Positions 1-64,000 of a stretch of DNA of 64,000 nt are shown piece after piece; within the stretch, counting starts at the first letter, position 1, and every line of letters starts with the position of its first letter. The translations under genes were made by a program, and so were the position numbers. The notes beneath the pieces are model-generated. The model made no database searches. It worked only from the letters and a program-made list of their open reading frames with translations, and was not told where the DNA came from. Origin of the DNA: Clostridiaceae bacterium M8S5 (GTDB lineage: Bacteria > Bacillota > Clostridia > Tissierellales > MCWD3); contig CP118523.1 of NCBI GenBank assembly GCA_029227815.1, positions 2,418,001 to 2,482,000 on the forward strand. Reading direction: 5' to 3'.

Positions 1-15
1 GCTTTTAAAGCTAAT

Positions 16-438
16 TTATAAACTATTTCGCATCCTATCAAGATATGTTTGTAGTATAAATGTAGCTGCTACTTTGTCTACTACCTTTTTTCTCTTTGCT
101 CTGCTCATATCTGCACTTATCATAGCTCTATGCGCTGATACTGTTGACAATCTCTCATCTTGAAAGTCGATATTGAGTGAGCATTTTTTTCTTAATTTCT
201 CCACAAACAACTGGACCTTTTCTCCTTGTGGCCCTATTGTATTGTTCATGTTTTTAGGTAGACCTACAACTATACTCTCTACTTGATACTCTTCTATTAT
301 AGCCAATAATTGCTCTAAATCATACTTTAAATTTTTTCTTCTTATAGTTGTTACTCCTTGAGCAGTTAATCCAAGCAAGTCACTCACTGCTACTCCTATA
401 GTCTTATCTCCAACATCTAAACCTATTATTCTCTTCAT
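16..438 (-). CDS. ruvX: RuvX/YqgF Holliday junction resolvase-like nuclease
   Basis: 140 aa, the usual length for the family. It starts [18 protein letters not shown], the RNase H-fold nucleotide-binding motif with the first catalytic Asp (D8). Further acidic positions follow in QDERLST (about residues 93-99) and near VDKVAA. Family role: Holliday junction resolution and/or pre-16S rRNA 5' processing in the cytoplasm. The gene begins 3 nt after the aldo/keto reductase stop, and the ireB-AKR-ruvX run on one strand suggests one operon. In many Firmicutes ruvX and ireB (yrzL) lie next to each other downstream of alaS, as they do here. Identification is secure; which biochemical activity dominates is not visible from sequence. 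Confidence 0.93.
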
Positions 439-441
439 AAA

Positions 442-1392
442 TTATACAACCTTTATACAAAATTGTGGACAGTGTTTAGAGCAATAACCACAGAACACAC
501 ATTTATCTTTCACCGGGACTGCTTTGTTATTTTCTAATCTTATACCACCATGTTGACATACTTTAACGCAAGTGCCACAGCCTTCGCACCAGTCATCAAT
601 ATGTAGCCTTCTCTTTTTATTTATTAATTTTCTCTTTAGTTCATCTTCTATATAACCTTTCTCTATAAACGAAACATTTGCAGTTATCTCATCTATAGAC
701 TGCATGCCTATAGCAAAAGAATGTATCTCTTTAACGCTTGTTATAAACCTTAAAGAATCTTCTACACTTCTGATTAAATGACCTCCACCTAAAGGTTTCA
801 TAGCGTATATGCCTTTTCCTAACTGCTTAGATTCTTTTATCGCATCAAGCATATCGTTTGCACTTCCATCTTGTATACCTATACCATCAATATTTAATAT
901 AGGATGAACTATATCAAGTTCTTTGTATTTATTAAATGCTCTTACACCTTCAACTCTATGTGTAGATATACCTATAGCTCTAATTATTCCCTTTTCTTTA
1001 GCCTTTAAAAAGAATTCAATAGCTTCATAGTGTCCTCTTATCGTATGCTCACTTTCTTGTTCATGCAATAAAAATATATCTATATAATCTGTGTTCATCT
1101 CTTTCAAAGCCTTATCCAAACTCTTACTGGCTGTTTCTTTTGAATATGAATAAGATTTTGTTGCAATAACATACTCTTGTCTATTTATATGCTTTAGAAA
1201 TTCCTTTATATGACCATAATTCTCATAAAGCTCTGCTGTATCAATAAAATTTATCCCTTTATCATAAGCATCTCTAATTAAAGCTGCTCCATCCTTGTAG
1301 CTCAAGTTTGCTTGAAGCGGGCTAATCGTTAATGAACCAAAGCACATCTTAGATACTTCTATATTAGAAGCACCTAAAGCTTCATATTTCAT
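442..1392 (-). CDS. aldo/keto reductase with C-terminal 2[4Fe-4S] ferredoxin domain
   Basis: 316 aa. Residues 1-250 are an AKR TIM barrel with FIDTAELYENYG (catalytic Asp/Tyr region), ATKSYS and HEQE. Residues about 265-316 hold two Cys clusters, CEGCGTCVKVCQ and CVFCGYCSKHCP, each able to bind a [4Fe-4S] cluster. Such fusions are common in strict anaerobes and presumably take electrons from ferredoxin instead of NADPH alone. The substrate is unknown. It sits between ireB and ruvX with very short gaps (20 and 3 nt), so it probably rides in the alaS-ireB-ruvX operon. The start ATG follows GGAAG. The fold and domains are clear; the physiological role is not. Confidence 0.85.
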   Translation of the reverse strand: MKYEALGASNIEVSKMCFGSLTISPLQANLSYKDGAALIRDAYDKGINFIDTAELYENYGHIKEFLKHINRQEYVIATKSYSYSKETASKSLDKALKEMNTDYIDIFLLHEQESEHTIRGHYEAIEFFLKAKEKGIIRAIGISTHRVEGVRAFNKYKELDIVHPILNIDGIGIQDGSANDMLDAIKESKQLGKGIYAMKPLGGGHLIRSVEDSLRFITSVKEIHSFAIGMQSIDEITANVSFIEKGYIEDELKRKLINKKRRLHIDDWCEGCGTCVKVCQHGGIRLENNKAVPVKDKCVFCGYCSKHCPQFCIKVV

Positions 1393-1412
1393 GTTACCAC
1401 TTCCTGTTTTGA

Positions 1413-1673
1413 CTATTTATTGTTCTTTATATAACTTTTTATAAGTTCTTCTAATAATTCATCTCTTTCTAATTTTCTAATTAGGCTTCTTGCATCCTCA
1501 TGACTTGTAATATATGTCGGATCTCCTGAAAGTATATAACCTACTATTTGGTATACTGGGTTATATCCCTTCTCGTCTAATGCACTAAATACTTTTAGTA
1601 TTATATCTCTAGCCTTATTTTTCGTCTCATCTGGTACATCAAACTTCATAGTATTACTCATATTCTCATTCAT
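1413..1673 (-). CDS. ireB: IreB family regulatory protein (DUF965, YrzL)
   Basis: 86 aa when started at the ATG six bases after GAGGTG ([11 protein letters not shown]); an upstream GTG overlaps that ribosome binding site and is less likely. The body matches the IreB family: [35 protein letters not shown], here with a highly conserved GDPTYIT core. In enterococci IreB is a small phosphoprotein substrate of the Ser/Thr kinase IreK and affects cephalosporin resistance; in most clostridia the function is untested. Context alaS-ireB-ruvX is the conserved Firmicute arrangement. The family call is firm; the regulatory role is by analogy. Confidence 0.9.
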
Positions 1674-1716
1674 ATCTCTCACCTCTTTTTAATTATTCTC
1701 CGAGAAGAAAAATTTT

Positions 1717-1743
1717 CTGGTGCTACCCTAAAGTAGCTACCAG
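1717..1743 (-). terminator. intrinsic terminator/attenuator downstream of alaS
   Basis: On the minus strand CTGGT-(A)-GCTAC pairs with GTAGC-ACCAG around a short loop and is followed by AAAATTTTTCTT. It lies 30 nt past the alaS stop and before ireB, so it probably limits readthrough from alaS into ireB-AKR-ruvX instead of sealing the operon. Confidence 0.7.
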
Positions 1744-1772
1744 ATTTATTTCTTTTTCTTTCATCCTTAAAT

Positions 1773-4415
1773 CTATTTTACACTATTTCTAACTAGATTT
1801 TCAACTAATCCTAATGCATCTTTTACTTTTGATGGATCTTTTCCTCCTGCAGTAGCCATATCTGGTCTACCGCCACCACCTCCACCAGTAGCTTTTGCAA
1901 CCTCTCTTATTATATTACCTGCATGTATACCTTTTTTTGTAAGAGGTTTAGTAGCAGATGCTACAAAGTTTACTTTATCATTTTTCACTGTACCCAATAC
2001 TACTAAAACATCTGAGTTCATTTTATTCTTTATTTCATCACATAGATTTCTCATATCGTTTACTTCTAATCCATCAACTTGGCTTACAACTAAACTAAAA
2101 TCATCTACTGTAATAACATTTTTTAGCAGATCATCTACTTTAGAAACAGCCATCTTTGCCATTAATGATTCTATCTTTTTACTTAAATTTTTATTTTCTT
2201 CTAGTGTACTCTTAATTTTATCTATCACACTATTAGTATTACATTTGAGCATACTAGCTATATCTTTAATATGATTATAAGTATCATTAATATTTTTAAA
2301 CGCCGCTTCTCCAGTTATAGCTTCTATTCTTCTAACTCCTGAAGCTATACCTCCTTCACTTACTATCTTGAATATTTGAACTTTGCTTGTATTGTCTAAA
2401 TGAGTTCCTCCACAAAGTTCTATGCTATAATCGCCCATTTTAACTATTCTAACTTTATCACCATATTTTTCATCAAATAGGGCTATTGCTCCCATTTTTC
2501 TTGCATCTTCAATGCTTCCTGTTAGTACATTTATATCTAAACCTTCTAATATTTTATCATTCACTTTCTGCTCAATGTCTGCTAATTCTTCTTTAGTCAC
2601 TGCCTGAAAATGAGTGAAGTCAAATCTCAACTTTTCATCGTCTACTAGCGAACCTGCTTGATTTACATGTTCACCAAGTACATCTTTTAATGCTCTTTGC
2701 AATAAATGTGTAGCAGTATGGTTTCTAGCAGAATTCATTCTCTTTTTTCTATCTACTTCAACAGTTATATCGTTATTTACATTTATAGTTCCTTCTTCTA
2801 CCTTAACTGAATGAAGAATTTTATTTCCATCTATTTTCTTAATACTCTTAAGCTTAGCTCTAAAGTCATCAGAATATAAACTACCTGTATCAGACATTTG
2901 TCCTCCACCTTCCGGGTACAATGCTGTCTTATCAAGTATTATAATACCCTCTTCTCCTTTTGTTAAACTATCAACACCTTCATTATCTTTGAGTATATAT
3001 ATAACCTTAGCTGTATTCTTATATTTATCATAACCAACAAATTCGCTTACTATATCATCTGATATATTAGCTTCTGTTTTTACTGACCAACTCTCAAAGT
3101 CTCCATCTGATCTAGCGTTTCTAGCTCTAACTCTTTGTTTTTCCATTTCACTGTTGAAGCCTTCTTGATCAACTGTGTATCCTTCTTCTTCTAATATCTC
3201 TATTGTTAAATCAAGTGGAAAACCATAAGTATCATAAAGTTTGAATGCTTTAGCACCTGTTAATACTTTCTGTCCATTACTAGACATCTCCTTTAAAAAC
3301 TCTTTAAGTATATTTATTCCTTGGTCTATAGTTTCCTGAAATTTTTGTTCTTCAACTTGTATAACTTTTTTAATTTGGGCCTTTTTATCAATTAGGTTGT
3401 AGTAGTATTCTCCCCAATTATCTATTATTAAATTAGTCATATCACTCAAAAATTCACCTTGTAAACCTAAGAGCTTTCCATGTCTAGCCGCTCTTCTTAT
3501 AAGTCTTCTTAATACATACCCTCTTCCTTCGTTGCTAGGAATAACTCCATCTGATACTAAGAAGGTCATTGCTCTTAGATGATCAGTTATAACTCTCATT
3601 GATACATCTTGTTTGTCGTCTTCTCCGTATTTTTTGCCACTGATTTGTTCAATTTTATTTATTATTGAACTTATAGGCTTGATCTCAAATATGTTTTTTG
3701 CATCATTGATAGTTAATACTAGCCTTTCTAATCCCATACCAGTATCTATATTAGGATTTGCTAAAGGATTATAATTACCTTCTTCATCTTTGTCATATTG
3801 AGTAAAAACTAAGTTCCAAACCTCTACAAATCTATCACACTCGCATCCTGGTTTACAGTTTGCATCTCCACATCCGTATCGCTCACCTCTATCAATGTAT
3901 ATCTCTGAACATGGACCACAAGGACCAAGTCCATGCTCCCAGAAGTTATCTTCTTTGCCAAGTCTAACTATTCTATCAGGTGATATACCTACTGAATTTT
4001 TCCATATTTCAGCAGCTTCATCATCATCTAGATACACACTAACCCACAGTATCTCCTCTGGTACTCCTATAACCTTAGTCATAAACTCCCATGCCCAAGG
4101 GATAATTTCCTTTTTAAAATAATCTCCAAAAGAAAAGTTCCCTAACATCTCAAAAAAAGTACCATGTCTATCAGTTTTACCTACATTCTCTATATCACCT
4201 GTTCTAATACATTTTTGACATGTTGCCATTTTTGTACTTGGTGGCTTTACTGTCCCTAGGAAATATGCCTTTAACGGTGCCATACCTGAATTGATTAATA
4301 ACAAACTATTGTCATTTTTAGGCACTAGAGATGAACTCTCTGAAATATAATGTCCTTTTTCTTTAAAAAAATCAAGAAATACTTTTCTAGCCTCATTTAA
4401 ATCAAATTTCTTCAT
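1773..4415 (-). CDS. alaS: alanyl-tRNA synthetase
   Basis: 880 aa, normal for bacterial AlaRS. It charges tRNA-Ala in the cytoplasm. The start was set at MKKFDLNEARK, the family's N-terminus, preceded by AGGGAG; a reading frame 22 codons longer exists but runs into the leader terminator region. Visible domains: the class II catalytic core (FLDFFKEKGH, NSGMAPLK, about 1-240), the tRNA-recognition region, and an editing domain with the zinc ligands HTATH and CGGTH (about residues 590-700). The C-terminal C-Ala domain ends in a Gly-rich GGGGGGRPDMATAGG. A cluster CGDANCKPGCEC near residue 180 adds Cys residues typical of many clostridial AlaRS. It is preceded by its own promoter and a T-box leader. 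Confidence 0.98.
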   Translation of the reverse strand: MKKFDLNEARKVFLDFFKEKGHYISESSSLVPKNDNSLLLINSGMAPLKAYFLGTVKPPSTKMATCQKCIRTGDIENVGKTDRHGTFFEMLGNFSFGDYFKKEIIPWAWEFMTKVIGVPEEILWVSVYLDDDEAAEIWKNSVGISPDRIVRLGKEDNFWEHGLGPCGPCSEIYIDRGERYGCGDANCKPGCECDRFVEVWNLVFTQYDKDEEGNYNPLANPNIDTGMGLERLVLTINDAKNIFEIKPISSIINKIEQISGKKYGEDDKQDVSMRVITDHLRAMTFLVSDGVIPSNEGRGYVLRRLIRRAARHGKLLGLQGEFLSDMTNLIIDNWGEYYYNLIDKKAQIKKVIQVEEQKFQETIDQGINILKEFLKEMSSNGQKVLTGAKAFKLYDTYGFPLDLTIEILEEEGYTVDQEGFNSEMEKQRVRARNARSDGDFESWSVKTEANISDDIVSEFVGYDKYKNTAKVIYILKDNEGVDSLTKGEEGIIILDKTALYPEGGGQMSDTGSLYSDDFRAKLKSIKKIDGNKILHSVKVEEGTINVNNDITVEVDRKKRMNSARNHTATHLLQRALKDVLGEHVNQAGSLVDDEKLRFDFTHFQAVTKEELADIEQKVNDKILEGLDINVLTGSIEDARKMGAIALFDEKYGDKVRIVKMGDYSIELCGGTHLDNTSKVQIFKIVSEGGIASGVRRIEAITGEAAFKNINDTYNHIKDIASMLKCNTNSVIDKIKSTLEENKNLSKKIESLMAKMAVSKVDDLLKNVITVDDFSLVVSQVDGLEVNDMRNLCDEIKNKMNSDVLVVLGTVKNDKVNFVASATKPLTKKGIHAGNIIREVAKATGGGGGGRPDMATAGGKDPSKVKDALGLVENLVRNSVK

Positions 4416-4470
4416 ATTATCGCGCTCCCTTATATATAATATCTTCAAAATTATGTCATAAATAAAAAAA

Positions 4471-4706
4471 CTCCTTCCCAAAAAGGGACGGAGATTAACC
4501 GCGGTACCACCCTAGTTACTAATAATAGCCACTCTAGAATTATAACGGAATCACCGATGACCTCTACTATTAGTTCAAAGCCATAGCTCAAAGGCTGCTT
4601 CAATATTTCACTTTAAACATCTTTCACCATATGATGTTCTCTCTATAAAAGCAAATAATATTTACTACTCCTTATCACAGCTGTTAACATCTCATTCATT
4701 TAGTAT
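4471..4706 (-). promoter_or_regulatory. T-box riboswitch controlling alaS
   Basis: On the minus strand the T-box core AGGGTGGTACCGCGG lies at 4499-4513 and can pair with the free NCCA end of uncharged tRNA. It is followed at once by a terminator (4471-4493: CTCCGTCCC, T-rich loop, GGGAAGGAG, then a T run), so the antiterminator/terminator switch is visible. Upstream is a hairpin AACATC/GATGTT and a GCA triplet (alanine codon) at 4596-4598 that may be the specifier; the specifier assignment is a guess because I did not fold stem I. Placement directly before alaS fits tRNA-Ala sensing. Confidence 0.9.
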
Positions 4707-4736
4707 ATTATAATTAATATCACCTCTGTTTGTCAA
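4707..4736 (-). promoter_or_regulatory. sigma-A promoter for the alaS leader
   Basis: TTGACA (4731-4736) and TATAAT (4707-4712), both perfect, with an 18-bp spacer on the minus strand, just before the T-box leader. Confidence 0.8.
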
Positions 4737-4751
4737 TACATGAATTTACTA

Positions 4752-5921
4752 TTATTTCATTTCATCAAGCTTCTCTATAACATGATTCATAAGTATTTTT
4801 ATAAACACCACACTTGGTACACTTAGTAACATCCCCATTACTCCAAATATACCTCCTCCTATTAACAATACCACCATAACTATTACAGGGTGCAATCCAA
4901 CACTTTCTCCAACAATCCTAGGCGATAATATATCTCCTTCGAATTGTTGTACTGCAAAAAAAAGTATTATTACCCAAATAGCTTTTGTTGTGCTATCCAG
5001 TAGTGCAAAGAATAATGCTGGTATTATACCTATTATTGGCCCAAAGTATGGAATTATACTAGCTATCCCTGCAACTATACCTATGATTAACCAAAACTTT
5101 ACTTTTATAAAAAACAGACCTACAGCTGACGCTATCCCTATAAAGGTTGCTAATATCAGTTGTCCTCTAACAAATCTACCTAGTATAACGTTCATTTTTC
5201 TAGATATTTTGAGTAAATCATCTCTGTATCTTTTAGGACATGTTAGAATTATACTCTTTTTAAAAAGCTCTTTGTCTTTAAGAAAATAAAATGTAATCAC
5301 TGGTATCAGAACTAAAACTAATATTTTGGAAAATGTTGACGCTATCTTTTCTGTTATATTATTTATGCCACTAGTGATAAGTTTCTCTACCATAGCGATA
5401 ATATTGTCTATTATACTTTTAAAATTGCCTAGCCCTTTAGGCAATTTATCTATATTTGTATATAACGAATCAATTTTATTATTAATTTGGACTATATAAT
5501 CTGGAAAATCATCAATTAAATTCGATATTTCTTCTAACATACTTGGAACTATTAATATATATACTACTATTGCAAATGTAATCATAACTACGTATATTAA
5601 AACTATAGCTAATGATCTTTTAATCCCTTTCATTTCTAAAAAATTAGCTAATGGGTTTAATATATAAGCTATAGTAATTGAAAAAATTATCGCAAAAATT
5701 ACATCTTTCACTATAGGTACTGATATATATATTTTTATTATTACTAATATAAATACAGAAAAAATAGATATCTTAATAAACTGTTTTTTTGAAATTCTTA
5801 ATGCTTTATCTGCTTCTAAATATCTATTACCTATTCTAATCAAGTAGTATATTAGTACAAATAAAAGCACTGTTATTAATACACTTCTTGTATTTTTTGC
5901 ATAATTTATAAAATACTGCAT
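4752..5921 (-). CDS. AI-2E (PerM/YtvI) family membrane transporter
   Basis: 389 aa integral membrane protein with about eight hydrophobic segments. Residues 1-75 contain three segments. A soluble, helical insert (about 120-200) carries DDFPDYIVQINNKIDS. The C-terminal half has the family signatures PYFGPIIGIIPA and VGESVGLHPVIVMVVLLIGGGIFGVMGMLLSVP. Members export small molecules or exchange Na+/H+ in some species; the name AI-2E comes from E. coli TqsA. The substrate here cannot be predicted. It is transcribed with the same polarity as alaS but has a 300-nt gap after the YtxH-like gene and the alaS leader promoter follows it, so it may be monocistronic. Confidence 0.85.
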   Translation of the reverse strand: MQYFINYAKNTRSVLITVLLFVLIYYLIRIGNRYLEADKALRISKKQFIKISIFSVFILVIIKIYISVPIVKDVIFAIIFSITIAYILNPLANFLEMKGIKRSLAIVLIYVVMITFAIVVYILIVPSMLEEISNLIDDFPDYIVQINNKIDSLYTNIDKLPKGLGNFKSIIDNIIAMVEKLITSGINNITEKIASTFSKILVLVLIPVITFYFLKDKELFKKSIILTCPKRYRDDLLKISRKMNVILGRFVRGQLILATFIGIASAVGLFFIKVKFWLIIGIVAGIASIIPYFGPIIGIIPALFFALLDSTTKAIWVIILFFAVQQFEGDILSPRIVGESVGLHPVIVMVVLLIGGGIFGVMGMLLSVPSVVFIKILMNHVIEKLDEMK

Positions 5922-5952
5922 ATTATCACTTCCATATATTTTTTGTTAGAAA

Positions 5953-5985
5953 AAAAGGGGCCGTCTCATTAACTATGAGATGCCC
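5953..5985 (-). terminator. intrinsic terminator after the YtxH-like gene
   Basis: On the minus strand GGGCATCTCAT pairs with ATGAGACGGCCC (one small bulge) around AGTTA and is followed by seven T residues. It separates the small YtxH-like gene from the AI-2E family gene. Confidence 0.8.
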
Positions 5986-6021
5986 AAACGGATGTTTATT
6001 GATACATCCCATAATATGATA

Positions 6022-6174
6022 CTAGTGCATACTATCCATCATATTAGTTATTACTTTTTTTCCTTTGTTCATCATTTTTTTTCTTTGTCTAGGGCTCATA
6101 GATGAAGAGTACATACTCAATGAAGCACCTAGCAATCCACCTGCAATCATGCCAGTTATAAATTTGCCCTTCAT
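6022..6174 (-). CDS. small YtxH-like membrane-anchored protein
   Basis: 50 aa. It starts MKGKFITGMIAGGLLGA, ends TNMMDSMH, and is preceded by GAGGAGG six bases before the ATG. An N-terminal Gly-rich hydrophobic helix (about residues 5-22) is followed by the basic stretch SPRQRKKMMNKGKK. This matches the short clostridial YtxH-domain type: one glycine-zipper-like membrane helix and a basic tail. Function is unknown for these short forms; YtxH proteins in bacilli are general-stress-associated. It lies between the PRC-barrel gene and its own terminator, so the two may be co-transcribed. Confidence 0.75.
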   Translation of the reverse strand: MKGKFITGMIAGGLLGASLSMYSSSMSPRQRKKMMNKGKKVITNMMDSMH

Positions 6175-6225
6175 ATTTGACCTCCTCTTAGAGTTGTACA
6201 TTAATATTTTGATTCAACTAACAAT

Positions 6226-6759
6226 TTATATACTAAGTAGTTTTTTGTACTCTTCTTTGTTCTTTTCAAATTCATCCTTAATTTGCCTATTTATCAGTAA
6301 AAAATTGTCACAAAATTTCATCCCTTCCGTATACGGCATGAAATTTCTACCACCTAACAAGTCTTGTATTATTCCATCTGTTATCTTAAACCCAACTATT
6401 CTACCTTTTTTTTCATCAAAAACCACATCTTTTATAAACCCCATACTTATACCGTCTTCGCAAAGTATCTCGTAACCAATAATTGAATATTCATTTTTCA
6501 TCATTTGATCTATCTTGGGATAATTATAAGGCTTCTTTATAACATCTGAGCTATCTATTATTACAAAATTATCACCAAAATCTTTTACATCTTTAAATCG
6601 TATAATTCTTTTGTCATTTTTGAAACTATTTGAATCTACTAAAAATCCGGCTGCTTTAAAAAAATCTTTTGAATATATTACTTCTTTAATGTTGCATATT
6701 TTATTTCCATTGGTCATATCAACAATGTATTTACCTATCAAATCACTTGAAGCAAGCAA
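6226..6759 (-). CDS. PRC-barrel domain protein (two PRC domains)
   Basis: 177 aa. Two PRC-barrel-like halves are visible: residues about 4-75 (SSDLIGKYIVDMTNGNKI, AAGFLVDSN) and about 88-160 (YSIIGYEILCEDGISMGFIKDVVFDEKKGRIVGFKITDG is the pattern, read in pieces). PRC barrels act as protein-protein adaptors or in RNA processing (RimM) and photosystem assembly; the clostridial stand-alone type has no assigned role. The start is a TTG six bases after GAGAGGG; no ATG lies near. It may share a transcript with the YtxH-like gene 51 nt downstream. Confidence 0.8.
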   Translation of the reverse strand: MLASSDLIGKYIVDMTNGNKICNIKEVIYSKDFFKAAGFLVDSNSFKNDKRIIRFKDVKDFGDNFVIIDSSDVIKKPYNYPKIDQMMKNEYSIIGYEILCEDGISMGFIKDVVFDEKKGRIVGFKITDGIIQDLLGGRNFMPYTEGMKFCDNFLLINRQIKDEFEKNKEEYKKLLSI

Positions 6760-6838
6760 ATTTATCCCTCTCTTTTATTATATATTCTATTATATTATTT
6801 CTTTTTTTAGTTAATACTATTTATTAAAATATATAAAA

Positions 6839-6860
6839 AATGGCCCTAAAATAGGCCATT
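6839..6860 (-). terminator. intrinsic terminator of the short peptide gene at 6871
   Basis: TGGCC and GGCCA arms around an 8-nt loop, followed on the minus strand by six T residues, starting 11 nt past the peptide stop. Confidence 0.85.
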
Positions 6861-6870
6861 CTTGTAATTT

Positions 6871-6990
6871 TTACCTCATTGTTTCCTCTGCCATCCAATA
6901 ATAAGTTTTAATAGATAACATTGGACAATGACAAACTTTTTTTATACTACAGCTATCTACTTTTCTAACTTTTTTGAATAGTTTTTTCAT
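6871..6990 (-). CDS. short Cys-containing basic peptide (possible RiPP precursor relative)
   Basis: 39 aa, start MKKLFKKVRKV, with cysteines at residues 14, 20 and 22 (CHC) and a tail ending AEETMR. A strong GAGGAGGGG precedes the ATG by three to four bases. It has a private promoter and terminator, so this is a real transcription unit. The N-terminus MKKL-x-KK-V resembles the two peptides at 30.0 and 30.5 kb, which carry C-N-C-I-C; only the first eight residues and the C-x-C element are shared. No maturation enzyme lies nearby. I do not know its function; a modified secreted peptide or a small regulatory protein are both possible. Confidence 0.65.
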   Translation of the reverse strand: MKKLFKKVRKVDSCSIKKVCHCPMLSIKTYYWMAEETMR

Positions 6991-7044
6991 ACTTCCCCTC
7001 CTCTCACACAAATAGTTTCTGTTATGTAAAATATCTATAAGATA

Positions 7045-7088
7045 ATTATATTATAATTAATTTACATTTTCAACCATTTATAGGTTGA
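7045..7088 (-). promoter_or_regulatory. promoter with overlapping inverted repeat for the 6.9-kb peptide gene
   Basis: On the minus strand TTGAAA (7068-7073), 17-bp spacer, TATAAT (7045-7050). A perfect inverted repeat TCAACC/GGTTGA with a 7-nt centre (7070-7088) overlaps the -35 box, which suggests an operator for a dimeric regulator. Confidence 0.6.
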
Positions 7089-7142
7089 TTTTGCATATTT
7101 TTTGACACAATTTGTACAAATTTTATGCTGTAAATTACAAAA

Positions 7143-7167
7143 AAACTGCCCTTCTTATAGGACAGTT
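7143..7167 (-). terminator. intrinsic terminator of mnmA
   Basis: AAACTG/CAGTTT hairpin with a run of seven T on the minus strand, 25 nt past the mnmA stop. Confidence 0.85.
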
Positions 7168-7191
7168 TTAGCTTATTGTGCTGTTTACTTT

Positions 7192-8283
7192 CTATATCTT
7201 TTTTAATATTGTACCTCCGCCTACTAAAGTATCTCCATCATAGAATACTACTGCTTGACCTGGTGTTATTGCTCTAACTGGTTGGTCATACACAACTTTA
7301 ACCATATCATTTTCTATAGGATATACTGTAGCATCTTGTTCTATGGCAGAATATCTTATTTTTGCTTTTACTTGTAGAGGCTTTGATATTTCACTAACTG
7401 AAATCAAATTAATATCATATGCTATTAAAGCATTACCAAAAACATCATCATTATCACCAAGCATGACAGTGTTTTTGACTGTATCTATCTCAACTACATA
7501 AACTGGCTTACCTAACGCTATACCTAGCCCTTTTCTTTGGCCTATTGTGTATTTTGTTATACCTTTATGTCTGCCTAATATGTTGCCTTTTGTATCAATA
7601 AAATTACCTGGCTTTATATCATAATCAGCATTTTCATCTATATATTTACCATAGTCATTATCATCTATAAAACATATTTCCTGACTTTCTTTTTTATCTG
7701 CTACTACTAAGTCTAGTTCTTTAGCTATCCTTCTTATTTCAGCTTTATCAGTATAATCTCCAAGTGGCATCAATGTATGTTTTAATTGCTCCTGAGTAAG
7801 GTTATATAAGGCATAAGTCTGATCTTTTGCAGATGCATCTGCTTTTTTAAGAAGATAACGTCCTGTGGTTTCATCGTGCCTTATTTTTGCATAATGCCCA
7901 GTTGCAACATAATACGCTCCTAATTTATTAGATCTTTTGAGTAATTCCTCAAATTTTACATATCTATTACAGGCAATACAAGGATTTGGTGTCCTACCTT
8001 TGCCATATTCTTCTATGAAATAATCTATTACTTTCTCTTTAAATACGTCCTTAAAGTTCATCACATAGAACGGTATTCCTATCTTATTAGCGACTCGTCT
8101 GGCATCTTCAACCGCAGATAAAGAACAGCAACTGTCTTCTGCTGTATTCATCGCCGCTTTATCATCTTGCCATATCTGCATAGTAACTCCAATTACATCG
8201 TAACCTTGTTTTTTTAATATATACGCTGCAACTGAACTATCTACTCCACCGCTCATTCCAATAACAACTTTATTTTTATCCAT
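7192..8283 (-). CDS. mnmA: tRNA-specific 2-thiouridylase MnmA
   Basis: 363 aa, typical length. It thiolates U34 of tRNA-Lys, -Glu and -Gln, using ATP and sulfur from a cysteine desulfurase. Residues 7-21 form the PP-loop [15 protein letters not shown]. The two catalytic cysteines are in [10 protein letters not shown] (about residue 102) and QEICFIDD (about residue 203). The C-terminal beta-barrel ends [16 protein letters not shown]. It sits directly downstream of iscR-iscS-iscU, the common clostridial order in which the local cysteine desulfurase probably supplies its sulfur. A terminator between iscU and mnmA may lower its expression relative to the isc genes. Confidence 0.97.
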
Positions 8284-8347
8284 TTTTTCACCTCATCGTA
8301 AGTCTTATTTTTATTTTACCCAAATTGAATAAACTAATTATACTATA

Positions 8348-8382
8348 AAAAAGCTGTCATACGATATTGTAGACAGCTTTTA
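8348..8382. terminator. intrinsic terminator between iscU and mnmA
   Basis: AAAAAGCTGTC and GACAGCTTTTA arms around a 13-nt loop, with T-rich flanks on both sides. On the minus strand it follows the iscU stop by 50 nt. Confidence 0.85.
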
Positions 8383-8431
8383 TTTTGTATAAAACATTTA
8401 ACCATATCAAAGTTACATTTGTACCTTAAGA

Positions 8432-8848
8432 TTAATGCTCATGTTCTCTTGGCTCAAAGTTTTCAAGTCCTTCTATTTCAATATCATTTTTTTGTGCATA
8501 ATCGTAAAGAGCGGATTTTATAGCATCTTCAGCTAATACAGAACAATGTACTTTCACAGGAGGCAACCCATCTAAAGCCTCTACAACTGCTTTATTTGTA
8601 AGTTCAACCGCTTCTTTAATGCTTTTTCCTTTTATAAGTTCAGTAGCCATGCTTGACGAAGCTATCGCCGATCCACATCCATATGTTTTAAACTTAACAT
8701 CTTCTATAATATCATTCTCTATTTTTAAATATATCTTCATTATATCGCCACATTGAGCATTTCCTACTTCGCCTATTCCATCAGCATTTTCTATTTCTCC
8801 AACATTTCTTGGATTTCTAAAATGCTCCATAACTTTTTCTGAATACAT
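8432..8848 (-). CDS. iscU: Fe-S cluster assembly scaffold IscU/NifU
   Basis: 138 aa. The three scaffold cysteines are in AQCGD (C33), YGCGSA (C58) and VHCSVLAEDA (C102); the Asp next to the first Cys, typical of IscU, is present. It builds [2Fe-2S]/[4Fe-4S] clusters on sulfur delivered by IscS. The C-terminus is extended by an acidic, His-rich tail (REHEH). The gene begins 3 nt past the iscS stop, so expression is coupled. The canonical LPPVKVHCS motif, here LPPVKVHCS, is fully conserved. Confidence 0.96.
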   Translation of the reverse strand: MYSEKVMEHFRNPRNVGEIENADGIGEVGNAQCGDIMKIYLKIENDIIEDVKFKTYGCGSAIASSSMATELIKGKSIKEAVELTNKAVVEALDGLPPVKVHCSVLAEDAIKSALYDYAQKNDIEIEGLENFEPREHEH

Positions 8849-8851
8849 TCT

Positions 8852-10027
8852 TTATTCCCCCTCTACGTTTTCATACAATGGAGACATAGCTCTTAGTCTT
8901 GCTACTATATCCTTAAGTTTACATACAACATAGTCTATCTCTTCTTCTGTATTAAAATCCCCAAGACTGAATCTCAAAGATCCATGCGCTATTTCGTGAG
9001 GCAAGCCTATAGCTAGTAAAACATGTGATGGATCAAGCGATCCAGATGTACAAGCAGATCCACTTGATGCTGCTATACCTTCCATATCTAAACTTAGCAA
9101 TAGTGCTTCTCCTTCTACATACTCTATTGAAACATTTACATTGCCTGGTAATCTTTTCTCAGGATGTCCATTCAATTTAACATATTTTATATTATCCATA
9201 ATATCGTTTATAAACTTATTACGTAATTTTGAAAGCTTATCATTATGTTCTTTAAGGTTATCATAAGCTAGTTCTAAAGCATAAGCAAGACCAACTATTG
9301 AAGCAACATTTTCTGTTCCCGCTCTCTTCTTTCTCTCTTGTGCTCCTCCATGTACAAGATTGTCAATTCTAACTCCATTTCTAATATACAGCACCCCTAC
9401 TCCTTTAGGTCCGTAAAGTTTATGTGCAGAAGCTGACATCAAGTCTATGTTTAATTCATTTACATCTATATCAATATTCCCTACTGCTTGAACTGCATCT
9501 GTATGGAAGTATATTTTATGTTCTTTTGCTATTTGCCCTATTTCTTTTATTGGTTGTATAGTTCCTATTTCATTATTTGCATACATTATAGTAATCAATA
9601 TTGTTTTGTCTGTTATGCTGTTTTTTAACTCTTCTATATCAATCAATCCATACTCATCTACATCTAAATAAGTAACCTGGAAGCCTTGTTTCTCTAGATA
9701 TTCACATGTATGAAGTATTCCATGATGCTCTATCTTTGTAGTTATTATGTGATTCCCTTTTTTCTTATTGGCATAAGCAACACCTTTTAGTGCCCAATTG
9801 TCTGCCTCTGAACCTCCACCAGTAAAATATATCTCATTAGATTTAGCTCCAAAAATATTAGCAACAGTATCTCTTGCTCTGTCTATAGCTTTTTTCGATT
9901 CTCTTCCTAATGAGTAAATACTTGATGGATTGCCATAAAATCTAGTTAAATATGGAATCATAGCATCTAAAACTTCTTTTTTTAATGGAGTTGTAGCTGA
10001 ATTATCCATATATACGTTTTTGCTCAT
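8852..10027 (-). CDS. iscS: cysteine desulfurase (IscS/NifS)
   Basis: 391 aa PLP enzyme that takes sulfur from cysteine for Fe-S clusters and tRNA thiolation. Motifs: NSATTPL near the N-terminus, TGGGSEADN, EHHGILH, the PLP lysine in SASAHKLYGPKG (about residue 205), GAQERKKRAGTEN, and the loop Cys in SGSACTSGS (about residue 327). The short SSGSACTSG loop and overall length fit the NifS/IscS class I. It lies 18 nt after iscR and 3 nt before iscU in one operon. The gene is often called nifS in clostridia although no nitrogenase is implied. Confidence 0.96.
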   Translation of the reverse strand: MSKNVYMDNSATTPLKKEVLDAMIPYLTRFYGNPSSIYSLGRESKKAIDRARDTVANIFGAKSNEIYFTGGGSEADNWALKGVAYANKKKGNHIITTKIEHHGILHTCEYLEKQGFQVTYLDVDEYGLIDIEELKNSITDKTILITIMYANNEIGTIQPIKEIGQIAKEHKIYFHTDAVQAVGNIDIDVNELNIDLMSASAHKLYGPKGVGVLYIRNGVRIDNLVHGGAQERKKRAGTENVASIVGLAYALELAYDNLKEHNDKLSKLRNKFINDIMDNIKYVKLNGHPEKRLPGNVNVSIEYVEGEALLLSLDMEGIAASSGSACTSGSLDPSHVLLAIGLPHEIAHGSLRFSLGDFNTEEEIDYVVCKLKDIVARLRAMSPLYENVEGE

Positions 10028-10045
10028 ATACTAGCCCTCCTAAAT

Positions 10046-10465
10046 TTACTGAATATCTTCATATTCATTAACCATGTCTTCTAAAGTTATGTTATCAATA
10101 GTATCATTGATACTATCTCTTATTTTAATCCAAACATTTTTTGTCACACAAAAGCTTTCTCTTTCGCAAGCATTATCCTCATCTGCTATACAATCAGATA
10201 TTTTTATTTCACCTTCTAAAGCTCTTATAACTACTCCTACAGTTATTTCCTTAGGAGGCTTTGTAAGCAGGTATCCACCTTGTGCTCCTCTTATGCTCTT
10301 TACTAAACCTCTTTTTTTAAGAGTTGATATTAACTGCTCTAGGTAGTTCTCTGATAAATCTTGCTTATCTGCAATATCTTTTATGGATAATGGTCCTTTT
10401 CCATAATATAACGCTAGTTCAAACATTGCTTTAAGTCCATATCTGCCTTTAGTCGAAAGTTTCAT
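10046..10465 (-). CDS. iscR: Rrf2 family Fe-S regulator (IscR-like)
   Basis: 139 aa. The winged-helix N-terminus MKLSTKGRYGLKAMFELA is the Rrf2 signature. Three cysteines at 92, 100 and 106 (DCIADEDNAC...ESFC) match the cluster-ligating region of IscR (spacing 7 and 5 residues, against 5 and 5 in E. coli), so this is probably an Fe-S-sensing repressor and not a CymR-type protein without cysteines. It leads the iscR-iscS-iscU-mnmA group, which fits autoregulation by cluster status. It has a sigma-A promoter 46-74 nt upstream. Confidence 0.88.
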   Translation of the reverse strand: MKLSTKGRYGLKAMFELALYYGKGPLSIKDIADKQDLSENYLEQLISTLKKRGLVKSIRGAQGGYLLTKPPKEITVGVVIRALEGEIKISDCIADEDNACERESFCVTKNVWIKIRDSINDTIDNITLEDMVNEYEDIQ

Positions 10466-10510
10466 TTAATCACCTCTTCAATTCCTACGAATTTACTTGG
10501 ATTTAATTCA

Positions 10511-10539
10511 AGTATAGTATATCCTAGTAATTTTGTCAA
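10511..10539 (-). promoter_or_regulatory. sigma-A promoter of the iscR operon
   Basis: TTGACA (10534-10539), 17-bp spacer, TATACT (10511-10516) on the minus strand. The AT-rich spacer and the following TTGAATT region could hold an IscR box; I did not find a convincing match. Confidence 0.75.
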
Positions 10540-10770
10540 CATTAAATATTTCATTTTATTTGTTACATTATTTTAAATAAATTTCCCTGTACTTCTTTAC
10601 AATCCCTGTATCTCTTTATTATGGTCTTTCCTCTATGTATTACCTCTTTTATTAGCTATATTCAATAATATATAATTTACCTAATAGGGTTGTCTATAAA
10701 TTACATATTTATTTATTAAATGTATTTATTACAATCTTAAACTAAATTAAGAAAGGATTGATTTCATATC
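10540..10770. other. intergenic region between iscR promoter and CAP gene
   Basis: AT-rich, divergent promoters expected. Apart from the iscR promoter edge and an AAAGGA ribosome binding site placed rather far (13 nt) from the CAP ATG, I see no gene, repeat or RNA structure. Confidence 0.5.
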
Positions 10771-11553
10771 ATGAAAAAATATGTTACTAGATTCACTGCT
10801 TTGGCTACGGTTTTATTATGTTTTAATACTACTGTGTTAGGTGGTGTTGTAATTGATAACAATGATTATTATAACAATGTAGGTTATAGGTTGAACAAAA
10901 TAACCACCAAGGTTAATTATAAACCAACTACTACCTCCACTACAACAAAAAAATATTTTATCCCAACAAATAATGCTACACCTTCCTATGGTGGCAGAAG
11001 CTATTACGATGTAACTGTAAATAAACGATCTAATACTATTACTGTAACTAGAGGTTCTAATAACTCTGAAAGACGAAGCAATTCTTATAAGTTACCTAAA
11101 ACTAATAATAACAATACTGGTACTTCTAAGCCAGTGAACACTAATACTTCTAAACCTAGTACCCCTACTAATATTCCTACTGGAAGCATTTCTGCTAATG
11201 AAAAGCAACTTTTTAATATGGTAAACAACGAAAGAATAAAAAACGGCTTAAAACCTTTAACTCTTAATACTAAACTTTTTAGCGTAGCTAAAATGAAATC
11301 TCAGGATATGCAGGACAACAATTACTTTTCACATACATCTCCAACGTTTGGTAAAACATACAGCCTTATCAAAAAGCTAGGTATACCATATAGTTATGCT
11401 GGTGAAAATATAGCCAAAACTTACAGTGTTTCTAGAGCTCACTCTGGTTTTATGGGTTCCGATGGACATAGAAAAAATATACTTAATCCTAACTTTACTC
11501 AAATAGGAATAGGTATTGTAGGTAACTATTACACACAGGTTTTTATAAAATAG
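10771..11553 (+). CDS. secreted CAP (SCP/PR1, YkwD-type) domain protein
   Basis: 260 aa. A signal peptide occupies residues 1-24 (MKKYVTRFTALATVLLCFN...). Residues about 25-140 form a low-complexity Thr/Asn/Ser-rich linker, and residues 142-260 a CAP domain with NMVNNERIKNGLKPL, FSHTSPTFG, AGENIA and the final HRKNILNPNFTQIGIGI. YkwD-type proteins are common in spore formers and some are spore or germination associated; no enzymatic activity is assured. It is the first plus-strand gene of the spore-surface region and ends in a shared terminator. There is no cell-wall anchor, so it should be released or held by the spore or wall non-covalently. Confidence 0.87.
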   Translation: MKKYVTRFTALATVLLCFNTTVLGGVVIDNNDYYNNVGYRLNKITTKVNYKPTTTSTTTKKYFIPTNNATPSYGGRSYYDVTVNKRSNTITVTRGSNNSERRSNSYKLPKTNNNNTGTSKPVNTNTSKPSTPTNIPTGSISANEKQLFNMVNNERIKNGLKPLTLNTKLFSVAKMKSQDMQDNNYFSHTSPTFGKTYSLIKKLGIPYSYAGENIAKTYSVSRAHSGFMGSDGHRKNILNPNFTQIGIGIVGNYYTQVFIK

Positions 11554-11576
11554 TTTGTCCAACAATAACATAGTTG

Positions 11577-11619
11577 AAAAGGGACTGCTAATGAAGGATT
11601 TCTTAAAGCAGTCCCTTTT
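11577..11619. terminator. bidirectional terminator between CAP gene and coat-like gene
   Basis: A perfect 13-bp stem (AAAAGGGACTGCT / AGCAGTCCCTTTT) around a 17-nt loop, with A-rich and T-rich flanks, between two converging genes. Confidence 0.9.
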
Positions 11620-11626
11620 AAGTAAT

Positions 11627-12265
11627 CTATAGTCCATTTGGATATAAATCTTCAAATTGCGGTGGGAAGAAATCTGGAAATGGTTCATACTCAAATGTTT
11701 CACAAATGTCTTCTGGATTAAACTCTTCACATGCAGGTGGCTCTGGACAGAAACCAAAAGCTGGTATTAGTAATTGAACTCTTCCAACAACTTTTACTAT
11801 TATAAATACACCAACAGCAAATGTTGCTATATTTCCTGTTATAGTAATTTCTCCCAATAATCTTGAACTAGTTTCTACTACTATTCTAAAATTGAACTCA
11901 TCTCTTGAGTCAGGTATGAATAGTACAATGTCTTTAAATATATCTGGCAAGAATCCGTCTATTACATTGCCACATTTTGTTGTGATTTGGAATGGTATTC
12001 TAATAGTAAATCTTACTCTTTTAAAATTAGGTCTATTAGGTATATCCGTAACGATTAAACTTCCCTCAACTATAAATCCTTCTTTAAATGTAATTGATAC
12101 TGGTGGATCACACTCATCTATTTCTACACTAATCTCTGGGAAGCACTCTCTTTGTTGACAATGGGAATATACTTTATCAGTTATTATACAAACTGTCTCT
12201 GTAATGTAACTTAAATCATTTTCAACAATAAGTTCGCCAGGACTTGGATCGTACCCGTTTGCCAT
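11627..12265 (-). CDS. predicted spore-surface (coat/exosporium-type) protein
   Basis: 212 aa from the ATG (MANGYDPSP) eight bases after AGGAG; a GTG three codons upstream overlaps the ribosome binding site. There is no signal peptide. Residues 30-45 carry KVYSHCQQRECF, then a beta-rich body with FKEGFIVEGSLIVTDIP and RVRFTIRIPFQI, then DIVLFIPDSRDEFNF, and a hydrophobic VGVFIIVKVVGRVQLLIPAFGF before an acidic, Pro/Phe-rich tail (EYEPFPDFFPPQF). I remember similar clostridial proteins with the CQQR motif as spore-surface proteins, but I cannot confirm the family name. The neighbourhood (cotE, cotS, coat glycosyltransferases) supports this. Confidence 0.6.
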   Translation of the reverse strand: MANGYDPSPGELIVENDLSYITETVCIITDKVYSHCQQRECFPEISVEIDECDPPVSITFKEGFIVEGSLIVTDIPNRPNFKRVRFTIRIPFQITTKCGNVIDGFLPDIFKDIVLFIPDSRDEFNFRIVVETSSRLLGEITITGNIATFAVGVFIIVKVVGRVQLLIPAFGFCPEPPACEEFNPEDICETFEYEPFPDFFPPQFEDLYPNGL

Positions 12266-12417
12266 CAAATTCACTCCTTTACTAAATATAATAAAATCAT
12301 CTTTAGTTACATATTATGTATTATAAATACTTTGGTGAATAAATTTTTTATTTTTTTTAAAGTATTTGAAATTAGCTAAAAGAATTGCGATAGCAAATTT
12401 AATGTTGGGGTGATAAA

Positions 12418-13950
12418 ATGTTTAATTTCCTAAAAGATAATTATTACTTAATTGAAACATCAAAATCTTTACAATATTTCTTTTATAAAACTAAAGACAA
12501 CAGCATCTATTACGATCTCTATGATAATAATAGATTATCTAAAAAAGAAATCGCTATAATAGAAAATGGCGTATTAGAATTCACTGTCAATATAGATGCA
12601 AATGATGAAATACATCTAATATTTATAACTGACAAAGGAAAAATAAATCATTATATCTTAAAAAAATCTAAGTGGATTAAACATACATTATATACTGTAG
12701 ATATAAAGTCGAACCTATATAATAATCTTCAAATCAAATTCATACAAAATAATATTCATATATTCTATAGCACATGTAATTATATCAGCCCTACTATCTG
12801 GACTATAAAGCATATAGTTAACACTAAAAAAGGCTTCGAAAAAAGAAATGTTATTAGTTATACAGCAAACAAAATGTCTTCTTCATTTAAAATTGACTAT
12901 GATAGTTTTGGTACTATATATTTGTTGTACAAAAATTTCAGTAATAAAGAAAGTCATATATACTTAATATCTACAAATGCTACAATTAATAAATGGGGAA
13001 AACAACCTACTAAAATTTCTTATGATAACTCTAGCAACTCACATCCATATCTTTTTGTAGATAATAAAGATAATGTTCATGTTATATGGTGTACTCTAAC
13101 AAATAATAACCTTAAACTAAATTATAAAAAACTAGCTATAAATAGATATAATAAAATAGTTTGGAACAATATCAGCTTGCCTGAGATAAGTTTTAATTCT
13201 ACTCACCCTTTTATTTATCAATATAACAACAAGCTATATATCATATATCGTCAAAATAGTACTCTTAAATTTTTAGTATCATATGATCATGGGTATAAAT
13301 GGGATTATGAAAACTATGATACTTATCTAGAAGGATTATTGTTAAGTAATATTTTTAGTAACAAAATTACAAAAATGAGACATGGCTATATTAAAACAGG
13401 TGATATTATTGATATTGTTTCATTTATAGAAAATACCACCAATGATAAATATACTTGTAATCAAGAAATAGTTCAAGAAAAAACAAATAACGAAATAGCT
13501 AACGAAGAATTAGAAGTAGACAATGATAGCGGTGATACTGATAATATTTATCACGATATAAATCTAAACCTATCAAAAGACAATCTTATAGACAAAAGCT
13601 TCAATAATATTATTGATATATTAAATAATATTTTAAAAGAATATAATGTAAAAAAATCTCATACCGATACCCTCACTCATGCATTATTAAATATTCGTAA
13701 TACTGTATTTAGTGAAATATCTACTAAAAATAAAATACGCCCAAAAAACTTCTCCTCAGAAACTATCATGAAACAAAATGAAAACTTACTTAAGGAAATA
13801 AATACATCTATTCAGATACTAAAAGATAAACAGTTCAACATCTATGAAGATATAGACATTATGTCATCTTATCTTGTAGAAATAAAATCTCTCATATCTA
13901 AAGAAAACAAAAGTAAAATATTTGATAAAATTTTCAAATTACTGAACTAG
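12418..13950 (+). CDS. putative beta-propeller protein with C-terminal coiled coil
   Basis: 510 aa, unrecognised. Residues about 15-330 show five or six spaced repeats of a beta-propeller type: IDANDEIHLIFITDKGKINHY, DYDSFGTIYLLYKN, HPYLFVDNKDNVHVIWCT, HPFIYQYNNKLYIIYR, each with the D-x-x-x-x-hydrophobic-H-hydrophobic pattern seen in sialidase/BNR-like blades. Residues about 355-390 are acidic; residues 390-510 are predicted helical/coiled coil with Lys/Glu-rich heptads. There is no signal peptide, so it acts in the mother cell or cytoplasm. It opens the plus-strand part of the spore-surface cluster after GGGGTGATAAA. A structural coat protein is plausible; no function is shown. Confidence 0.6.
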   Translation: MFNFLKDNYYLIETSKSLQYFFYKTKDNSIYYDLYDNNRLSKKEIAIIENGVLEFTVNIDANDEIHLIFITDKGKINHYILKKSKWIKHTLYTVDIKSNLYNNLQIKFIQNNIHIFYSTCNYISPTIWTIKHIVNTKKGFEKRNVISYTANKMSSSFKIDYDSFGTIYLLYKNFSNKESHIYLISTNATINKWGKQPTKISYDNSSNSHPYLFVDNKDNVHVIWCTLTNNNLKLNYKKLAINRYNKIVWNNISLPEISFNSTHPFIYQYNNKLYIIYRQNSTLKFLVSYDHGYKWDYENYDTYLEGLLLSNIFSNKITKMRHGYIKTGDIIDIVSFIENTTNDKYTCNQEIVQEKTNNEIANEELEVDNDSGDTDNIYHDINLNLSKDNLIDKSFNNIIDILNNILKEYNVKKSHTDTLTHALLNIRNTVFSEISTKNKIRPKNFSSETIMKQNENLLKEINTSIQILKDKQFNIYEDIDIMSSYLVEIKSLISKENKSKIFDKIFKLLN

Positions 13951-14233
13951 TTATATTATCGTATGTTCTTTTACCATTCATTATATAAAAGCGATACACT
14001 TCATCTAACTCTACATTCATTAATTTTGCTTCGTTTTTTAATATATTATAGTGGTTTAAATTACTAAACTTGATAGCATAATTACATCCAGCTCTTATAT
14101 GACAAGGAGTAGAAATTAGCTGAAAGAAAGGAGTTCTCTTCTTTTCCATAGTGTAGTATAGCTGTATCGCTTGATTTCTAGACTTAAAAATTACAAAATA
14201 ATAGTCTCTATAATTTATATTTTTATATTGCAA
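13934..14233 (-). CDS. DUF3343 (putative Se/S carrier-like) small protein
   Basis: 99 aa from a TTG six bases after GGAGGGG; the in-frame ATG ten codons upstream would leave that ribosome binding site inside the gene. The core YFVIFKSRNQAIQLYYTMEK, QLISTPCHIRAGCNYAIKF is the DUF3343 pattern, with two cysteines (PCHIRAGC) typical of the domain. DUF3343 proteins are proposed to carry selenium or sulfur, unproven here. It overlaps the 3' end of the propeller gene by 17 nt in antisense, and is the only minus-strand gene between 12.4 and 16.3 kb. Confidence 0.75.
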   Translation of the reverse strand: MQYKNINYRDYYFVIFKSRNQAIQLYYTMEKKRTPFFQLISTPCHIRAGCNYAIKFSNLNHYNILKNEAKLMNVELDEVYRFYIMNGKRTYDNITSSVI

Positions 14234-14380
14234 AAATATCCCCTCCAATATAGTTAGATACATTATTATATTTTTACTCAGATGATTTAGTTACTAATAT
14301 GAACAATTTTATAGGTTGTTTATTCACCATTATCTTAAAATTAAATACTATATAAATAAAATAAATTAGAGGTGATACAT

Positions 14381-15166
14381 ATGAAATCTTCTACCAGAAT
14401 ATATAATCTACCTATAAATAAATCAATAAAACTCAATAACAAAAGATTTGCTCATATTAGTGATGGATCATCAAAAGAACAAAAAGTTTCAGTTATTAGT
14501 TGTACTAATAGAAACAATACTCTTTATAATATAAAAAAGAACTTCTTTAGACAAGATTTCAATAATAAAGAATTAATAATAATTCTCAACAACAATGCTA
14601 TTAATAAAGAATTCTGGGAAGATAATTTATCTTGCTATGACAATGTCAGTGTATTTCAACTTGACCAAGCAATTTCCCTAGGAAATTGCTTGAATTTTGC
14701 TGTAAGCAAATCTAAATATCCTATTATAGCTAAATTTGATGACGATGATTATTATGGAGAAAAATATCTTCTTGATTCTATCAAACCTTTTTTGTATACC
14801 GATGCAAAGATAGTGGGCAAGTACACTACATATGTGTATTTTAAAAAGGATAAAGTATTAGCTATAAGGAACCCAAAACGCGAGCATATGTTTAGTTATA
14901 GAGTAGAAGGTTCTACTCTTTTGTTTAAAAAAGATTTATTTGATACTATTAGCTTCTCTAATAGAAATCTAGGTGAAGATATACAGCTGTGTAAAGACTG
15001 TATTAAGGCTGGTTTTAGAATCTATTCACACAATAAACTCCACCACGTCTATATAAGACATGGAAGTTCACACAACCATACGTTTGGCATGAGTGATAGT
15101 CTATATATTAATTTATGCAAAAAAATAGCTATAACCGATAATTTTAAAAAATATCTTAATTTTTAG
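14381..15166 (+). CDS. family 2 glycosyltransferase, probably spore-associated
   Basis: 261 aa, ATG six bases after GAGGTG. Residues about 35-215 form a GT-A fold: VSVISCTNRNNTL, ELIIILNNN, ISLGNCLNFAVSK, the acidic metal/nucleotide-sugar motif AKFDDDDYYGEKY (residues about 119-131), then the acceptor region EGSTLLFKK and LGEDIQLCKDC with the likely catalytic Glu/Asp. It resembles the CgeD-like glycosyltransferases of spore formers. It is a paralogue of the next gene: both share AKFDDDDYY, YPIIAKF, the GSTL(L/F)FKK and EDxxxCKDC motifs. Sugar and acceptor are unknown; decoration of spore-surface protein or polysaccharide is inferred from the neighbours. Confidence 0.8.
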   Translation: MKSSTRIYNLPINKSIKLNNKRFAHISDGSSKEQKVSVISCTNRNNTLYNIKKNFFRQDFNNKELIIILNNNAINKEFWEDNLSCYDNVSVFQLDQAISLGNCLNFAVSKSKYPIIAKFDDDDYYGEKYLLDSIKPFLYTDAKIVGKYTTYVYFKKDKVLAIRNPKREHMFSYRVEGSTLLFKKDLFDTISFSNRNLGEDIQLCKDCIKAGFRIYSHNKLHHVYIRHGSSHNHTFGMSDSLYINLCKKIAITDNFKKYLNF

Positions 15167-15255
15167 CTATACACAAACTAATTTACATGCACATATTATG
15201 AAATATGACAAGTATTAATTATTATATAGTAATATACTTTAAATGAGGTGATATT

Positions 15256-16299
15256 ATAAATAGCAAAGATCAGATAGTCAAGATTAATAATGATCGAACC
15301 TCTGTTATAAAAATTTCTACTAAAAACAAAAATTCTAGTTCACAACAGGTAAAAGCTAACAATTCAGGTTCTTATAAAATAAAAATAAGCAGCAATAAAT
15401 ATAATACCGGAAATATCAAACACAAACCAAAACCTAAAGTAAAACTAACAAAAAGTAAGTTCAAAGTAAAAAGTGGTAAAATAGTTAGTTCAATATCTAA
15501 AAGTGGTCCTGTGAATAAAAACATTTATCAAGTTTTATTAAAGAAAAAAAGATTCGCTTCTAAACCTAATATTGTGAAGAAAAAAATGAAAACAAATAGT
15601 GGTGTGTCAATAATAACTGTTACTAACAAATCAATATTTATGACTAATTTATTTAACAATTATAGTAGACAGCTTCACAAGTTAAAGGAATTAATTATAA
15701 TAGTAAACAACACTCATTTACAGTTAGAAACGTATAGAAAAAAAGCTTCTAATTATAAAAATGTAAAAATATTTAAATTGCCTTCTAATAATACTTTAGG
15801 TAGATGTTTAAATTATGCAATCAGTAAAGCAAAATATCCTATAATAGCTAAATTTGACGACGATGATTATTATTCACCTAAATATCTAACTTATAATTTA
15901 AACAAGATGGTTAAAACTGATGCAGATGTTATAGGAAAAAAAGCTCATTTAGTATATTTTAAAGCTCTCAAAACATTAGCTATAAGACATCCTGGCAATG
16001 AAAATAAATACGTCAATTTCGTAAATGGCTCTACCCTATTTTTCAAAAAGGCTATATGTAAAATCGCTCCTTTTAGAAATGTAAATGCTGCTGAAGACGT
16101 TATATTTTGTAAAGATTGCTTACTGTCTGGTATAAGAATTTTTTCTGCAAGTCGAAATCACCATATCTATATAAGATATCCTAGTAAAGCAAATCACACT
16201 TGGAAAATTGGTGATAAAGAGCTGCTAAATAAATTCTGTATGACTCTTAAAAGAAATGTTGATCTAAACCAAATAAAGAAAGAACAAAGTCAGCTTTAA
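15256..16299 (+). CDS. family 2 glycosyltransferase with basic N-terminal extension and probable AUA start
   Basis: The GT-A domain matches the preceding gene (VSIITVTNKSIF, AKFDDDDYYSPKY, NGSTLFFKK, EDVIFCKDC). The reading frame is open without a stop from 15247, and an excellent GAGGTG (15245-15250) sits five bases before an ATA at 15256. There is no ATG, GTG or TTG in frame until a GTG at 15511 that has no good ribosome binding site. From 15256 the protein is 347 aa, with about 85 extra N-terminal residues rich in Lys, Ser and Asn (KHKPKPKVKLTKSKFKVK). From 15511 it would be 262 aa. I favour the long form, or a gene whose ATG has mutated to ATA. Confidence 0.7.
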   Translation: MNSKDQIVKINNDRTSVIKISTKNKNSSSQQVKANNSGSYKIKISSNKYNTGNIKHKPKPKVKLTKSKFKVKSGKIVSSISKSGPVNKNIYQVLLKKKRFASKPNIVKKKMKTNSGVSIITVTNKSIFMTNLFNNYSRQLHKLKELIIIVNNTHLQLETYRKKASNYKNVKIFKLPSNNTLGRCLNYAISKAKYPIIAKFDDDDYYSPKYLTYNLNKMVKTDADVIGKKAHLVYFKALKTLAIRHPGNENKYVNFVNGSTLFFKKAICKIAPFRNVNAAEDVIFCKDCLLSGIRIFSASRNHHIYIRYPSKANHTWKIGDKELLNKFCMTLKRNVDLNQIKKEQSQL

Positions 16300-16316
16300 T
16301 GTTGACTTTGTTCTTT
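16279..16316. terminator. terminator hairpin between glycosyltransferase and cotE
   Basis: Perfect 13-bp arms (AAAGAACAAAGTC / GACTTTGTTCTTT) around a 12-nt loop; the left arm covers the end of the glycosyltransferase gene. T-rich downstream on the minus strand (TTTCTTTATTT), so it serves cotE best. Confidence 0.8.
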
Positions 16317-16355
16317 GTCATTGCTTTTCCAAATTACTAGACAATTCTTTTATCC

Positions 16356-16940
16356 CTAATCGTCATCGTCTTCAAATATATCTTCTCTTTCAGCTAATAC
16401 TGAATCAAACATTTTATCTTCGTCCTTTTGAATGTACCTACTCTCATTGTTACACGATACAATGTTTAGTCTTGCTTCTCCTATAACCTCTACTCCTATT
16501 TCATACTCAACTTCTACTGATATAGATGGTTTACCATCTTTACTAATAACCATTGTACCTACTATGTTAGGACTCTTGTTAATCCATGCTAAAACATGTT
16601 TGTTGTAATATTTATTATCTTCAATCTTATCTAACTGTATATTTTCACTAAATTTTACTATGTTCTTAGCTACTTTAGTATCTCCGCTAGCTTCATACCA
16701 TACATGCACTTCAAATCTACCATTAACTGTTATATCCATTTTTTTAGGAGATATCTCATCAAAACTACTTTCTATTATTTCAGTATTTTTTATTGTGCAA
16801 CCTAATATCTTACTAGGCTTTTTGTCATCTGTAGTGATATAAACAGCAGTTTGGAACGTTTCGGTAGCTTCTCCACAAACAGCATTGGTTATAATAGTTC
16901 TAATTTTACTCTGATTAGACTTAATACGTTTTTTGTCCAT
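16356..16940 (-). CDS. cotE: outer spore coat morphogenetic protein CotE
   Basis: 194 aa. The whole length follows the CotE pattern: IRTIITNAVCGEATET, PSKILGCTIKNTEI, VNGRFEVHVWYEASGDTKVAK, then KDGKPSISVEVEYEIGVEVIGEARL and a very acidic C-terminus (DIFEDDDD). In Bacillus, CotE self-assembles around the forespore from the mother-cell side and recruits the outer coat. ATG at 16940 is 6 nt after GGAGG; an adjacent ATG at 16943 is closer to the ribosome binding site. It is divergent from the amphi-Trp gene across a 217-nt gap. In bacilli cotE lies next to mutSL; here it lies among coat glycosylation genes. Confidence 0.88.
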   Translation of the reverse strand: MDKKRIKSNQSKIRTIITNAVCGEATETFQTAVYITTDDKKPSKILGCTIKNTEIIESSFDEISPKKMDITVNGRFEVHVWYEASGDTKVAKNIVKFSENIQLDKIEDNKYYNKHVLAWINKSPNIVGTMVISKDGKPSISVEVEYEIGVEVIGEARLNIVSCNNESRYIQKDEDKMFDSVLAEREDIFEDDDD

Positions 16941-17157
16941 CATTTCCCTCCTCTACAATAAAACACTCTATTAAATATTATATTCAGCAAAAGTCCATAC
17001 GTGATAATTAGTTGAGCAGAATAATATAGGTTTAAGTATAATACATACTCTTAGTAATTTTTATTCATTTAGTATTTATTCTATTCCTCCAATAATAATA
17101 AAGTCTCACATTTTTTTGATTTCAGAATAAGATGAATAAAAAAAGGAGGTATTGTAT

Positions 17158-17421
17158 ATGAAATATCAAGAGAATTACTTATGTTCAAAGGAAGAAAGTA
17201 TTACGCAATTAAAGCAAATCTTTACACAAGTATTGAAAGATTCTTTAGAAATTGAAGGTAATAAGATTGAATTACCTAACGATAAAGATCTAGAAGTAAA
17301 AGTAAAATTTGATGAAGATTGCTGTGAATCCAAATTAACAATAAAAATCCAATGGCAAGAAGAATGTTGCTGCGAAGATGAAGATGAAGAAGATGAAGCT
17401 GAAGATAAGGATGAATTATAG
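17158..17421 (+). CDS. amphi-Trp domain small acidic protein
   Basis: 87 aa from the ATG seven bases after AGGAGGT; a TTG two codons upstream is less well spaced. The sequence fits the amphi-Trp domain: alternating helix KEESITQLKQIFTQVLKDSLEIEG, then beta strands ending KLTIKIQWQEE with the conserved Trp. The tail ECCCEDEDEEDEAEDKDEL is highly acidic and has a Cys triplet; a further Cys pair occurs at DEDCCESK. The function of the domain is not known. Position between cotE and cotS suggests spore-coat-time expression. Confidence 0.7.
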   Translation: MKYQENYLCSKEESITQLKQIFTQVLKDSLEIEGNKIELPNDKDLEVKVKFDEDCCESKLTIKIQWQEECCCEDEDEEDEAEDKDEL

Positions 17422-17437
17422 GTAAATTATAAAAAAA

Positions 17438-17460
17438 GGGGCTGTCTATCTGGCAGCCTC
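17438..17460. terminator. GC-rich hairpin between amphi-Trp gene and cotS-like genes
   Basis: GGGGCTG pairs with CAGCCTC (one G-T/mismatch). On the plus strand it is preceded by seven A residues and not followed by T, so on that strand it is at best a weak terminator; on the minus strand it would have the T run but there is no minus gene ending here. Confidence 0.45.
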
Positions 17461-17497
17461 AATAACCGTTAATACATAGATTTAAGCGGAGGTTAAT

Positions 17498-18526
17498 ATG
17501 AATAAAATTATAGAAAAAGAAATATTAGAAATCTTAGAAAACTATGATTTAATAGTAAAATCAATAAAAACAGAATCCTATAAAATAAAAAAAGGTGTCT
17601 GGTGGATAAATACTAATAAAGGAACAAAAATACTTAAAATGCACACCTATAATAACGATTTACTAAAGTTTATATTAGATGCTAGCATATATTTATCTAA
17701 CAATGGAGTTAACATACCTACTGTATTATTAACTAAAAACAATGAACGATTTGTTAAAATCGAAGATCGTTATTATGTTCTATCTCAAGCAATTAATGGC
17801 AATAAGTTCAATTATACAAGCAAAGACCAAATTAAGTCCATGGTCACTTCTTTAGCCAATTTTCATAAAGCATCGATTGGATTTAAGGCTAACAATAACC
17901 ATAGTTACAGGACTCATCTAGGAAGATGGCTATCAAAAAGAACTGCTAAGGCTAATAGACTTAAAAAGTATTATGAAAATATAAATCAAAATAATCCTAC
18001 TGAATTTGATCTAATTATATTAGATACATTCAAGCACTTTTATAAAAGAACCATCAGCTCTATAACTGAGATTAATTGCGATAGATATAATAAGTGGACT
18101 GAATATGTTGAAAAGAATGGTAGTCTTTGTCATCAAGATTTTGCAGCTGGTAATTTAATTAAAACATCAAAAAATGAAATATTTATAATCGATCTTGACT
18201 CCGTCACTATCGATATTCCTGTTAGAGATATTAGAAAGCTATTAAATAAAATAATGAAAAAAAATGGTCAATGGGATATCAATTTAACACATGAAATATT
18301 ATGTTGGTATAACAATGTAAATGCTCTAGAACATTGGCAATGGGATATTTTAAAATCTACACTACTCTATCCTCATTTGTATATAGGTATAATGAGCAAA
18401 TATTATGAAAAAAGAGAAACAACATGGCCAGAATCAAAATATATTAGTAAGCTTAAAAACATAATAAATATTGAATATTCTCTAGAGGAAATAATAAACA
18501 ATTTTCCTTATCCTAAAGGGGGTTAA
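17498..18526 (+). CDS. CotS family spore coat protein (aminoglycoside phosphotransferase fold), copy 1
   Basis: 342 aa, ATG five bases after GGAGG. A kinase-like fold with an N-lobe (GVWWINTNKGTKILKMH, residues 33-49) and a catalytic-loop equivalent LCHQDFAAGNLI (about residue 210), then FIIDLDSVTIDIPVRDIRKLL, the DFG-like and activation region. This is the CotS/YsxE/YutH group seen on spores of Bacillus and Clostridium. HQD replaces the classic HxD of APH enzymes and D-L-D replaces DFG, so it could bind nucleotide, but activity is not known. It is 4 nt upstream of the second copy; the trio cotS-cotS-cotSA has shared polarity. Confidence 0.88.
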   Translation: MNKIIEKEILEILENYDLIVKSIKTESYKIKKGVWWINTNKGTKILKMHTYNNDLLKFILDASIYLSNNGVNIPTVLLTKNNERFVKIEDRYYVLSQAINGNKFNYTSKDQIKSMVTSLANFHKASIGFKANNNHSYRTHLGRWLSKRTAKANRLKKYYENINQNNPTEFDLIILDTFKHFYKRTISSITEINCDRYNKWTEYVEKNGSLCHQDFAAGNLIKTSKNEIFIIDLDSVTIDIPVRDIRKLLNKIMKKNGQWDINLTHEILCWYNNVNALEHWQWDILKSTLLYPHLYIGIMSKYYEKRETTWPESKYISKLKNIINIEYSLEEIINNFPYPKGG

Positions 18527-18529
18527 TTC

Positions 18530-19543
18530 ATGCAAACAAAAACAGATTTAATACAACTCGCTAAAATTGTATTATCACAATATAATATAACATCAGATAA
18601 TATAACAATAATGCAAAACGAAGGCATAAAAACGCTTTGGAAAGTAGTTACAGATGATAGTAAATATTGCCTAAAAAGATTGAAACAACCTCATGAAAAA
18701 TGCATTTTCACCGTAAATGCACAAATCCATATTTATAATCAAGGGGGTAAAGTCCCTAAAATTTATAAAAACGAAAATAATGAACCAATAACTTACCTAA
18801 CTGGCGAATCCTTTGTATTATATTCTTTTATCACTAATAAAACACTTAATTTTAAAAATAATCATCATTTAAGTCTTGCATTAAAGGGACTAGCACATTT
18901 TCATAAACATTCTTTAGGATATATACCACCAAAAGAATGCAAAATTTCATCCAAAGTTGGACGGATGCCATCTCAATATGTATCAATGCGTAATAGAATG
19001 GCAAAATGGAAGTCTATTGCTCTTGCAAACAAAACTTCTACAAACAATACTTATGTAAAGCACGTAGACTCTATCATATGTTTAGCGGATGAAGTTCTCA
19101 AACTATTAAATCATTCAAAATATGAACTCCTAACTGATTTTGAAAATCATTGTTTCCCTCTTTGCCATCAAGACTATGGATCTGGTAATGTTTTATGCCA
19201 TGACAATGATTTTTATGTTATTGATTTAGATGGTGTTACCTACGATTTGCCAACAAGGGATCTGAGAAAAATACTGGGTAAACGAATGTCCAAAAATAGC
19301 TCACTTGATAATAACTTTATAAACACTATGCTTGATTGTTATACAAATGTATACCCTTTGTCAGTTGATGAAATTGAGCTATTATTAATAGATATGATGT
19401 TTCCTCACTGGTTCTTTGCTGACGTTAAGAATATATTTAAGAAAAACAAAAATGTAGAACCTTCTAAAATAAATAACACAGCTCGTTTCGAGCACAAAAA
19501 ATTTAATATCTTGCAAGATATGCTTAAAGGAGGTATCCTATGA
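18530..19543 (+). CDS. CotS family spore coat protein, copy 2
   Basis: 337 aa, ATG after GGGGG. Same fold as the previous gene: ITIMQNEGIKTLWKVVTD with CLKRLK (the ATP-lysine-like position), catalytic-loop equivalent LCHQDYGSGNVLCH (about residue 216), then FYVIDLDGVTYDLPTRDLRKIL. The two copies are clearly paralogous but diverged in the N-lobe. It overlaps the following glycosyltransferase by four bases (ATGA), so the two are translationally coupled. A role in coat assembly with the CotSA-like transferase is inferred from the cotSA-cotS pair of Bacillus. Confidence 0.88.
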   Translation: MQTKTDLIQLAKIVLSQYNITSDNITIMQNEGIKTLWKVVTDDSKYCLKRLKQPHEKCIFTVNAQIHIYNQGGKVPKIYKNENNEPITYLTGESFVLYSFITNKTLNFKNNHHLSLALKGLAHFHKHSLGYIPPKECKISSKVGRMPSQYVSMRNRMAKWKSIALANKTSTNNTYVKHVDSIICLADEVLKLLNHSKYELLTDFENHCFPLCHQDYGSGNVLCHDNDFYVIDLDGVTYDLPTRDLRKILGKRMSKNSSLDNNFINTMLDCYTNVYPLSVDEIELLLIDMMFPHWFFADVKNIFKKNKNVEPSKINNTARFEHKKFNILQDMLKGGIL

Positions 19544-20694
19544 AACTAGCTTTTATTTGCACAGAAAAATTACCTGTCCCACCTGTAGCTGGTGGAGCTA
19601 TACAAATCTATATCCAAGGAATATTACCTATTCTTTCAAGTAAATATAATATAACAATTTACTCTTTAGAACATAAATCGTTGCCATCTGACGAAATAAT
19701 GAACTCTGTTAGATATGTACGTGTGAAAGGCAGGACTAAAGATGAATACATTAACAATATAAAGAAGCACATCAGTACATGTAAATATGATGTTATACAT
19801 GTGTTCAATAGGCCTCTGTGGGTACTACGTCTTTTAAAATATGCCCCCGAGTCAAAATTTACACTTAGCTTGCACAATTCCATGTTCTTGCCTAAAAAAG
19901 TAGACTCTCTTCGCGCAAAAGAAATAATAGAAAAGGTAGAGTTCATCTCTACCGTAAGTAAATTTATCGCTGATGAAGTTGTAAGTTTATATCCTCAAGC
20001 TAAGGAAAAAATACACCCAGTCTACTCAGGAGTAATACTTGATCAGTATAAAACTATATGGGATAGTGAAAATCAACATAGAGTAGATATAAGAAAAAAG
20101 CTAGATATAGAAGATAAAAAAGTAATATTATATGTTGGAAGGCTTTGTAAAAAGAAAGGTACACATATAATAATGAAATCTCTAAAAAGTATTATGAAAC
20201 AAAGAAAAGATGTTGCAGCTGTATTTGTAGGTAGTAAATGGTACGGGAGCAATCAAACTGATGATTTCATAAAGAAGATACAACACATATCAACTACATT
20301 AGATGGCCCTGTTATCTTTACTGGATTTTTACCGCCAGCAATTATTCCACATTATTATAGTATAGGAGATGTATTTGTATGCGCCTCTCAGTGGGATGAA
20401 CCTCTTGCTAGAATACATTATGAAGCTATGGCATCTGGCCTGCCTATAATTACCACAAATAGAGGTGGTAACAAAGAAGTAATTAACGATAACAATGGTA
20501 TATACATTGATGAATATGATAACCCAGATGTATTCTCTGAAAAAATCAATTATCTACTTGATAATCCATCAATAAGAAAAAGTATGGGAATGGAAGGTCG
20601 TAAACTTGCCGAAGATGAATATAACCTTAATAGAACTGCTAAAAAGCTTGATGAATTATTTGAATCAGTATATGAAACATCTCTATTTTTATAA
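19540..20694 (+). CDS. cotSA: CotSA-like family 4 glycosyltransferase
   Basis: 384 aa GT4 enzyme (Bacillus CotSA is of similar length). N-terminal Rossmann domain: MKLAFICTEKLPVPPVAGGAI with the Gly-rich donor loop, and YDVIHVFNRP. C-terminal domain: ILYVGRLCKKKGTHIIM, FTGFLPPAIIPHYYSIGDVFVC, and the nucleotide-sugar motif EPLARIHYEAMASGLPIITTNRG with the E-x7-E spacing (residues about 288-296). Expected to transfer a sugar from a nucleotide donor to a coat component or capsule in the mother cell. It follows cotS copy 2 with an ATGA overlap. Confidence 0.85.
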   Translation: MKLAFICTEKLPVPPVAGGAIQIYIQGILPILSSKYNITIYSLEHKSLPSDEIMNSVRYVRVKGRTKDEYINNIKKHISTCKYDVIHVFNRPLWVLRLLKYAPESKFTLSLHNSMFLPKKVDSLRAKEIIEKVEFISTVSKFIADEVVSLYPQAKEKIHPVYSGVILDQYKTIWDSENQHRVDIRKKLDIEDKKVILYVGRLCKKKGTHIIMKSLKSIMKQRKDVAAVFVGSKWYGSNQTDDFIKKIQHISTTLDGPVIFTGFLPPAIIPHYYSIGDVFVCASQWDEPLARIHYEAMASGLPIITTNRGGNKEVINDNNGIYIDEYDNPDVFSEKINYLLDNPSIRKSMGMEGRKLAEDEYNLNRTAKKLDELFESVYETSLFL

Positions 20695-20724
20695 GCAAAT
20701 ATTTTATAAATTTGCTTGTAGGTA

Positions 20725-22156
<1,432 letters not shown>

Positions 22157-22179
22157 ACATTAATTATAACTATATAGTC

Positions 22180-22222
22180 AAAAAGAAGTATAGTCAATGT
22201 ACATGACTATACTTCTTTTTTA
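22180..22222 (+). terminator. gdhA terminator
   Basis: Perfect stem of about 15 bp (AAGAAGTATAGTCA / TGACTATACTTCTT) around a 7-nt loop, then six T residues. Confidence 0.92.
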
Positions 22223-22290
22223 TTACTTCCCCATCTACTTAACAGTGTATACTTTATAGTAACTCATTTATTATTAATTAATGATTATAC

Positions 22291-23613
22291 TTACAGAGAA
22301 TACCTTTTTTTGCACTTCTTATAAAAATACATTGTCATTATAATACATAAATACTCTGATAATGGCATTGTCATCCAGACACCATTCAGCCCTAATATTT
22401 TAGGTAATAAAAGAACAAGAATCATTTTAAATATTAACGATCTGCTAAAAGATATTATCGCAGAGTATTTACCATTATTTATTGATGTAAAAAATGCTGA
22501 CCCTAGTATATTAAATCCATTTACAAAAAAAGCAAAACTACATATTGTAAAAGCCCTACCTGTCATCATAATTAAATCCAAATTAGTTCTTTCAAATAGA
22601 TGTATTAAATGATATTTGAAAATATTGCAAATTGTAAAAGATACTAAACTTATACTCCCAATAGTTATTATTGAAATTTTAAGTAATTTTTTTATATTTC
22701 CTATCTTTTCCGCCCCAAAATTATAGCTTAACAATGGTTGTATTCCCATAGACAATCCAATAAATATTGATGATAGAAAGAAATTCGCATAAAGAACGAT
22801 AGATATACTAGATACTCCTATTTTCCCTACTAATTTTAATAGCACTGTATTAAATATAAACGTTGTAATTCCTGTAGACAAACTAGATACCATTTCTGAA
22901 GAACCATTTGCTAATGAACTCTTTATAAATTTAGTATCTATCTTAACAAATCTAAATTTTAAACTTGAGTAATTCAAGCAAAAATAAAGCACCCCTATTA
23001 TACCATTTATGAACGCTCCAAAAATAGTTCCCAATGCAGCTCCTGTCATTCCCATATCAAAAATATACATAAATACATAATTAAAACCTACGTTAGCAAC
23101 ACCTCCAATGATGGTTGCAAACATAGATAGATTAAATTTTCCTTCTAGCCGTAAAAAAACTTCTGTAAAGAACTTAATTACAAATCCTATTGATCCGAGT
23201 AAAATAACTGTTAAGTAATCTGTAGCTAACGGCAACAATTCTCCTTTTGCACCTAGAAGCTCAGCTATATCTTCAGCAAAAAATAAACCAATAATTAGAT
23301 ATATAAAAACTAATCCAGCTAAAATATATATCATGTTACTAAAATTTTCATTTGCTTCTTTTATCTTTTTTGCTCCAATATTTATTCCTATAATAGCTGA
23401 AGCCCCAATAACTACCATAAATACACTTCCAAAAATAAAGTTCGATGCTGGTAAAGTTATATTTAAACTGGCAAGTGCGCTACTCCCTAATCTATTGGAA
23501 ATAAATATCCCATCTGTCATAGAATATACCGATATAAAAAGCATTGAAAAAATTGTTGGTAGAACAAACTTAAAGTAACTTTTCACATTTATGTTTTCAA
23601 AGTGTTTCTTCAT
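22291..23613 (-). CDS. MATE family multidrug efflux transporter
   Basis: 440 aa with about 12 transmembrane segments. The N-terminal half carries SVYSMTDGIFISNRLGSSALASLNI and the second half repeats the pattern with GMTGAALGTIFGAFI, both MATE hallmarks. MATE pumps exchange Na+ or H+ for drugs and toxins; the substrate is unknown. It is divergent from a MerR/BmrR-type regulator across a 97-bp gap that contains a classic MerR-type promoter reading into this gene, so its expression is probably switched on when the regulator binds an effector. Confidence 0.9.
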   Translation of the reverse strand: MKKHFENINVKSYFKFVLPTIFSMLFISVYSMTDGIFISNRLGSSALASLNITLPASNFIFGSVFMVVIGASAIIGINIGAKKIKEANENFSNMIYILAGLVFIYLIIGLFFAEDIAELLGAKGELLPLATDYLTVILLGSIGFVIKFFTEVFLRLEGKFNLSMFATIIGGVANVGFNYVFMYIFDMGMTGAALGTIFGAFINGIIGVLYFCLNYSSLKFRFVKIDTKFIKSSLANGSSEMVSSLSTGITTFIFNTVLLKLVGKIGVSSISIVLYANFFLSSIFIGLSMGIQPLLSYNFGAEKIGNIKKLLKISIITIGSISLVSFTICNIFKYHLIHLFERTNLDLIMMTGRAFTICSFAFFVNGFNILGSAFFTSINNGKYSAIISFSRSLIFKMILVLLLPKILGLNGVWMTMPLSEYLCIIMTMYFYKKCKKRYSL

Positions 23614-23648
23614 TGTTACACCCTCTCATTATTATATTGACAAATTCC

Positions 23649-23679
23649 ATTATAAACCCTATAGTAGTTATAGAGTCAA
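23649..23679 (-). promoter_or_regulatory. MerR-type promoter/operator of the MATE gene
   Basis: TTGACT (23674-23679) and TATAAT (23649-23654) are separated by 19 bp, the over-long spacer typical of MerR-activated promoters. Within it lies an imperfect dyad ACTCTATA / TATAGGGT. The regulator gene begins 32 bp beyond it on the other strand. Confidence 0.85.
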
Positions 23680-23710
23680 TATATTTTAAAAAATAAGTGA
23701 GAGGTATCAG

Positions 23711-24541
23711 ATGAAACGACTATATAAAATTGGAGAGGTCTCAAATATAAAAAATATAGACATACAAACATTAAGATACTATGATAAAATAGGTCTATTT
23801 TCACCAGCAATCATAGATTCAGATACTGGATATAGATACTACACTATAGAGCAATTTGTTGAGATTGATAAAATCAAATTCTATAAAAAAATCGGTTTAT
23901 CTTTAAATGAAATGATTGAATACAAAAAAGTATCTTCACTAGATAAATCTTTAGATATATTACAAAAACAAAAAGAATACTTTGATTTTGAAATAAAAAA
24001 GTTACAAGTTATATCTAATAATATTGATAATATTATTGAAGACATAAAAAGAGCTAAAGATGCTTATGAAAAAATAGGAAGTAAAATAGAAATTAGATAC
24101 TGTGACCCACTAATAGGAATAATAGGTGATTGTGAAGATGTGAAAGATTGGTATCAGTTTGAAAATAAATTACTTGAACTGACTAAGAAATATCCAAATT
24201 ATTCCGAAATAGGTCACAATCATGGTCTAACTTTCATACATGATGGTAACTTCTTATTAACTTCATATGGTGATAATATAAAAAAAATAATTTTGCCTGT
24301 AGATAAAACACTTATAGACAATCCTAATGTCCAAGAATATAAACTTGGAAATTGTATTTGTGTATATTTTATGGGAAATATTACCGATTTTAATCAAATC
24401 TTAGTTCCTTCTTTAAAACAGTATGTTGAATCTAACAATATACAAATACGTGGTGATATTGTAACAACAACCATTGCGGGTTCATTTATTGTTCACAATA
24501 GCTCAGAACACATTACAGAAATAAAAATACCTGTACTCTAG
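23711..24541 (+). CDS. MerR family transcriptional regulator with effector-binding domain
   Basis: 276 aa. An N-terminal MerR winged helix (MKRLYKIGEVSNIKNIDIQTLRYYDKIGLFSPAI, read in pieces; DSDTGYRYYTIEQFVEID) is followed by a dimerization helix (about 80-120) and a C-terminal GyrI/BmrR-like ligand domain (about 125-276, ending TEIKIPVL). BmrR-type proteins bind drugs and untwist 19-bp-spacer promoters. It is divergent from the MATE pump, whose promoter has exactly this spacing, so the pump is the likely target. There is a good GAGAGG ribosome binding site. Confidence 0.88.
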   Translation: MKRLYKIGEVSNIKNIDIQTLRYYDKIGLFSPAIIDSDTGYRYYTIEQFVEIDKIKFYKKIGLSLNEMIEYKKVSSLDKSLDILQKQKEYFDFEIKKLQVISNNIDNIIEDIKRAKDAYEKIGSKIEIRYCDPLIGIIGDCEDVKDWYQFENKLLELTKKYPNYSEIGHNHGLTFIHDGNFLLTSYGDNIKKIILPVDKTLIDNPNVQEYKLGNCICVYFMGNITDFNQILVPSLKQYVESNNIQIRGDIVTTTIAGSFIVHNSSEHITEIKIPVL

Positions 24542-24552
24542 AGTTTATTTTA

Positions 24553-25359
24553 CTATTTTTTAATAGGTATTTGAATCTCTGTAAGCCACAAATCTTTATC
24601 GTCCTTATTCCAAATACCATCTATATAAGATTCTCTTGGATTTCCAATTACATTGTATCCATTATCATCAATCCATTTATATGCAAACCAATGAGCTTCT
24701 CTTAAAGTTTCGTATGGCCCACGATGAAGTAAACATAAGGCTTCATCTACTTTTTCTATCACTTTGTACTTAACTAAATCTGAATCCTCACAAAGCTCAA
24801 CTACGGCCTCACATGTTTCAACATCTATATTCTTTTCTTTATATTCTCCATCATGATATATATTAAAGCAATATTCAGGCTCTGCGCATACAGCTCCTTT
24901 TCTACGCATTTCTAATCCCATCTTTGGTATTATTTCAAAATATTCATCATAACTGCTAGCGATAAAACGCATTGATGCTACATTTACTCTAGGTAAACTT
25001 CTTACGACTGGATTGTACTTTATATGCTCATCATTACTTAATATTTTCATGTAATTTTTTATTTGTAGTATCTTCTTTTTATTATCGTTGATTACTTCGT
25101 TTAGTTCTTTTTCTTTAAGCTTTAAAAACACTTCCACACTTATAGGTTGGTCAACAATATGCATAATATCTGTTAACGATAATCCCATTTGCTTTAATGT
25201 TATTATTTTGTGTAATTTTGGAAGTTGATTACTTGTATAATACCTATATCCAGTCTCATCGTCAATGTATGCTGGCTTTAATAGCCCAATTTTTTCGTAG
25301 TATCTAAGTGTTTTTGTAGTTATTCTATTCATTTTTGAAAATAAACCTATTCTATACAA
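24553..25359 (-). CDS. MerR family regulator with GyrI-like domain, linked to ABC exporter
   Basis: 268 aa, TTG start seven bases after GAGGTG. MerR helix-turn-helix MYRIGLFSKMNRITTKTLRYYEKIG and DDETGYRYYTSNQLPKL, coiled-coil helix (KLKEKELNEVINDNKKKIL), and a GyrI-like C-terminus (VASMRFIASSYDEYF ... LWLTEIQIPIKK). It lies 12 nt after the ABC permease, and the operon starts with the MerR-type promoter upstream of the ATPase, so the operon is probably autoregulated. It is related to the regulator at 23711 but less than 40 percent identical by eye. Its stop converges with the other regulator, 11 nt apart. Confidence 0.88.
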   Translation of the reverse strand: MYRIGLFSKMNRITTKTLRYYEKIGLLKPAYIDDETGYRYYTSNQLPKLHKIITLKQMGLSLTDIMHIVDQPISVEVFLKLKEKELNEVINDNKKKILQIKNYMKILSNDEHIKYNPVVRSLPRVNVASMRFIASSYDEYFEIIPKMGLEMRRKGAVCAEPEYCFNIYHDGEYKEKNIDVETCEAVVELCEDSDLVKYKVIEKVDEALCLLHRGPYETLREAHWFAYKWIDDNGYNVIGNPRESYIDGIWNKDDKDLWLTEIQIPIKK

Positions 25360-25371
25360 TTGCTTTCACCT

Positions 25372-26100
25372 CTATTCAAAATCGTATCTGAAAAACTTTA
25401 CAGATACAATCAAACTAATTACACTTACGATAATCAATATAATAATAATTTTATCATATTCTTTCAATGTGTTTCCTAAAGAAATTGTTTTTAACATTTT
25501 TATTCCTTGTGTGAGTGGCATAATTTCAGAAAATCGCTGTAACCCTCGTGGCATAATTTCATAAGGTACTGTCGCTCCAGAGAGTAAAAACATTGGAAAA
25601 TATGCCAGTGTACATAACAAATTTGCGGTTTTTATAGAGTTAGACACACTGGCAATTAAAATACCTATGCTGTAAATCACTATTAGTAAAAATAAATATA
25701 CTATTATAAACTGAATTATTGATCCTTTCATAGTATAGTCAAATGCAAATCTAGCAATGATATAAACTATAGATGATGATACTACTGCAAAAATAAAATT
25801 GTTTAAAAATTGAGCTAATAATAGTAATAATGGAGATGTGGGAGTAACTTGAAACCGTTTTAAAACTTTCTTTTCTCTGTAGTTTGTTACTGTCAATGGA
25901 ATCCCCATAAGCCCTGTAGCACATATACCAATGGTTACTACTGCACTAAATGATTGTCCTATCTTTATACTGTTACCACTATACAAAACTCCTAGTAACA
26001 TCATCAACCCTGCAGGCAATAAAACACCAAATAGCATACCTGAGAATTCTCTCATCGATAATATCAGTTCGGTCTTTGTTAAAACTCTTAATCTATTCAT
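25372..26100 (-). CDS. ABC-2 type transporter permease
   Basis: 242 aa with six hydrophobic segments (about 15-40, 45-75, 100-125, 130-160, 165-190, 215-240). Typical ABC-2 features: GVLLPAGLMMLLGV, LTVTNYREKKVLKRFQVTPTSPL (the coupling helix with RFQVTP) and LSGATVPYEIMP. Start ATG at 26100 (MNRLRVLTKTEL) follows GAGGAGGG and overlaps the ATPase stop by 8 nt; an in-frame start 14 codons upstream would lie within the ATPase gene without a ribosome binding site. Works with the ATPase at 26093 as a drug/peptide exporter. Confidence 0.88.
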   Translation of the reverse strand: MNRLRVLTKTELILSMREFSGMLFGVLLPAGLMMLLGVLYSGNSIKIGQSFSAVVTIGICATGLMGIPLTVTNYREKKVLKRFQVTPTSPLLLLLAQFLNNFIFAVVSSSIVYIIARFAFDYTMKGSIIQFIIVYLFLLIVIYSIGILIASVSNSIKTANLLCTLAYFPMFLLSGATVPYEIMPRGLQRFSEIMPLTQGIKMLKTISLGNTLKEYDKIIIILIIVSVISLIVSVKFFRYDFE

Positions 26101-26827
26101 AATATCCCTCCTCATTTGTGTAAAACAGATACGCTTCTTCAAGGTTTTCCTTGCCTGATAACTTTAATATTTTAGTAGGCGAACCTTTGATGATTTCTAT
26201 CCCATTATCTATAATCATTACTCTATCACACAAATATTCAACTTCGTCCATGTAATGTGATGTTAAAAAAATTGTAATACCTCTGTTCTTAAGCTCTTTC
26301 AAAGCTCCCCACATTTCCCTTCTAGCTTTTGTATCTAAACCTGTTGTAAGCTCATCTAAAAAAACAATCTTTGGATTATTTATCAATGCTAATATTACTG
26401 ATAGTTTTTGCTTTTCTCCTCCTGACAACGTAGATACCATTTGTTCCTTTTTATCGACCATCCCAAACTGTTTCAATAGTGCTTTCCAATCACTAGTAGT
26501 TTTGTATAACGTTGAAAGCATCATACAAATCTCTTTTACCTTTATTCTATCAGGATAATAACTGGCTTGAAACTGCACTCCTATTTCTTCAAATAGCTTT
26601 TTTTTATCTTTCTTTGGATTCATACCTAGAATTTCAACATTTCCACTATCAAATGTTTTTGTACCTAGTGTACATTCTATAGTCGTTGATTTCCCAGCTC
26701 CATTTGGTCCTAGTAAACCAAATACCTCTCCTTTATCAAGTTCAATAGTCAGATTGTTTAAAACAGTAACATCTCCATATTTTTTTGTTAAGTTATTGAT
26801 TATTAGTGCTTTATTACTCTCCCTCAT
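26093..26827 (-). CDS. ABC transporter ATP-binding protein
   Basis: 244 aa. Walker A GLLGPNGAGKSTTIE (about 42-56), Q-loop VQFQASYY, signature LSGGEKQKLSV, Walker B IVFLDELTTGLD, H-loop TSHYMDE. The ATG at 26827 lies eight bases after AGGAG; a GTG three codons upstream overlaps that site. The order ATPase-permease-MerR regulator with overlapping or short junctions indicates one operon, driven by the promoter at 26861-26891. The exported substrate is not predictable; DrrA/CcmA-like efflux of antibiotics or lipids is common in the family. Confidence 0.92.
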   Translation of the reverse strand: MRESNKALIINNLTKKYGDVTVLNNLTIELDKGEVFGLLGPNGAGKSTTIECTLGTKTFDSGNVEILGMNPKKDKKKLFEEIGVQFQASYYPDRIKVKEICMMLSTLYKTTSDWKALLKQFGMVDKKEQMVSTLSGGEKQKLSVILALINNPKIVFLDELTTGLDTKARREMWGALKELKNRGITIFLTSHYMDEVEYLCDRVMIIDNGIEIIKGSPTKILKLSGKENLEEAYLFYTNEEGYYE

Positions 26828-26844
26828 ACTTTTCACTCCTTTAG

Positions 26845-26891
26845 GTAAGCTATAATTTATAGCTTACACTTTGCTCTAAGGACAATGTCAA
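26845..26891 (-). promoter_or_regulatory. MerR-type promoter and 23-bp palindrome of the ABC exporter operon
   Basis: TTGACA (26886-26891), 19-bp spacer with dyad CCTT-AGAGC-AAAG, then TAAGCT (26861-26866) as a weak -10. Overlapping the -10 and running downstream is a perfect 23-bp palindrome: arms GTAAGCTATAA / TTATAGCTTAC about one central base (26845-26867). It can act as a second operator or as a short RNA hairpin ahead of the ribosome binding site. Confidence 0.75.
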
Positions 26892-26910
26892 GTAGTTTTA
26901 TGCATAAAAA

Positions 26911-26933
26911 AACAGAGACGTAACATCTCCGTT
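26911..26933 (-). terminator. intrinsic terminator of rarA
   Basis: AACGGAGA pairs with TCTCTGTT (one G-T) around a 7-nt loop, followed on the minus strand by a run of T. It sits 13 nt past the rarA stop and 20 nt before the ABC promoter. Confidence 0.85.
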
Positions 26934-26946
26934 ATTTGTCATCAAT

Positions 26947-28203
26947 TTATGATTTTAATTTGTTCAAAAACTCATCAAATTTCTTCTCTGTCATATTATT
27001 ACCTGCTTTATAATACTTTTTACCCTTAAGTTCATCAGGTAAATATTGTTGCTTAACATAGTTAGTTGGATAACTATGAGGATATAAATACTCTGTACCT
27101 CTCCCTAGTTTGCTAGCACCCTTATAGTGTGCATCTTTTAAATGGCTTGGTATGTCACCTATCGTCTCTAAGCTGATATCTGCTAACGCTTTATCTATAG
27201 CACTTATGGCAGAATTTGATTTTGGTGAACTTGCAAGTAAAATCACTGCTTGTGCTAATTGTATCCTAGCTTCTGGAAAACCAACTTTTAAAGCTGCATC
27301 TACACAGTTATTAACTATTGTTATAGCATTTGGATAAGCCAGGCCTATATCTTCACTAGCTATTACTAGTAATCTCCTACATACTGATTTTAAATCTCCT
27401 GCTTTTACTAGTCTAGCTAAATAGTGTAATGATGCATCTACATCACTACCTCTTATAGATTTTTGAAAAGCACTTAATGTATCGTAATGACTATCACCAA
27501 ACTTATCAAAGCTAAATCCTGTTGTTTGTGTACATTCTTTTGCTATATCTAAATCAATCTTAAAATTTTTTTCTTTGAGGTTTGAATATATAGCTATCTC
27601 TAAGTCATTTAGTGCCCTTCTCATATCTCCATTTGATATATTTGCTATATACTCTATTGCTTCATCGTCGTATCTTATTTCTCTATCTAATCCATTTGAT
27701 ACAACATTCACAGCCCTTATCAATCCTTTATACACATCATTTTTACCAATTTTCTTAAACTCAAATATGGTTGATCTACTTAGTATAGCATGAAATATAG
27801 TGAAAAAAGGATTTTCTGTTGTACTTGATATCAGTGTTATCTCTCCACTTTCAATGTATTTGAGCAGAGATTGTTGTTGCTTTTTATTAAAATTCTGAAT
27901 CTCATCTAAGTAAAGTAGCACCCCATTATTTGTCATAAGCGTACCTAAGTCACCTATAATATTTTTTATATCTTTTAGTGAAGCATCTGTTGCGTTAAGC
28001 TTATAGAGCTTTTTATCTGTAGCTTTTGCAATAATGTTTGCAACAGTAGTTTTCCCCGTCCCTGGTGGACCATAAAATATCATATTTGAAATATGATTTG
28101 AATTAATAATCTTATTTAATAACTTGCCCTTACCTAATATATGCTGTTGACCCACTACATCTTCTAAAGTAGTTGGTCTAACTACATCCGCCAATGGTTT
28201 CAT
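26947..28203 (-). CDS. rarA: RarA/MgsA replication-associated AAA+ ATPase
   Basis: 418 aa. Acts at stalled replication forks and in recombination in the cytoplasm. Walker A GPPGTGKTT (about 50-58), Walker B VLLYLDEIQNFNKKQQ, sensor 1 ISSTTENPFF, then the MgsA C-terminal region GSDVDASLHYLARLVKAG and LPDELKGKKYYK. The start is the third of three nearby in-frame ATGs (MKPLADVVRPTT), which is best spaced from AGGATG. The downstream gene on this strand is separated by a terminator; ltaE begins 17 nt upstream of it, so ltaE-rarA likely form an operon. Confidence 0.94.
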   Translation of the reverse strand: MKPLADVVRPTTLEDVVGQQHILGKGKLLNKIINSNHISNMIFYGPPGTGKTTVANIIAKATDKKLYKLNATDASLKDIKNIIGDLGTLMTNNGVLLYLDEIQNFNKKQQQSLLKYIESGEITLISSTTENPFFTIFHAILSRSTIFEFKKIGKNDVYKGLIRAVNVVSNGLDREIRYDDEAIEYIANISNGDMRRALNDLEIAIYSNLKEKNFKIDLDIAKECTQTTGFSFDKFGDSHYDTLSAFQKSIRGSDVDASLHYLARLVKAGDLKSVCRRLLVIASEDIGLAYPNAITIVNNCVDAALKVGFPEARIQLAQAVILLASSPKSNSAISAIDKALADISLETIGDIPSHLKDAHYKGASKLGRGTEYLYPHSYPTNYVKQQYLPDELKGKKYYKAGNNMTEKKFDEFLNKLKS

Positions 28204-28220
28204 ACACATCATCCTATTAT

Positions 28221-29246
28221 TTATAATATCAATTTTTTCATAATATTTATTACCTTATCTATATCTTCTTTACTCACATAATAATGAGTTACAAATCTAT
28301 ACTCTCCGTTGTCTATACCGTTTACTTTTATATCATTTTTATGTAAGCCTTCTACCAAGTCTTTCTCACTTATAAGTGAATCAGGAATCTTAAAGAATAC
28401 CATATTTATGTCTGTTCTATCCTTCTGTACCTTTATACCATCTATTTTAGACAGCTCACTTACTAAATATTTTGCATTATCATGACTTCCTTTAAGTGTT
28501 GGTAGTATTTCATTAAGCCCTACTATTCCTGCAGCAGCCAAAACCCCAACTTGTCTTAGGCCACCGCCCATTAATTTTCTATTTTTTCTGGCTTTATCTA
28601 TAAACTTTTTATTACCCACTAACATAGATCCTATAGGCGCACATAATCCTTTGGATAAACAAAACATCACACTATCTGAATATTTTGCGATTTCACTAGC
28701 ATCTACCTCTAAAGCAACGGCTGCATTGAATATCCTAGCCCCATCCAAATGAACAGGAATATTTCTTTCTCTAGCTATATTATATATATCTCTCATATTT
28801 TCTAGAGGTACTACTGCACCTGTTGAGTGAGCATTTTCTAAACATATCAAACCTGTGTCAGGAAAATGAATATCTTCCTCTCTTATTGCCTTTTTCACTT
28901 TAGCAGGATCCATCATACCATTTTCACCTTGCATAATCCTAAGCTGTACATTCGCTATTACAGCTGATGCCCCTACTTCATGAGCAAATATATGGCTTTC
29001 TTCATGTAGTATTACTTCATCGCCTCTTTTAGTATGTGTAAAAACAGCCAATTGATTACCAAATGTTCCACTAGGCACAAATAAAGCTGACTCTTTACCT
29101 AACATTTTAGCTGATAATTCTTCTAGTTGCTTAACCGTAGGGTCATCTTCATATACATCATCTCCTACTATAGCATTCATCATTGCCTTTCTCATATTTT
29201 TTGTTGGTTGGGTTACCGTATCACTTCTCAAATCTACAATTTTCAT
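28221..29246 (-). CDS. ltaE: low-specificity L-threonine aldolase
   Basis: 341 aa PLP enzyme splitting threonine or allo-threonine to glycine and acetaldehyde. N-terminal DLRSDTVTQPT is the family signature; GDDVYEDDPTVKQLEE follows, then HLDGARIFNAA (Asp-His contacts), and the PLP lysine in SVMFCLSKGLCAPIGS (about residue 200). Supplies glycine, which suits an amino-acid fermenter. It is preceded by the long gene-poor region and is the first gene of the ltaE-rarA pair. Confidence 0.93.
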   Translation of the reverse strand: MKIVDLRSDTVTQPTKNMRKAMMNAIVGDDVYEDDPTVKQLEELSAKMLGKESALFVPSGTFGNQLAVFTHTKRGDEVILHEESHIFAHEVGASAVIANVQLRIMQGENGMMDPAKVKKAIREEDIHFPDTGLICLENAHSTGAVVPLENMRDIYNIARERNIPVHLDGARIFNAAVALEVDASEIAKYSDSVMFCLSKGLCAPIGSMLVGNKKFIDKARKNRKLMGGGLRQVGVLAAAGIVGLNEILPTLKGSHDNAKYLVSELSKIDGIKVQKDRTDINMVFFKIPDSLISEKDLVEGLHKNDIKVNGIDNGEYRFVTHYYVSKEDIDKVINIMKKLIL

Positions 29247-29640
29247 AAAATTCCCCCTACAATCTTGTCTGCATAATTAACATTTATTCTATATTATATT
29301 TTATCATGATTTTATAGCTGAATAAATATAATAATTGTTTTAAACCTTAAAATAGACCTTGACTCAAAATACAAAACTTCATATTTATATAAAATAAAGG
29401 CTACTTACACAAATACATATAGATATTTTATGTTAAGCAACCTTTATTTCAATATTTTAATTTTTTACTATTATAAGATTTCTTAGTTGTGACTAATCCA
29501 ATATCTATCTTTTGCATTTCCAAAACTTGCTTTACATTTACATAAACTAAAACTAAAATTTACTCAACTCTGCTAAAAATGCTTTAGTTTTTACTCCCAC
29601 TCACTGTCTTTCTAAATATTGAGATAATATAGTGCGATTT

Positions 29641-29842
29641 GAACTAAATATGATCACTTATGTTTCTTTCAGATGTAAAAATAGATTCTGTAATACATGC
29701 AAATCACCTTATGTTAATGTACGAGCGATTCATTGTTGTTCAACTTGAAGAAGAATATATTTTTAATGTTATTGATAAATCAAAAAAATTCAGCCTCTTT
29801 ACCTTTACCAATCTTGTGATAGCACTATGTCATTTATACTAA
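29641..29842 (+). pseudogene. possible remnant of a zinc-ribbon transposase (IS91-type N-terminus)
   Basis: One frame reads VSFRCKNRFCNTCKS, which resembles the CxxxxCxxC zinc-binding stretch (FxCKSRFCxSCG) near the N-terminus of IS91-like transposases. A shifted frame continues with FNVIDKSKKFSLFTFTN, loosely like the VPHRHxVFTIP segment that follows in that family. Stops and a frameshift interrupt it, and no ends are visible. The match is short and from memory, so this is a weak call. Confidence 0.28.
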
Positions 29843-29974
29843 ACCTCTAGGTGTAAAATATCAATATAGCAAATAAGTTCAACTGCTTCTATAGGTTTGT
29901 TTTGTTATGCTATTTGGGTATAACGATTTTTTTGTTTTCATCAATAAAGTTGAACTTTTCTATTAAATAAAAAA

Positions 29975-30019
29975 AGAGCATTGCACTAACAAATTAACTT
30001 TAGCTAGTGCAACAGCTCT
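29975..30019 (-). terminator. terminator of the Cys-rich peptide gene at 30023
   Basis: On the minus strand AGAGC and TTGCACTA segments pair with TAGTGCAA and GCTCT (internal loop), then seven T residues, 4 nt past the stop. Confidence 0.85.
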
Positions 30020-30022
30020 GCT

Positions 30023-30151
30023 TTATCTAACATATATCCCAATTGCTCTGTCGAATGAAACAGATAATTCTGGCGTTTCACATATACAATTACAATTAGA
30101 TTTATGACTAAACAAAGTTTCTAAATTAACTTTTTTAGTTAGTTTTTTCAT
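30023..30151 (-). CDS. Cys-rich short peptide, CLI_3235-like RiPP/bacteriocin precursor (copy 1)
   Basis: 42 aa. Leader-like start MKKLTKKVNLETLF, then CNCIC at residues 20-24, then a tail ETPELSVSFDRAIGIYVR. A perfect AAAGGAGGT lies 7 bases before the ATG, and a strong terminator follows at once. The peptide at 30545 shares MKKL-x-KK-x-N-x-E and places C-N-C-I-C at the same residues 20-24. The pattern recalls the clostridial CLI_3235 family (putative bacteriocin precursors, Cys-rich core after a Lys-rich leader); this is from memory and needs an HMM test. No radical SAM, lanthionine synthetase or transporter gene is within the window. Confidence 0.72.
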   Translation of the reverse strand: MKKLTKKVNLETLFSHKSNCNCICETPELSVSFDRAIGIYVR

Positions 30152-30544
30152 CTTGCTACCTCCTTTTTTTTGGTTATTGTATATAATTCTATTTTATTTT
30201 ATATATTCCTTCTAATTATGAAATAATTTGTTATTTTTTTTGTTTTATACTACTCTGTACTCTCTTCTTTTTCTCCTAGTTACCTTTTTTTGGCACTATG
30301 TAATATAGTCAAAAGATTTTATTTTTCTCAAGTTTTAGTTATTCCTAAACCTAAAGTGTTACATTTCATCAGGTTGACTATAAAAGTTGCCTTAAACCGA
30401 TGGATTTAACTCCATTAAAAACTTTAATACAAGATATTTAATCCTAGATAAGCTGCAAAATACTATCTAGTATTTTCTCTAATATTAAATTATTATGTTA
30501 TAAAATCATAAAAAAGGGGCTTAACCCCTTTTTAATTTCTTTAA
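30152..30544. other. intergenic region between the two Cys-rich peptide genes
   Basis: 393 bp without a gene. It should hold the promoter of the 30023 peptide gene (TTGAGA, 18 bp, TATATT on the minus strand at about 30300-30330 is a candidate) and an inverted repeat CTAGATA/TATCTAG at 30444-30470. The stretches directly upstream of both peptide genes share AATA(T/A)AAAATAAA and AAAATAGAAT-TATA-like runs, consistent with a duplicated unit. Confidence 0.45.
30512..30533 (-). terminator. terminator of the Cys-rich peptide gene at 30545
   Basis: Perfect AAAAGGGG / CCCCTTTT stem with a 5-6-nt loop and a T run on the minus strand, 12 nt past the stop. Confidence 0.9.
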
Positions 30545-30670
30545 TTAATATCTTTGTGTATACATTCTGTCACGTGAATCATGTAATCCGCCCATCAAGC
30601 AAATGCAGTTACACATCATTTTAGGACTGCTTATTGCTTCAAAGTTAGCTTTCTTAGCAAGTTTTTTCAT
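30545..30670 (-). CDS. Cys-rich short peptide, CLI_3235-like RiPP/bacteriocin precursor (copy 2)
   Basis: 41 aa. Start MKKLAKKANFEAISS, then CNCIC at residues 20-24, then LMGGLHDSRDRMYTQRY. AAAGGAGGA lies 5 bases before the ATG. The leader is near-identical in plan to copy 1 while the part after the Cys block is unrelated, which is how leader and core behave in RiPP precursors. It is divergently placed from the secreted papain-like hydrolase gene (285 bp between the two starts). No maturase is nearby, so if modified it must rely on enzymes coded elsewhere. A stand-alone metal-binding or signalling peptide is the alternative. Confidence 0.72.
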   Translation of the reverse strand: MKKLAKKANFEAISSPKMMCNCICLMGGLHDSRDRMYTQRY

Positions 30671-30866
30671 ATCGTTCCTCCTTTTCGTTTTTGTTTTGTA
30701 GTATATGTATAATATTCTATTTTATTATAAAAATTCCTTTATTTTATATTATTTTAAAAATTTTAGTCATGATTATAAAGGTTTTCTGAAATCTCAAACT
30801 TATATTTACTATTATACTTTATATATCTAATTCAAATTCCAATGTTTGGTAAAATTATTATTTGTA

Positions 30867-30895
30867 TTGACTTTATAAACTATCAGCAGTACTAT
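30867..30895 (+). promoter_or_regulatory. probable promoter of the papain-like hydrolase gene
   Basis: TTGACT (30867-30872), 17-bp spacer, TACTAT (30890-30895), about 60 nt before the start codon. Confidence 0.5.
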
Positions 30896-30954
30896 AAAAT
30901 TAATTCCAAAACCACATAATTAAAATTCTAGACATTATAAGAGAGGTGTTAAAA

Positions 30955-31830
30955 ATGAAAAACAGTTTTAAGATTTTCTTATCATTACTTCTTTGTTTCG
31001 TAGTTTTTGGTACAAGCTCAATAACACATGCAAGTGATACATCATCTACAGCACCTAAAGTAATAACGGACAATGAGTACGCACAATTACAATCATCTTA
31101 TAACAAACTTATTGATCATGCTAATGCAAACGATATTCCTCTTGGTTTAACTTTTGATATATTTACCAAAGAATATTTGGCTACTGGGTATGATAGTGTA
31201 AATGAATACACTAATGTATATTATAATATGTTAAAGGAAGTACCTAAAAATACAGAAGTTCATACCGATTCTGTTATTTTAACTTCTAAAGGTAACCCTT
31301 TTTCATGGCATTATAATACAGGAACATCATTGCCTAGAAAAGCTAACTATAGTAAATATAATTTACTAAATGTTTGTCAGCCGGGCGATGTTATATATGA
31401 AGCAAATGGAGGTTTTGGAATAACTGGACATATTGCAATAGTAGAAGGAAAGTTTTATGACGCAACCCAAAATCAGTACTATATCAGAGTAATAGAAGCA
31501 AATCAACACGGAGTATGTAGAGGTGTACTAGATGATGATAGAGTTGATACTCAAAGAGACTACATCTATAGAGTTACTTCTGCAACAGCTGAAAATAAAA
31601 ACAATGCAGTTGAATTTTGTAAAAGTCAATTTGGTAAACCATACATTCTAGACTTTGCTAAACATACTAGCGCGGATACAAAGAGTTGGTATTGTTCTGA
31701 ATTAGTGTGGGCTGCTTACATGAGAGAAGGTATTAATATTGAAACACAATATTGGTTAAATGAACCAGGAGTATCTCCAAGGGATATATCTAGAAGTGAT
31801 AAAGTAACACTAATAAATATAAATAAATGA
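30955..31830 (+). CDS. secreted permuted papain-like (NlpC/P60-YiiX type) hydrolase, copy A
   Basis: 291 aa with a signal peptide (residues 1-26, MKNSFKIFLSLLLCFVVFG, cut near THA-SD). The C-terminal 150 residues have the permuted order of YiiX/YycO-like enzymes: CQPGDVIYEA (141-150), GITGHIAIVEGKFYD with His159, RVIEANQHGVCRG with Glu181, and late SWYCSELVWAAY with Cys247. That gives a Cys-His-acid triad in circularly permuted order. Family members cut peptidoglycan peptides or lipid/acyl amide bonds; the substrate is unknown. ATG at 30955 after GAGAGGTG. A close paralogue lies at 49103. Confidence 0.83.
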   Translation: MKNSFKIFLSLLLCFVVFGTSSITHASDTSSTAPKVITDNEYAQLQSSYNKLIDHANANDIPLGLTFDIFTKEYLATGYDSVNEYTNVYYNMLKEVPKNTEVHTDSVILTSKGNPFSWHYNTGTSLPRKANYSKYNLLNVCQPGDVIYEANGGFGITGHIAIVEGKFYDATQNQYYIRVIEANQHGVCRGVLDDDRVDTQRDYIYRVTSATAENKNNAVEFCKSQFGKPYILDFAKHTSADTKSWYCSELVWAAYMREGINIETQYWLNEPGVSPRDISRSDKVTLININK

Positions 31831-31837
31831 TGAGAAT

Positions 31838-31876
31838 AAAGGGGCTATCTACATTCTAATGTGATATGCCCCCGTT
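31838..31876. terminator. bidirectional terminator between hydrolase A and orr
   Basis: GGGGCTATCTACATT pairs with AATGTGATATGCCCC with small bulges; A-rich before and T-rich after on both strands, between converging genes. Confidence 0.75.
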
Positions 31877-31903
31877 ATCTTTATTGATTATATATTTTAA
31901 CTT

Positions 31904-32965
31904 TTATATTAATACTTTATCTACATATTCAGATGTAGAGCTTCTTAATATTCCTGTATAAGTTAGCTTAAATGAGATCACATCACCTACTTTATAGTCC
32001 TTACACTTTGTTACATCTAGCAGTAAATGATCACCACTTCCACCTATTATACTTATATCTTTATCTAAAGGAATGATATCCTCTAAGCTTATATCCTGTC
32101 TTCCTATTGCACATATAGCTCTTTTTATTATGCCTTTATCCTCAAACTCTGGTTTATTTCCAAACGCATCCATCCCTATTTCTCCAATAGGTACTGATGG
32201 TTTTTCTTGTAGCTCTATTAATTCAGCCTTCATTATAAAGCAATCATCATACATATTTTCTATTTGATTACCAAAGGCTGTTTCTCTACCAAGTGCTAAA
32301 GCTTCTCCTAGTCTTAGCATATTTATATCACTTGGCATATTTCCTTCTTGCAGTAAATAAATATTACTCGAATTACCACCAGATATAATTTCTAAATCAT
32401 AGCCTATCATATCTTCAATTTTCTTCTTATAATATGATAGCTTTGACAAATTATCGTACTTTGGTATTACTCCACCATAGCACGTAAGATTAGTGCCTAT
32501 ACCTATTAATTTGACTCCATCTAGTTTCTTAATATTATTAACGAATTCATCAACTTTTTCTTCGTTAAACAAACCTTCTCTTAAATCTCCTAAATCAAGC
32601 ATTAGTATTACTCCGTGAATTTTCCCAAGTTCTAAAGCAGCTTTGGACAATAGTTTTACTGTTTCTATCTCTGAATTTAAAGATATATCTGCATATTTAA
32701 CTATTTCATTTACTCTACTTTGCATAGGAAGCCTTAAAAGAATCTTTTTTAAATCAATATGTTGCAATTGCTTTAAATTGTTAATCCTTGAATCTGCTAA
32801 ATACTTTATGCCACAACTTACAATCGCTTCTACTACTTCTTTATTGGCACAAAAAACCTTTGTAACTGCAGCTATATCTACATTATTTTTATTACACATA
32901 TCAATGAGTACTTTTGTATTGTGTTTTATTTTGTTTAAGTCCATTTCTATACATGGATAACTCAT
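31904..32965 (-). CDS. orr: ornithine racemase (PLP, alanine racemase fold type III)
   Basis: 353 aa, the size of the characterized clostridial Orr. Converts L-ornithine to D-ornithine, the substrate of the aminomutase. N-terminal PLP barrel: IEMDLNKIKHNTK and AAVTKVFCAN with the PLP lysine (about residue 36). It then has LMLDLGDLREGLF, IGTNLTCYGG, SGGNSSNIYLL, RLGEALALGRET, and in the C-terminal beta domain GRQDISLED and GGSGDHLLLD. Context proves the substrate: it is the last gene of the ornithine operon, 55 nt after glmL with a 10-bp-stem hairpin between. In other clostridia orr often leads the cluster. Confidence 0.95.
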   Translation of the reverse strand: MSYPCIEMDLNKIKHNTKVLIDMCNKNNVDIAAVTKVFCANKEVVEAIVSCGIKYLADSRINNLKQLQHIDLKKILLRLPMQSRVNEIVKYADISLNSEIETVKLLSKAALELGKIHGVILMLDLGDLREGLFNEEKVDEFVNNIKKLDGVKLIGIGTNLTCYGGVIPKYDNLSKLSYYKKKIEDMIGYDLEIISGGNSSNIYLLQEGNMPSDINMLRLGEALALGRETAFGNQIENMYDDCFIMKAELIELQEKPSVPIGEIGMDAFGNKPEFEDKGIIKRAICAIGRQDISLEDIIPLDKDISIIGGSGDHLLLDVTKCKDYKVGDVISFKLTYTGILRSSTSEYVDKVLI

Positions 32966-32985
32966 TTAGAAACCTCCTTATGGTA

Positions 32986-33015
32986 AAGTGTCGCCTATAT
33001 TTTATGGCGACACTT
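32986..33015 (-). other. intercistronic hairpin upstream of orr
   Basis: Perfect 10-bp stem AAGTGTCGCC / GGCGACACTT with a 10-nt AT loop, between the glmL stop and the orr ribosome binding site. No T run follows on the minus strand, so it is not a typical terminator; mRNA processing or stability is a possible role. Confidence 0.7.
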
Positions 33016-33020
33016 CAAAT

Positions 33021-34397
33021 TTATGATTCGTTAAAATTGAGACTTTTTTTCAGAAGCTTTACACTTGACTCTGGGTACTTTTTAGAAAGTACACCCATAG
33101 ACGCCATTATATAATATTCATCTTTGTATATCTTAGCCTCTTTCTTAGGAAATAGCTCATTACCCTTTGAGTCTTTTATTATCATAGCCATAATCTCTTT
33201 ACTTTTTTCTAACCTAGTCAATGCTCCGCCAGTTCCAATTATATATTTAACCTTTGTTAAATCTTTACCTTCCGCTAGCGTACATTTTCCTGAAGGCCCA
33301 AACAAATCTCTAAGCTTTCCTGCATGTCTTTGCACAGCAGTAATTACAGCTTCTTTTGTAAGTTCCTCAACAAATCTTTTTTCTATATCAGTTTTAGGAA
33401 TAGGCCTGTGATTTTCTATAATACCACTCAATTCTTCCTGTGATATCTGCATCCTCTTTGCTAGTTCATCTGTACCTATCAAATCCACAATATTTCTCAT
33501 ATTTACATAAACACCTAAATCTCCTTCAACTGTTCTTTTTGAAACAGGCTCGGGACTTATAAGTATTCTGCTTATTTCCTCACTGCCCTCTGTCACAGAG
33601 TGTACATCAGTCGTAGCACCTCCAACATCTATAGTTAACAAATCACCTATATCCTCTTTGAGAACTTTGGATGCTAATAGCACTGCTCCTGGTGTTGGTA
33701 TGATAGGTCCATCTACCATATCTCTAACCTTACTCATCCCAGGCGCATTTGTTATATGCTCTTCAAATACGTCTTGTATGACTTTTCTTGTAGGTTCTAT
33801 ATTTAGTTGATCTATTTTAGGATAAACATTTTCAACTACGTATAGTTTGTTCCTAGAATCCGCAAATATCTCTTCTATTTCTTCTTTGTTTTCAATGTTA
33901 CCTGCATAAATTAACGGTATATCTAAGTCTAACTCTCTTATTAGCTCTGCATTGTAAATAGCCGTATCTCTCTCACCATAGTCTACTCCACCTGCAAGCA
34001 ATATAATATTGGGCTCCATCTCTTTAATCTTTTTAATGTCTGTTCTTCTTAGTCTTCCAGCTGTTATTAGATGTATATTTGCTCCAGCCCCTAAAGCAGC
34101 TTCTTTAGCTGCTCTAACTGTCATATCATATACTAATCCATGAACTGTCATTTTAAGTCCACCAGCCGCACTACTAGTTGCAAACATCTCACTATACTCT
34201 AAATCACTGGTTCCAAGATTTTCTTTGAGATTGTCTATAGCACCCTTTAACCCTATATTTACATCTCCTTGCATAACTGTAGTAGGTGATTGTCCTTGAC
34301 CTAAAAACTGAATTTCACTACCTTCTTTTACTCCATTAAAAGCATTAACTACCGTAGTGGTACTACCGATTTCAGCGATCAAAACATCTATTTTCAT
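33021..34397 (-). CDS. GlmL/MutL-type reactivation protein for B12 aminomutase
   Basis: 458 aa ASKHA-fold ATPase of the MutL/GlmL family. ATPase motifs: IAEIGSTTTVVNAFNG (phosphate 1, residues 6-21), LAGGVDYGERDTA, LTIDVGGATTDVHSV (phosphate 2, about residue 235) and YIIGTGGALTRLE (adenosine). GlmL sits beside glutamate mutase; the homologue beside OraSE is thought to repair or reload inactivated adenosylcobalamin enzyme. It follows oraE with a TAATG overlap and precedes orr, so it is part of the ornithine operon. Function in ornithine aminomutase maintenance is inferred from position. Confidence 0.85.
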   Translation of the reverse strand: MKIDVLIAEIGSTTTVVNAFNGVKEGSEIQFLGQGQSPTTVMQGDVNIGLKGAIDNLKENLGTSDLEYSEMFATSSAAGGLKMTVHGLVYDMTVRAAKEAALGAGANIHLITAGRLRRTDIKKIKEMEPNIILLAGGVDYGERDTAIYNAELIRELDLDIPLIYAGNIENKEEIEEIFADSRNKLYVVENVYPKIDQLNIEPTRKVIQDVFEEHITNAPGMSKVRDMVDGPIIPTPGAVLLASKVLKEDIGDLLTIDVGGATTDVHSVTEGSEEISRILISPEPVSKRTVEGDLGVYVNMRNIVDLIGTDELAKRMQISQEELSGIIENHRPIPKTDIEKRFVEELTKEAVITAVQRHAGKLRDLFGPSGKCTLAEGKDLTKVKYIIGTGGALTRLEKSKEIMAMIIKDSKGNELFPKKEAKIYKDEYYIMASMGVLSKKYPESSVKLLKKSLNFNES

Positions 34398-36607
34398 TAT
34401 TCCGCCTTCATTTCTCTTCTTTTTTTAACTAAGAATGTCGCAACATCTACACCTTTTGATCCTCTACCAAAACCAGCATCTATACCTTGCTTAACAGCCA
34501 TTTCTGGAGTAACTTGTGTTCCACCGGCAGCTATCATGATTTTCTCTCTGATACCTTTTTCTATGCAAAGCTCATTGATTCTTTTCATATTTTTGTAATG
34601 GATATCATCGTGACTAATTATAGTTGAAGCTAATATGGCATCTGCATTTAGCTCTATAGCAGCATCCACTAATTTCTCAACAGGCACTGACGTTCCAAGG
34701 TAGTGACACTCTATTCCATATTTCTCTATTCCACCATGTTTAATATCTATTATCTCTCTTAAACCAACTGAATGCTCATCTTCACCAACTGTTCCTGCAA
34801 CTATCTTCATTGGTTTATCTTTTACATCTGCTCTGATCTCATCATCAGTCATAACTATTGGCTTAGGAGGTATTACTAAATCATTGATATCTATTGTAAA
34901 AGGAACTTTTCCTTTCATCTCTATTCTCGTACCTTCTGATGTTTGCATTATTTCCTTATGGATAACCTCTACTTCTTCAAGGTTCATTTTCTTACCAAAC
35001 TCAAGTGCTGCAAATTCAGCAGTTCTTTCATCTGTAGGTAACATCATAGTTATCAATATAGTACCATCGCCTTGCCATTCCATTTCTGGCTTAAGAAGTG
35101 AACTCTCTCTTAGATGCTTATTTTCCTGCATTCTCTTATATACATTGTCACTCTCATCAAGTTCATCAATGTATATTATCTTATCTCTATCTTCAAATGA
35201 ACACCCATCTATCAATGATGCTGGATTGCTTGTAGCGTTTTCATCATATTGAGCAACATTGTTGTATCCATATAGAGCAGTTACTGGAGCCATGTAATCT
35301 TCATCTCTATCATAAACTGTACCTACTCCAACTCCACCGTTTATTTTTCTAGCTATTCCATCTCCATTTCTTTCTGGATAGTAGCCTGAATCTACAAAAA
35401 ATCCTTGCTCAACAGCATTAAAATATCCACCTATTTCTAGTATTTCTTCCATGAATAAGACTGCTCTTTCTTTAAGTTCTCTAACTTTATCAGCTAAAAA
35501 TCCTTCTTCTCTTTTTAACTCTAGCATATCCATTAATCCATCCATACCTACTAGAGCCTGTTTAGCAGTATCTGTTCCTTCTATGTTAAATATATGCCAT
35601 GGAACATTTCTACCTTCATCAGGTGTGATAGTAGACTGTATCTCTGCTCTTGTAAGTTTAGATATCAATAGATTTAGCGTATGTGTTACTGTCGCCTCTC
35701 TAGTCGATGAACCCATATATTTAGTGTTTTGTTGAGCTCTCATCTTGTACTCTCTAAACATCTCACGAAGTGCTACTGCATAAGGTAAATCAAGCTTCAT
35801 ACATGGTGCAGGTGGTGCTGTAGGAGGTACAGTAGATAAGCATATATTTTCCTTTTTCATACCTGCTTTTACTGAGAATATTGAGTTTATAGCATGTTGT
35901 ACCATAAGCTCAGGCATAACTTTCCATGCTTCTCTAGCTGTAGCATTTGCATTATGTGCTCCATCTATCTGAGCAATGTCAGCCCATGCCATAACTTTCT
36001 TAGCATTTGCTGCATCAACAAATGATCTAATCATATTTACATTCCTATAAAGAACGTTATACTGTGGATCTTGATGTGCTCCGTTTACACCTTCTTCTGC
36101 AAACATTACAGCAACCTCAGGACCTGCAACACCACTTACATATGAATGATAGTTTATAGGACGACCTACTTCTTCTTCTATCATATCTAGTGCTTTTCTC
36201 TGTGCTCTTACTTGCTTTCTTGTAACAGGTATACCACCTATACCTTGTGGTGAGCCTTCTATTAATCCATCAAAGTGACTCTGCCCAGCAGTTCTGATAA
36301 CCATTATATGATCAGCTCCATGCCATGCAGCCATTCTCATTCTTCTGATATCATCTTCAAATCTACCAGATGCAATCTCTGTAGTTATTACACTAGTTGG
36401 TTGTGGGTCTATGTTATCAAAAAAGTGTGCTGCTGGTAATGGCTCGCTTTGCTCTAATCCCTTACTACAATCTGAATATTTAAATTTCCCTATTTGTGCT
36501 TTTCCTAGTGGCTCTCTCCAATGCCAACCTCTTCTCTTTGGAGCGTATTTATCTAAATCTTTTAATATATTCTCTATATTAAGCTTTTCATTTGGTTTTA
36601 ATTTCAT
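34397..36607 (-). CDS. oraE: D-ornithine 4,5-aminomutase, large (B12/PLP) subunit
   Basis: 736 aa. Catalyses the adenosylcobalamin- and PLP-dependent shift of the terminal amino group of D-ornithine to give 2,4-diaminopentanoate. The C-terminal Rossmann domain has D-x-H-x-x-G at residues 610-615 (DEHSVG), where His612 binds cobalt, and Lys623 eleven residues later (DIKHGG); this H-x10-K pair has the same spacing as the known cobalamin His and PLP Lys of Clostridium sticklandii OraE. The N-terminal two thirds form the TIM barrel (VPWHIFNIEGTDTAKQ). TAATG overlap with oraS means coupled translation. Strong codon bias suggests high expression. Confidence 0.98.
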   Translation of the reverse strand: MKLKPNEKLNIENILKDLDKYAPKRRGWHWREPLGKAQIGKFKYSDCSKGLEQSEPLPAAHFFDNIDPQPTSVITTEIASGRFEDDIRRMRMAAWHGADHIMVIRTAGQSHFDGLIEGSPQGIGGIPVTRKQVRAQRKALDMIEEEVGRPINYHSYVSGVAGPEVAVMFAEEGVNGAHQDPQYNVLYRNVNMIRSFVDAANAKKVMAWADIAQIDGAHNANATAREAWKVMPELMVQHAINSIFSVKAGMKKENICLSTVPPTAPPAPCMKLDLPYAVALREMFREYKMRAQQNTKYMGSSTREATVTHTLNLLISKLTRAEIQSTITPDEGRNVPWHIFNIEGTDTAKQALVGMDGLMDMLELKREEGFLADKVRELKERAVLFMEEILEIGGYFNAVEQGFFVDSGYYPERNGDGIARKINGGVGVGTVYDRDEDYMAPVTALYGYNNVAQYDENATSNPASLIDGCSFEDRDKIIYIDELDESDNVYKRMQENKHLRESSLLKPEMEWQGDGTILITMMLPTDERTAEFAALEFGKKMNLEEVEVIHKEIMQTSEGTRIEMKGKVPFTIDINDLVIPPKPIVMTDDEIRADVKDKPMKIVAGTVGEDEHSVGLREIIDIKHGGIEKYGIECHYLGTSVPVEKLVDAAIELNADAILASTIISHDDIHYKNMKRINELCIEKGIREKIMIAAGGTQVTPEMAVKQGIDAGFGRGSKGVDVATFLVKKRREMKAE

Positions 36608-36972
36608 TATTTCGCACCTCCGTCAAAAGCTTTCTCTACTGTCTCCCAAAGTTCATCTTTCATTAATCTAAGCCCTGCGTCTCTGACACTTAAATTATTT
36701 AATTTAGCCGCCTTATATATTACATGACCTGCACCTTTACCCATTAATCCTTTATCTATAACTTTGTTAACTAATTCTTTAGCTTCTATACTAGAAAAAC
36801 CCATTCTAAGTAATATTGATCTTTCTATTGATGGAGAAGTACTCTTTTCAGCTAATTCTATTATAGGATCAATTATTTGCTCTGCTAATTTCCAAAATCG
36901 TTCTTCTAATTGAGCCTCTGTTAAATCTTTTAGATGTGCTCTTCTCGTTTGAAAATCGTCTGCTCTACTCAT
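36607..36972 (-). CDS. oraS: D-ornithine 4,5-aminomutase, small subunit
   Basis: 121 aa, matching known OraS length. Starts MSRADDFQTRRAHLKDL, continues LRMGFSSIEAKELVNKV and ends DELWETVEKAFDGGAK. It forms the alpha2beta2 enzyme with OraE and is needed for its activity; it binds no cofactor itself. Overlaps the oraE start by one base (TAATG), giving equal output of both subunits. It lies 13 nt after ortB. Confidence 0.97.
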   Translation of the reverse strand: MSRADDFQTRRAHLKDLTEAQLEERFWKLAEQIIDPIIELAEKSTSPSIERSILLRMGFSSIEAKELVNKVIDKGLMGKGAGHVIYKAAKLNNLSVRDAGLRLMKDELWETVEKAFDGGAK

Positions 36973-36985
36973 TAAGTCATCCCTC

Positions 36986-38401
36986 CTAAAAATTTATGTT
37001 AATCTCTTTAAGTAAATTTTTCACATATTCTTCATTTCTATTTATTTCTTCTGTTAAAAAGCTAATATCTTCGTTTGATACACTTGTTAATTTATTGTTT
37101 TTGACTGCGTTAGTAATCAATGACTTTCTGAGTTTATCCATATCTATGTCCTTTGCTTTGATAAGCTCTGGACTACTTGGCAAGATTATATTCTTTCCTG
37201 GTATTTGTTCTTTTGGATCTCCTATGATTACTTCTATTCCGTTTTCTTTTGCAAAGGACAGCTGTGGTTGGATGTGTTTTCCAGCACCAGTATATTCTGT
37301 CTCTTGTACTACTATAATCTTATCTTCATCTAGCTCTTGAGCTAATGAAAAGGCTGCTGTCAATGAAGTATTGCCTGCTGGCCCTCTTTCTAATCCTTCT
37401 AACTGTGCAAGAGCTTCTGTTATATAGAATACTTCTCCTTGGGTCACAGTTAGATATCTATCCATATATCTAAGTGGTCTTGCAGCTGACCTTGGAACAT
37501 CTGATCTATCTGGCCATGTTGAAAATGGCATACCAAAACCTGTGTGTCCAGTTGTAAATGATTTCTTATTAAACTGGTTGTCGCTTGCCATATGCAACCC
37601 TTTTAAATCTACACTAGCACCAATAATCTGCACATTACTTGCTCCTGCCTTAATCAAACCTCTAGCTGTACCTGTAAGATTTCCACCACCTGCGTTAGTT
37701 GCAACTACAACATCAGGATCTCTTCCTTCTTTCTCTCTAAACTGCATAGCAATCTCATATCCTAAAGTTTCTACACCTGCTATACCAAATGGAGTATATA
37801 ATGATGCATTAAAGTATCCTGTTTCTTCTAATAACAATAAGAAATAATAAAACAACTCTGGCCCTACTGTTAATTGAACAACCTCTGCTCCATAAGCCTC
37901 ACATTTTCTAGCCTTTTCTATGATCTCTGGCTGACCTTTCCATTTTGAATCATAGCATTCTTGTACTATTATACAATCTAGACCATGCATAGCAGCTTGA
38001 CTTGCTACTGCCGCTCCATAATTTCCACTTGTTGCAGCTATAACTCCTTTATAGCCCAATTTTTTAGCATGATAAACTGCATTTGCAGCTCTCCTAGCTT
38101 TAAAACTACCTGAAGGATTACTTGCTTCATCTTTTACAAATATTCTAGCACCCTTACCCTTAGGTGCAAATTTTCTTGCTACTTCAGTCAGATTTCTTAA
38201 CTCATATATTGGTGTATTCCCCACACCTGTTCTTCCTTGTATTTCTATCATTTCTTCTAGCGTATATCCTGTTTCTTTCATCATTCTTTCATAATCAAAA
38301 GATATACCATCAGCTTCGAATTCTTTGTAATCTATTCCTACAGCTTTTTTCATTATTTCATTTTTTCTAGACATAACGGCTAAATAACTATTATCTTTCA
38401 T
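36986..38401 (-). CDS. ortB: 2-amino-4-oxopentanoate thiolase, PLP subunit
   Basis: 471 aa from the ATG six bases after AGGTG (MKDNSYLAVMSRK). PLP fold-type II: the PLP lysine is in NPSGSFKARRAANAV (about residue 100), with ATSGNYGAAVASQA as the phosphate-cup/substrate loop and TNAGGGNLTGTARG as the Gly-rich PLP-phosphate loop. With OrtA it splits 2-amino-4-oxopentanoate with CoA into acetyl-CoA and alanine. The gene overlaps ortA by 11 nt and is followed 13 nt later by oraS. Confidence 0.96.
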   Translation of the reverse strand: MKDNSYLAVMSRKNEIMKKAVGIDYKEFEADGISFDYERMMKETGYTLEEMIEIQGRTGVGNTPIYELRNLTEVARKFAPKGKGARIFVKDEASNPSGSFKARRAANAVYHAKKLGYKGVIAATSGNYGAAVASQAAMHGLDCIIVQECYDSKWKGQPEIIEKARKCEAYGAEVVQLTVGPELFYYFLLLLEETGYFNASLYTPFGIAGVETLGYEIAMQFREKEGRDPDVVVATNAGGGNLTGTARGLIKAGASNVQIIGASVDLKGLHMASDNQFNKKSFTTGHTGFGMPFSTWPDRSDVPRSAARPLRYMDRYLTVTQGEVFYITEALAQLEGLERGPAGNTSLTAAFSLAQELDEDKIIVVQETEYTGAGKHIQPQLSFAKENGIEVIIGDPKEQIPGKNIILPSSPELIKAKDIDMDKLRKSLITNAVKNNKLTSVSNEDISFLTEEINRNEEYVKNLLKEININF

Positions 38402-38705
38402 TATTTTCACCTGCCTTTAATATTTCTCTAAGCTGTCTTCCTATATACATAAGCTCAGGTACAAAATTCCCATAATTATGTTTATATACTGGATTTACTT
38501 CTAGTAGCTTACCTTTCATTTTTCTACCAATATAAGTTTCAACTTCAACTATATCTCCTATTTGGGCTTCTTCATCAACTAAAAATCCTTTATCCCACAG
38601 TTCAAGTGGAACTTCTTTAGTATCCTCTGGCACCTGTGGAGCTCTTTGGTCAGGAGTCAATACGATATTGTGAATTCTCACCCAATCTCCTTTTTTAGCT
38701 AACAT
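38391..38705 (-). CDS. ortA: 2-amino-4-oxopentanoate thiolase, small subunit
   Basis: 104 aa, matching OrtA size. MLAKKGDWVRIHNIVLTPDQRAP begins it, followed by PLELWDKGFLVDEEAQIGDIVEVETYIGR and NYGNFVPEL, a beta-barrel-type small protein. It has no cofactor motif and acts as partner of OrtB. The gene sits 18 nt after ord and overlaps ortB, so the thiolase genes are co-translated. The start ATG has AAAGGAGC nearby. Confidence 0.95.
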   Translation of the reverse strand: MLAKKGDWVRIHNIVLTPDQRAPQVPEDTKEVPLELWDKGFLVDEEAQIGDIVEVETYIGRKMKGKLLEVNPVYKHNYGNFVPELMYIGRQLREILKAGENNER

Positions 38706-38723
38706 TTAATCAGCTCCTTTTTA

Positions 38724-39776
38724 TTAATCTCTATCTATTAAATCTCTCATATCTCCCATTATTGCTCTAGGTACTGGTAAATCTAACATAGTCTTTAAAC
38801 CAGCTTTAGAGTTAATTACGTGAGGTATCATATTTACACACATAGCTATAGTTCCTATTCCACCTGGCACCTCTGGTTTGATACTCATATTGATATCTGG
38901 TGTACCTTTAATAGTAATATAATCACCTGTGTCTGTTCCTTCTAATTGAGGTTCTACTTGTTGTGGATGTACCATTTCTACCTTTAAATCTCCATCAACA
39001 TAACCATAGCCTAACATATTACAACCTGCAACATTACCTGGCTGTACTTCCACATACTTAGTCTTTCTATATACATTCGATACTATTGGAGCCATTGTTT
39101 GCTTTATTTCGTCACTTAACTTCCAACCAATAGCATCTGTTATCATACCTATTGATTCAGCAAATCCTACATGTCCTGCAAGTGTTCCATCTTCAGCACC
39201 TTTAATAAACTCTTCCTTAGTTATACCAACGCCTTGTTCTTCCATAACAGCATGCCCAAATGGAGATAAACTGTTAACTCTCTCTGCTTTAATATGGTCA
39301 ACATCTATACATGCTCCTGTTAAAGTAACAACTAATAAATCCATTATTAATCCTGGATTTATACCAGTACCTAATACTGTTACTCCATTAGCTTTTGCTA
39401 TTTCATTAAGCTTTTTAGCTAGCTCTGGCTCTTGTGCTTGAGGGTATGCCATTTCTTCTGCAGTTGAAACTATATTGATTTTTTTCTCTAATATCAGTTT
39501 CAATTTATCAAAAGTCTTAGCTGTAAATGAATCAGTAGCTATAAGAGCAACATCAATGTTCTTATTACTTGTTACTTCTTCTATATCATTACTAATTATA
39601 ACCTCTGCTCTATTTCCTTTATCTACTCCTAATACTTCATACATGCTCTTTCCAACTCTTGCTTCATTTCTATCACATACACCAACTATTTCTACACCTT
39701 TTTTCTTTAATAGCATGTCAGCCATTCCACTTCCCATAGCTCCAAATCCCCAAATTATTACTCTAACATTTTCCAT
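38724..39776 (-). CDS. ord: 2,4-diaminopentanoate dehydrogenase
   Basis: 350 aa from the ATG (MENVRVIIWGFGAMGSG) after TTGGAGGTG; a frame 26 codons longer has no ribosome binding site and would cross the leader. The Rossmann GxGxxG-type motif WGFGAMGSG (residues 9-17) and VGVCDRNEARVGK bind NAD(P). It oxidizes 2,4-diaminopentanoate to 2-amino-4-oxopentanoate and ammonia. EEQGVGITKEEF and NPGLIMDLLVVTL are family segments. It is the first gene of the ornithine operon, about 90 nt downstream of a sigma-54 promoter. Confidence 0.95.
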   Translation of the reverse strand: MENVRVIIWGFGAMGSGMADMLLKKKGVEIVGVCDRNEARVGKSMYEVLGVDKGNRAEVIISNDIEEVTSNKNIDVALIATDSFTAKTFDKLKLILEKKINIVSTAEEMAYPQAQEPELAKKLNEIAKANGVTVLGTGINPGLIMDLLVVTLTGACIDVDHIKAERVNSLSPFGHAVMEEQGVGITKEEFIKGAEDGTLAGHVGFAESIGMITDAIGWKLSDEIKQTMAPIVSNVYRKTKYVEVQPGNVAGCNMLGYGYVDGDLKVEMVHPQQVEPQLEGTDTGDYITIKGTPDINMSIKPEVPGGIGTIAMCVNMIPHVINSKAGLKTMLDLPVPRAIMGDMRDLIDRD

Positions 39777-39865
39777 TAAAATACACCTCCAAGTTTTATT
39801 ATTAATTCTTAAAATGAATATCTCTTTGAGATAACACCTTAAATATAATGACACTAATTATTATT

Positions 39866-39881
39866 TGCAATATCTGTGCCA
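39866..39881 (-). promoter_or_regulatory. sigma-54 promoter of the ornithine operon
   Basis: On the minus strand TGGCAC (39876-39881), five bases, TTGCA (39866-39870): a full match to the -24/-12 consensus TGGCAC-N5-TTGCA. It is oriented toward ord and pairs with the sigma-54 activator encoded next door. Confidence 0.92.
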
Positions 39882-39983
39882 AACTTTAGATAAAATTCGT
39901 TATATTTCATAAAAATAAGTGAATTAGCAAAACCTTGTATTTTGTAAGCTTTATGGCACGAAAATAGAAAAAACTCCTAAAAA

Positions 39984-40031
39984 ATAACTGCAAATCATTT
40001 TGCAGTTATGCGCAAAATATTTTGCAGTTAT
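39984..40031 (-). promoter_or_regulatory. enhancer-type upstream activating sites for the ornithine operon
   Basis: Two adjacent inverted repeats about 105-150 bp upstream of the sigma-54 promoter. Site 1 (39984-40009): ATAACTGCAAA / TTTGCAGTTAT with four bases between. Site 2 (40007-40031): GCAAAATATTTTGC, sharing the half site TTTGCAGTTAT. Position and dyad symmetry fit binding of the adjacent NtrC-family activator; site 2 reaches into the last codons of that gene. Confidence 0.8.
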
Positions 40032-41473
40032 TTAGATTTTATATCATATTTTTTTATTTTATGTTGCAAGGTTTGTCGTTTTATGTTTAATAGTTTTGCT
40101 GTCTTTGATATATTAAAATCAGTTTCGCTAAGTTTTACTGTAATAAGTTCCTCTTCTATTTCAGCCATAACCTCAGGTAATGACTTGTTTTTGTTCATAT
40201 TCTTTAGTATCCAATCATACTCACTATTAGCTTTCCTATTAAAATAATGTGTATCTTCAAAAAAATGACTAAAATACTCTTTTTTTAGCACGTGTTCATC
40301 ATCAGCAATCATATTCATTGCCGATTCTATTTTGTTTTGAAGCTCTCTTACATTTCCGGGCCATTCGTATTGCTTAAATATTTCTAAAGTACTATCTGAT
40401 ATCATCCAGACATCTTTATGGAATTTCTTATTATATTTTTTTATAAAGCAATCACATAGAAGTTTCATATCATTTTTTCTATCGCTCAATTTTGGTATCT
40501 CTATAGATAAAACTCCTATTCTATAATATAAATCTTTCCTAAGCCTACCTTCTTTTATTGCATCTTTAGGGTTTTCATTCATCGTCGCTATTATTTTTAC
40601 GTCTATAGGTATGTCTTTTAATCCGCCTACTCTCCTAATATATCCTTCCTGCAGTGCTCTAAGCAGTTTACTTTGTAACAAGATACCCATAGAATTAATC
40701 TCATCAAGTAACAATGTGCCACCATTGGCTTGCTCAAACAATCCAGGTCTATCTATAGCTCCTGTAAACCCTCCCTTTGACGTACCAAATAGTATGCCTT
40801 CCAAAAGAGTTTCTGGAAGTGCCGCACAATTCTGAGCTATAAAAGGTTTACTTCGCCTATTGCTTTCATTGTGTATGCTTTGTGAAAACAGTTCTTTCCC
40901 TGTTCCTGTCTCTCCATATATCAAAACACTTGAAGTAGTTTTAGACGCTTTTTTAGCTAAATTTATAGCTTTTTTTAATGGATCACTACTTCCTACTATA
41001 TCATCAAAAGTATATAATCTCTTTGTTATACTTTTAGTTATACTTTGACCTTTGAATTTCTTAGTAATTAACTGATCTTGCAAGTCTATAACCTGCTCTG
41101 ACAATTCCTTTATCTTTGTAACATCCTCTGCTATTTCTACGGCTCCCAATCTATTTTCACCATCAAATAGAGGTATAGTAGTATTTATAGTTGTTATGCT
41201 TTTACCTTTATAATTTGAATATGTTTGCTTTCTTTGTTCTATTATTCGTCCTATTTTCATTGCTGTTATAAGAGTGCTCGAATCTTCATCTAAACTAGGA
41301 AATATATCCAATATAGGTTTATTCATTACTTCTGATCTCTCTATTCCTTCAAGCTTCGCCATTGCTTCGTTATATAAAATGGTTATACCCTTTTTGTCTA
41401 TTACATGTATCCCTATATTGATGTGGTGCAAAATTTGTTGCAGTGTGCTAAATATAAGTTTTTCATTCCTCAT
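40028..41473 (-). CDS. PAS-sigma-54 activator of ornithine catabolism
   Basis: 481 aa. Residues about 10-125 are a PAS domain (NIGIHVIDKKGITILYNEA), probable sensor of ornithine or a pathway signal. Residues 165-400 are the AAA+ sigma-54 interaction domain: Walker A GETGTGKELF (about 185-194), the sigma-54 loop as GGFTGA instead of GAFTGA, Walker B GGTLLLDEINS, and an arginine-finger LRKDLYYRIGVLS. The C-terminal Fis-type helix-turn-helix is NISKTAKLLNIKRQTLQHKI. Its stop adjoins the inverted repeats and sigma-54 promoter of ord, so control of that operon is a strong inference. It lies 4 nt after phoR on the same strand. Confidence 0.9.
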   Translation of the reverse strand: MRNEKLIFSTLQQILHHINIGIHVIDKKGITILYNEAMAKLEGIERSEVMNKPILDIFPSLDEDSSTLITAMKIGRIIEQRKQTYSNYKGKSITTINTTIPLFDGENRLGAVEIAEDVTKIKELSEQVIDLQDQLITKKFKGQSITKSITKRLYTFDDIVGSSDPLKKAINLAKKASKTTSSVLIYGETGTGKELFSQSIHNESNRRSKPFIAQNCAALPETLLEGILFGTSKGGFTGAIDRPGLFEQANGGTLLLDEINSMGILLQSKLLRALQEGYIRRVGGLKDIPIDVKIIATMNENPKDAIKEGRLRKDLYYRIGVLSIEIPKLSDRKNDMKLLCDCFIKKYNKKFHKDVWMISDSTLEIFKQYEWPGNVRELQNKIESAMNMIADDEHVLKKEYFSHFFEDTHYFNRKANSEYDWILKNMNKNKSLPEVMAEIEEELITVKLSETDFNISKTAKLLNIKRQTLQHKIKKYDIKSK

Positions 41474-41477
41474 GCTA

Positions 41478-43247
41478 TCATCCTTTATTTACATTATTTT
41501 CGTAGGTAGGAATTATTACTTCAAACTCAGTACCTTTGTTTAGCTTGCTTTTCACTTTTATTTCTCCTTTAAATGCTATAACTATGTGTTTTACTATTGC
41601 CAATCCTAAACCAGTTCCTCCAATTTTTCTTGACCTTGCTTTATCGACTCTATAAAATCTCTCAAAAAGCCTAGGAATATGTTCTTTAGATATTCCTATA
41701 CCTGAATCTTTTATTTTTATATGAACATTCCCATCTATTTCATAACCTATTATTTCTATTTTCCCTCCATTGGGAGTGTACTTAACACTGTTATCAATTA
41801 GATTTATGAACATCTCTTTAAACCAGCTCAAATTTCCGTATATAGAAGGTAATCTCCCACTTATTTTTTCAGTAATCAATATCGCCTTCTTATCTGCTCT
41901 TTTTTCAAATATATCAATCAAATCAAGTATACATTCTCTTACATCTATATCCTGTTTTGATATCATTTGATGTTTATTCTCTATATCAGACAATATAAGT
42001 AAATCTTGAACTAATGCTGTAAGTCTCTTTGCTTCAATATCTATAATACCTAAAAATCTTCTTTTAACACGTTCATCTTTTATATTAGAATCCTTTAGCG
42101 TTTCTATAAAACCCTGTATAGAAGTGAGTGGAGTTTTAAGCTCATGTGAAACATTTGCAACAAAATCTTTTCTCATAGTTTCAAGCTTCCTTATCTCTGT
42201 TATATCTTGAAAACTTATTACTACTCCAATTTTTCTTGTAGGATTGTTATCTAATACAATATAGTTTGTATATACTAACAATACTCTATATGGATTAACA
42301 AGCTCTATCTCTAGTTTTGATGCAGTGTTGCTTTTTAATAATTCTTTTATTTTATTATTTAAGCCTTCATTTTTTAATGTCTCTAGTATATGCTTGTTTC
42401 TCACCTCTCTTTCTGTTACCTTGAACATATTTTCTGCTGCTTGGTTTATAAATATTACATTTCCTATATTATTTATAGCTATAATACCATTTATCATACT
42501 AGTTAAAATAGCTTTAGTCTTCATACTATTTTCTTCTAATTCTTCTATGTTTTCATATAATTTCTTGCTCATTATATTGAAACTGTTTGCAAGCACTCCA
42601 ATCTCATCGTTGCTTTTATAGTGAACCTCTTGTCCATATTTGCCATTTGCTATACTTTCTGTAGCAAGAGTCAGTTCTTTTATAGGTTTTGTTATGCTAT
42701 ATACATATCTATATCCCAAGAATATAGCTACTGCAGTTCCGAACCCAAGAGATATGAATATATAAATTATACTATCTGTATAATATTTGCTTACATCTGC
42801 TGTAGGCACTGACAATCTTATCACTGAAATCTCTCTATCTGTATTATTGTATGGCAAAGCTACGTAGTACATTTCCTTGTTAAGTGATTGGCTATATCTT
42901 TTAGCAATACCAATTTTCCCATTTAATGCTTCTTTGATTTCTTGTCTGTTTGCATGATTTTCAAGCTTTTTAATGTCTATATGCGAATCTCCTATAACAT
43001 AACCCCTGTCATTTATAAACGTAATCCTAGCATTTATATCCTTAGCATAATTTATTGCCATATCATTAAACGATATCTTTTCTTCCTCTTCAATGATAAA
43101 ATGCCTTATTAGTTTTGAATTTGTTAGTAGCTTATCTTCAAGATCTTTTATATAGTTTATTCTTAGCAAGCTCATAATTAATGACCCAGTGATTGCAACT
43201 GCTATTAACACTACTACCACTAACGCTACAAATAATCTTCTTTGCAT
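41478..43247 (-). CDS. phoR: PhoR-type sensor histidine kinase
   Basis: 589 aa. Transmembrane helix 1 at about residues 7-28 and helix 2 at about 162-185 bracket an extracytoplasmic PAS-like sensor. HAMP (about 186-240) precedes a PAS domain (about 245-350), HisKA with FVANVSHELKTPLTSIQGF (phospho-His about 369) and HATPase_c with NLIDNSVKYTPNGG, DSGIGISKEHIPRLFERFYRVDKARS, GGTGLGLAIVKH. Long PhoR form with HAMP and PAS as in Bacillus. It probably senses phosphate limitation or wall teichoic intermediates. It is 18 nt after phoP. Confidence 0.93.
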   Translation of the reverse strand: MQRRLFVALVVVVLIAVAITGSLIMSLLRINYIKDLEDKLLTNSKLIRHFIIEEEEKISFNDMAINYAKDINARITFINDRGYVIGDSHIDIKKLENHANRQEIKEALNGKIGIAKRYSQSLNKEMYYVALPYNNTDREISVIRLSVPTADVSKYYTDSIIYIFISLGFGTAVAIFLGYRYVYSITKPIKELTLATESIANGKYGQEVHYKSNDEIGVLANSFNIMSKKLYENIEELEENSMKTKAILTSMINGIIAINNIGNVIFINQAAENMFKVTEREVRNKHILETLKNEGLNNKIKELLKSNTASKLEIELVNPYRVLLVYTNYIVLDNNPTRKIGVVISFQDITEIRKLETMRKDFVANVSHELKTPLTSIQGFIETLKDSNIKDERVKRRFLGIIDIEAKRLTALVQDLLILSDIENKHQMISKQDIDVRECILDLIDIFEKRADKKAILITEKISGRLPSIYGNLSWFKEMFINLIDNSVKYTPNGGKIEIIGYEIDGNVHIKIKDSGIGISKEHIPRLFERFYRVDKARSRKIGGTGLGLAIVKHIVIAFKGEIKVKSKLNKGTEFEVIIPTYENNVNKG

Positions 43248-43265
43248 GGTTTTCTCCTTAGGCTA

Positions 43266-43943
43266 TTATTTTATTTTGTAGCCAACTCCACGTACCGTCT
43301 CTATAATACCATTATTATCTTCAATTTTTTTTCTCAGATGTCTTATATGAACATCTACTGTTCTAGTTTCACCAAAATAATCATATCCCCATACTTCATC
43401 TAATAAAAAATTTCTATTTAAAACCTTACCTTTATTAATAGCTAATATCTTTAACAGTTCAAATTCTTTTAAAGTGAGCTCAACTTTTTTACCCTTTTTA
43501 AGTACCATATGTTTATCTATATTGATTATCATATCTTCAAATTCTATGACCTCTTCATCTGTCTGCCTATCTCTATATGTTCTACGCATAACAGCTTTTA
43601 TTCTAGCAACTAACTCCCTTATTGAAAAAGGTTTTGTTAGATAGTCATCCGCGCCCATTTCTAAACCTAGTACTTTATCAAATTCTTCACTTTTAGCCGT
43701 AAGCATGATAATTGGTACATCTTTAGTTTTATTGTTTGATTTTAGGATTTTGCAAACTTCTATACCATCTCTTTTAGGTAACATTATATCCAGTAATATT
43801 AAATCTGGCATGATTAGATTTGCCTTTTCTACAGCTTCAACCCCATCAACTGCAATAGCAGTATTAAATCCATTGTTTTCTAGGTTGAATTTTATTAACT
43901 CTAAAATATGATCTTCATCTTCTACAATTAAAACCTTATGCAC
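43266..43943 (-). CDS. phoP: PhoP/PhoB-type response regulator
   Basis: 225 aa OmpR family. Receiver domain: VEDEDHILELI, phospho-Asp in LILLDIMLPKRDG (Asp52), and IIMLTAKSEEFD, with the K in YLTKPFSIREL. Winged-helix output ends FGETRTVDVHIRHLRKKIEDN and IETVRGVGYKIK. It is partner of the kinase 18 nt downstream and follows pgeF by 17 nt. Pho regulation is the usual role, though Pho boxes were not identified here. Confidence 0.93.
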   Translation of the reverse strand: MHKVLIVEDEDHILELIKFNLENNGFNTAIAVDGVEAVEKANLIMPDLILLDIMLPKRDGIEVCKILKSNNKTKDVPIIMLTAKSEEFDKVLGLEMGADDYLTKPFSIRELVARIKAVMRRTYRDRQTDEEVIEFEDMIINIDKHMVLKKGKKVELTLKEFELLKILAINKGKVLNRNFLLDEVWGYDYFGETRTVDVHIRHLRKKIEDNNGIIETVRGVGYKIK

Positions 43944-43960
43944 TCATAACCCTCCCTTAA

Positions 43961-44782
43961 TTACAGCTTGACTATTGTAGCCATTCTGCCTGTTATACCT
44001 TTATCTCTTCTATATGAAAAAAATAAATCTTCATTACAAAAAGTACACAGTTTGCTTACTGTTATATTTCTGTCTTTTATTCCTTTTTCCTTTATAATAA
44101 TTTCATTTGCTTTAAATAAATCTATGGTCCATTTTTCTTTGCTTATTTGGTTAGTTATATCACCTATATATTTACTCTTAAATTTTTCGCTAAACACTTT
44201 ATATACATCCTCTTTAACTTCAAAACAACAAGGTCCTATCGCTGGCCCTATAGTTACTAATATATCTTCTACATTACATCCATATTTTTTAATGAACATC
44301 TCTATCATCTTAGATGCTATCCCTTTAACAGTCCCTTTCCAGCCGGCATGTGCTACTCCAGCTACTTGTTTTTTACTATCCAAAAAAACTAGTGTGACGC
44401 AATCAGCACTATAGCAAAAAAGTGCAATGTCCTTTACATTAGTGACTAAACCATCTACACCATTTTCTCTAAGCAGTGTATAATCTAAACTTGAATAATT
44501 ATTTTTATCTATAGCGATAATATTATCTTCATGAACCTGCTTTGTCATATACACTTTATCTTTATCTACATCAATAACCTTTAATACACTTTCATAATTT
44601 TTCAATACATCATCTATATTATCATTAGTACTTATACCCATGTTCAAACTAGAAAATTTTTCCTTACTCATTCCTCCTACTCTCGTAGTGAACATATGTT
44701 TAAATCCATTCTCTGCAAGATTTCTATCTTCATAATACTTAATTCCTTCTTTTTCTTTTAATACAAAATCATTATTGCTCAT
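43961..44782 (-). CDS. pgeF: PgeF/YlmD multicopper-oxidase-fold peptidoglycan editing factor
   Basis: 273 aa from the ATG six bases after GAGGTG (MSNNDFVLKE); a GTG three codons upstream lies in that ribosome binding site. Family motifs: FTTRVGGMS, the Cys/His zinc-like site in CYSADCVTLVFLD and AGVAHAGWKGTVKGI, then IGPAIGPCCFEVKEDV. It hydrolyses misincorporated L-Ser from peptidoglycan precursors in E. coli, also called polyphenol oxidase/laccase domain. In clostridia pgeF is often near ylmC-sigG-ftsZ genes, as here. Confidence 0.92.
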   Translation of the reverse strand: MSNNDFVLKEKEGIKYYEDRNLAENGFKHMFTTRVGGMSKEKFSSLNMGISTNDNIDDVLKNYESVLKVIDVDKDKVYMTKQVHEDNIIAIDKNNYSSLDYTLLRENGVDGLVTNVKDIALFCYSADCVTLVFLDSKKQVAGVAHAGWKGTVKGIASKMIEMFIKKYGCNVEDILVTIGPAIGPCCFEVKEDVYKVFSEKFKSKYIGDITNQISKEKWTIDLFKANEIIIKEKGIKDRNITVSKLCTFCNEDLFFSYRRDKGITGRMATIVKL

Positions 44783-44820
44783 ATTAAACACCTCTCAGTA
44801 AAATAAGAAATAAAATAAGA

Positions 44821-45015
44821 AACTGTCATCCGACAGTCCCCTCAGACTATAGTACAAAAGCCCAATTTCTGCGTTGTTACTAAAATTTCCGTTGCTCACT
44901 TACCTCTAGTAAGCTCTGCTACTCAATTTTAGCATGCCTTGAACTATTGCTTTTACTACAGTCTGCTAGATTGATGACTTATCATCAATCCAAGAGACTG
45001 TCATATGACAGTCTC
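44821..45015. repeat. intergenic repeat element flanked by duplicated terminator hairpins, copy 1
   Basis: A core of about 150 bp (44843-44994) is closely similar to 50076-50229: the stretches AAAAGCCCAATTTCTGCG, AAATTTCCGTTGCTCACTT, CTGCTACTCAATTT and AGTCTGCTAGATTGATGA occur in both in order. Each end carries a near-identical hairpin (left ACTGTC..GACAGT, right GAGACTGTC..GACAGTCTC), whereas copy 2 has a different hairpin at both ends. This is what insertion into a terminator with target duplication would give. The core contains no reading frame of note but holds short dyads such as CTTAC/GTAAG. Confidence 0.8.
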
Positions 45016-45017
45016 TT

Positions 45018-45473
45018 TTATTTTTCATCTAAAATCTTTTTAAGTTCTTCCATGAAAGTATTAATATCCTTAAACTGTCTATAAACTGAGGCAAACCTAA
45101 CATATGATACTTCATCCACCTCTTTTAATCTGCTCATTACCATTTCCCCAATACGATCTGTCTTTATTTCTTTTTCAAGCACATTATTAAGACTCTTTTC
45201 AATATCATAAACTATATTCTCCATTGTTTTTATGGAAACAGGTCTTTTCTCACAAGCTTTAATTATCCCATTTAGAAGTTTGTTTCTATTAAAAGTTTGC
45301 CTAGTCCCATCTTTCTTAACAACTATGACTGGCACTTCTTCTATTTTTTCATATGTAGTAAATCTCTTGTTGCATTTATTGCACTCTCTTCTCCTCCTTA
45401 TGGCCTGTCCTTCAACAGTAGGTCTTGAATCAATAACTTTTGTTTCATTATATTCACAAAATGGACATTTCAT
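45018..45473 (-). CDS. nrdR: NrdR transcriptional repressor
   Basis: 151 aa. Zinc ribbon [18 protein letters not shown] and [17 protein letters not shown] (four Cys), followed by the ATP-cone domain ([22 protein letters not shown]). It senses ATP/dATP and represses ribonucleotide reductase genes. No nrd genes are in the window. The last codons overlap the right hairpin of the repeat element. It is preceded by a promoter between nrdR and ylmC. Confidence 0.97.
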
Positions 45474-45509
45474 AATCTTCTCCTTTTCTTTGTAGAGGTT
45501 ATATATTAA

Positions 45510-45538
45510 CTATAACCAATATCATATACATCTGTCAA
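45510..45538 (-). promoter_or_regulatory. probable promoter of nrdR
   Basis: TTGACA (45533-45538), 17-bp spacer, TTATAG (45510-45515) on the minus strand, right at the ylmC stop and 37 nt before nrdR. Confidence 0.6.
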
Positions 45539-45814
45539 TTAAGAAGTAGGTATATTTCTATCGTTAAATGCATTTTTTACCGGATCATAATCAACTAATA
45601 TTACATCAACACCAATTTTTATTATCTTATCCCAATTAATATAATAACCTTTACCCTTACTAAAAAACCCTAAGAAACTCCCCTGCAGAGGTAATACTAA
45701 GGCTTCTACTATACCTTTGTCTAAGTTTATTTCAAGGTCAGATATCATACCTATTCTTGTACCATCTTTTACGTTAATAATTTCTTTATCTCTCAATTCA
45801 GATATTCTAATCAT
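45539..45814 (-). CDS. ylmC: YlmC/YmxH family PRC-barrel sporulation protein
   Basis: 91 aa. MIRISELRDKEIINVKDGTRIGMISDLEI begins the single PRC-barrel, and WDKIIKIGVDVILVD ends it. YlmC/YmxH proteins lie next to sigG in many spore formers, as here, and are sporulation-associated with no known biochemical role. It is 153 nt downstream of sigG, separated from it by a strong terminator, so it has its own promoter or lies in the sigma-G regulon. Confidence 0.88.
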   Translation of the reverse strand: MIRISELRDKEIINVKDGTRIGMISDLEINLDKGIVEALVLPLQGSFLGFFSKGKGYYINWDKIIKIGVDVILVDYDPVKNAFNDRNIPTS

Positions 45815-45902
45815 TTTTTTCGCTCCTTACCAATAAATATATTTATCCTATAATATATTTATTATAAAACTATAAAAAATAGTACAATCTTTATCAAATT
45901 TA

Positions 45903-45961
45903 AAAAAGCTCGTATTGCAAATTCCCTATTTAAAGGAACATATTTGCAATAACAAGCCTTT
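45903..45961 (-). terminator. sigG terminator
   Basis: Long stem on the minus strand: AAGGCTTGTTATTGCAAAT pairs with ATTTGCAATACGAGCTTTT with few mismatches, then a T run. Confidence 0.88.
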
Positions 45962-45967
45962 AACCAT

Positions 45968-46741
45968 TTACATTAATTTTCTCATATGTTTTAAAGCATT
46001 CTTTTCTAATCTGGAAACTTGTGCTTGTGATATTCCTATCTCTGATGCAACCTCCATTTGTGTCTTCCCTTCGTAAAATCTAAGACTAAGTATGAGTTTT
46101 TCTCTGTCGTTTAGTTGCCTCATACCTTCTCTTAACGCTATACCTTCAAGCCATACTGAATCATCATTCTTCTTATCACTTACTTGATCCATTACATATA
46201 TAGCATCTCCACCATCATGGAATATAGGCTCAAATAGTGATATAGGGTCTTGTATGGCATCTAGCGCAAACACAACATCTTCCTTGGGAATATCTAAAAC
46301 TTTTGCTATTTCAACTACTGTTGGCTCTTTTGATTTTTTGTTTACTAGCTGGTCTCTAACTTGTAAAGCTTTATAAGCGATATCTCTTAGAGATCTACTA
46401 ACTCTAATTGAGTTATTGTCTCTTAAATATCTTCTGATTTCGCCTATAATCATAGGAACGGCATAGGTAGAAAATTTAACGTTTTGGCTTAGGTCAAAAT
46501 TATCTATAGCTTTAATCAATCCGATACAACCTACTTGAAATAAATCGTCAACGTTTTCTCCTCTTTTATTGAATCTTTGGATTACACTAAGCACTAGTCT
46601 TAAATTTCCTTGAATAAATTCTTCTCTAGCGCTCAAATCACCTTGGTATATTCTGTCAAATAAGATTCTCATTTCTTTGTTTGTAAGTACATTTAGTTCT
46701 GAAGTATTTACTCCACATATTTCTACTTTGTTGACATGCAT
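45968..46741 (-). CDS. sigG: sporulation sigma factor SigG
   Basis: 257 aa, normal for sigma-G, the late forespore factor. N-terminus MHVNKVEICGVNTSELNVL is the sigma-G signature (anti-sigma contact region). Region 2: NLRLVLSVIQRFNKRGENVDDLFQVGCIGLIKAIDNFD, split in two halves here for reading; region 4.2 recognition helix GISQAQVSRLEKNALKHM. It follows sigE and spoIIGA in the conserved order spoIIGA-sigE-sigG. The 307-nt gap from sigE holds the expected sigma-F/G-type promoter; I found no clean consensus match. Confidence 0.97.
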   Translation of the reverse strand: MHVNKVEICGVNTSELNVLTNKEMRILFDRIYQGDLSAREEFIQGNLRLVLSVIQRFNKRGENVDDLFQVGCIGLIKAIDNFDLSQNVKFSTYAVPMIIGEIRRYLRDNNSIRVSRSLRDIAYKALQVRDQLVNKKSKEPTVVEIAKVLDIPKEDVVFALDAIQDPISLFEPIFHDGGDAIYVMDQVSDKKNDDSVWLEGIALREGMRQLNDREKLILSLRFYEGKTQMEVASEIGISQAQVSRLEKNALKHMRKLM

Positions 46742-47048
46742 ACCTATTCATCCCTTCTGTTGTTTTTCCCCTTTCAAATAAATTATTAACTTATTAATTA
46801 TTTTTATTCAATATAGACTAATATATACTAAATTATTTATAGAAAATAAATAACTATACAGCATCCTTCTAATTACAATATATATCAATTTTAAACCGTA
46901 CTACCAAGTAATTTCGCTAGAAAATTGTAATCTAGAAAACTACAGCATATTCATAAAAATTCTGCGAATATTTCAATGTACTGCCAACTTTTTTGTTTAT
47001 ATAAAAAAGACATATTATATGAATTCACATATAATACGCCTTTTCGTT
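46742..47048. other. intergenic region between sigG and sigE
   Basis: 307 bp, AT-rich, with the sigE terminator at its sigE end and an AGAAGGGATG ribosome binding site before sigG. A sigma-F/G promoter is expected but no unambiguous -35/-10 pair is visible. No gene or repeat seen. Confidence 0.5.
47009..47040 (-). terminator. sigE terminator
   Basis: On the minus strand GCGTATTATATG pairs with CATATAATATGTC around TGAATT, followed by six T residues, 8 nt past the sigE stop. Confidence 0.85.
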
Positions 47049-47777
47049 TTAGACCAACCTACTTATTTCCTTTTTAAGTTTTTTTACTATTCTTTTTTCT
47101 AATCTAGAAATATAGGATTGTGAAATACTTAATATATCAGCAACTTCCTTTTGAGTTTTAGTCACTTGTCCATTTAGCCCAAACCTTAACTCCATAATAC
47201 GCTTTTCTCTGTTAGAAAGCTTTCTTACTGCGTCATACACTAGCTCTCTGTCTACTTGCTCTTCTAAATACTTAAATATAACATCTGCTTCCGTCCCTAA
47301 TATATCTGATAATAACAATTCATTTCCATCCCAGTCTGTGTTGAGTGGTTCGTCAAGTGAAAGTTCAGCTTTTATTCTACTATTTCTTCTAAGAAACATT
47401 AATATTTCGTTTTCAATACATTTTGATGCATATGTTGCTAACTTTATTTGTTTGTCTGGTTTAAATGTATTTACTGCTTTTATTAATCCTATAGTACCTA
47501 TAGAAATTAAGTCTTCCACTCCAACACCTGTGTTCTCGAATTTTCTAGCTATGTATACAACAAGCCTTAAATTTCTTTCGATTAATATAGTTCTTACTGT
47601 TGAATCACTTTTTAGCTTTGATAATAGATATAATTCTTCTTTTTGCTTCAATGGAGGTGGAAGTATTTCACTACCTCCTATGTAAAACAATTCGTTAGAT
47701 TCTAGTTTCAATAGTTTTATAAGCTTAATATAATTTATTTTAAACCAAAATTTAACCTTTATTAGAATATCCTTCAA
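47049..47777 (-). CDS. sigE: sporulation sigma factor SigE (pro-sigma-E)
   Basis: 242 aa from the TTG six bases after GGAGGAG ([13 protein letters not shown]), which gives a hydrophobic/amphipathic pro-sequence of about 27 residues before [16 protein letters not shown], as in Bacillus pro-sigma-E. Region 2: [18 protein letters not shown] and [18 protein letters not shown]; region 4: [20 protein letters not shown]. It controls mother-cell genes after SpoIIGA cleaves the pro-sequence. A TTG five codons upstream (47792) lacks a ribosome binding site. It is next to spoIIGA (16 nt between stop and start). Confidence 0.97.
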
Positions 47778-47793
47778 AACAATCTCCTCCAAA

Positions 47794-48678
47794 CTATTTT
47801 AGAACTTCTGGATGTAATAAAGCACAGTAGTCATCATCATTTGATAAAACGCTATTATATATCCCAATAATTGCTTCAGTACTGACTTCATCTTCTGAGT
47901 GAATTACTAGTAAATCAGGTTTAAAACCAATTAACAAACCATTTTCTTTTCCAAGTGACTTAAATGGTATCAATCTAAAATGCACTTGCTGAGGATTATT
48001 CTCCATTACATAAGACAATATTTCTAGATTGTTGTCATTCTCGTGGTCTTTAAATACAGTCTGTATATCCTGTGGTAACAAATCTTTAATAGCCGAAAAC
48101 TCTACAACTATAACAGGTTTATTTGTTATAGGTTCTTTTAATGAATTACCAGTATCAAGTAACGCAAGCACGTCCTTTCTTATGCCATTTAGTGTAATAC
48201 TGACTATAATATACTCTCTCTTTTTCCTTTTGGATATATATGCCCAAACAGTTTTAAATAATAACCAAGACAAAAGAATAGCTAAAGGTAAAATTATAAT
48301 CATAGAATTATTTATATAAAATATTCCATTCCCAATGTGAATTTTGTCTTCTGTCAAATAGAATAGTGCTAAAGCTGCTCCTGCAAATGCAAATGTTATT
48401 ATGTAAAATAACGACATCAATTTTATAAATTGTAGCAACTTCCGTGGATTAAAAGCAATTATAATCATCAGTATAGATATACATATCTTCATAACAAATG
48501 TTGCTAAGAATCTCAATGCTGGAAAAAAAACTACTAAGGTATACACTGCACCTATTAAAGATGCGATAACTAATCTTAATGTTCTAGTTTTTGATTTAGT
48601 CAAAACCTTTAGCAAATACAATATCATGAGATTTATCAATAGATTTTCTGCAATTAAATATTCAGCATAGATATACAA
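47794..48678 (-). CDS. spoIIGA: sporulation protease SpoIIGA
   Basis: 294 aa, TTG start after GGGGGAGGGT. Residues 1-155 contain five transmembrane helices ([22 protein letters not shown]...). The C-terminal half is an aspartic-protease-like domain with [22 protein letters not shown] (catalytic Asp in LLDTGNSL, about residue 185). It is in the sporulation septum and cuts pro-sigma-E on a forespore signal. Directly upstream of sigE, the conserved pair. Confidence 0.95.
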
Positions 48679-49102
48679 TTTAGACCCTCCCCCTTAGACA
48701 TAATCTATGCAGCTGTTGTTTATATTTGTTTATATTAAAGCTTATTCGCCCTGTCCTAGTTTTATGATTATTATACAACAATATATCCTTAAATTGTGTC
48801 ATAAGCTGTAGTCGAAACCAACTATCGCACATCATAGTTCCATAATTTTCTACAGGAGAGCATTTTATCACCCTCAATTGTATCCTTGTGTATAATATTA
48901 GATAATAATTTCTGCATTTTAATTTAAATTATAAGTTATTATACAAATTATAGTATTTTAGTACTATTTTTTATATAATAATACATTTTTCCTGTTTTTT
49001 TCTTGTAATCTCCCTTTTTTTCTAGTATTATGAAAATATGTTTACGATATCGTAATAAACATGTTGATTTTATTTAAAATATTAGAATGGAGAGTGTTAC
49101 TT
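48679..49102. other. intergenic region between spoIIGA and hydrolase B
   Basis: 424 bp. Reading frames here (such as 48680-48877 and a 13-codon frame at 48822-48863 with a good GAGGGTGAT) look fortuitous or leader-like. It should contain the promoter of spoIIGA (Spo0A-type expected; a weak AGTCGAAAC resembles a 0A box at about 48810) and the hydrolase promoter with the palindrome at 49042-49055. Confidence 0.45.
49042..49055 (+). promoter_or_regulatory. 14-bp palindrome upstream of hydrolase B
   Basis: TTACGATATCGTAA is a perfect palindrome, 47 nt before the GTG start of the second papain-like gene. It is a candidate operator; no such site is present upstream of the paralogue at 30955. Confidence 0.55.
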
Positions 49103-49981
49103 GTGAATAGAAATTATATAAAAACAATACTCATACTAGTGCTGTCTATTGTAGTAAGCTTAAGTAGTTTGTCAACTACTATTGCTTGGGCTAATACTCT
49201 GCAAAATGATTTGCGCTCATCTTATAATGAATTAACAAACTATGCATTAGAAAACAATATCCCTCTTAATATGTCTTATGATCAATTTGCTAAAGAATAT
49301 AATTCTGGCAGTTATAGTAGTGTAAAAAAATATACTGATGTATATTACAATCTCTTAAAACCGTCACTAAATAATAGATTCGTTCCATCTCTAACATCAG
49401 ACGAAAGAATATCTATAAGATCATCTTTGGGCAGTCCATTCTCTTGGCAATACAATACAGGTACATCTTTACCTCGTAAAGCAAACTATAGCAAATACAA
49501 TCTATTATCAGTCTGCCAACCTGGCGACCTTATTTACGAAGCTAAAGGTGGATTTGGGATAACTGGACATATTGCTATAGTAGAAGGTAAGTTCTATGAT
49601 CCTATACTACGTCAATATTACATCAGAGTTATAGAAGCAAACCAATATGGTGTATGCAGAGGTGTCTTAGATGATGATAGAATCGATAGACAAAATGGTC
49701 ATCTTTACAGATTACCAGGTATTGATAATACTATGCAAAATAATATAATTTATTTCTGCAAAGGTCAGCTTGGAAAACCTTATTGGCTAGATCTAGCCAA
49801 AGATACTGGTTTTTATGAAAGTAATTGGTATTGTTCTGAATTAGCTTATGCAGCGTATATGAACCAAGGTGTTAATATTGAAACTAAGTCTTTTTTTAAC
49901 GAACCCGGAGTATCACCTAGAGATATTATGAGAGGCCGTGTTGTATTTGAAATTCCGGTTTATATTACTGAAATTAAGTAA
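49103..49981 (+). CDS. secreted permuted papain-like (NlpC/P60-YiiX type) hydrolase, copy B
   Basis: 292 aa from a GTG eight bases after GGAGAG (MNRNYIKTILILVLSIVV); an ATG 14 codons upstream has no ribosome binding site. Signal peptide about residues 1-30 (IAWA-N). Triad as in copy A: His156 in GITGHIAIVEG, Glu178 in RVIEANQ, Cys244 in NWYCSELAYAAY, with CQPGD at 138-142. Over an 86-residue core starting GSPFSWQYNTGTSLPRK there are only 11 differences from copy A (30955), so the two arose by recent duplication. N-terminal regions and C-terminal tails differ more. Role unknown; cell-wall or secreted amidase likely. Confidence 0.83.
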   Translation: MNRNYIKTILILVLSIVVSLSSLSTTIAWANTLQNDLRSSYNELTNYALENNIPLNMSYDQFAKEYNSGSYSSVKKYTDVYYNLLKPSLNNRFVPSLTSDERISIRSSLGSPFSWQYNTGTSLPRKANYSKYNLLSVCQPGDLIYEAKGGFGITGHIAIVEGKFYDPILRQYYIRVIEANQYGVCRGVLDDDRIDRQNGHLYRLPGIDNTMQNNIIYFCKGQLGKPYWLDLAKDTGFYESNWYCSELAYAAYMNQGVNIETKSFFNEPGVSPRDIMRGRVVFEIPVYITEIK

Positions 49982-50054
49982 ATCAGTATTTCCAAAAATA
50001 AATTAGTAACTAAAATTTTGATGGAGCACAAATTAAACTTTTTATACTGAAAAA

Positions 50055-50246
50055 GAGAGGGGCATATGCCCTTATCAGACCGTAGACAAAAGCCCAATTT
50101 CTGCGTTGTTGTTAAAATTTCCGTTGCTCACTTACCTCTAAGTAAGCTCTGCTACTCAATTTAAACACGCCTTGAAATTGAATTTTTACTAAAGTCTGCT
50201 AGATTGATGACTTTGTCATCAATCTAAGAGGGGCATATGCCCCTCT
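50055..50246. repeat. intergenic repeat element flanked by duplicated terminator hairpins, copy 2
   Basis: Core 50076-50229 matches copy 1 (44843-44994) along its length with a few indels. The flanking hairpins are GGGGCATATGCCC on both sides (50055-50072 and 50227-50246), different from those of copy 1. On the minus strand the outer (left) hairpin is followed by CTCTCTTTTT, a terminator tail, so the original site probably was the terminator of the GNAT gene. The same orientation is used in both copies. Confidence 0.8.
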
Positions 50247-50757
50247 ATAAATTTATAACGTTATTCAAACTATAAAGTTTCACTTTGTTTCCATAAAAAT
50301 AACTCTCTCTTTCAAATGTCATACCTAATTTTTTGAGTACTGCTTGAGATGCTCTATTATCATTTTCTACAGTTGCATACAGTTTCTTTATATTTAAGTT
50401 TTGCAATCCATAACTGATACATGCTTTTCCTACCTCTGTTGCATAACCCATTCCCCATTTATCTTTAGTTATCATAAAAGCCACACAATCTATCAATTCG
50501 TCATCTATTTTTTGTTTTATTATCCCTGATTGACCTATAAATTTTCCAGTTGATTTTTCTATAACTGCGAAATAATCGTATCCATATTCACTGTAGTACT
50601 TCATAATTGATTCCAGCCATTTTTTTGCTTCAACTCTATTCATCACACCTGAACAATACTGCATTACTTTTGGGTCACTTAATAAAGCATATAGATTATC
50701 TATATCTGAATCAATAAATTCTCTGATCATCAACCTTTTAGTCTCTATTTTAGTCAT
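50245..50757 (-). CDS. GNAT (RimJ/RimL type) N-acetyltransferase
   Basis: 170 aa. IETKRLMIREFIDSDIDNLYALLSDP begins the RimJ/RimL pattern. The acetyl-CoA loop is in KDKWGMGYATEVGKA (about 90-105), with NDNRASQAVLKKLGMTFERE near the C-terminus. The substrate (protein N-terminus, antibiotic or metabolite) cannot be told. It ends in the second repeat element; a DUF3795/DUF3788 gene lies 70 nt upstream on the same strand. ATG has GAGGTG spacing of 4. Confidence 0.85.
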   Translation of the reverse strand: MTKIETKRLMIREFIDSDIDNLYALLSDPKVMQYCSGVMNRVEAKKWLESIMKYYSEYGYDYFAVIEKSTGKFIGQSGIIKQKIDDELIDCVAFMITKDKWGMGYATEVGKACISYGLQNLNIKKLYATVENDNRASQAVLKKLGMTFERESYFYGNKVKLYSLNNVINL

Positions 50758-50827
50758 AACTCACCTCTATTTTCAAAGGAGCTCTTACATTTATTAATGT
50801 GTTAATCTCTTCGTTAGCAGAACATAT

Positions 50828-51682
50828 TTAAATATGTTGCTTTTTTAACTTCCTTTTTATATTTAATAACTTTATATAATCATCAATTTGATCGAGTTCA
50901 GTTACTCTATACCATATCCATTTACCATCATGATATTTTTTAGTATTTTCTATTAATTTATTAGTTTTTTCACTTAATTCTTGCTTTCCCTCTTCCCACT
51001 TAGCAATTTCATTCTTGCCGAAAACAAATAGAATAGTAAACGCATTTCTTTCTGGATGAATAGATACTATAGATTTAGTTCCATATTTGTATTTAATCTC
51101 CCACCCATAGTTTTTGCCACCATAATGGATTATCTTAGTAAAATCATATGATTTATCAATATAATCATGGAATTGATTCCAGAGTTTTATTACATGTTCA
51201 TTCTCTATAAATCTTTCCATATCTTCTGTTGTTGGTTTTAATCTTTCGTTATACATTCTTGAATGTGGTCCATTTTTCTCTCTTATAGCCTTTAATCGTT
51301 CATAGTTTTCATATGGTTTTATACAATTTTTTCTGTCACTTCTGCTTATTTTCTTATCAGTGTTTTTGATAAGTTCGTCATATCTCACTATTCTATCTTC
51401 TAATATACCACATGCAAATTTGTCACATTGTGAGCAATTTTCATATCCCTTATTTATAACACAAGGTCGCACTTTACAACCATCATCAATTATTTTCAAA
51501 TCGCTTTCATTACTAGTAATACATCCTTCACAGTATATTTCATCTGGTCTTAAATTTAACCCAAAGATTTTATGCCACCCTTTACTGAGCATTTCTCTTT
51601 TATCCTCTTTTAAAATATTGTCTTTGTAAGCATGGCATATGTCACATCTATAACCACACCTTGTTAATATTTCTTTGCCCAC
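50828..51682 (-). CDS. DUF3795-DUF3788 fusion protein
   Basis: 284 aa, GTG start five bases after GAGGTG. Residues about 8-90 carry a Cys-rich DUF3795-type pattern: CGYRCDICHAYK, CEGC, CKVRPCV, CSQCDKFACG, which can bind zinc or an Fe-S cluster. Residues about 150-280 resemble DUF3788 (HYGGKNYGWEIKYKYGTKSIVSIHPE, FGKNEIAKWEE). I know both as domains of unknown function. No role can be given. It lies with the GNAT gene in an accessory segment between spoIIGA and ftsZ. Confidence 0.7.
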   Translation of the reverse strand: MGKEILTRCGYRCDICHAYKDNILKEDKREMLSKGWHKIFGLNLRPDEIYCEGCITSNESDLKIIDDGCKVRPCVINKGYENCSQCDKFACGILEDRIVRYDELIKNTDKKISRSDRKNCIKPYENYERLKAIREKNGPHSRMYNERLKPTTEDMERFIENEHVIKLWNQFHDYIDKSYDFTKIIHYGGKNYGWEIKYKYGTKSIVSIHPERNAFTILFVFGKNEIAKWEEGKQELSEKTNKLIENTKKYHDGKWIWYRVTELDQIDDYIKLLNIKRKLKKQHI

Positions 51683-51878
51683 AACATCACCTCTTTAATA
51701 AGATATAAACCTATATTATTCACAGTAGCAACTATTTTACATTTTTCTATTTGCAGTCCTTGCACTAAATTCACAGTACTTCTCATTAGCTTTCAAAAAT
51801 ATGTATTTAGAAAAACTACAACTTATTTATTATAGTCCCATAAATACTATTGGTTAAATTATAATTTCACTATAATAA

Positions 51879-51929
51879 AAAAGACCACCCTACCAACATT
51901 AAACTTCATTTAGCAAAATAGTCTTAATT
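51879..51929 (-). terminator. possible ftsZ terminator
   Basis: AAGACTA and TGGTCTT arms (with G-T) around a long loop, followed on the minus strand by six T residues, 15 nt past the ftsZ stop. The loop is long, so the call is weak. Confidence 0.45.
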
Positions 51930-51943
51930 TCTATAATTCATTC

Positions 51944-53080
51944 TTATCTATTCTTTTTTCTAATCAAAAATGTTGGAATATCTAAATCATCAACATCTAT
52001 TTGTTTTTCTTCAGTAGAAACTGCTACTCTTTCCTTTGTTTCTTCTACTGCCTTTTCTACTTCTTCTTTATTGGTTACAGTAGCAACCGACGGCTTTGTT
52101 ATAGGCTTTTGAACTTCTACTCTTTTTTTGTTCTCAAAACCAGTTGCTATAACTGTTATCTTTATTTCATCTTTTAAGTTCTCATCTACAACAGCACCAA
52201 ATATGATATTTGCATCCGGATCAACTGACTCCTTTATTATATCAGCTGCTTCGTTGACTTCAAATATACCAAGATTTAATCCACCTGTTATGTTTAACAA
52301 TACACCTTTTGCACCCTCTATAGATGTTTCTAATAGAGGACTATGTATAGCCTGTTTTGCAGCTGCAGCAGCTCTATTTTCACCACTTGCTTTACCTACT
52401 CCCATGTGAGCAAGTCCTTGGTCTAACATTATAGTTTTAACATCTGCAAAGTCTAGATTTACAAGTCCTGGTACAGCAATCAAATCTGATATACCTTGTA
52501 TACCTTGTCTTAATACATCATCAGCTATCTTAAATGCATCCATCAATGTAGTCTTTTTATCTGCTACCTGGAATAATCTATCGTTCGGTATCGTAACTAG
52601 AGTATCAACTCTATCCTTTAACTCCTTAATGCCTTTCTCAGCATGTACCATTCTTCTTTTACCTTCAAACATAAAAGGTTTTGTTATAACACCTACTGTA
52701 AGGACACCTAGCTCTTTAGCAACCTCTGCTATTATAGGTGCAGCACCAGTTCCAGTTCCTCCACCCATACCAGCTGTTATAAATACCATATCTGATTCCT
52801 TAAGGGCCTCATGTATCTCATTTCTGCTCTCTTCTGCAGCTTTTTTTCCTGTTTCAGGGTTTGCTCCGGCTCCTAATCCTCTTGTAAGTTTTTCACCTAT
52901 TTGTATCTTTGTCTCAGCTCTTGATGAATGCAATGCCTGCTTGTCCGTATTTATTGCTACAAACTCTATCCCCTTAACCTCAGCATCTATCATTCTATTA
53001 ACGGCATTGTTTCCTCCGCCACCTACTCCTACTACTTTTATTCGTGCAAATGCTTCAATATCTACATCAAATTCAAACAT
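51944..53080 (-). CDS. ftsZ: cell division protein FtsZ
   Basis: 378 aa. [16 protein letters not shown] (GTP contact), the tubulin signature [12 protein letters not shown] (about 104-115), and the T7 loop [11 protein letters not shown] with its catalytic Asp. The C-terminal linker is acidic/basic mixed and ends in [14 protein letters not shown], the conserved tail that binds FtsA, SepF and ZapA. It polymerizes into the Z-ring. It ends the dcw-type cluster; no ftsA precedes it, and small basic protein lies 145 nt upstream. Confidence 0.98.
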
Positions 53081-53225
53081 TATTTAACCTCCTTAATGAA
53101 ACTCTACAACAACTAATCTTCTTTTTATATCAATTTACTTAAATTCATAATCATACCTATTATTATTCTATATACATGTTAATTTTCCTTCTAATTTAGA
53201 TAGTTGTAGTTGATATTTTTTATTT

Positions 53226-53567
53226 TTATTTAAAACTTTCTCTTTTTATGATGTATCTTCTAATTATGGCAAAGTTTTCAAACAGTCTACTACCAAATGC
53301 AAATATAGCTGCATAGTATAGCGGTAGTCCTAATCTATCTCCAATATAGGCTAGAAGTGCTGCCAATATTGCATTTCCAAAAAATCCAGATACAAATATC
53401 CTTATATCAAATTTTTTGTCAAACATTGCTCTAACCCCACCAAAAACTGAATCCAAACAAGCAAGTATAGCTACTGAAATATATGTTGTGTAACTTGTTG
53501 AATATGTTATTGGTAAATATTTGCCAACTACAACTCCAATTATTATACCAAAAATCGCATAAATCAT
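53226..53567 (-). CDS. sbp: small basic protein Sbp (DUF1290)
   Basis: 113 aa, three hydrophobic segments (residues 1-20, 25-45, 60-80). MIYAIFGIIIGVVVGKYLP and ILACLDSVFGGVRAMFDKKFD are DUF1290 hallmarks. Its place between DUF881 genes and ftsZ is conserved in Firmicutes. Function unknown. It is 2 nt after the DUF881 gene and so co-translated. Confidence 0.93.
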   Translation of the reverse strand: MIYAIFGIIIGVVVGKYLPITYSTSYTTYISVAILACLDSVFGGVRAMFDKKFDIRIFVSGFFGNAILAALLAYIGDRLGLPLYYAAIFAFGSRLFENFAIIRRYIIKRESFK

Positions 53568-53569
53568 AA

Positions 53570-54286
53570 TTAATCACCCTCACTTATAGGTTTAGCATAA
53601 TCATAATCAACATCATAATTGTATTTAGGCACAAATATATTATCACTTATTTTAGTACTAATGTTTAGATACATCTTTAATCTATCACCATTAGTTCCTG
53701 GTGCATTTATTGCTGCATATAACTGCTTAGGGTTCCCTATTACATTTATAACAAAAGGAGCCACTACTGCCCTTCTGTTAACCCATATTATAGGTCCTCC
53801 ACATTGTATCTCTGAAAATGATAATACTCTTTGTCCCTTTATACTTATTGCTTCAGCACCTGCCGCTTTTAAGTCATTGATTATGTTTAATATATCTGCA
53901 TCATGTACTACATACTTTCTTAAGTCCTCTTCTTCATTTTCTCTATTGCCATCGGTTATCCTTATCATTATCCCCTGACCTCTTAGATTTGACATTCCTG
54001 CAACATTTTTAACATTAGCTATTTTTTCATTTAGCATGTTTACAACATTGCCTTTGTCAACAGCATCCTGTATTCGTTTTAGTTCTCTTTTCTTTTTTGA
54101 TATTAGTTTTTCTAGATTTTTCATTTCATCTTTTGTAGTCATAATTTCATGTTGCATCTCTTTTACTGAATTTATTGAAACGAAATAATAACTAAAACCA
54201 CCTTGTCTGTATTGAACTATAACAAATAATCCTACAACTAACCCAGCAATAAATAAAATAATTTTATTATAAACTATTTTCTTCAT
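53570..54286 (-). CDS. DUF881 family protein (YlxX/YlxW type), 1
   Basis: 238 aa. Single N-terminal transmembrane helix (residues 8-25), a coiled coil (about 40-85, KDEMKNLEKLISKKKRELKRIQ), then the DUF881 domain (GQGIMIRITDG, NIINDLKAAGAEAISIKGQRVL, VVAPFVINVIGNPKQLYAA). DUF881 proteins lie beside division genes, may act in wall synthesis, and have unknown biochemistry. It is 14 nt after the second DUF881 gene; the two are paralogous. Confidence 0.9.
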   Translation of the reverse strand: MKKIVYNKIILFIAGLVVGLFVIVQYRQGGFSYYFVSINSVKEMQHEIMTTKDEMKNLEKLISKKKRELKRIQDAVDKGNVVNMLNEKIANVKNVAGMSNLRGQGIMIRITDGNRENEEEDLRKYVVHDADILNIINDLKAAGAEAISIKGQRVLSFSEIQCGGPIIWVNRRAVVAPFVINVIGNPKQLYAAINAPGTNGDRLKMYLNISTKISDNIFVPKYNYDVDYDYAKPISEGD

Positions 54287-54300
54287 AACGATACTCCATT

Positions 54301-55029
54301 CTATTGATTATTTTCTGCTGGTTGTGCATACCTGAAATCTACAATATTTTTATAACCTTCTATTGTTACCTTATCTTTCTGCTTTATATCGACTTGTAGT
54401 TCGTTTTTCTTTAGGTTGTCAATAATACCTCCTTTAAATACAAGTGCCGCTTCTAATTTATCTGGCTTTCCTATAGCTTTTATAACTATAGGAGCACCTA
54501 TAGATACCCTGTTAATATTAAGGTGATTGCCAACTGGTAGTATTTCGGTATAATTAGTATATCTCAACCCATTTATTGAAATAGCTTCCGCTTCGGCAGT
54601 GTTCAAAAAACTTATTATTGTCATTATTGTATCATAATTATAGACAAAATAGCTTGTATTATCACCAATTAGGACTTCTATATCAGGATCATCTATAGTA
54701 AGTTCTATTCCTGGGCCCTCAACCGTTTCCAACCCTGCTATCATTTTCAATTTTTGTTTTTCTTTAGTTAATTCTTCAATGTAAACATTCTCTTTGGATG
54801 CATCTTCTTCATATTTTTTAATTTTATTATTACATTCTTCTAATTGTTTTATAAGTTCCTCTTTGTCTTTTAGTAATTTTTCACCTTCAGCTGATAGTTC
54901 CCTAGCTCTGTTACCGATGAGATTTCCTTTACCTACAACTCTATTTACTGTTCTAAATTGTAATGATATTATTAAGCCTAAAAATATACATACTATTCCA
55001 ATAGCAAGTTTGTTTTTTGCATTGTTCAT
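54301..55029 (-). CDS. DUF881 family protein, 2
   Basis: 242 aa. Transmembrane helix at residues 8-25, coiled coil 40-90 (GEKLLKDKEELIKQLEECNNKIKKYEEDA), DUF881 domain from 95 (VEGPGIELTIDDPD, TAEAEAISINGLRYTN, SIGAPIVIKAIGKPDKLEAAL). Same architecture as the next gene, which suggests an old tandem duplication common in Clostridia. It lies 9 nt after divIB. Confidence 0.9.
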   Translation of the reverse strand: MNNAKNKLAIGIVCIFLGLIISLQFRTVNRVVGKGNLIGNRARELSAEGEKLLKDKEELIKQLEECNNKIKKYEEDASKENVYIEELTKEKQKLKMIAGLETVEGPGIELTIDDPDIEVLIGDNTSYFVYNYDTIMTIISFLNTAEAEAISINGLRYTNYTEILPVGNHLNINRVSIGAPIVIKAIGKPDKLEAALVFKGGIIDNLKKNELQVDIKQKDKVTIEGYKNIVDFRYAQPAENNQ

Positions 55030-55038
55030 AATCTCCTC

Positions 55039-55797
55039 CTATTTGTTAGTTGGCATAAATACTGGATTTTTACCTTTGTTAAAACTTATTATTCCGTTAT
55101 TAATATTTTTACTCTTTAAATCTTCTAGTATTGATACTAAAAATGAAAGCTTATGGTTTATATTTCTCAGTTTGCCAAATTCAACAACCAATCCATTTTT
55201 TAATAACAATTCTATTTGTTGATTTTCATTTTTGTTTATAACGGTTAATTTATCATGTAATTTAACTATTTTACATTTTTTCATGAAATCAAGTATTTCT
55301 TTCATTGTTATATCTTCTTCTAATTTTAGATTTTGCCCAATAATAACATTGGTAATACCAAAATTACTAAGTTTTATTAGATCTACATCTTTTTTATCTG
55401 ATAATACACTTAGTACTTTTCCTTCATCATCAGCATAGATATAGGAATCTAAAGATTTTATCACAAAAGCTTCTTTTCTTTCAAGTATATTTATAACAAC
55501 TTTTTTTGGTAAATCTCTATCTACACTTACTCCTTTTATATATGGGTGCATTTTTATATTCTCAACTACAGCATTTTTTCTTAATTTGAATATATTAATC
55601 CCCTTTTCTATCCCAGATAAGAGTACTATTTTATCAGTCTCAATTTGAGAATTACCTACTACTACTATTTCCTCAATATTAAAGTATTTTGTATTAAACA
55701 TCAAATATATTGATGTTGCTATTAACATAAAAAATATAAAAAGCTTGAACTTTCTTTTTCTTCTCTTTATTTTCCTATTTACAGCCTTAGATGCCAT
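55039..55797 (-). CDS. divIB: cell division protein FtsQ/DivIB
   Basis: 252 aa. A short basic cytoplasmic N-terminus (KAVNRKIKRRKRKFK), one transmembrane helix (about 19-38), then the POTRA domain FNIEEIVVVGNSQIETDKIVLLSG and the beta domain (about 110-240). It scaffolds FtsL-DivIC with PBP2b in the divisome. It lies 9 nt before the DUF881 gene and 95 nt after murA, with a probable hairpin in between. Confidence 0.92.
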   Translation of the reverse strand: MASKAVNRKIKRRKRKFKLFIFFMLIATSIYLMFNTKYFNIEEIVVVGNSQIETDKIVLLSGIEKGINIFKLRKNAVVENIKMHPYIKGVSVDRDLPKKVVINILERKEAFVIKSLDSYIYADDEGKVLSVLSDKKDVDLIKLSNFGITNVIIGQNLKLEEDITMKEILDFMKKCKIVKLHDKLTVINKNENQQIELLLKNGLVVEFGKLRNINHKLSFLVSILEDLKSKNINNGIISFNKGKNPVFMPTNK

Positions 55798-55848
55798 CTG
55801 ATCACTCCATAAACATAATATAGCTTGTACGTATTATTTTTAACAAAA

Positions 55849-55877
55849 AAGACTAAAGCAGTAACCCGCTATAGAAC
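55849..55877 (-). terminator. weak hairpin between murA and divIB
   Basis: On the minus strand AGCGG / CTGCT around GTTA with partial pairing of the flanks, then TTTTTT. Probably attenuates, since divIB and later genes continue the cluster. Confidence 0.5.
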
Positions 55878-55892
55878 TTTTTTATTTTACTT

Positions 55893-57146
55893 TTAATCAA
55901 CTCTCTTAATAACAGCACCCAGTTTTCTTAGATTCACGTCTAACATATCATATCCTCTTTCTGTATGATATATATTATCTATCTCAGTAATGCCTTCAGC
56001 TGCGAGTCCTGCAAGAACAAGGCTTGCTCCGCCTCTTAAATCTTTTGCAGTTACCTTTGCACCTGTAAGCTTTTTAACTCCTTTAATAACAGCAACTCTA
56101 TCTATTGTTGTTATATTAGCTCCCATTCTTGTAAGCTCTGGAACATGTTTGTATCTGTTTTCAAATATAGTCTCAGTTATCAAACTAGTTCCATTTGATA
56201 TAGTTAGCACTGCCATCATTTGTGCTTGCATATCTGTTGGATATCCCGGATAAGGTGATGTTTTGATCGATTCAATTGCCTGAATCTCTTTAGGTCCAAC
56301 AATTTTTAAAGTAGTGCAGTTACTATATATTTTACATCCTGCTTCTCTCAACTTAGATATAATAGATTGTATATGTTCAGTGTCTATATTTTTTAACACA
56401 ATCTCTCCATTTGTTATAGCTGCTGCAGTCATATATGTCCCCGCAACTATTCTATCAGGAATAATTGAATATTCAACACTCTTAAGTTCATTTACTCCTT
56501 CAATCCTTATCACGCTTGTTCCTGCTCCGTAAATTTTACCACCTGCTTTGTTTAAATAGTTTTGCAAATCTACTATTTCAGGCTCTTTAGCTGCATTCCT
56601 TATAACAGTCAGCCCCTTAGCTTTTACAGCGGCAAGCATTATGTTCTCAGTTGCACCAACGCTTGGATAATCAAGTAATATGTCACTACCAATAAGTTTA
56701 CTTGCTTTACATTCTATGAATCCATATGATTCATTAATTTCAACACCTAGCTGCTTTAATGCTTTCAGATGCAAATCAATTGGTCTAGTCCCTATCTCAC
56801 ATCCACCTGGATGAGATATCTTAACCTCACCACATCTGCTAAGCATCGCTCCCATTAATATTATAGATGATCTCATTTCTCTAACTAAATCTTCCGGAAT
56901 TTTTACAGTACTAATATTTTTAGAATTAACTGATACAATATCTCCAACTCTACTTACTTTACATCCAATATTATTTAGTATCTTCATCATTATTTTGAAA
57001 TCATTTATTAATGGTACATTCATAATAGTACTAAATCCATTATTAATAATAGTAGCAGCTAGAATAGGAAGAACAGAATTTTTAGCTCCATTGATAGAAA
57101 TTTCTCCTACCAATCTTCTTCCACCTTCTACTATATATCTTGTCAT
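55893..57146 (-). CDS. murA: UDP-N-acetylglucosamine 1-carboxyvinyltransferase MurA
   Basis: 417 aa, first committed step of peptidoglycan synthesis (PEP transfer to UDP-GlcNAc). NGAKNSVLPILAA has the conserved Lys-Asn. The active-site loop holds the fosfomycin-target Cys in HPGGCEIGTRP (about residue 115). MRSSIILMGAML and RGGASLVLAGLAAEG are further landmarks. Two adjacent ATGs exist; 57146 is better spaced from GGAGGTG. It lies between murG and divIB, where murA often sits in clostridial dcw clusters. Confidence 0.97.
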   Translation of the reverse strand: MTRYIVEGGRRLVGEISINGAKNSVLPILAATIINNGFSTIMNVPLINDFKIMMKILNNIGCKVSRVGDIVSVNSKNISTVKIPEDLVREMRSSIILMGAMLSRCGEVKISHPGGCEIGTRPIDLHLKALKQLGVEINESYGFIECKASKLIGSDILLDYPSVGATENIMLAAVKAKGLTVIRNAAKEPEIVDLQNYLNKAGGKIYGAGTSVIRIEGVNELKSVEYSIIPDRIVAGTYMTAAAITNGEIVLKNIDTEHIQSIISKLREAGCKIYSNCTTLKIVGPKEIQAIESIKTSPYPGYPTDMQAQMMAVLTISNGTSLITETIFENRYKHVPELTRMGANITTIDRVAVIKGVKKLTGAKVTAKDLRGGASLVLAGLAAEGITEIDNIYHTERGYDMLDVNLRKLGAVIKRVD

Positions 57147-57230
57147 CATTACACCTCCAGATTATGCAAAGCTATGTAAACAATATATAATCATAGTATG
57201 CATATTAAAATGAAGGTGTTACTACTCTAG

Positions 57231-58334
57231 CTATATGTGGCTTTTTATTAACTGATAGATATCATCTATTGATTCTCTTTTGCCTAGCCTTTTTGAAGCC
57301 TCTCTCATATCTGCTAGTCTTTCTTTATCATTCAACAGTGTGTGTATATTTTTGTAAAGTAACTCTCCAGTTAGCTCTTTTTCTAATAAAACAACACTTG
57401 CCCCTTTTTCCTCTAGTGCTCTAGCATTATACTCTTGATGATTCTCAGTAGTATACGCCTTTGGTATGAGAATCGTAGGCACTCCTACAGCAGTAAACTC
57501 AGCTATAGTGATAGCTCCTCCACTCCCAATAATTAAATCTGCCACTGCCATAGCTTCTGGCATGTCATACATATATGGTAATATTCTAATAGATTTATTT
57601 AAATTATTAACTCCTGCTTCCTTAAGTTGTTTGATAAATTCATCATAGTGTCCTTTACCTGTTACGTGTATTAGTTGTATATCAGATAGCTTGTTAAGTC
57701 TCTTTACTACGTGTACCATAGCTTTATTCAAACTTCTCTGTCCTCCGCTACCTCCAAAACTTACAACCGTTTTTTTATCGCCATCTATACTTAACTTATT
57801 TGAAGCATCAACTTTATCAATCTCAAAAAAATCTTCTCTTATAGGATTACCTGTTATGGTAATCTTACTTTTATGTTTAAAATATTTTTTGCTCTCCTCG
57901 AAACTACAGGCAATACTATCAACAAAACGTGACAATATCCTATTTGTTGCGCCCGGAAATGCATTTTGTTCATGAATAACAGTCGGTATTTTCATTAGTG
58001 AGGCTACCAACACTACAGGTCCACACACATATCCTCCAGTACCTATAACTATATCAGGCTTAAATACTTTTATAATCTTTCTTGCATCATTTATACCCTT
58101 AAACATCTTATTTACAGTCTTAATTGTACCTATAGATAACTTTCTTCTAAACCCTTCAACTCTAATAGTCTTAAAATCAAAACCTTCCCTAGGAACCAAC
58201 TCACTTTCCATACTTTTTTCAGTTCCTACGTACAATATCTTGACATCTTTTATTTCCTTTTTTATTTTTTTAGCAATTGACAGTGCAGGATAAATATGTC
58301 CTCCAGTACCTCCACCTGTAATTAATACTTTCAT
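57231..58334 (-). CDS. murG: MurG, lipid II synthase
   Basis: 367 aa GT28 enzyme transferring GlcNAc from UDP-GlcNAc to lipid I on the inner membrane face. N-terminal VLITGGGTGGHIYPALSIA (G-loop 1), VIGTGGYVCGPVVL (G-loop 2), and C-terminal SFGGSGGQRSLNKA (G-loop 3) with the donor region LIIGSGGAITIAEFTAVGVPTILIP. 5 nt after spoVE. Confidence 0.98.
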   Translation of the reverse strand: MKVLITGGGTGGHIYPALSIAKKIKKEIKDVKILYVGTEKSMESELVPREGFDFKTIRVEGFRRKLSIGTIKTVNKMFKGINDARKIIKVFKPDIVIGTGGYVCGPVVLVASLMKIPTVIHEQNAFPGATNRILSRFVDSIACSFEESKKYFKHKSKITITGNPIREDFFEIDKVDASNKLSIDGDKKTVVSFGGSGGQRSLNKAMVHVVKRLNKLSDIQLIHVTGKGHYDEFIKQLKEAGVNNLNKSIRILPYMYDMPEAMAVADLIIGSGGAITIAEFTAVGVPTILIPKAYTTENHQEYNARALEEKGASVVLLEKELTGELLYKNIHTLLNDKERLADMREASKRLGKRESIDDIYQLIKSHI

Positions 58335-58339
58335 CTATC

Positions 58340-59443
58340 TCAACTCCTATTTATGCTGTCATATTTAGATATGTTTAACAATATACCTGCTGCCGACAAG
58401 TACATTAATAGCGATGTACCTCCCTCGCTAACAAACGGCAATGGTATACCTGTTGGTGGCATAGATGAAGTTACAACCGCTATATGTACAATAGATTGAA
58501 CGGTAAACAGTGCAACTATACCTGCTGCCAAAAGACATCCGAACATATCTTTTGCCCCTAGAGATATTTTGATACCTCTCCATATAATTACTAGCATCAA
58601 TAGAATAACTAATATGCATCCTATAAACCCTAATTCTTCACCTATAATGGAAAATATAAAATCATTATATGGCTCTGGTATGTAAAAAAACTTCTGTCTG
58701 CTTTGCCCTAATCCTAAGCCAAATAATCCGCCAGAACCTAGTGCATATAGTGATTGAACAGCCTGCCAGCCAGTAGATGTTTTATAAGCAAATGGATCTA
58801 GAAAAGAAACTACCCTGTTAATTCTAAAGCCCTCAGCTAATATTGCACCTGTAGCTGCCATTATACCAGCAAAACCTAATGCTACTAATTGATACATCTT
58901 CATACCTGCTAAAAATAGTATTATCCCTAATGCCATTCCTAGTACTGCACTGGTACTTAAATCTTTCTGTATAATTATAGACCCACAAGCAACTCCAATT
59001 ATCATTAGTGATGGAATTACTCCCATTTTAAAGTCTTTTATAATGTCTTTTTTACGAGACAAAAATGCACATAAAAGTATTATTGCCCCTAGTTTCATAG
59101 ATTCAGATGGCATAAAAGTAGTAACACCCAAATCTATCCATCTTCTTCCACCTTTTATTACTATCCCCATAGGTGTAAACAACAATGCTGTAAGTCCTAA
59201 ACATCCTATAAAAATCACATTACTCAATTTTTGTAGCACTCTATAGTTTAGATTCATAAAAAATATCATTGCTACTACACCAACAACAGCATTTTTAAGT
59301 TGCTTCTTTAAGAAAAAATAGGGATCGTTAAATTTCCCGTATGCATCAGGATAACTAGAACTAAATACCATTACAATACCAATAAAAACTAGAAAAATCA
59401 CAGCTATTAATAACATAAAATCACTTGATTTTTTCTGGGTCAT
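58340..59443 (-). CDS. spoVE: SpoVE/FtsW lipid II polymerase (SEDS family)
   Basis: 367 aa with about ten transmembrane segments. SEDS motifs: VFSSSYPDAYGKFNDPYFFLKKQ (written in halves), GGRRWIDLG, the central IFSIIGEELGFIG and late PPTGIPLPFVSEGGTSLL. It polymerizes lipid II with a class B PBP, here with the SpoVD-like protein 2.7 kb away. It overlaps murD by 4 nt. FtsW and SpoVE cannot be told apart reliably by sequence; the position between murD and murG is that of spoVE. Confidence 0.9.
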   Translation of the reverse strand: MTQKKSSDFMLLIAVIFLVFIGIVMVFSSSYPDAYGKFNDPYFFLKKQLKNAVVGVVAMIFFMNLNYRVLQKLSNVIFIGCLGLTALLFTPMGIVIKGGRRWIDLGVTTFMPSESMKLGAIILLCAFLSRKKDIIKDFKMGVIPSLMIIGVACGSIIIQKDLSTSAVLGMALGIILFLAGMKMYQLVALGFAGIMAATGAILAEGFRINRVVSFLDPFAYKTSTGWQAVQSLYALGSGGLFGLGLGQSRQKFFYIPEPYNDFIFSIIGEELGFIGCILVILLMLVIIWRGIKISLGAKDMFGCLLAAGIVALFTVQSIVHIAVVTSSMPPTGIPLPFVSEGGTSLLMYLSAAGILLNISKYDSINRS

Positions 59444-60801
59444 TCATTAGACCTCCTTAAATCATTAACACATTTTTTAAAATGATTACCTCTTTGCTCA
59501 AAATTACTATACATATCCCAACTAGCACAAGCTGGAGATAGTAATACATTGTAACCAACTTTAGCAAATGAGTAAGCAGTACTTACCGCTTCCTTCATAT
59601 CCTCTACTATATATATATTAGAAAATCCTAAATTTATGGCTGTATTTTCTATTTGTTTTGCTGTCTCTCCCATCAATATCAGTGTTTCTACTTTACCATT
59701 AAAAGCACTTATGAATTCTTTAAAGTCATAACCTTTATCATACCCTCCAGCAATTAATACAATAGGACTAGCTACTGCCTCTAATGCTTTTATAGATGAA
59801 TCAAGATTTGTACCCTTTGAATCATTATAGTAAGTTACTCCATTTATAGTATCTACTTCTTCTAATCTGTGTTCATCAGTTTTAAAGCTTTGTAATGTAT
59901 CTTTTATTACTTCTTTATCAACCCCTAAAATCCACGAAACAGCAATTGCTGCCAAGGAATTTTCTAGGTTATGCTTTCCTATTATTCTGATATCATTACA
60001 TTTCATAAGTTTTTTACTGTGTCCATCTATATTTACTATAATATCATTTCCATCAACATATATGCCATTAGCAATTTTTTCCTCAGTGCTAAAGTATATT
60101 ATATTTGAATTGATTTCATCACTGATATTTCTTAAAAGTTTATCATCATAGTTTAGCACTGTGTAATCATACAAATCTTGATTAGCATATATTTTTTTCT
60201 TAGCGTTCATATAGTTTTCAAAACTACCGTGCCATTTCAGATGGTCAGGTGTTATGTTCGTAAATACGCTAATCTTTGGTTTAAATTTACTTGTATTTTC
60301 AAGTTGGAAGCTACTGCATTCAATAACAAATATATCATTTTTTTCACAGTTAACCACTTCCCATAATATACCAACTCCTATATTGCCAGTAACATGTACT
60401 TTTTCATTTGTCCCCTTAAGCATTTCTCCTATAAGAGCTGTAGTTGTTGTTTTACCATTAGTTCCTGTTATAGCTACCATTGTATTATCTGACATTCTAT
60501 AAGCAAGTTCTATATCAGTTACTATCTCTATATTCTTTTCTCTAGCTTTTTTTAGTATCTCTACACCTAAAGGTACTCCAGGGCTTTTTACAACTAAATC
60601 TATATCTTTTACATCTATATTGTTTGTACCAAGATGATACTCTATATCATAGTCCTTTAGGTCATTTATGTATTTTGTAAGTTGTTCACTAGATTTACTA
60701 TCACACACAACAACCTCTGCACCTAATTTACATAACGACTTCGCACTTGAAACTCCAGAAATTCCTAATCCTAGAACTAAAATTTTCTTATTTTTCAACA
60801 T
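59440..60801 (-). CDS. murD: UDP-N-acetylmuramoylalanine-D-glutamate ligase MurD
   Basis: 453 aa from the ATG after TAGGTG (MLKNKKILVLGLG); a start six codons upstream has no clear ribosome binding site. Residues 8-20 VLGLGISGVSSA bind the UDP part; ATP loop AITGTNGKTTTTALI (about 110-124), YNDSKGTNLDSSIKAL and the final LLSPACASWDMYSNFEQRG. Adds D-Glu to UDP-MurNAc-Ala. Sits 9 nt after mraY and overlaps spoVE. Confidence 0.97.
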   Translation of the reverse strand: MLKNKKILVLGLGISGVSSAKSLCKLGAEVVVCDSKSSEQLTKYINDLKDYDIEYHLGTNNIDVKDIDLVVKSPGVPLGVEILKKAREKNIEIVTDIELAYRMSDNTMVAITGTNGKTTTTALIGEMLKGTNEKVHVTGNIGVGILWEVVNCEKNDIFVIECSSFQLENTSKFKPKISVFTNITPDHLKWHGSFENYMNAKKKIYANQDLYDYTVLNYDDKLLRNISDEINSNIIYFSTEEKIANGIYVDGNDIIVNIDGHSKKLMKCNDIRIIGKHNLENSLAAIAVSWILGVDKEVIKDTLQSFKTDEHRLEEVDTINGVTYYNDSKGTNLDSSIKALEAVASPIVLIAGGYDKGYDFKEFISAFNGKVETLILMGETAKQIENTAINLGFSNIYIVEDMKEAVSTAYSFAKVGYNVLLSPACASWDMYSNFEQRGNHFKKCVNDLRRSNE

Positions 60802-60827
60802 CGATTCACCTACTAACATTATTTAAT

Positions 60828-61802
60828 TTATATTATATAGCCTACTCCATAAACCCCTACTATACATAGTAACGCTGTTACTGTCCAAAACACTGCTACA
60901 ACTTTAACCTCAGACCATCCCTTTAATTCATAATGGTGGTGAAGAGGACTCATTTTAAATACTCTTTTACCAGTCGTTTTAAAAGATATTACTTGTATTA
61001 TTACTGATAGTGTTTCAGCAAAATATATACCTCCAACTATAGGGAGTATTAATGGTAAATTGAGCAGTACCGCTGCACCTGCTACAGCTCCTCCTAAAGA
61101 GAGACTCCCTAAATCTCCCATAAAAACCTTTGCTGGAAAGGCATTGTATCTCAGAAAACCCAAACATGCACCTGCTAAAGCACAGCTAAATATAGCTATG
61201 CTGTCATACCCTAGCTTTAAAGAAATAAGACTAAAAAATGACATCACTATCAAAGTAACTCCAGATGCTAATCCATCCAAACCATCGGTTAAGTTTACAC
61301 TATTCACTGTTCCAACTATTACAAATACAATAAACGGAACGTAAAGGGGCCCTAAATCTACTAGATAATTTTCTGTAAATGGTATGAATATTTTAGTACC
61401 CATCGCTGAATTGTGAGATTGATAGACAGCAAGTCCTACTGCTATTATGACTTGTCCTAGTAACTTCTGATATGCTTTTAATCCTAGATTTCTTTTTAGA
61501 ACAACCTTTATAAAATCATCTATAAAACCTAATAGTCCGTTTGCTATAGTAAAAATAAATAATACCATCAAATCCTTATTATAAGTCCCAGAAGATACTG
61601 TTGTAATCAATACCGCTAACAATATCATTATTCCACCCATAGTTGGTGTGCCACTTTTAGAAAGATGCCTCTGAGGTCCTTCTTCTCTAATACTTTGACC
61701 AACCTTCAATCTTCTTAACATTGGTATAACTAATGGTCCTAATATCAACATTATGGCGAAAGATATAATCACCGTTCTTATTATATCTTTATATTCTATC
61801 AT
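60828..61802 (-). CDS. mraY: phospho-MurNAc-pentapeptide translocase MraY
   Basis: 324 aa with ten transmembrane helices. Motifs: RHLSKSGTPTMGG, FIDDFIKVVLKRN (catalytic Asp-Asp), NSVNLTDGLDGLASG and PLHHHYELKGWSE. Makes lipid I at the membrane. It is followed by murD. Upstream, where murF and murE usually lie, there is only a 364-nt gap and then the spoVD-like gene. Confidence 0.98.
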   Translation of the reverse strand: MIEYKDIIRTVIISFAIMLILGPLVIPMLRRLKVGQSIREEGPQRHLSKSGTPTMGGIMILLAVLITTVSSGTYNKDLMVLFIFTIANGLLGFIDDFIKVVLKRNLGLKAYQKLLGQVIIAVGLAVYQSHNSAMGTKIFIPFTENYLVDLGPLYVPFIVFVIVGTVNSVNLTDGLDGLASGVTLIVMSFFSLISLKLGYDSIAIFSCALAGACLGFLRYNAFPAKVFMGDLGSLSLGGAVAGAAVLLNLPLILPIVGGIYFAETLSVIIQVISFKTTGKRVFKMSPLHHHYELKGWSEVKVVAVFWTVTALLCIVGVYGVGYII

Positions 61803-62166
61803 ACTTTAATCTCCTCTCATGTTAAATGCATCAGTAGTGTCATATATATTATACAGCCTACTTGATTTTTTTCATATTATATTATGATTAAATTTATGAG
61901 TATATTGTATTGTTCTATAAAAAAAAGTCAAATCCTCTATAAATAACACCAGCATAATATGTTCAAATATTTCTTATATATATAATTATTACCAATATAT
62001 GATAATTCTAAAATAAGTTTTTAAATAGTCAGCCAAGCTTCAAAGCATATAGCAAAACACCTAAAAGGGCTGTTAGAAAATAGTTTTAAAGTAACACTGG
62101 TATAACACATTTAATATCTCTATGTAAAACAGCCCTAACCTCAATTATAACACATATATTAATACA
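61803..62166. other. intergenic region between mraY and spoVD
   Basis: 364 bp with no gene. It holds the spoVD terminator (62067-62136), the mraY promoter region (AT-rich; no clear pair chosen) and nothing resembling murE/murF remains. Confidence 0.55.
62067..62136 (-). terminator. long-loop terminator of the spoVD gene
   Basis: On the minus strand AGGGCTGTT pairs with AACAGCCCT around a loop of about 52 nt, then TTTT. The loop carries a repeated GTGTTA. Such a long loop is unusual, so it may enclose a further structure. Confidence 0.7.
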
Positions 62167-64000
62167 TTAGTTAACTTGTTTACCATTTATATATAATTCC
62201 ATCAAATGCCCTTTTTTAACTGTTGTCCCAGGCAATGGGTATTGATCTATTACTATATCTCCTTTTTTGACATCAACTATATCTGTATTGTATTTCAATC
62301 CCATAGAACTAAGCATTTTACCTGCTTCGGTAATTGTCTTATTCCTAACATCCGGTACTTTCAAATTGTTTTTTTCAATACTGTTTAATTCTTCCTCAGT
62401 ATATCTTGGTTTTAAATTCAGATATTTCAGAGTATCCTCTACAACCGCTCCTGCAACAGGTGCTGCTATTTGACCTCCATAATATATTCCATTTGTTGGT
62501 TCATCTATAATTATTAATGCACATATTTGCGGATCATACGCAGGTGCTACAGCCATAAATGATGCTATATATCTTCCTTGAGCATATCTTCCATCAATAA
62601 CCTTTTGGGCCGTACCTGTCTTACCACCAACATGATATCCTTTTACATATGCTTTTTTACCAGTACCTACTGAAACTACACTTTCGAGTATTTCAAGTAA
62701 CGTTTTTGAAGTTTTCTCAGATACAACTCTCCTAACCACCTTAGTTTTATTTTCTTTTATTAAATTACCTTCATCATCAACTATTTCTTTAACTATTCTT
62801 GGTTTCATCAAATTCCCACCATTAGCTATTGCTGAAACCGCTGTTAATAGCTGTATAGGTGTTACTGCAATACCTTGACCGAATGAAATAGTTGCTAAAT
62901 TGATTTCCTTTATATATTTAACGTCAGCAGGTATTATTCCTGATTGTTCTCCTGTTAATTTGATTCCAGTTTTTTTACCAAATCCAAATGCTTTAATATA
63001 ATCATACATTTTCTTAGCTCCAATTCTAAGGCCAACTTCTACAAAAACCTCATTGCATGAATTCTGCACACCTTCCAGAAAAGTTTGACTACCATGAGGA
63101 TTGTAATACCTCCAACATTTTATAGGCTTATAACTTTTTACTTGTCTTACAAAGCCATCGCAATGAAATCTACTGTCCTTACTTACTACTCCCTCTTCTA
63201 GTCCCGCAGCAGCAGTGATAATTTTAAATGTAGATCCAGGCTCATAATTATCATTCACAGGAAAATTTCTCCATGCATCAAATATTTGTTTACTTTTATC
63301 AACCCAAGGTTTATTATCCCATACTTCTTTTTGATCTTCAGTCAATAGCTCCCATGGACTTTCTGGATTATACTGTAAGGTATTCTTGTCATTTAAATTA
63401 TAGTCAGGCTTTGTTGCCATAGCTAAAATATCTCCAGTTTTAGGATCCATTATTATTATAGAAGCATGTTTAGCTTTATTTTTTACTAAAGCTTCATAAG
63501 CAGCTTTTTCTGCAAAATGTTGTATAGTTTCATCTAACGTTAATACCAAATTTTGACCATTCTTTGCTTCATATAGTCTTTCATTACCATAAGGTAACTC
63601 TTTTTGTTTTGCATCAACAGTCTTTATCCATCTACCTGATACCCCTTCTAATTCTTTATTATACGTCCTTTCAACGCCATATTGCCCCTTGTTGTCACTA
63701 TCAGTATGACCGATAATATGTGATGCTATTTGCCCATATGTATAGTATCTTTTATTGTCGTCGACAATTTCTATGCCTTTTAAGTATTGTTTTCTTATTT
63801 TATTTGATATATCTTTTTCTATCCATCTCTTTATCTCTACTAAGCTCTGTCTCTTAGTTATGAGTTTATAAATTTTCTCTTCATCCATTTCTAATAACTG
63901 AGATAAAACGCTAGCTGTTTTTTTAGGATTAGTTATGTCAGCTGGTCTACACCATACTGTATCAAGATTTATATTAGTGGCCATCACTTTGCCGTTTCTA
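62167..64000 (-). CDS. spoVD: SpoVD-type class B penicillin-binding protein (5' end outside window)
   Basis: At least 610 residues; the frame is open through the window edge (RNGKVMATNINLDTVW matches the SpoVD interior after RGxIxDRNGK), so the true start lies beyond 64000. PBP dimerization domain first, then transpeptidase motifs: catalytic Ser-x-x-Lys in EPGSTFKIITA, SxN in NSCNEV and KTG in VGGKTGTAQK. C-terminal PASTA domain (about 60 residues, VPDVRNKTITEAGKMLSSMG). SpoVD works with SpoVE on cortex synthesis; a vegetative PBP2b-type role is possible in species with a single copy. Only one PASTA domain is visible. Confidence 0.9.
   Translation of the reverse strand, partial: RNGKVMATNINLDTVWCRPADITNPKKTASVLSQLLEMDEEKIYKLITKRQSLVEIKRWIEKDISNKIRKQYLKGIEIVDDNKRYYTYGQIASHIIGHTDSDNKGQYGVERTYNKELEGVSGRWIKTVDAKQKELPYGNERLYEAKNGQNLVLTLDETIQHFAEKAAYEALVKNKAKHASIIIMDPKTGDILAMATKPDYNLNDKNTLQYNPESPWELLTEDQKEVWDNKPWVDKSKQIFDAWRNFPVNDNYEPGSTFKIITAAAGLEEGVVSKDSRFHCDGFVRQVKSYKPIKCWRYYNPHGSQTFLEGVQNSCNEVFVEVGLRIGAKKMYDYIKAFGFGKKTGIKLTGEQSGIIPADVKYIKEINLATISFGQGIAVTPIQLLTAVSAIANGGNLMKPRIVKEIVDDEGNLIKENKTKVVRRVVSEKTSKTLLEILESVVSVGTGKKAYVKGYHVGGKTGTAQKVIDGRYAQGRYIASFMAVAPAYDPQICALIIIDEPTNGIYYGGQIAAPVAGAVVEDTLKYLNLKPRYTEEELNSIEKNNLKVPDVRNKTITEAGKMLSSMGLKYNTDIVDVKKGDIVIDQYPLPGTTVKKGHLMELYINGKQVN

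Follow-up and report, generated by a model that had tools for sequence, protein, structure and literature searches.

In marine picocyanobacteria, the precursors of the prochlorosins and synechococsins are scattered over the genome, 29 of them in MIT9313 and 79 in MIT9509, and are served by one promiscuous LanM maturase, ProcM or SyncM (PMC10783134). A second described system is SacP23 of Paenibacillus polymyxa #23, whose cluster holds an ECF sigma gene, a precursor with a 19-aa leader and a gene set like that around the clostridial maturase R1 discussed below; SacP23 has been made in B. subtilis and is active on Gram-positives (PMC10731318). CLI_3235 precursors described elsewhere have the form MKKLGKK...TIEAY...CxCxCxC and come in one to three copies adjoining their maturase. 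CteB (5WGG, 5WHY), the thioether-forming maturase of the SCIFF ranthipeptides, combines an N-terminal, leader-binding RRE with a SPASM domain. SCIFF systems have one conserved precursor in cis per genome. In the literature that we searched, whose coverage leaves out most subscription papers, we found no scattered library of CcpM precursors, no description of a scattered library for radical-SAM RiPPs and nothing on Clo7bot.

Here, we analysed a window of 64,000 nucleotides from the chromosome of Clostridiaceae bacterium M8S5 and consider it likely that its small cysteine-rich peptides are RiPP precursors belonging to a scattered library of more than 50 paralogues, served in trans by one or more CcpM-type radical-SAM/SPASM maturases. 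Two precursor-like genes lie on the minus strand: gene 1 (30023-30151; 42 aa, MKKLTKKVNLETLFSHKSNCNCICETPELSVSFDRAIGIYVR) with the layout MKKLTKKVNLETLFSHKSN-CNCIC-ETPELSVSFDRAIGIYVR, and gene 2 (30545-30670; 41 aa, MKKLAKKANFEAISSPKMMCNCICLMGGLHDSRDRMYTQRY) with the layout MKKLAKKANFEAISSPKMM-CNCIC-LMGGLHDSRDRMYTQRY. As originally described, both open reading frames place CNCIC at residues 20-24 (C20-x-C22-x-C24) and continue into unlike tails, and each has a strong ribosome binding site and a terminator of its own. The Shine-Dalgarno sequence AAGGAGG (30159-30165 and 30677-30683, minus strand) stands 8-14 nt 5′ of the ATG, and a hairpin with a T-run follows the stop codon after 4 nt in gene 1 (29968-30019, minus strand; T7, -21.9 kcal/mol for the folded 60 nt) and after 11 nt in gene 2 (30509-30534, minus strand; folded stretch -14.1 kcal/mol, found also by the consensus scan). 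The pair had been described as two duplicated genes; the pair is real, but the count was too low, since both genes are part of a family more than 50 strong and a third, divergent member lies in the same window (6871-6990, minus strand; 39 aa, MKKLFKKVRKVDSCSIKKVCHCPMLSIKTYYWMAEETMR). This gene came from a scan for small open reading frames with a ribosome binding site; it has a GGAGG and is followed by a terminator (6828-6863, minus strand; hairpin plus T6). Against the family profile described below, in which all three genes are themselves included, gene 1 scores E=8.2e-10, gene 2 E=8.0e-8 and the third member a weaker E=0.0044.

The window peptides resemble the CLI_3235/CcpM systems in a Lys-rich leader of the MKKLxKK type, about 19 residues long, and in the Cys-rich core behind it, which begins with CxC from residue 20. 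The suggested membership of TIGR04065 was not borne out: with the cut-off at 26 bits, the peptides of genes 1 and 2 score 11.1 and 9.2, so they are relatives rather than members of the CLI_3235 model, and neither gene adjoins a CcpM maturase, the closest lying hundreds of kb away. They have no Pfam match at E<=10, and TIGR04065, below cut-off, is their only NCBIfam match, which means that they carry no Nif11-type leader. So weak a database match, together with the lack of a known modified product and the ability of CxCxC to bind metal, could be read as a sign of small metal-binding or regulatory peptides that are not RiPPs. We regard this as very improbable because the Lys-rich leader and the exact cysteine positions recur beside CcpM genes in both genomes examined closely, and the promoter shared by many family genes precedes radical-SAM peptide clusters elsewhere.

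The absence of a maturase from the window was confirmed, in that no radical-SAM gene of the TIGR04068 superfamily was found there at E<=0.01; a single window reading frame of at least 150 codons contains CxxxCxxC, in a form that is not radical-SAM-like. Divergent from the peptide genes lies a secreted permuted papain-like amidase of the C92 (YiiX/YaeF) type (30955-31830, plus strand). This hydrolase had been put forward as a partner and was rejected, as no relative of it recurs beside other family members. Among 192 open reading frames near the orphan genes, no exporter and no radical-SAM gene recurs; most of the common neighbour families are of generic kinds (ABC ATPases, two-component systems, helicases), the exception being one duplicated pair of secreted proteins.

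A DNA search of the locus against its own genome returned short matches at the starts of other genes, which read MKKLTKKISYVDTFMPKDFCPCDC..., MKKLTKKVSPRQNTLIYSYNCVCTLC... and MKKLTKKNNIIVLNLQRTTFSSC.... The cysteine pattern ATGAARARNNTN-N{33,60}-TGYNNNTGYNNNTGY, that is MK-[KRNS]-hydrophobic-gap-CxCxC, matched 32 times in the 4.68-Mb genome and not once with the reversed control. A family profile built from 53 peptides of two genomes gave 63 matches, 47 of them with E<=1.1e-4, many being its own training sequences. After each match had been read, 56 intact members remained, at 30 separate places of the chromosome, which bears out the expectation of further paralogues keeping the MKKLxKK leader and CxCxC. 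Only seven of the 56 adjoin a CcpM maturase; for the other 49, which we call orphans, the median distance to the nearest CcpM gene is 389 kb. Column entropies show M1, K2, L4 and K6 to be nearly fixed and CxC to be fixed, the first CxC falling at residue 20 in half of the members (28/56), whereas the positions behind it are close to random. Absence of leader-conserved relatives, or tails kept without the cysteines, had been named as evidence against RiPP precursors, and the outcome was the opposite, leader and cysteines being what is kept. The only congener examined has more than 20 members; the genus and family surveys cover two genomes. In these two species, peptide arrays (L219:3579-8235 and L079:4322-10271) are preceded by the same two genes, one conserved and one thioredoxin-reductase-like; the arrays have kept leaders and unrelated cores, as in positional orthologues with diverged tails.

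Could the scattered copies be decaying relics that have lost their link to a maturase? A few copies are indeed interrupted by frameshifts or stops or no longer have their ATG (996436, 1117793, 2084349, 4049626). Against these stand the 56 intact genes, which have ribosome binding sites and a narrow length range of about 39-57 codons, the terminators behind all three window genes and a promoter motif retained in both species. Moreover, the codons for Leu4 and the cysteines differ synonymously between members, so it is the protein that selection keeps. A relic family is therefore hard to credit.

Which enzyme would serve the orphans? The idea of a radical-SAM maturase elsewhere in the genome was upheld by three CcpM enzymes (TIGR04068) at 615, 558 and 544 bits, above the cut-off of 500. 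All three have the CxxxCxxC and SPASM cysteine motifs, and C100, C104, C107, C414, C417, C423 and C426 are among the invariant cysteines of 13 aligned CcpM proteins. CcpM R1 (about C1:730820-732205) lies downstream of the gene for PTS enzyme I, in a cluster that also encodes a subtilase, a TIGR04066 protein, an acyl-carrier-related protein of TIGR04069 and four small precursors, which is the gene set of the CLI_3235/CcpM systems; no exporter was found in the cluster region as read. The R1-adjacent precursors (MKKLKKSLKGEYTLFVATVCPCGC...) have C20, C22 and C24 as in the window peptides. Such like leaders and cysteine spacing beside CcpM genes favour the original reading of the window peptides as precursors of CLI_3235-type kinship matured in trans. 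Beside R2 lie three CxCxC precursors (MKKLKRGNKRTNLTLVANYCPCSC...) and one bona fide TIGR04065 precursor (L027:3778-3951; 34 bits, above the cut-off of 26). One CcpM-adjacent precursor weakly matches the lachnocin family (NF038169/NF038170; 18.3 bits, below the cut-off of 40); unlike in lachnocin systems, the maturase fits TIGR04068 far better.

The congener has an R1 orthologue, 78% identical and likewise located after PTS enzyme I, with seven precursors upstream whose leaders, for example MKKLQKKVNLKTL and MKKLTKKVNAKTL, agree with the leader of gene 1, MKKLTKKVNLETL, in 11 of 13 residues. R1-cis leaders are the nearest relatives of 47 of the 49 orphan leaders, a count that is supportive only, since R1-cis groups make up 11 of the 17 reference leaders. 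In its predicted structure, R1 has an N-terminal, putatively RRE-like domain of three strands and three helices. CteB (5WHY/5WGG) is the best match of this model among solved structures, over 480 columns that include the N-terminal region, and the closest solved enzyme, at about 22% identity.

R1 is thus the most likely maturase of the library, judging from leader likeness and promoter sharing in a genome that also holds two further CcpM and other SPASM enzymes, and it probably modifies the whole set of different peptides. That the orphans are RiPP precursors of R2, of R3 or of the SPASM enzyme L307:7197-8489, or that different orphans use different maturases, appears unlikely to us. The number of CcpM and further SPASM enzymes and the three CxCxC precursors beside R2 speak for such an assignment, as does the fact that the window genes and most orphans are without the promoter of the R1 cluster. 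Yet in the congener it is the R1-like cluster that contains the orphan-type leaders, the sole precursor in the R2-like cluster being of the classic CLI_3235 kind, and different cis precursors of their own accompany both the L307 enzyme and the RumMC-like enzymes.

Several further radical-SAM genes of this genome stand with peptides of other kinds. Around the SPASM radical-SAM gene L307:7197-8489 lie at least six copies of a second peptide family, MSLSKFVxYK...C (L307:4465-10526, about G000:C1:3282464-3288525), and similar enzymes occur in the congener (L080:15180-16436 and L081:3184-4473). A third cluster (L308:4720-9827, about G000:C1:4660719-4665826) combines the precursor-like MNTLSFGIIKANNPVGALGNNCNGCNGCLSEPTLR with two radical-SAM genes and an ABC exporter. 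RumC-like precursors (SCGKCGWTWHVTRAMVNA) adjoin two RumMC-like maturases of 428 and 446 bits (cut-off 720) in what are probably ruminococcin-C-like systems (L029:5689-6113 and L030:6186-6353); these enzymes were rejected as partners of the orphans on account of their own SCGKCGWTW precursors in cis. Four radical-SAM/SPASM-type genes stand in a row with the Cys-rich peptide MKAIKPLNDNFISPIGGLCPLDCGSDDYCGKCEGICKPWCR at L032:3495-9109 (about G000:C1:3686495-3692109).

Upstream of family genes we found a bipartite, ECF-sigma-like motif, GGAACA-N17-ATC(T/A)-A; GGAAC is the sequence that ECF sigma factors typically have as their -35 element. Scored over 57 genes, its matrix is bimodal, with 19 genes at >=19.8 and the remainder at <=6.6. 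Exact GGAACA-N17-ATC sites number 31 in the genome, against 5 with the control, and about 20 of them precede RiPP-type genes, including the scattered family, the CcpM R1 cluster, the MSLSKFVxYK...C family, in which two sites precede members, and the L308 cluster with its two radical-SAM genes and exporter. Applied to the congener after its derivation in the source species, the motif placed 13 of 24 sites upstream of family genes (the reversed pattern gave 8 sites) and by itself predicted five further family genes that the cysteine pattern had missed. This promoter is absent upstream of window genes 1 and 2, as of most orphans. Instead, seven family genes, the two window genes among them, have in common a matrix AAGG-N16-TAGAAT, which we call class C (putative blocks at 30178-30215 for gene 1 and 30706-30743 for gene 2, minus strand) and treat as tentative because it was seeded partly with the window genes. 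Two observations were made alongside. Close to one family member, an ECF-sigma-like gene stands ahead of a possible anti-sigma gene (L233:1873-3409), a candidate regulator picked by eye. At L309:4406-8537 lie three paralogues that encode secreted proteins of about 310-330 aa (MKKSIFTLMLIFTIVFSMTLTTATSPMS...), the one at 4406-5389 directly behind a GGAACA-N17-ATC site.

The expansion appears to be narrowly distributed. Of 100 genomes from the order, nine encode CcpM at E<=1e-120. The cysteine pattern is multi-copy in the two congeners alone (32 and 19 matches), the rest having 0-5 matches and the controls 0-1. In a survey of 391 Clostridia genomes, in which the profile scored up to 18 candidates per genome and all counts are therefore lower bounds, three genomes beyond the congeners had at least one match each, and nothing like this expansion turned up beyond the genus. 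A stricter cysteine pattern was run over 84,980 species, excluding the source genome and those near it; of the 91 stretches that matched, 26 are small open reading frames, for the most part classic CLI_3235 peptides present in one to three copies. The present family differs from these in having more than 50 copies, mostly far from a maturase, and a shorter CxCxC block.

Taken together, these data can be accommodated in the following model. Each precursor would be expressed from its own small transcription unit, and its leader, basic and some 19 residues long (MKKLxKKxxxxT...), would dock on the RRE-like domain at the N terminus of CcpM. The radical-SAM/SPASM core would then cross-link the CxCxC cysteines to residues of the variable tail, most likely through thioether bonds if the CteB-like fold of the model and the annotation of CcpM systems are a guide. 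The subtilase of the CcpM cluster might cleave off the leader, and the product may leave through a transporter acting in trans. An ECF-type sigma factor could switch on the library as a regulon, as one ECF-type promoter is common to many copies, the CcpM cluster and further clusters of radical-SAM peptides. By analogy, the products would most likely be secreted antagonistic peptides, because SacP23, with its R1-like gene set and 19-aa leader, inhibits Gram-positives; they may also serve in signalling.

How does this library compare with the prochlorosins? The resemblance is in its organisation, with a conserved leader, a hypervariable core and tens of precursors scattered over the genome. The two systems share no ancestry, and the clostridial family is not a member of the prochlorosins, as neither the class of enzyme nor the leader is the same: prochlorosins have Nif11-type leaders and lanthionine chemistry by LanM, the clostridial family a short MKKLxKK leader and radical-SAM/SPASM enzymes. 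We give about even chances to a reading in which the family is the radical-SAM counterpart of the prochlorosins, one CcpM of relaxed specificity serving more than 50 scattered, fast-diversifying peptides within an ECF-controlled RiPP regulon that joins the library to at least two other radical-SAM peptide systems in one clostridial genus. Scattered libraries with a promiscuous LanM are known from marine cyanobacteria. If the radical-SAM/SPASM case in Clostridia is true, genome mining based on clusters would miss most products of the CcpM enzyme class, since 49 of the 56 precursors lie outside any CcpM cluster, and the promoter motif would offer a cluster-independent route to precursors, as with the five extra genes of the congener. 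CcpM itself would become a candidate promiscuous thioether-forming catalyst, and it would become testable why one bacterium maintains so large a set of jointly controlled variants.
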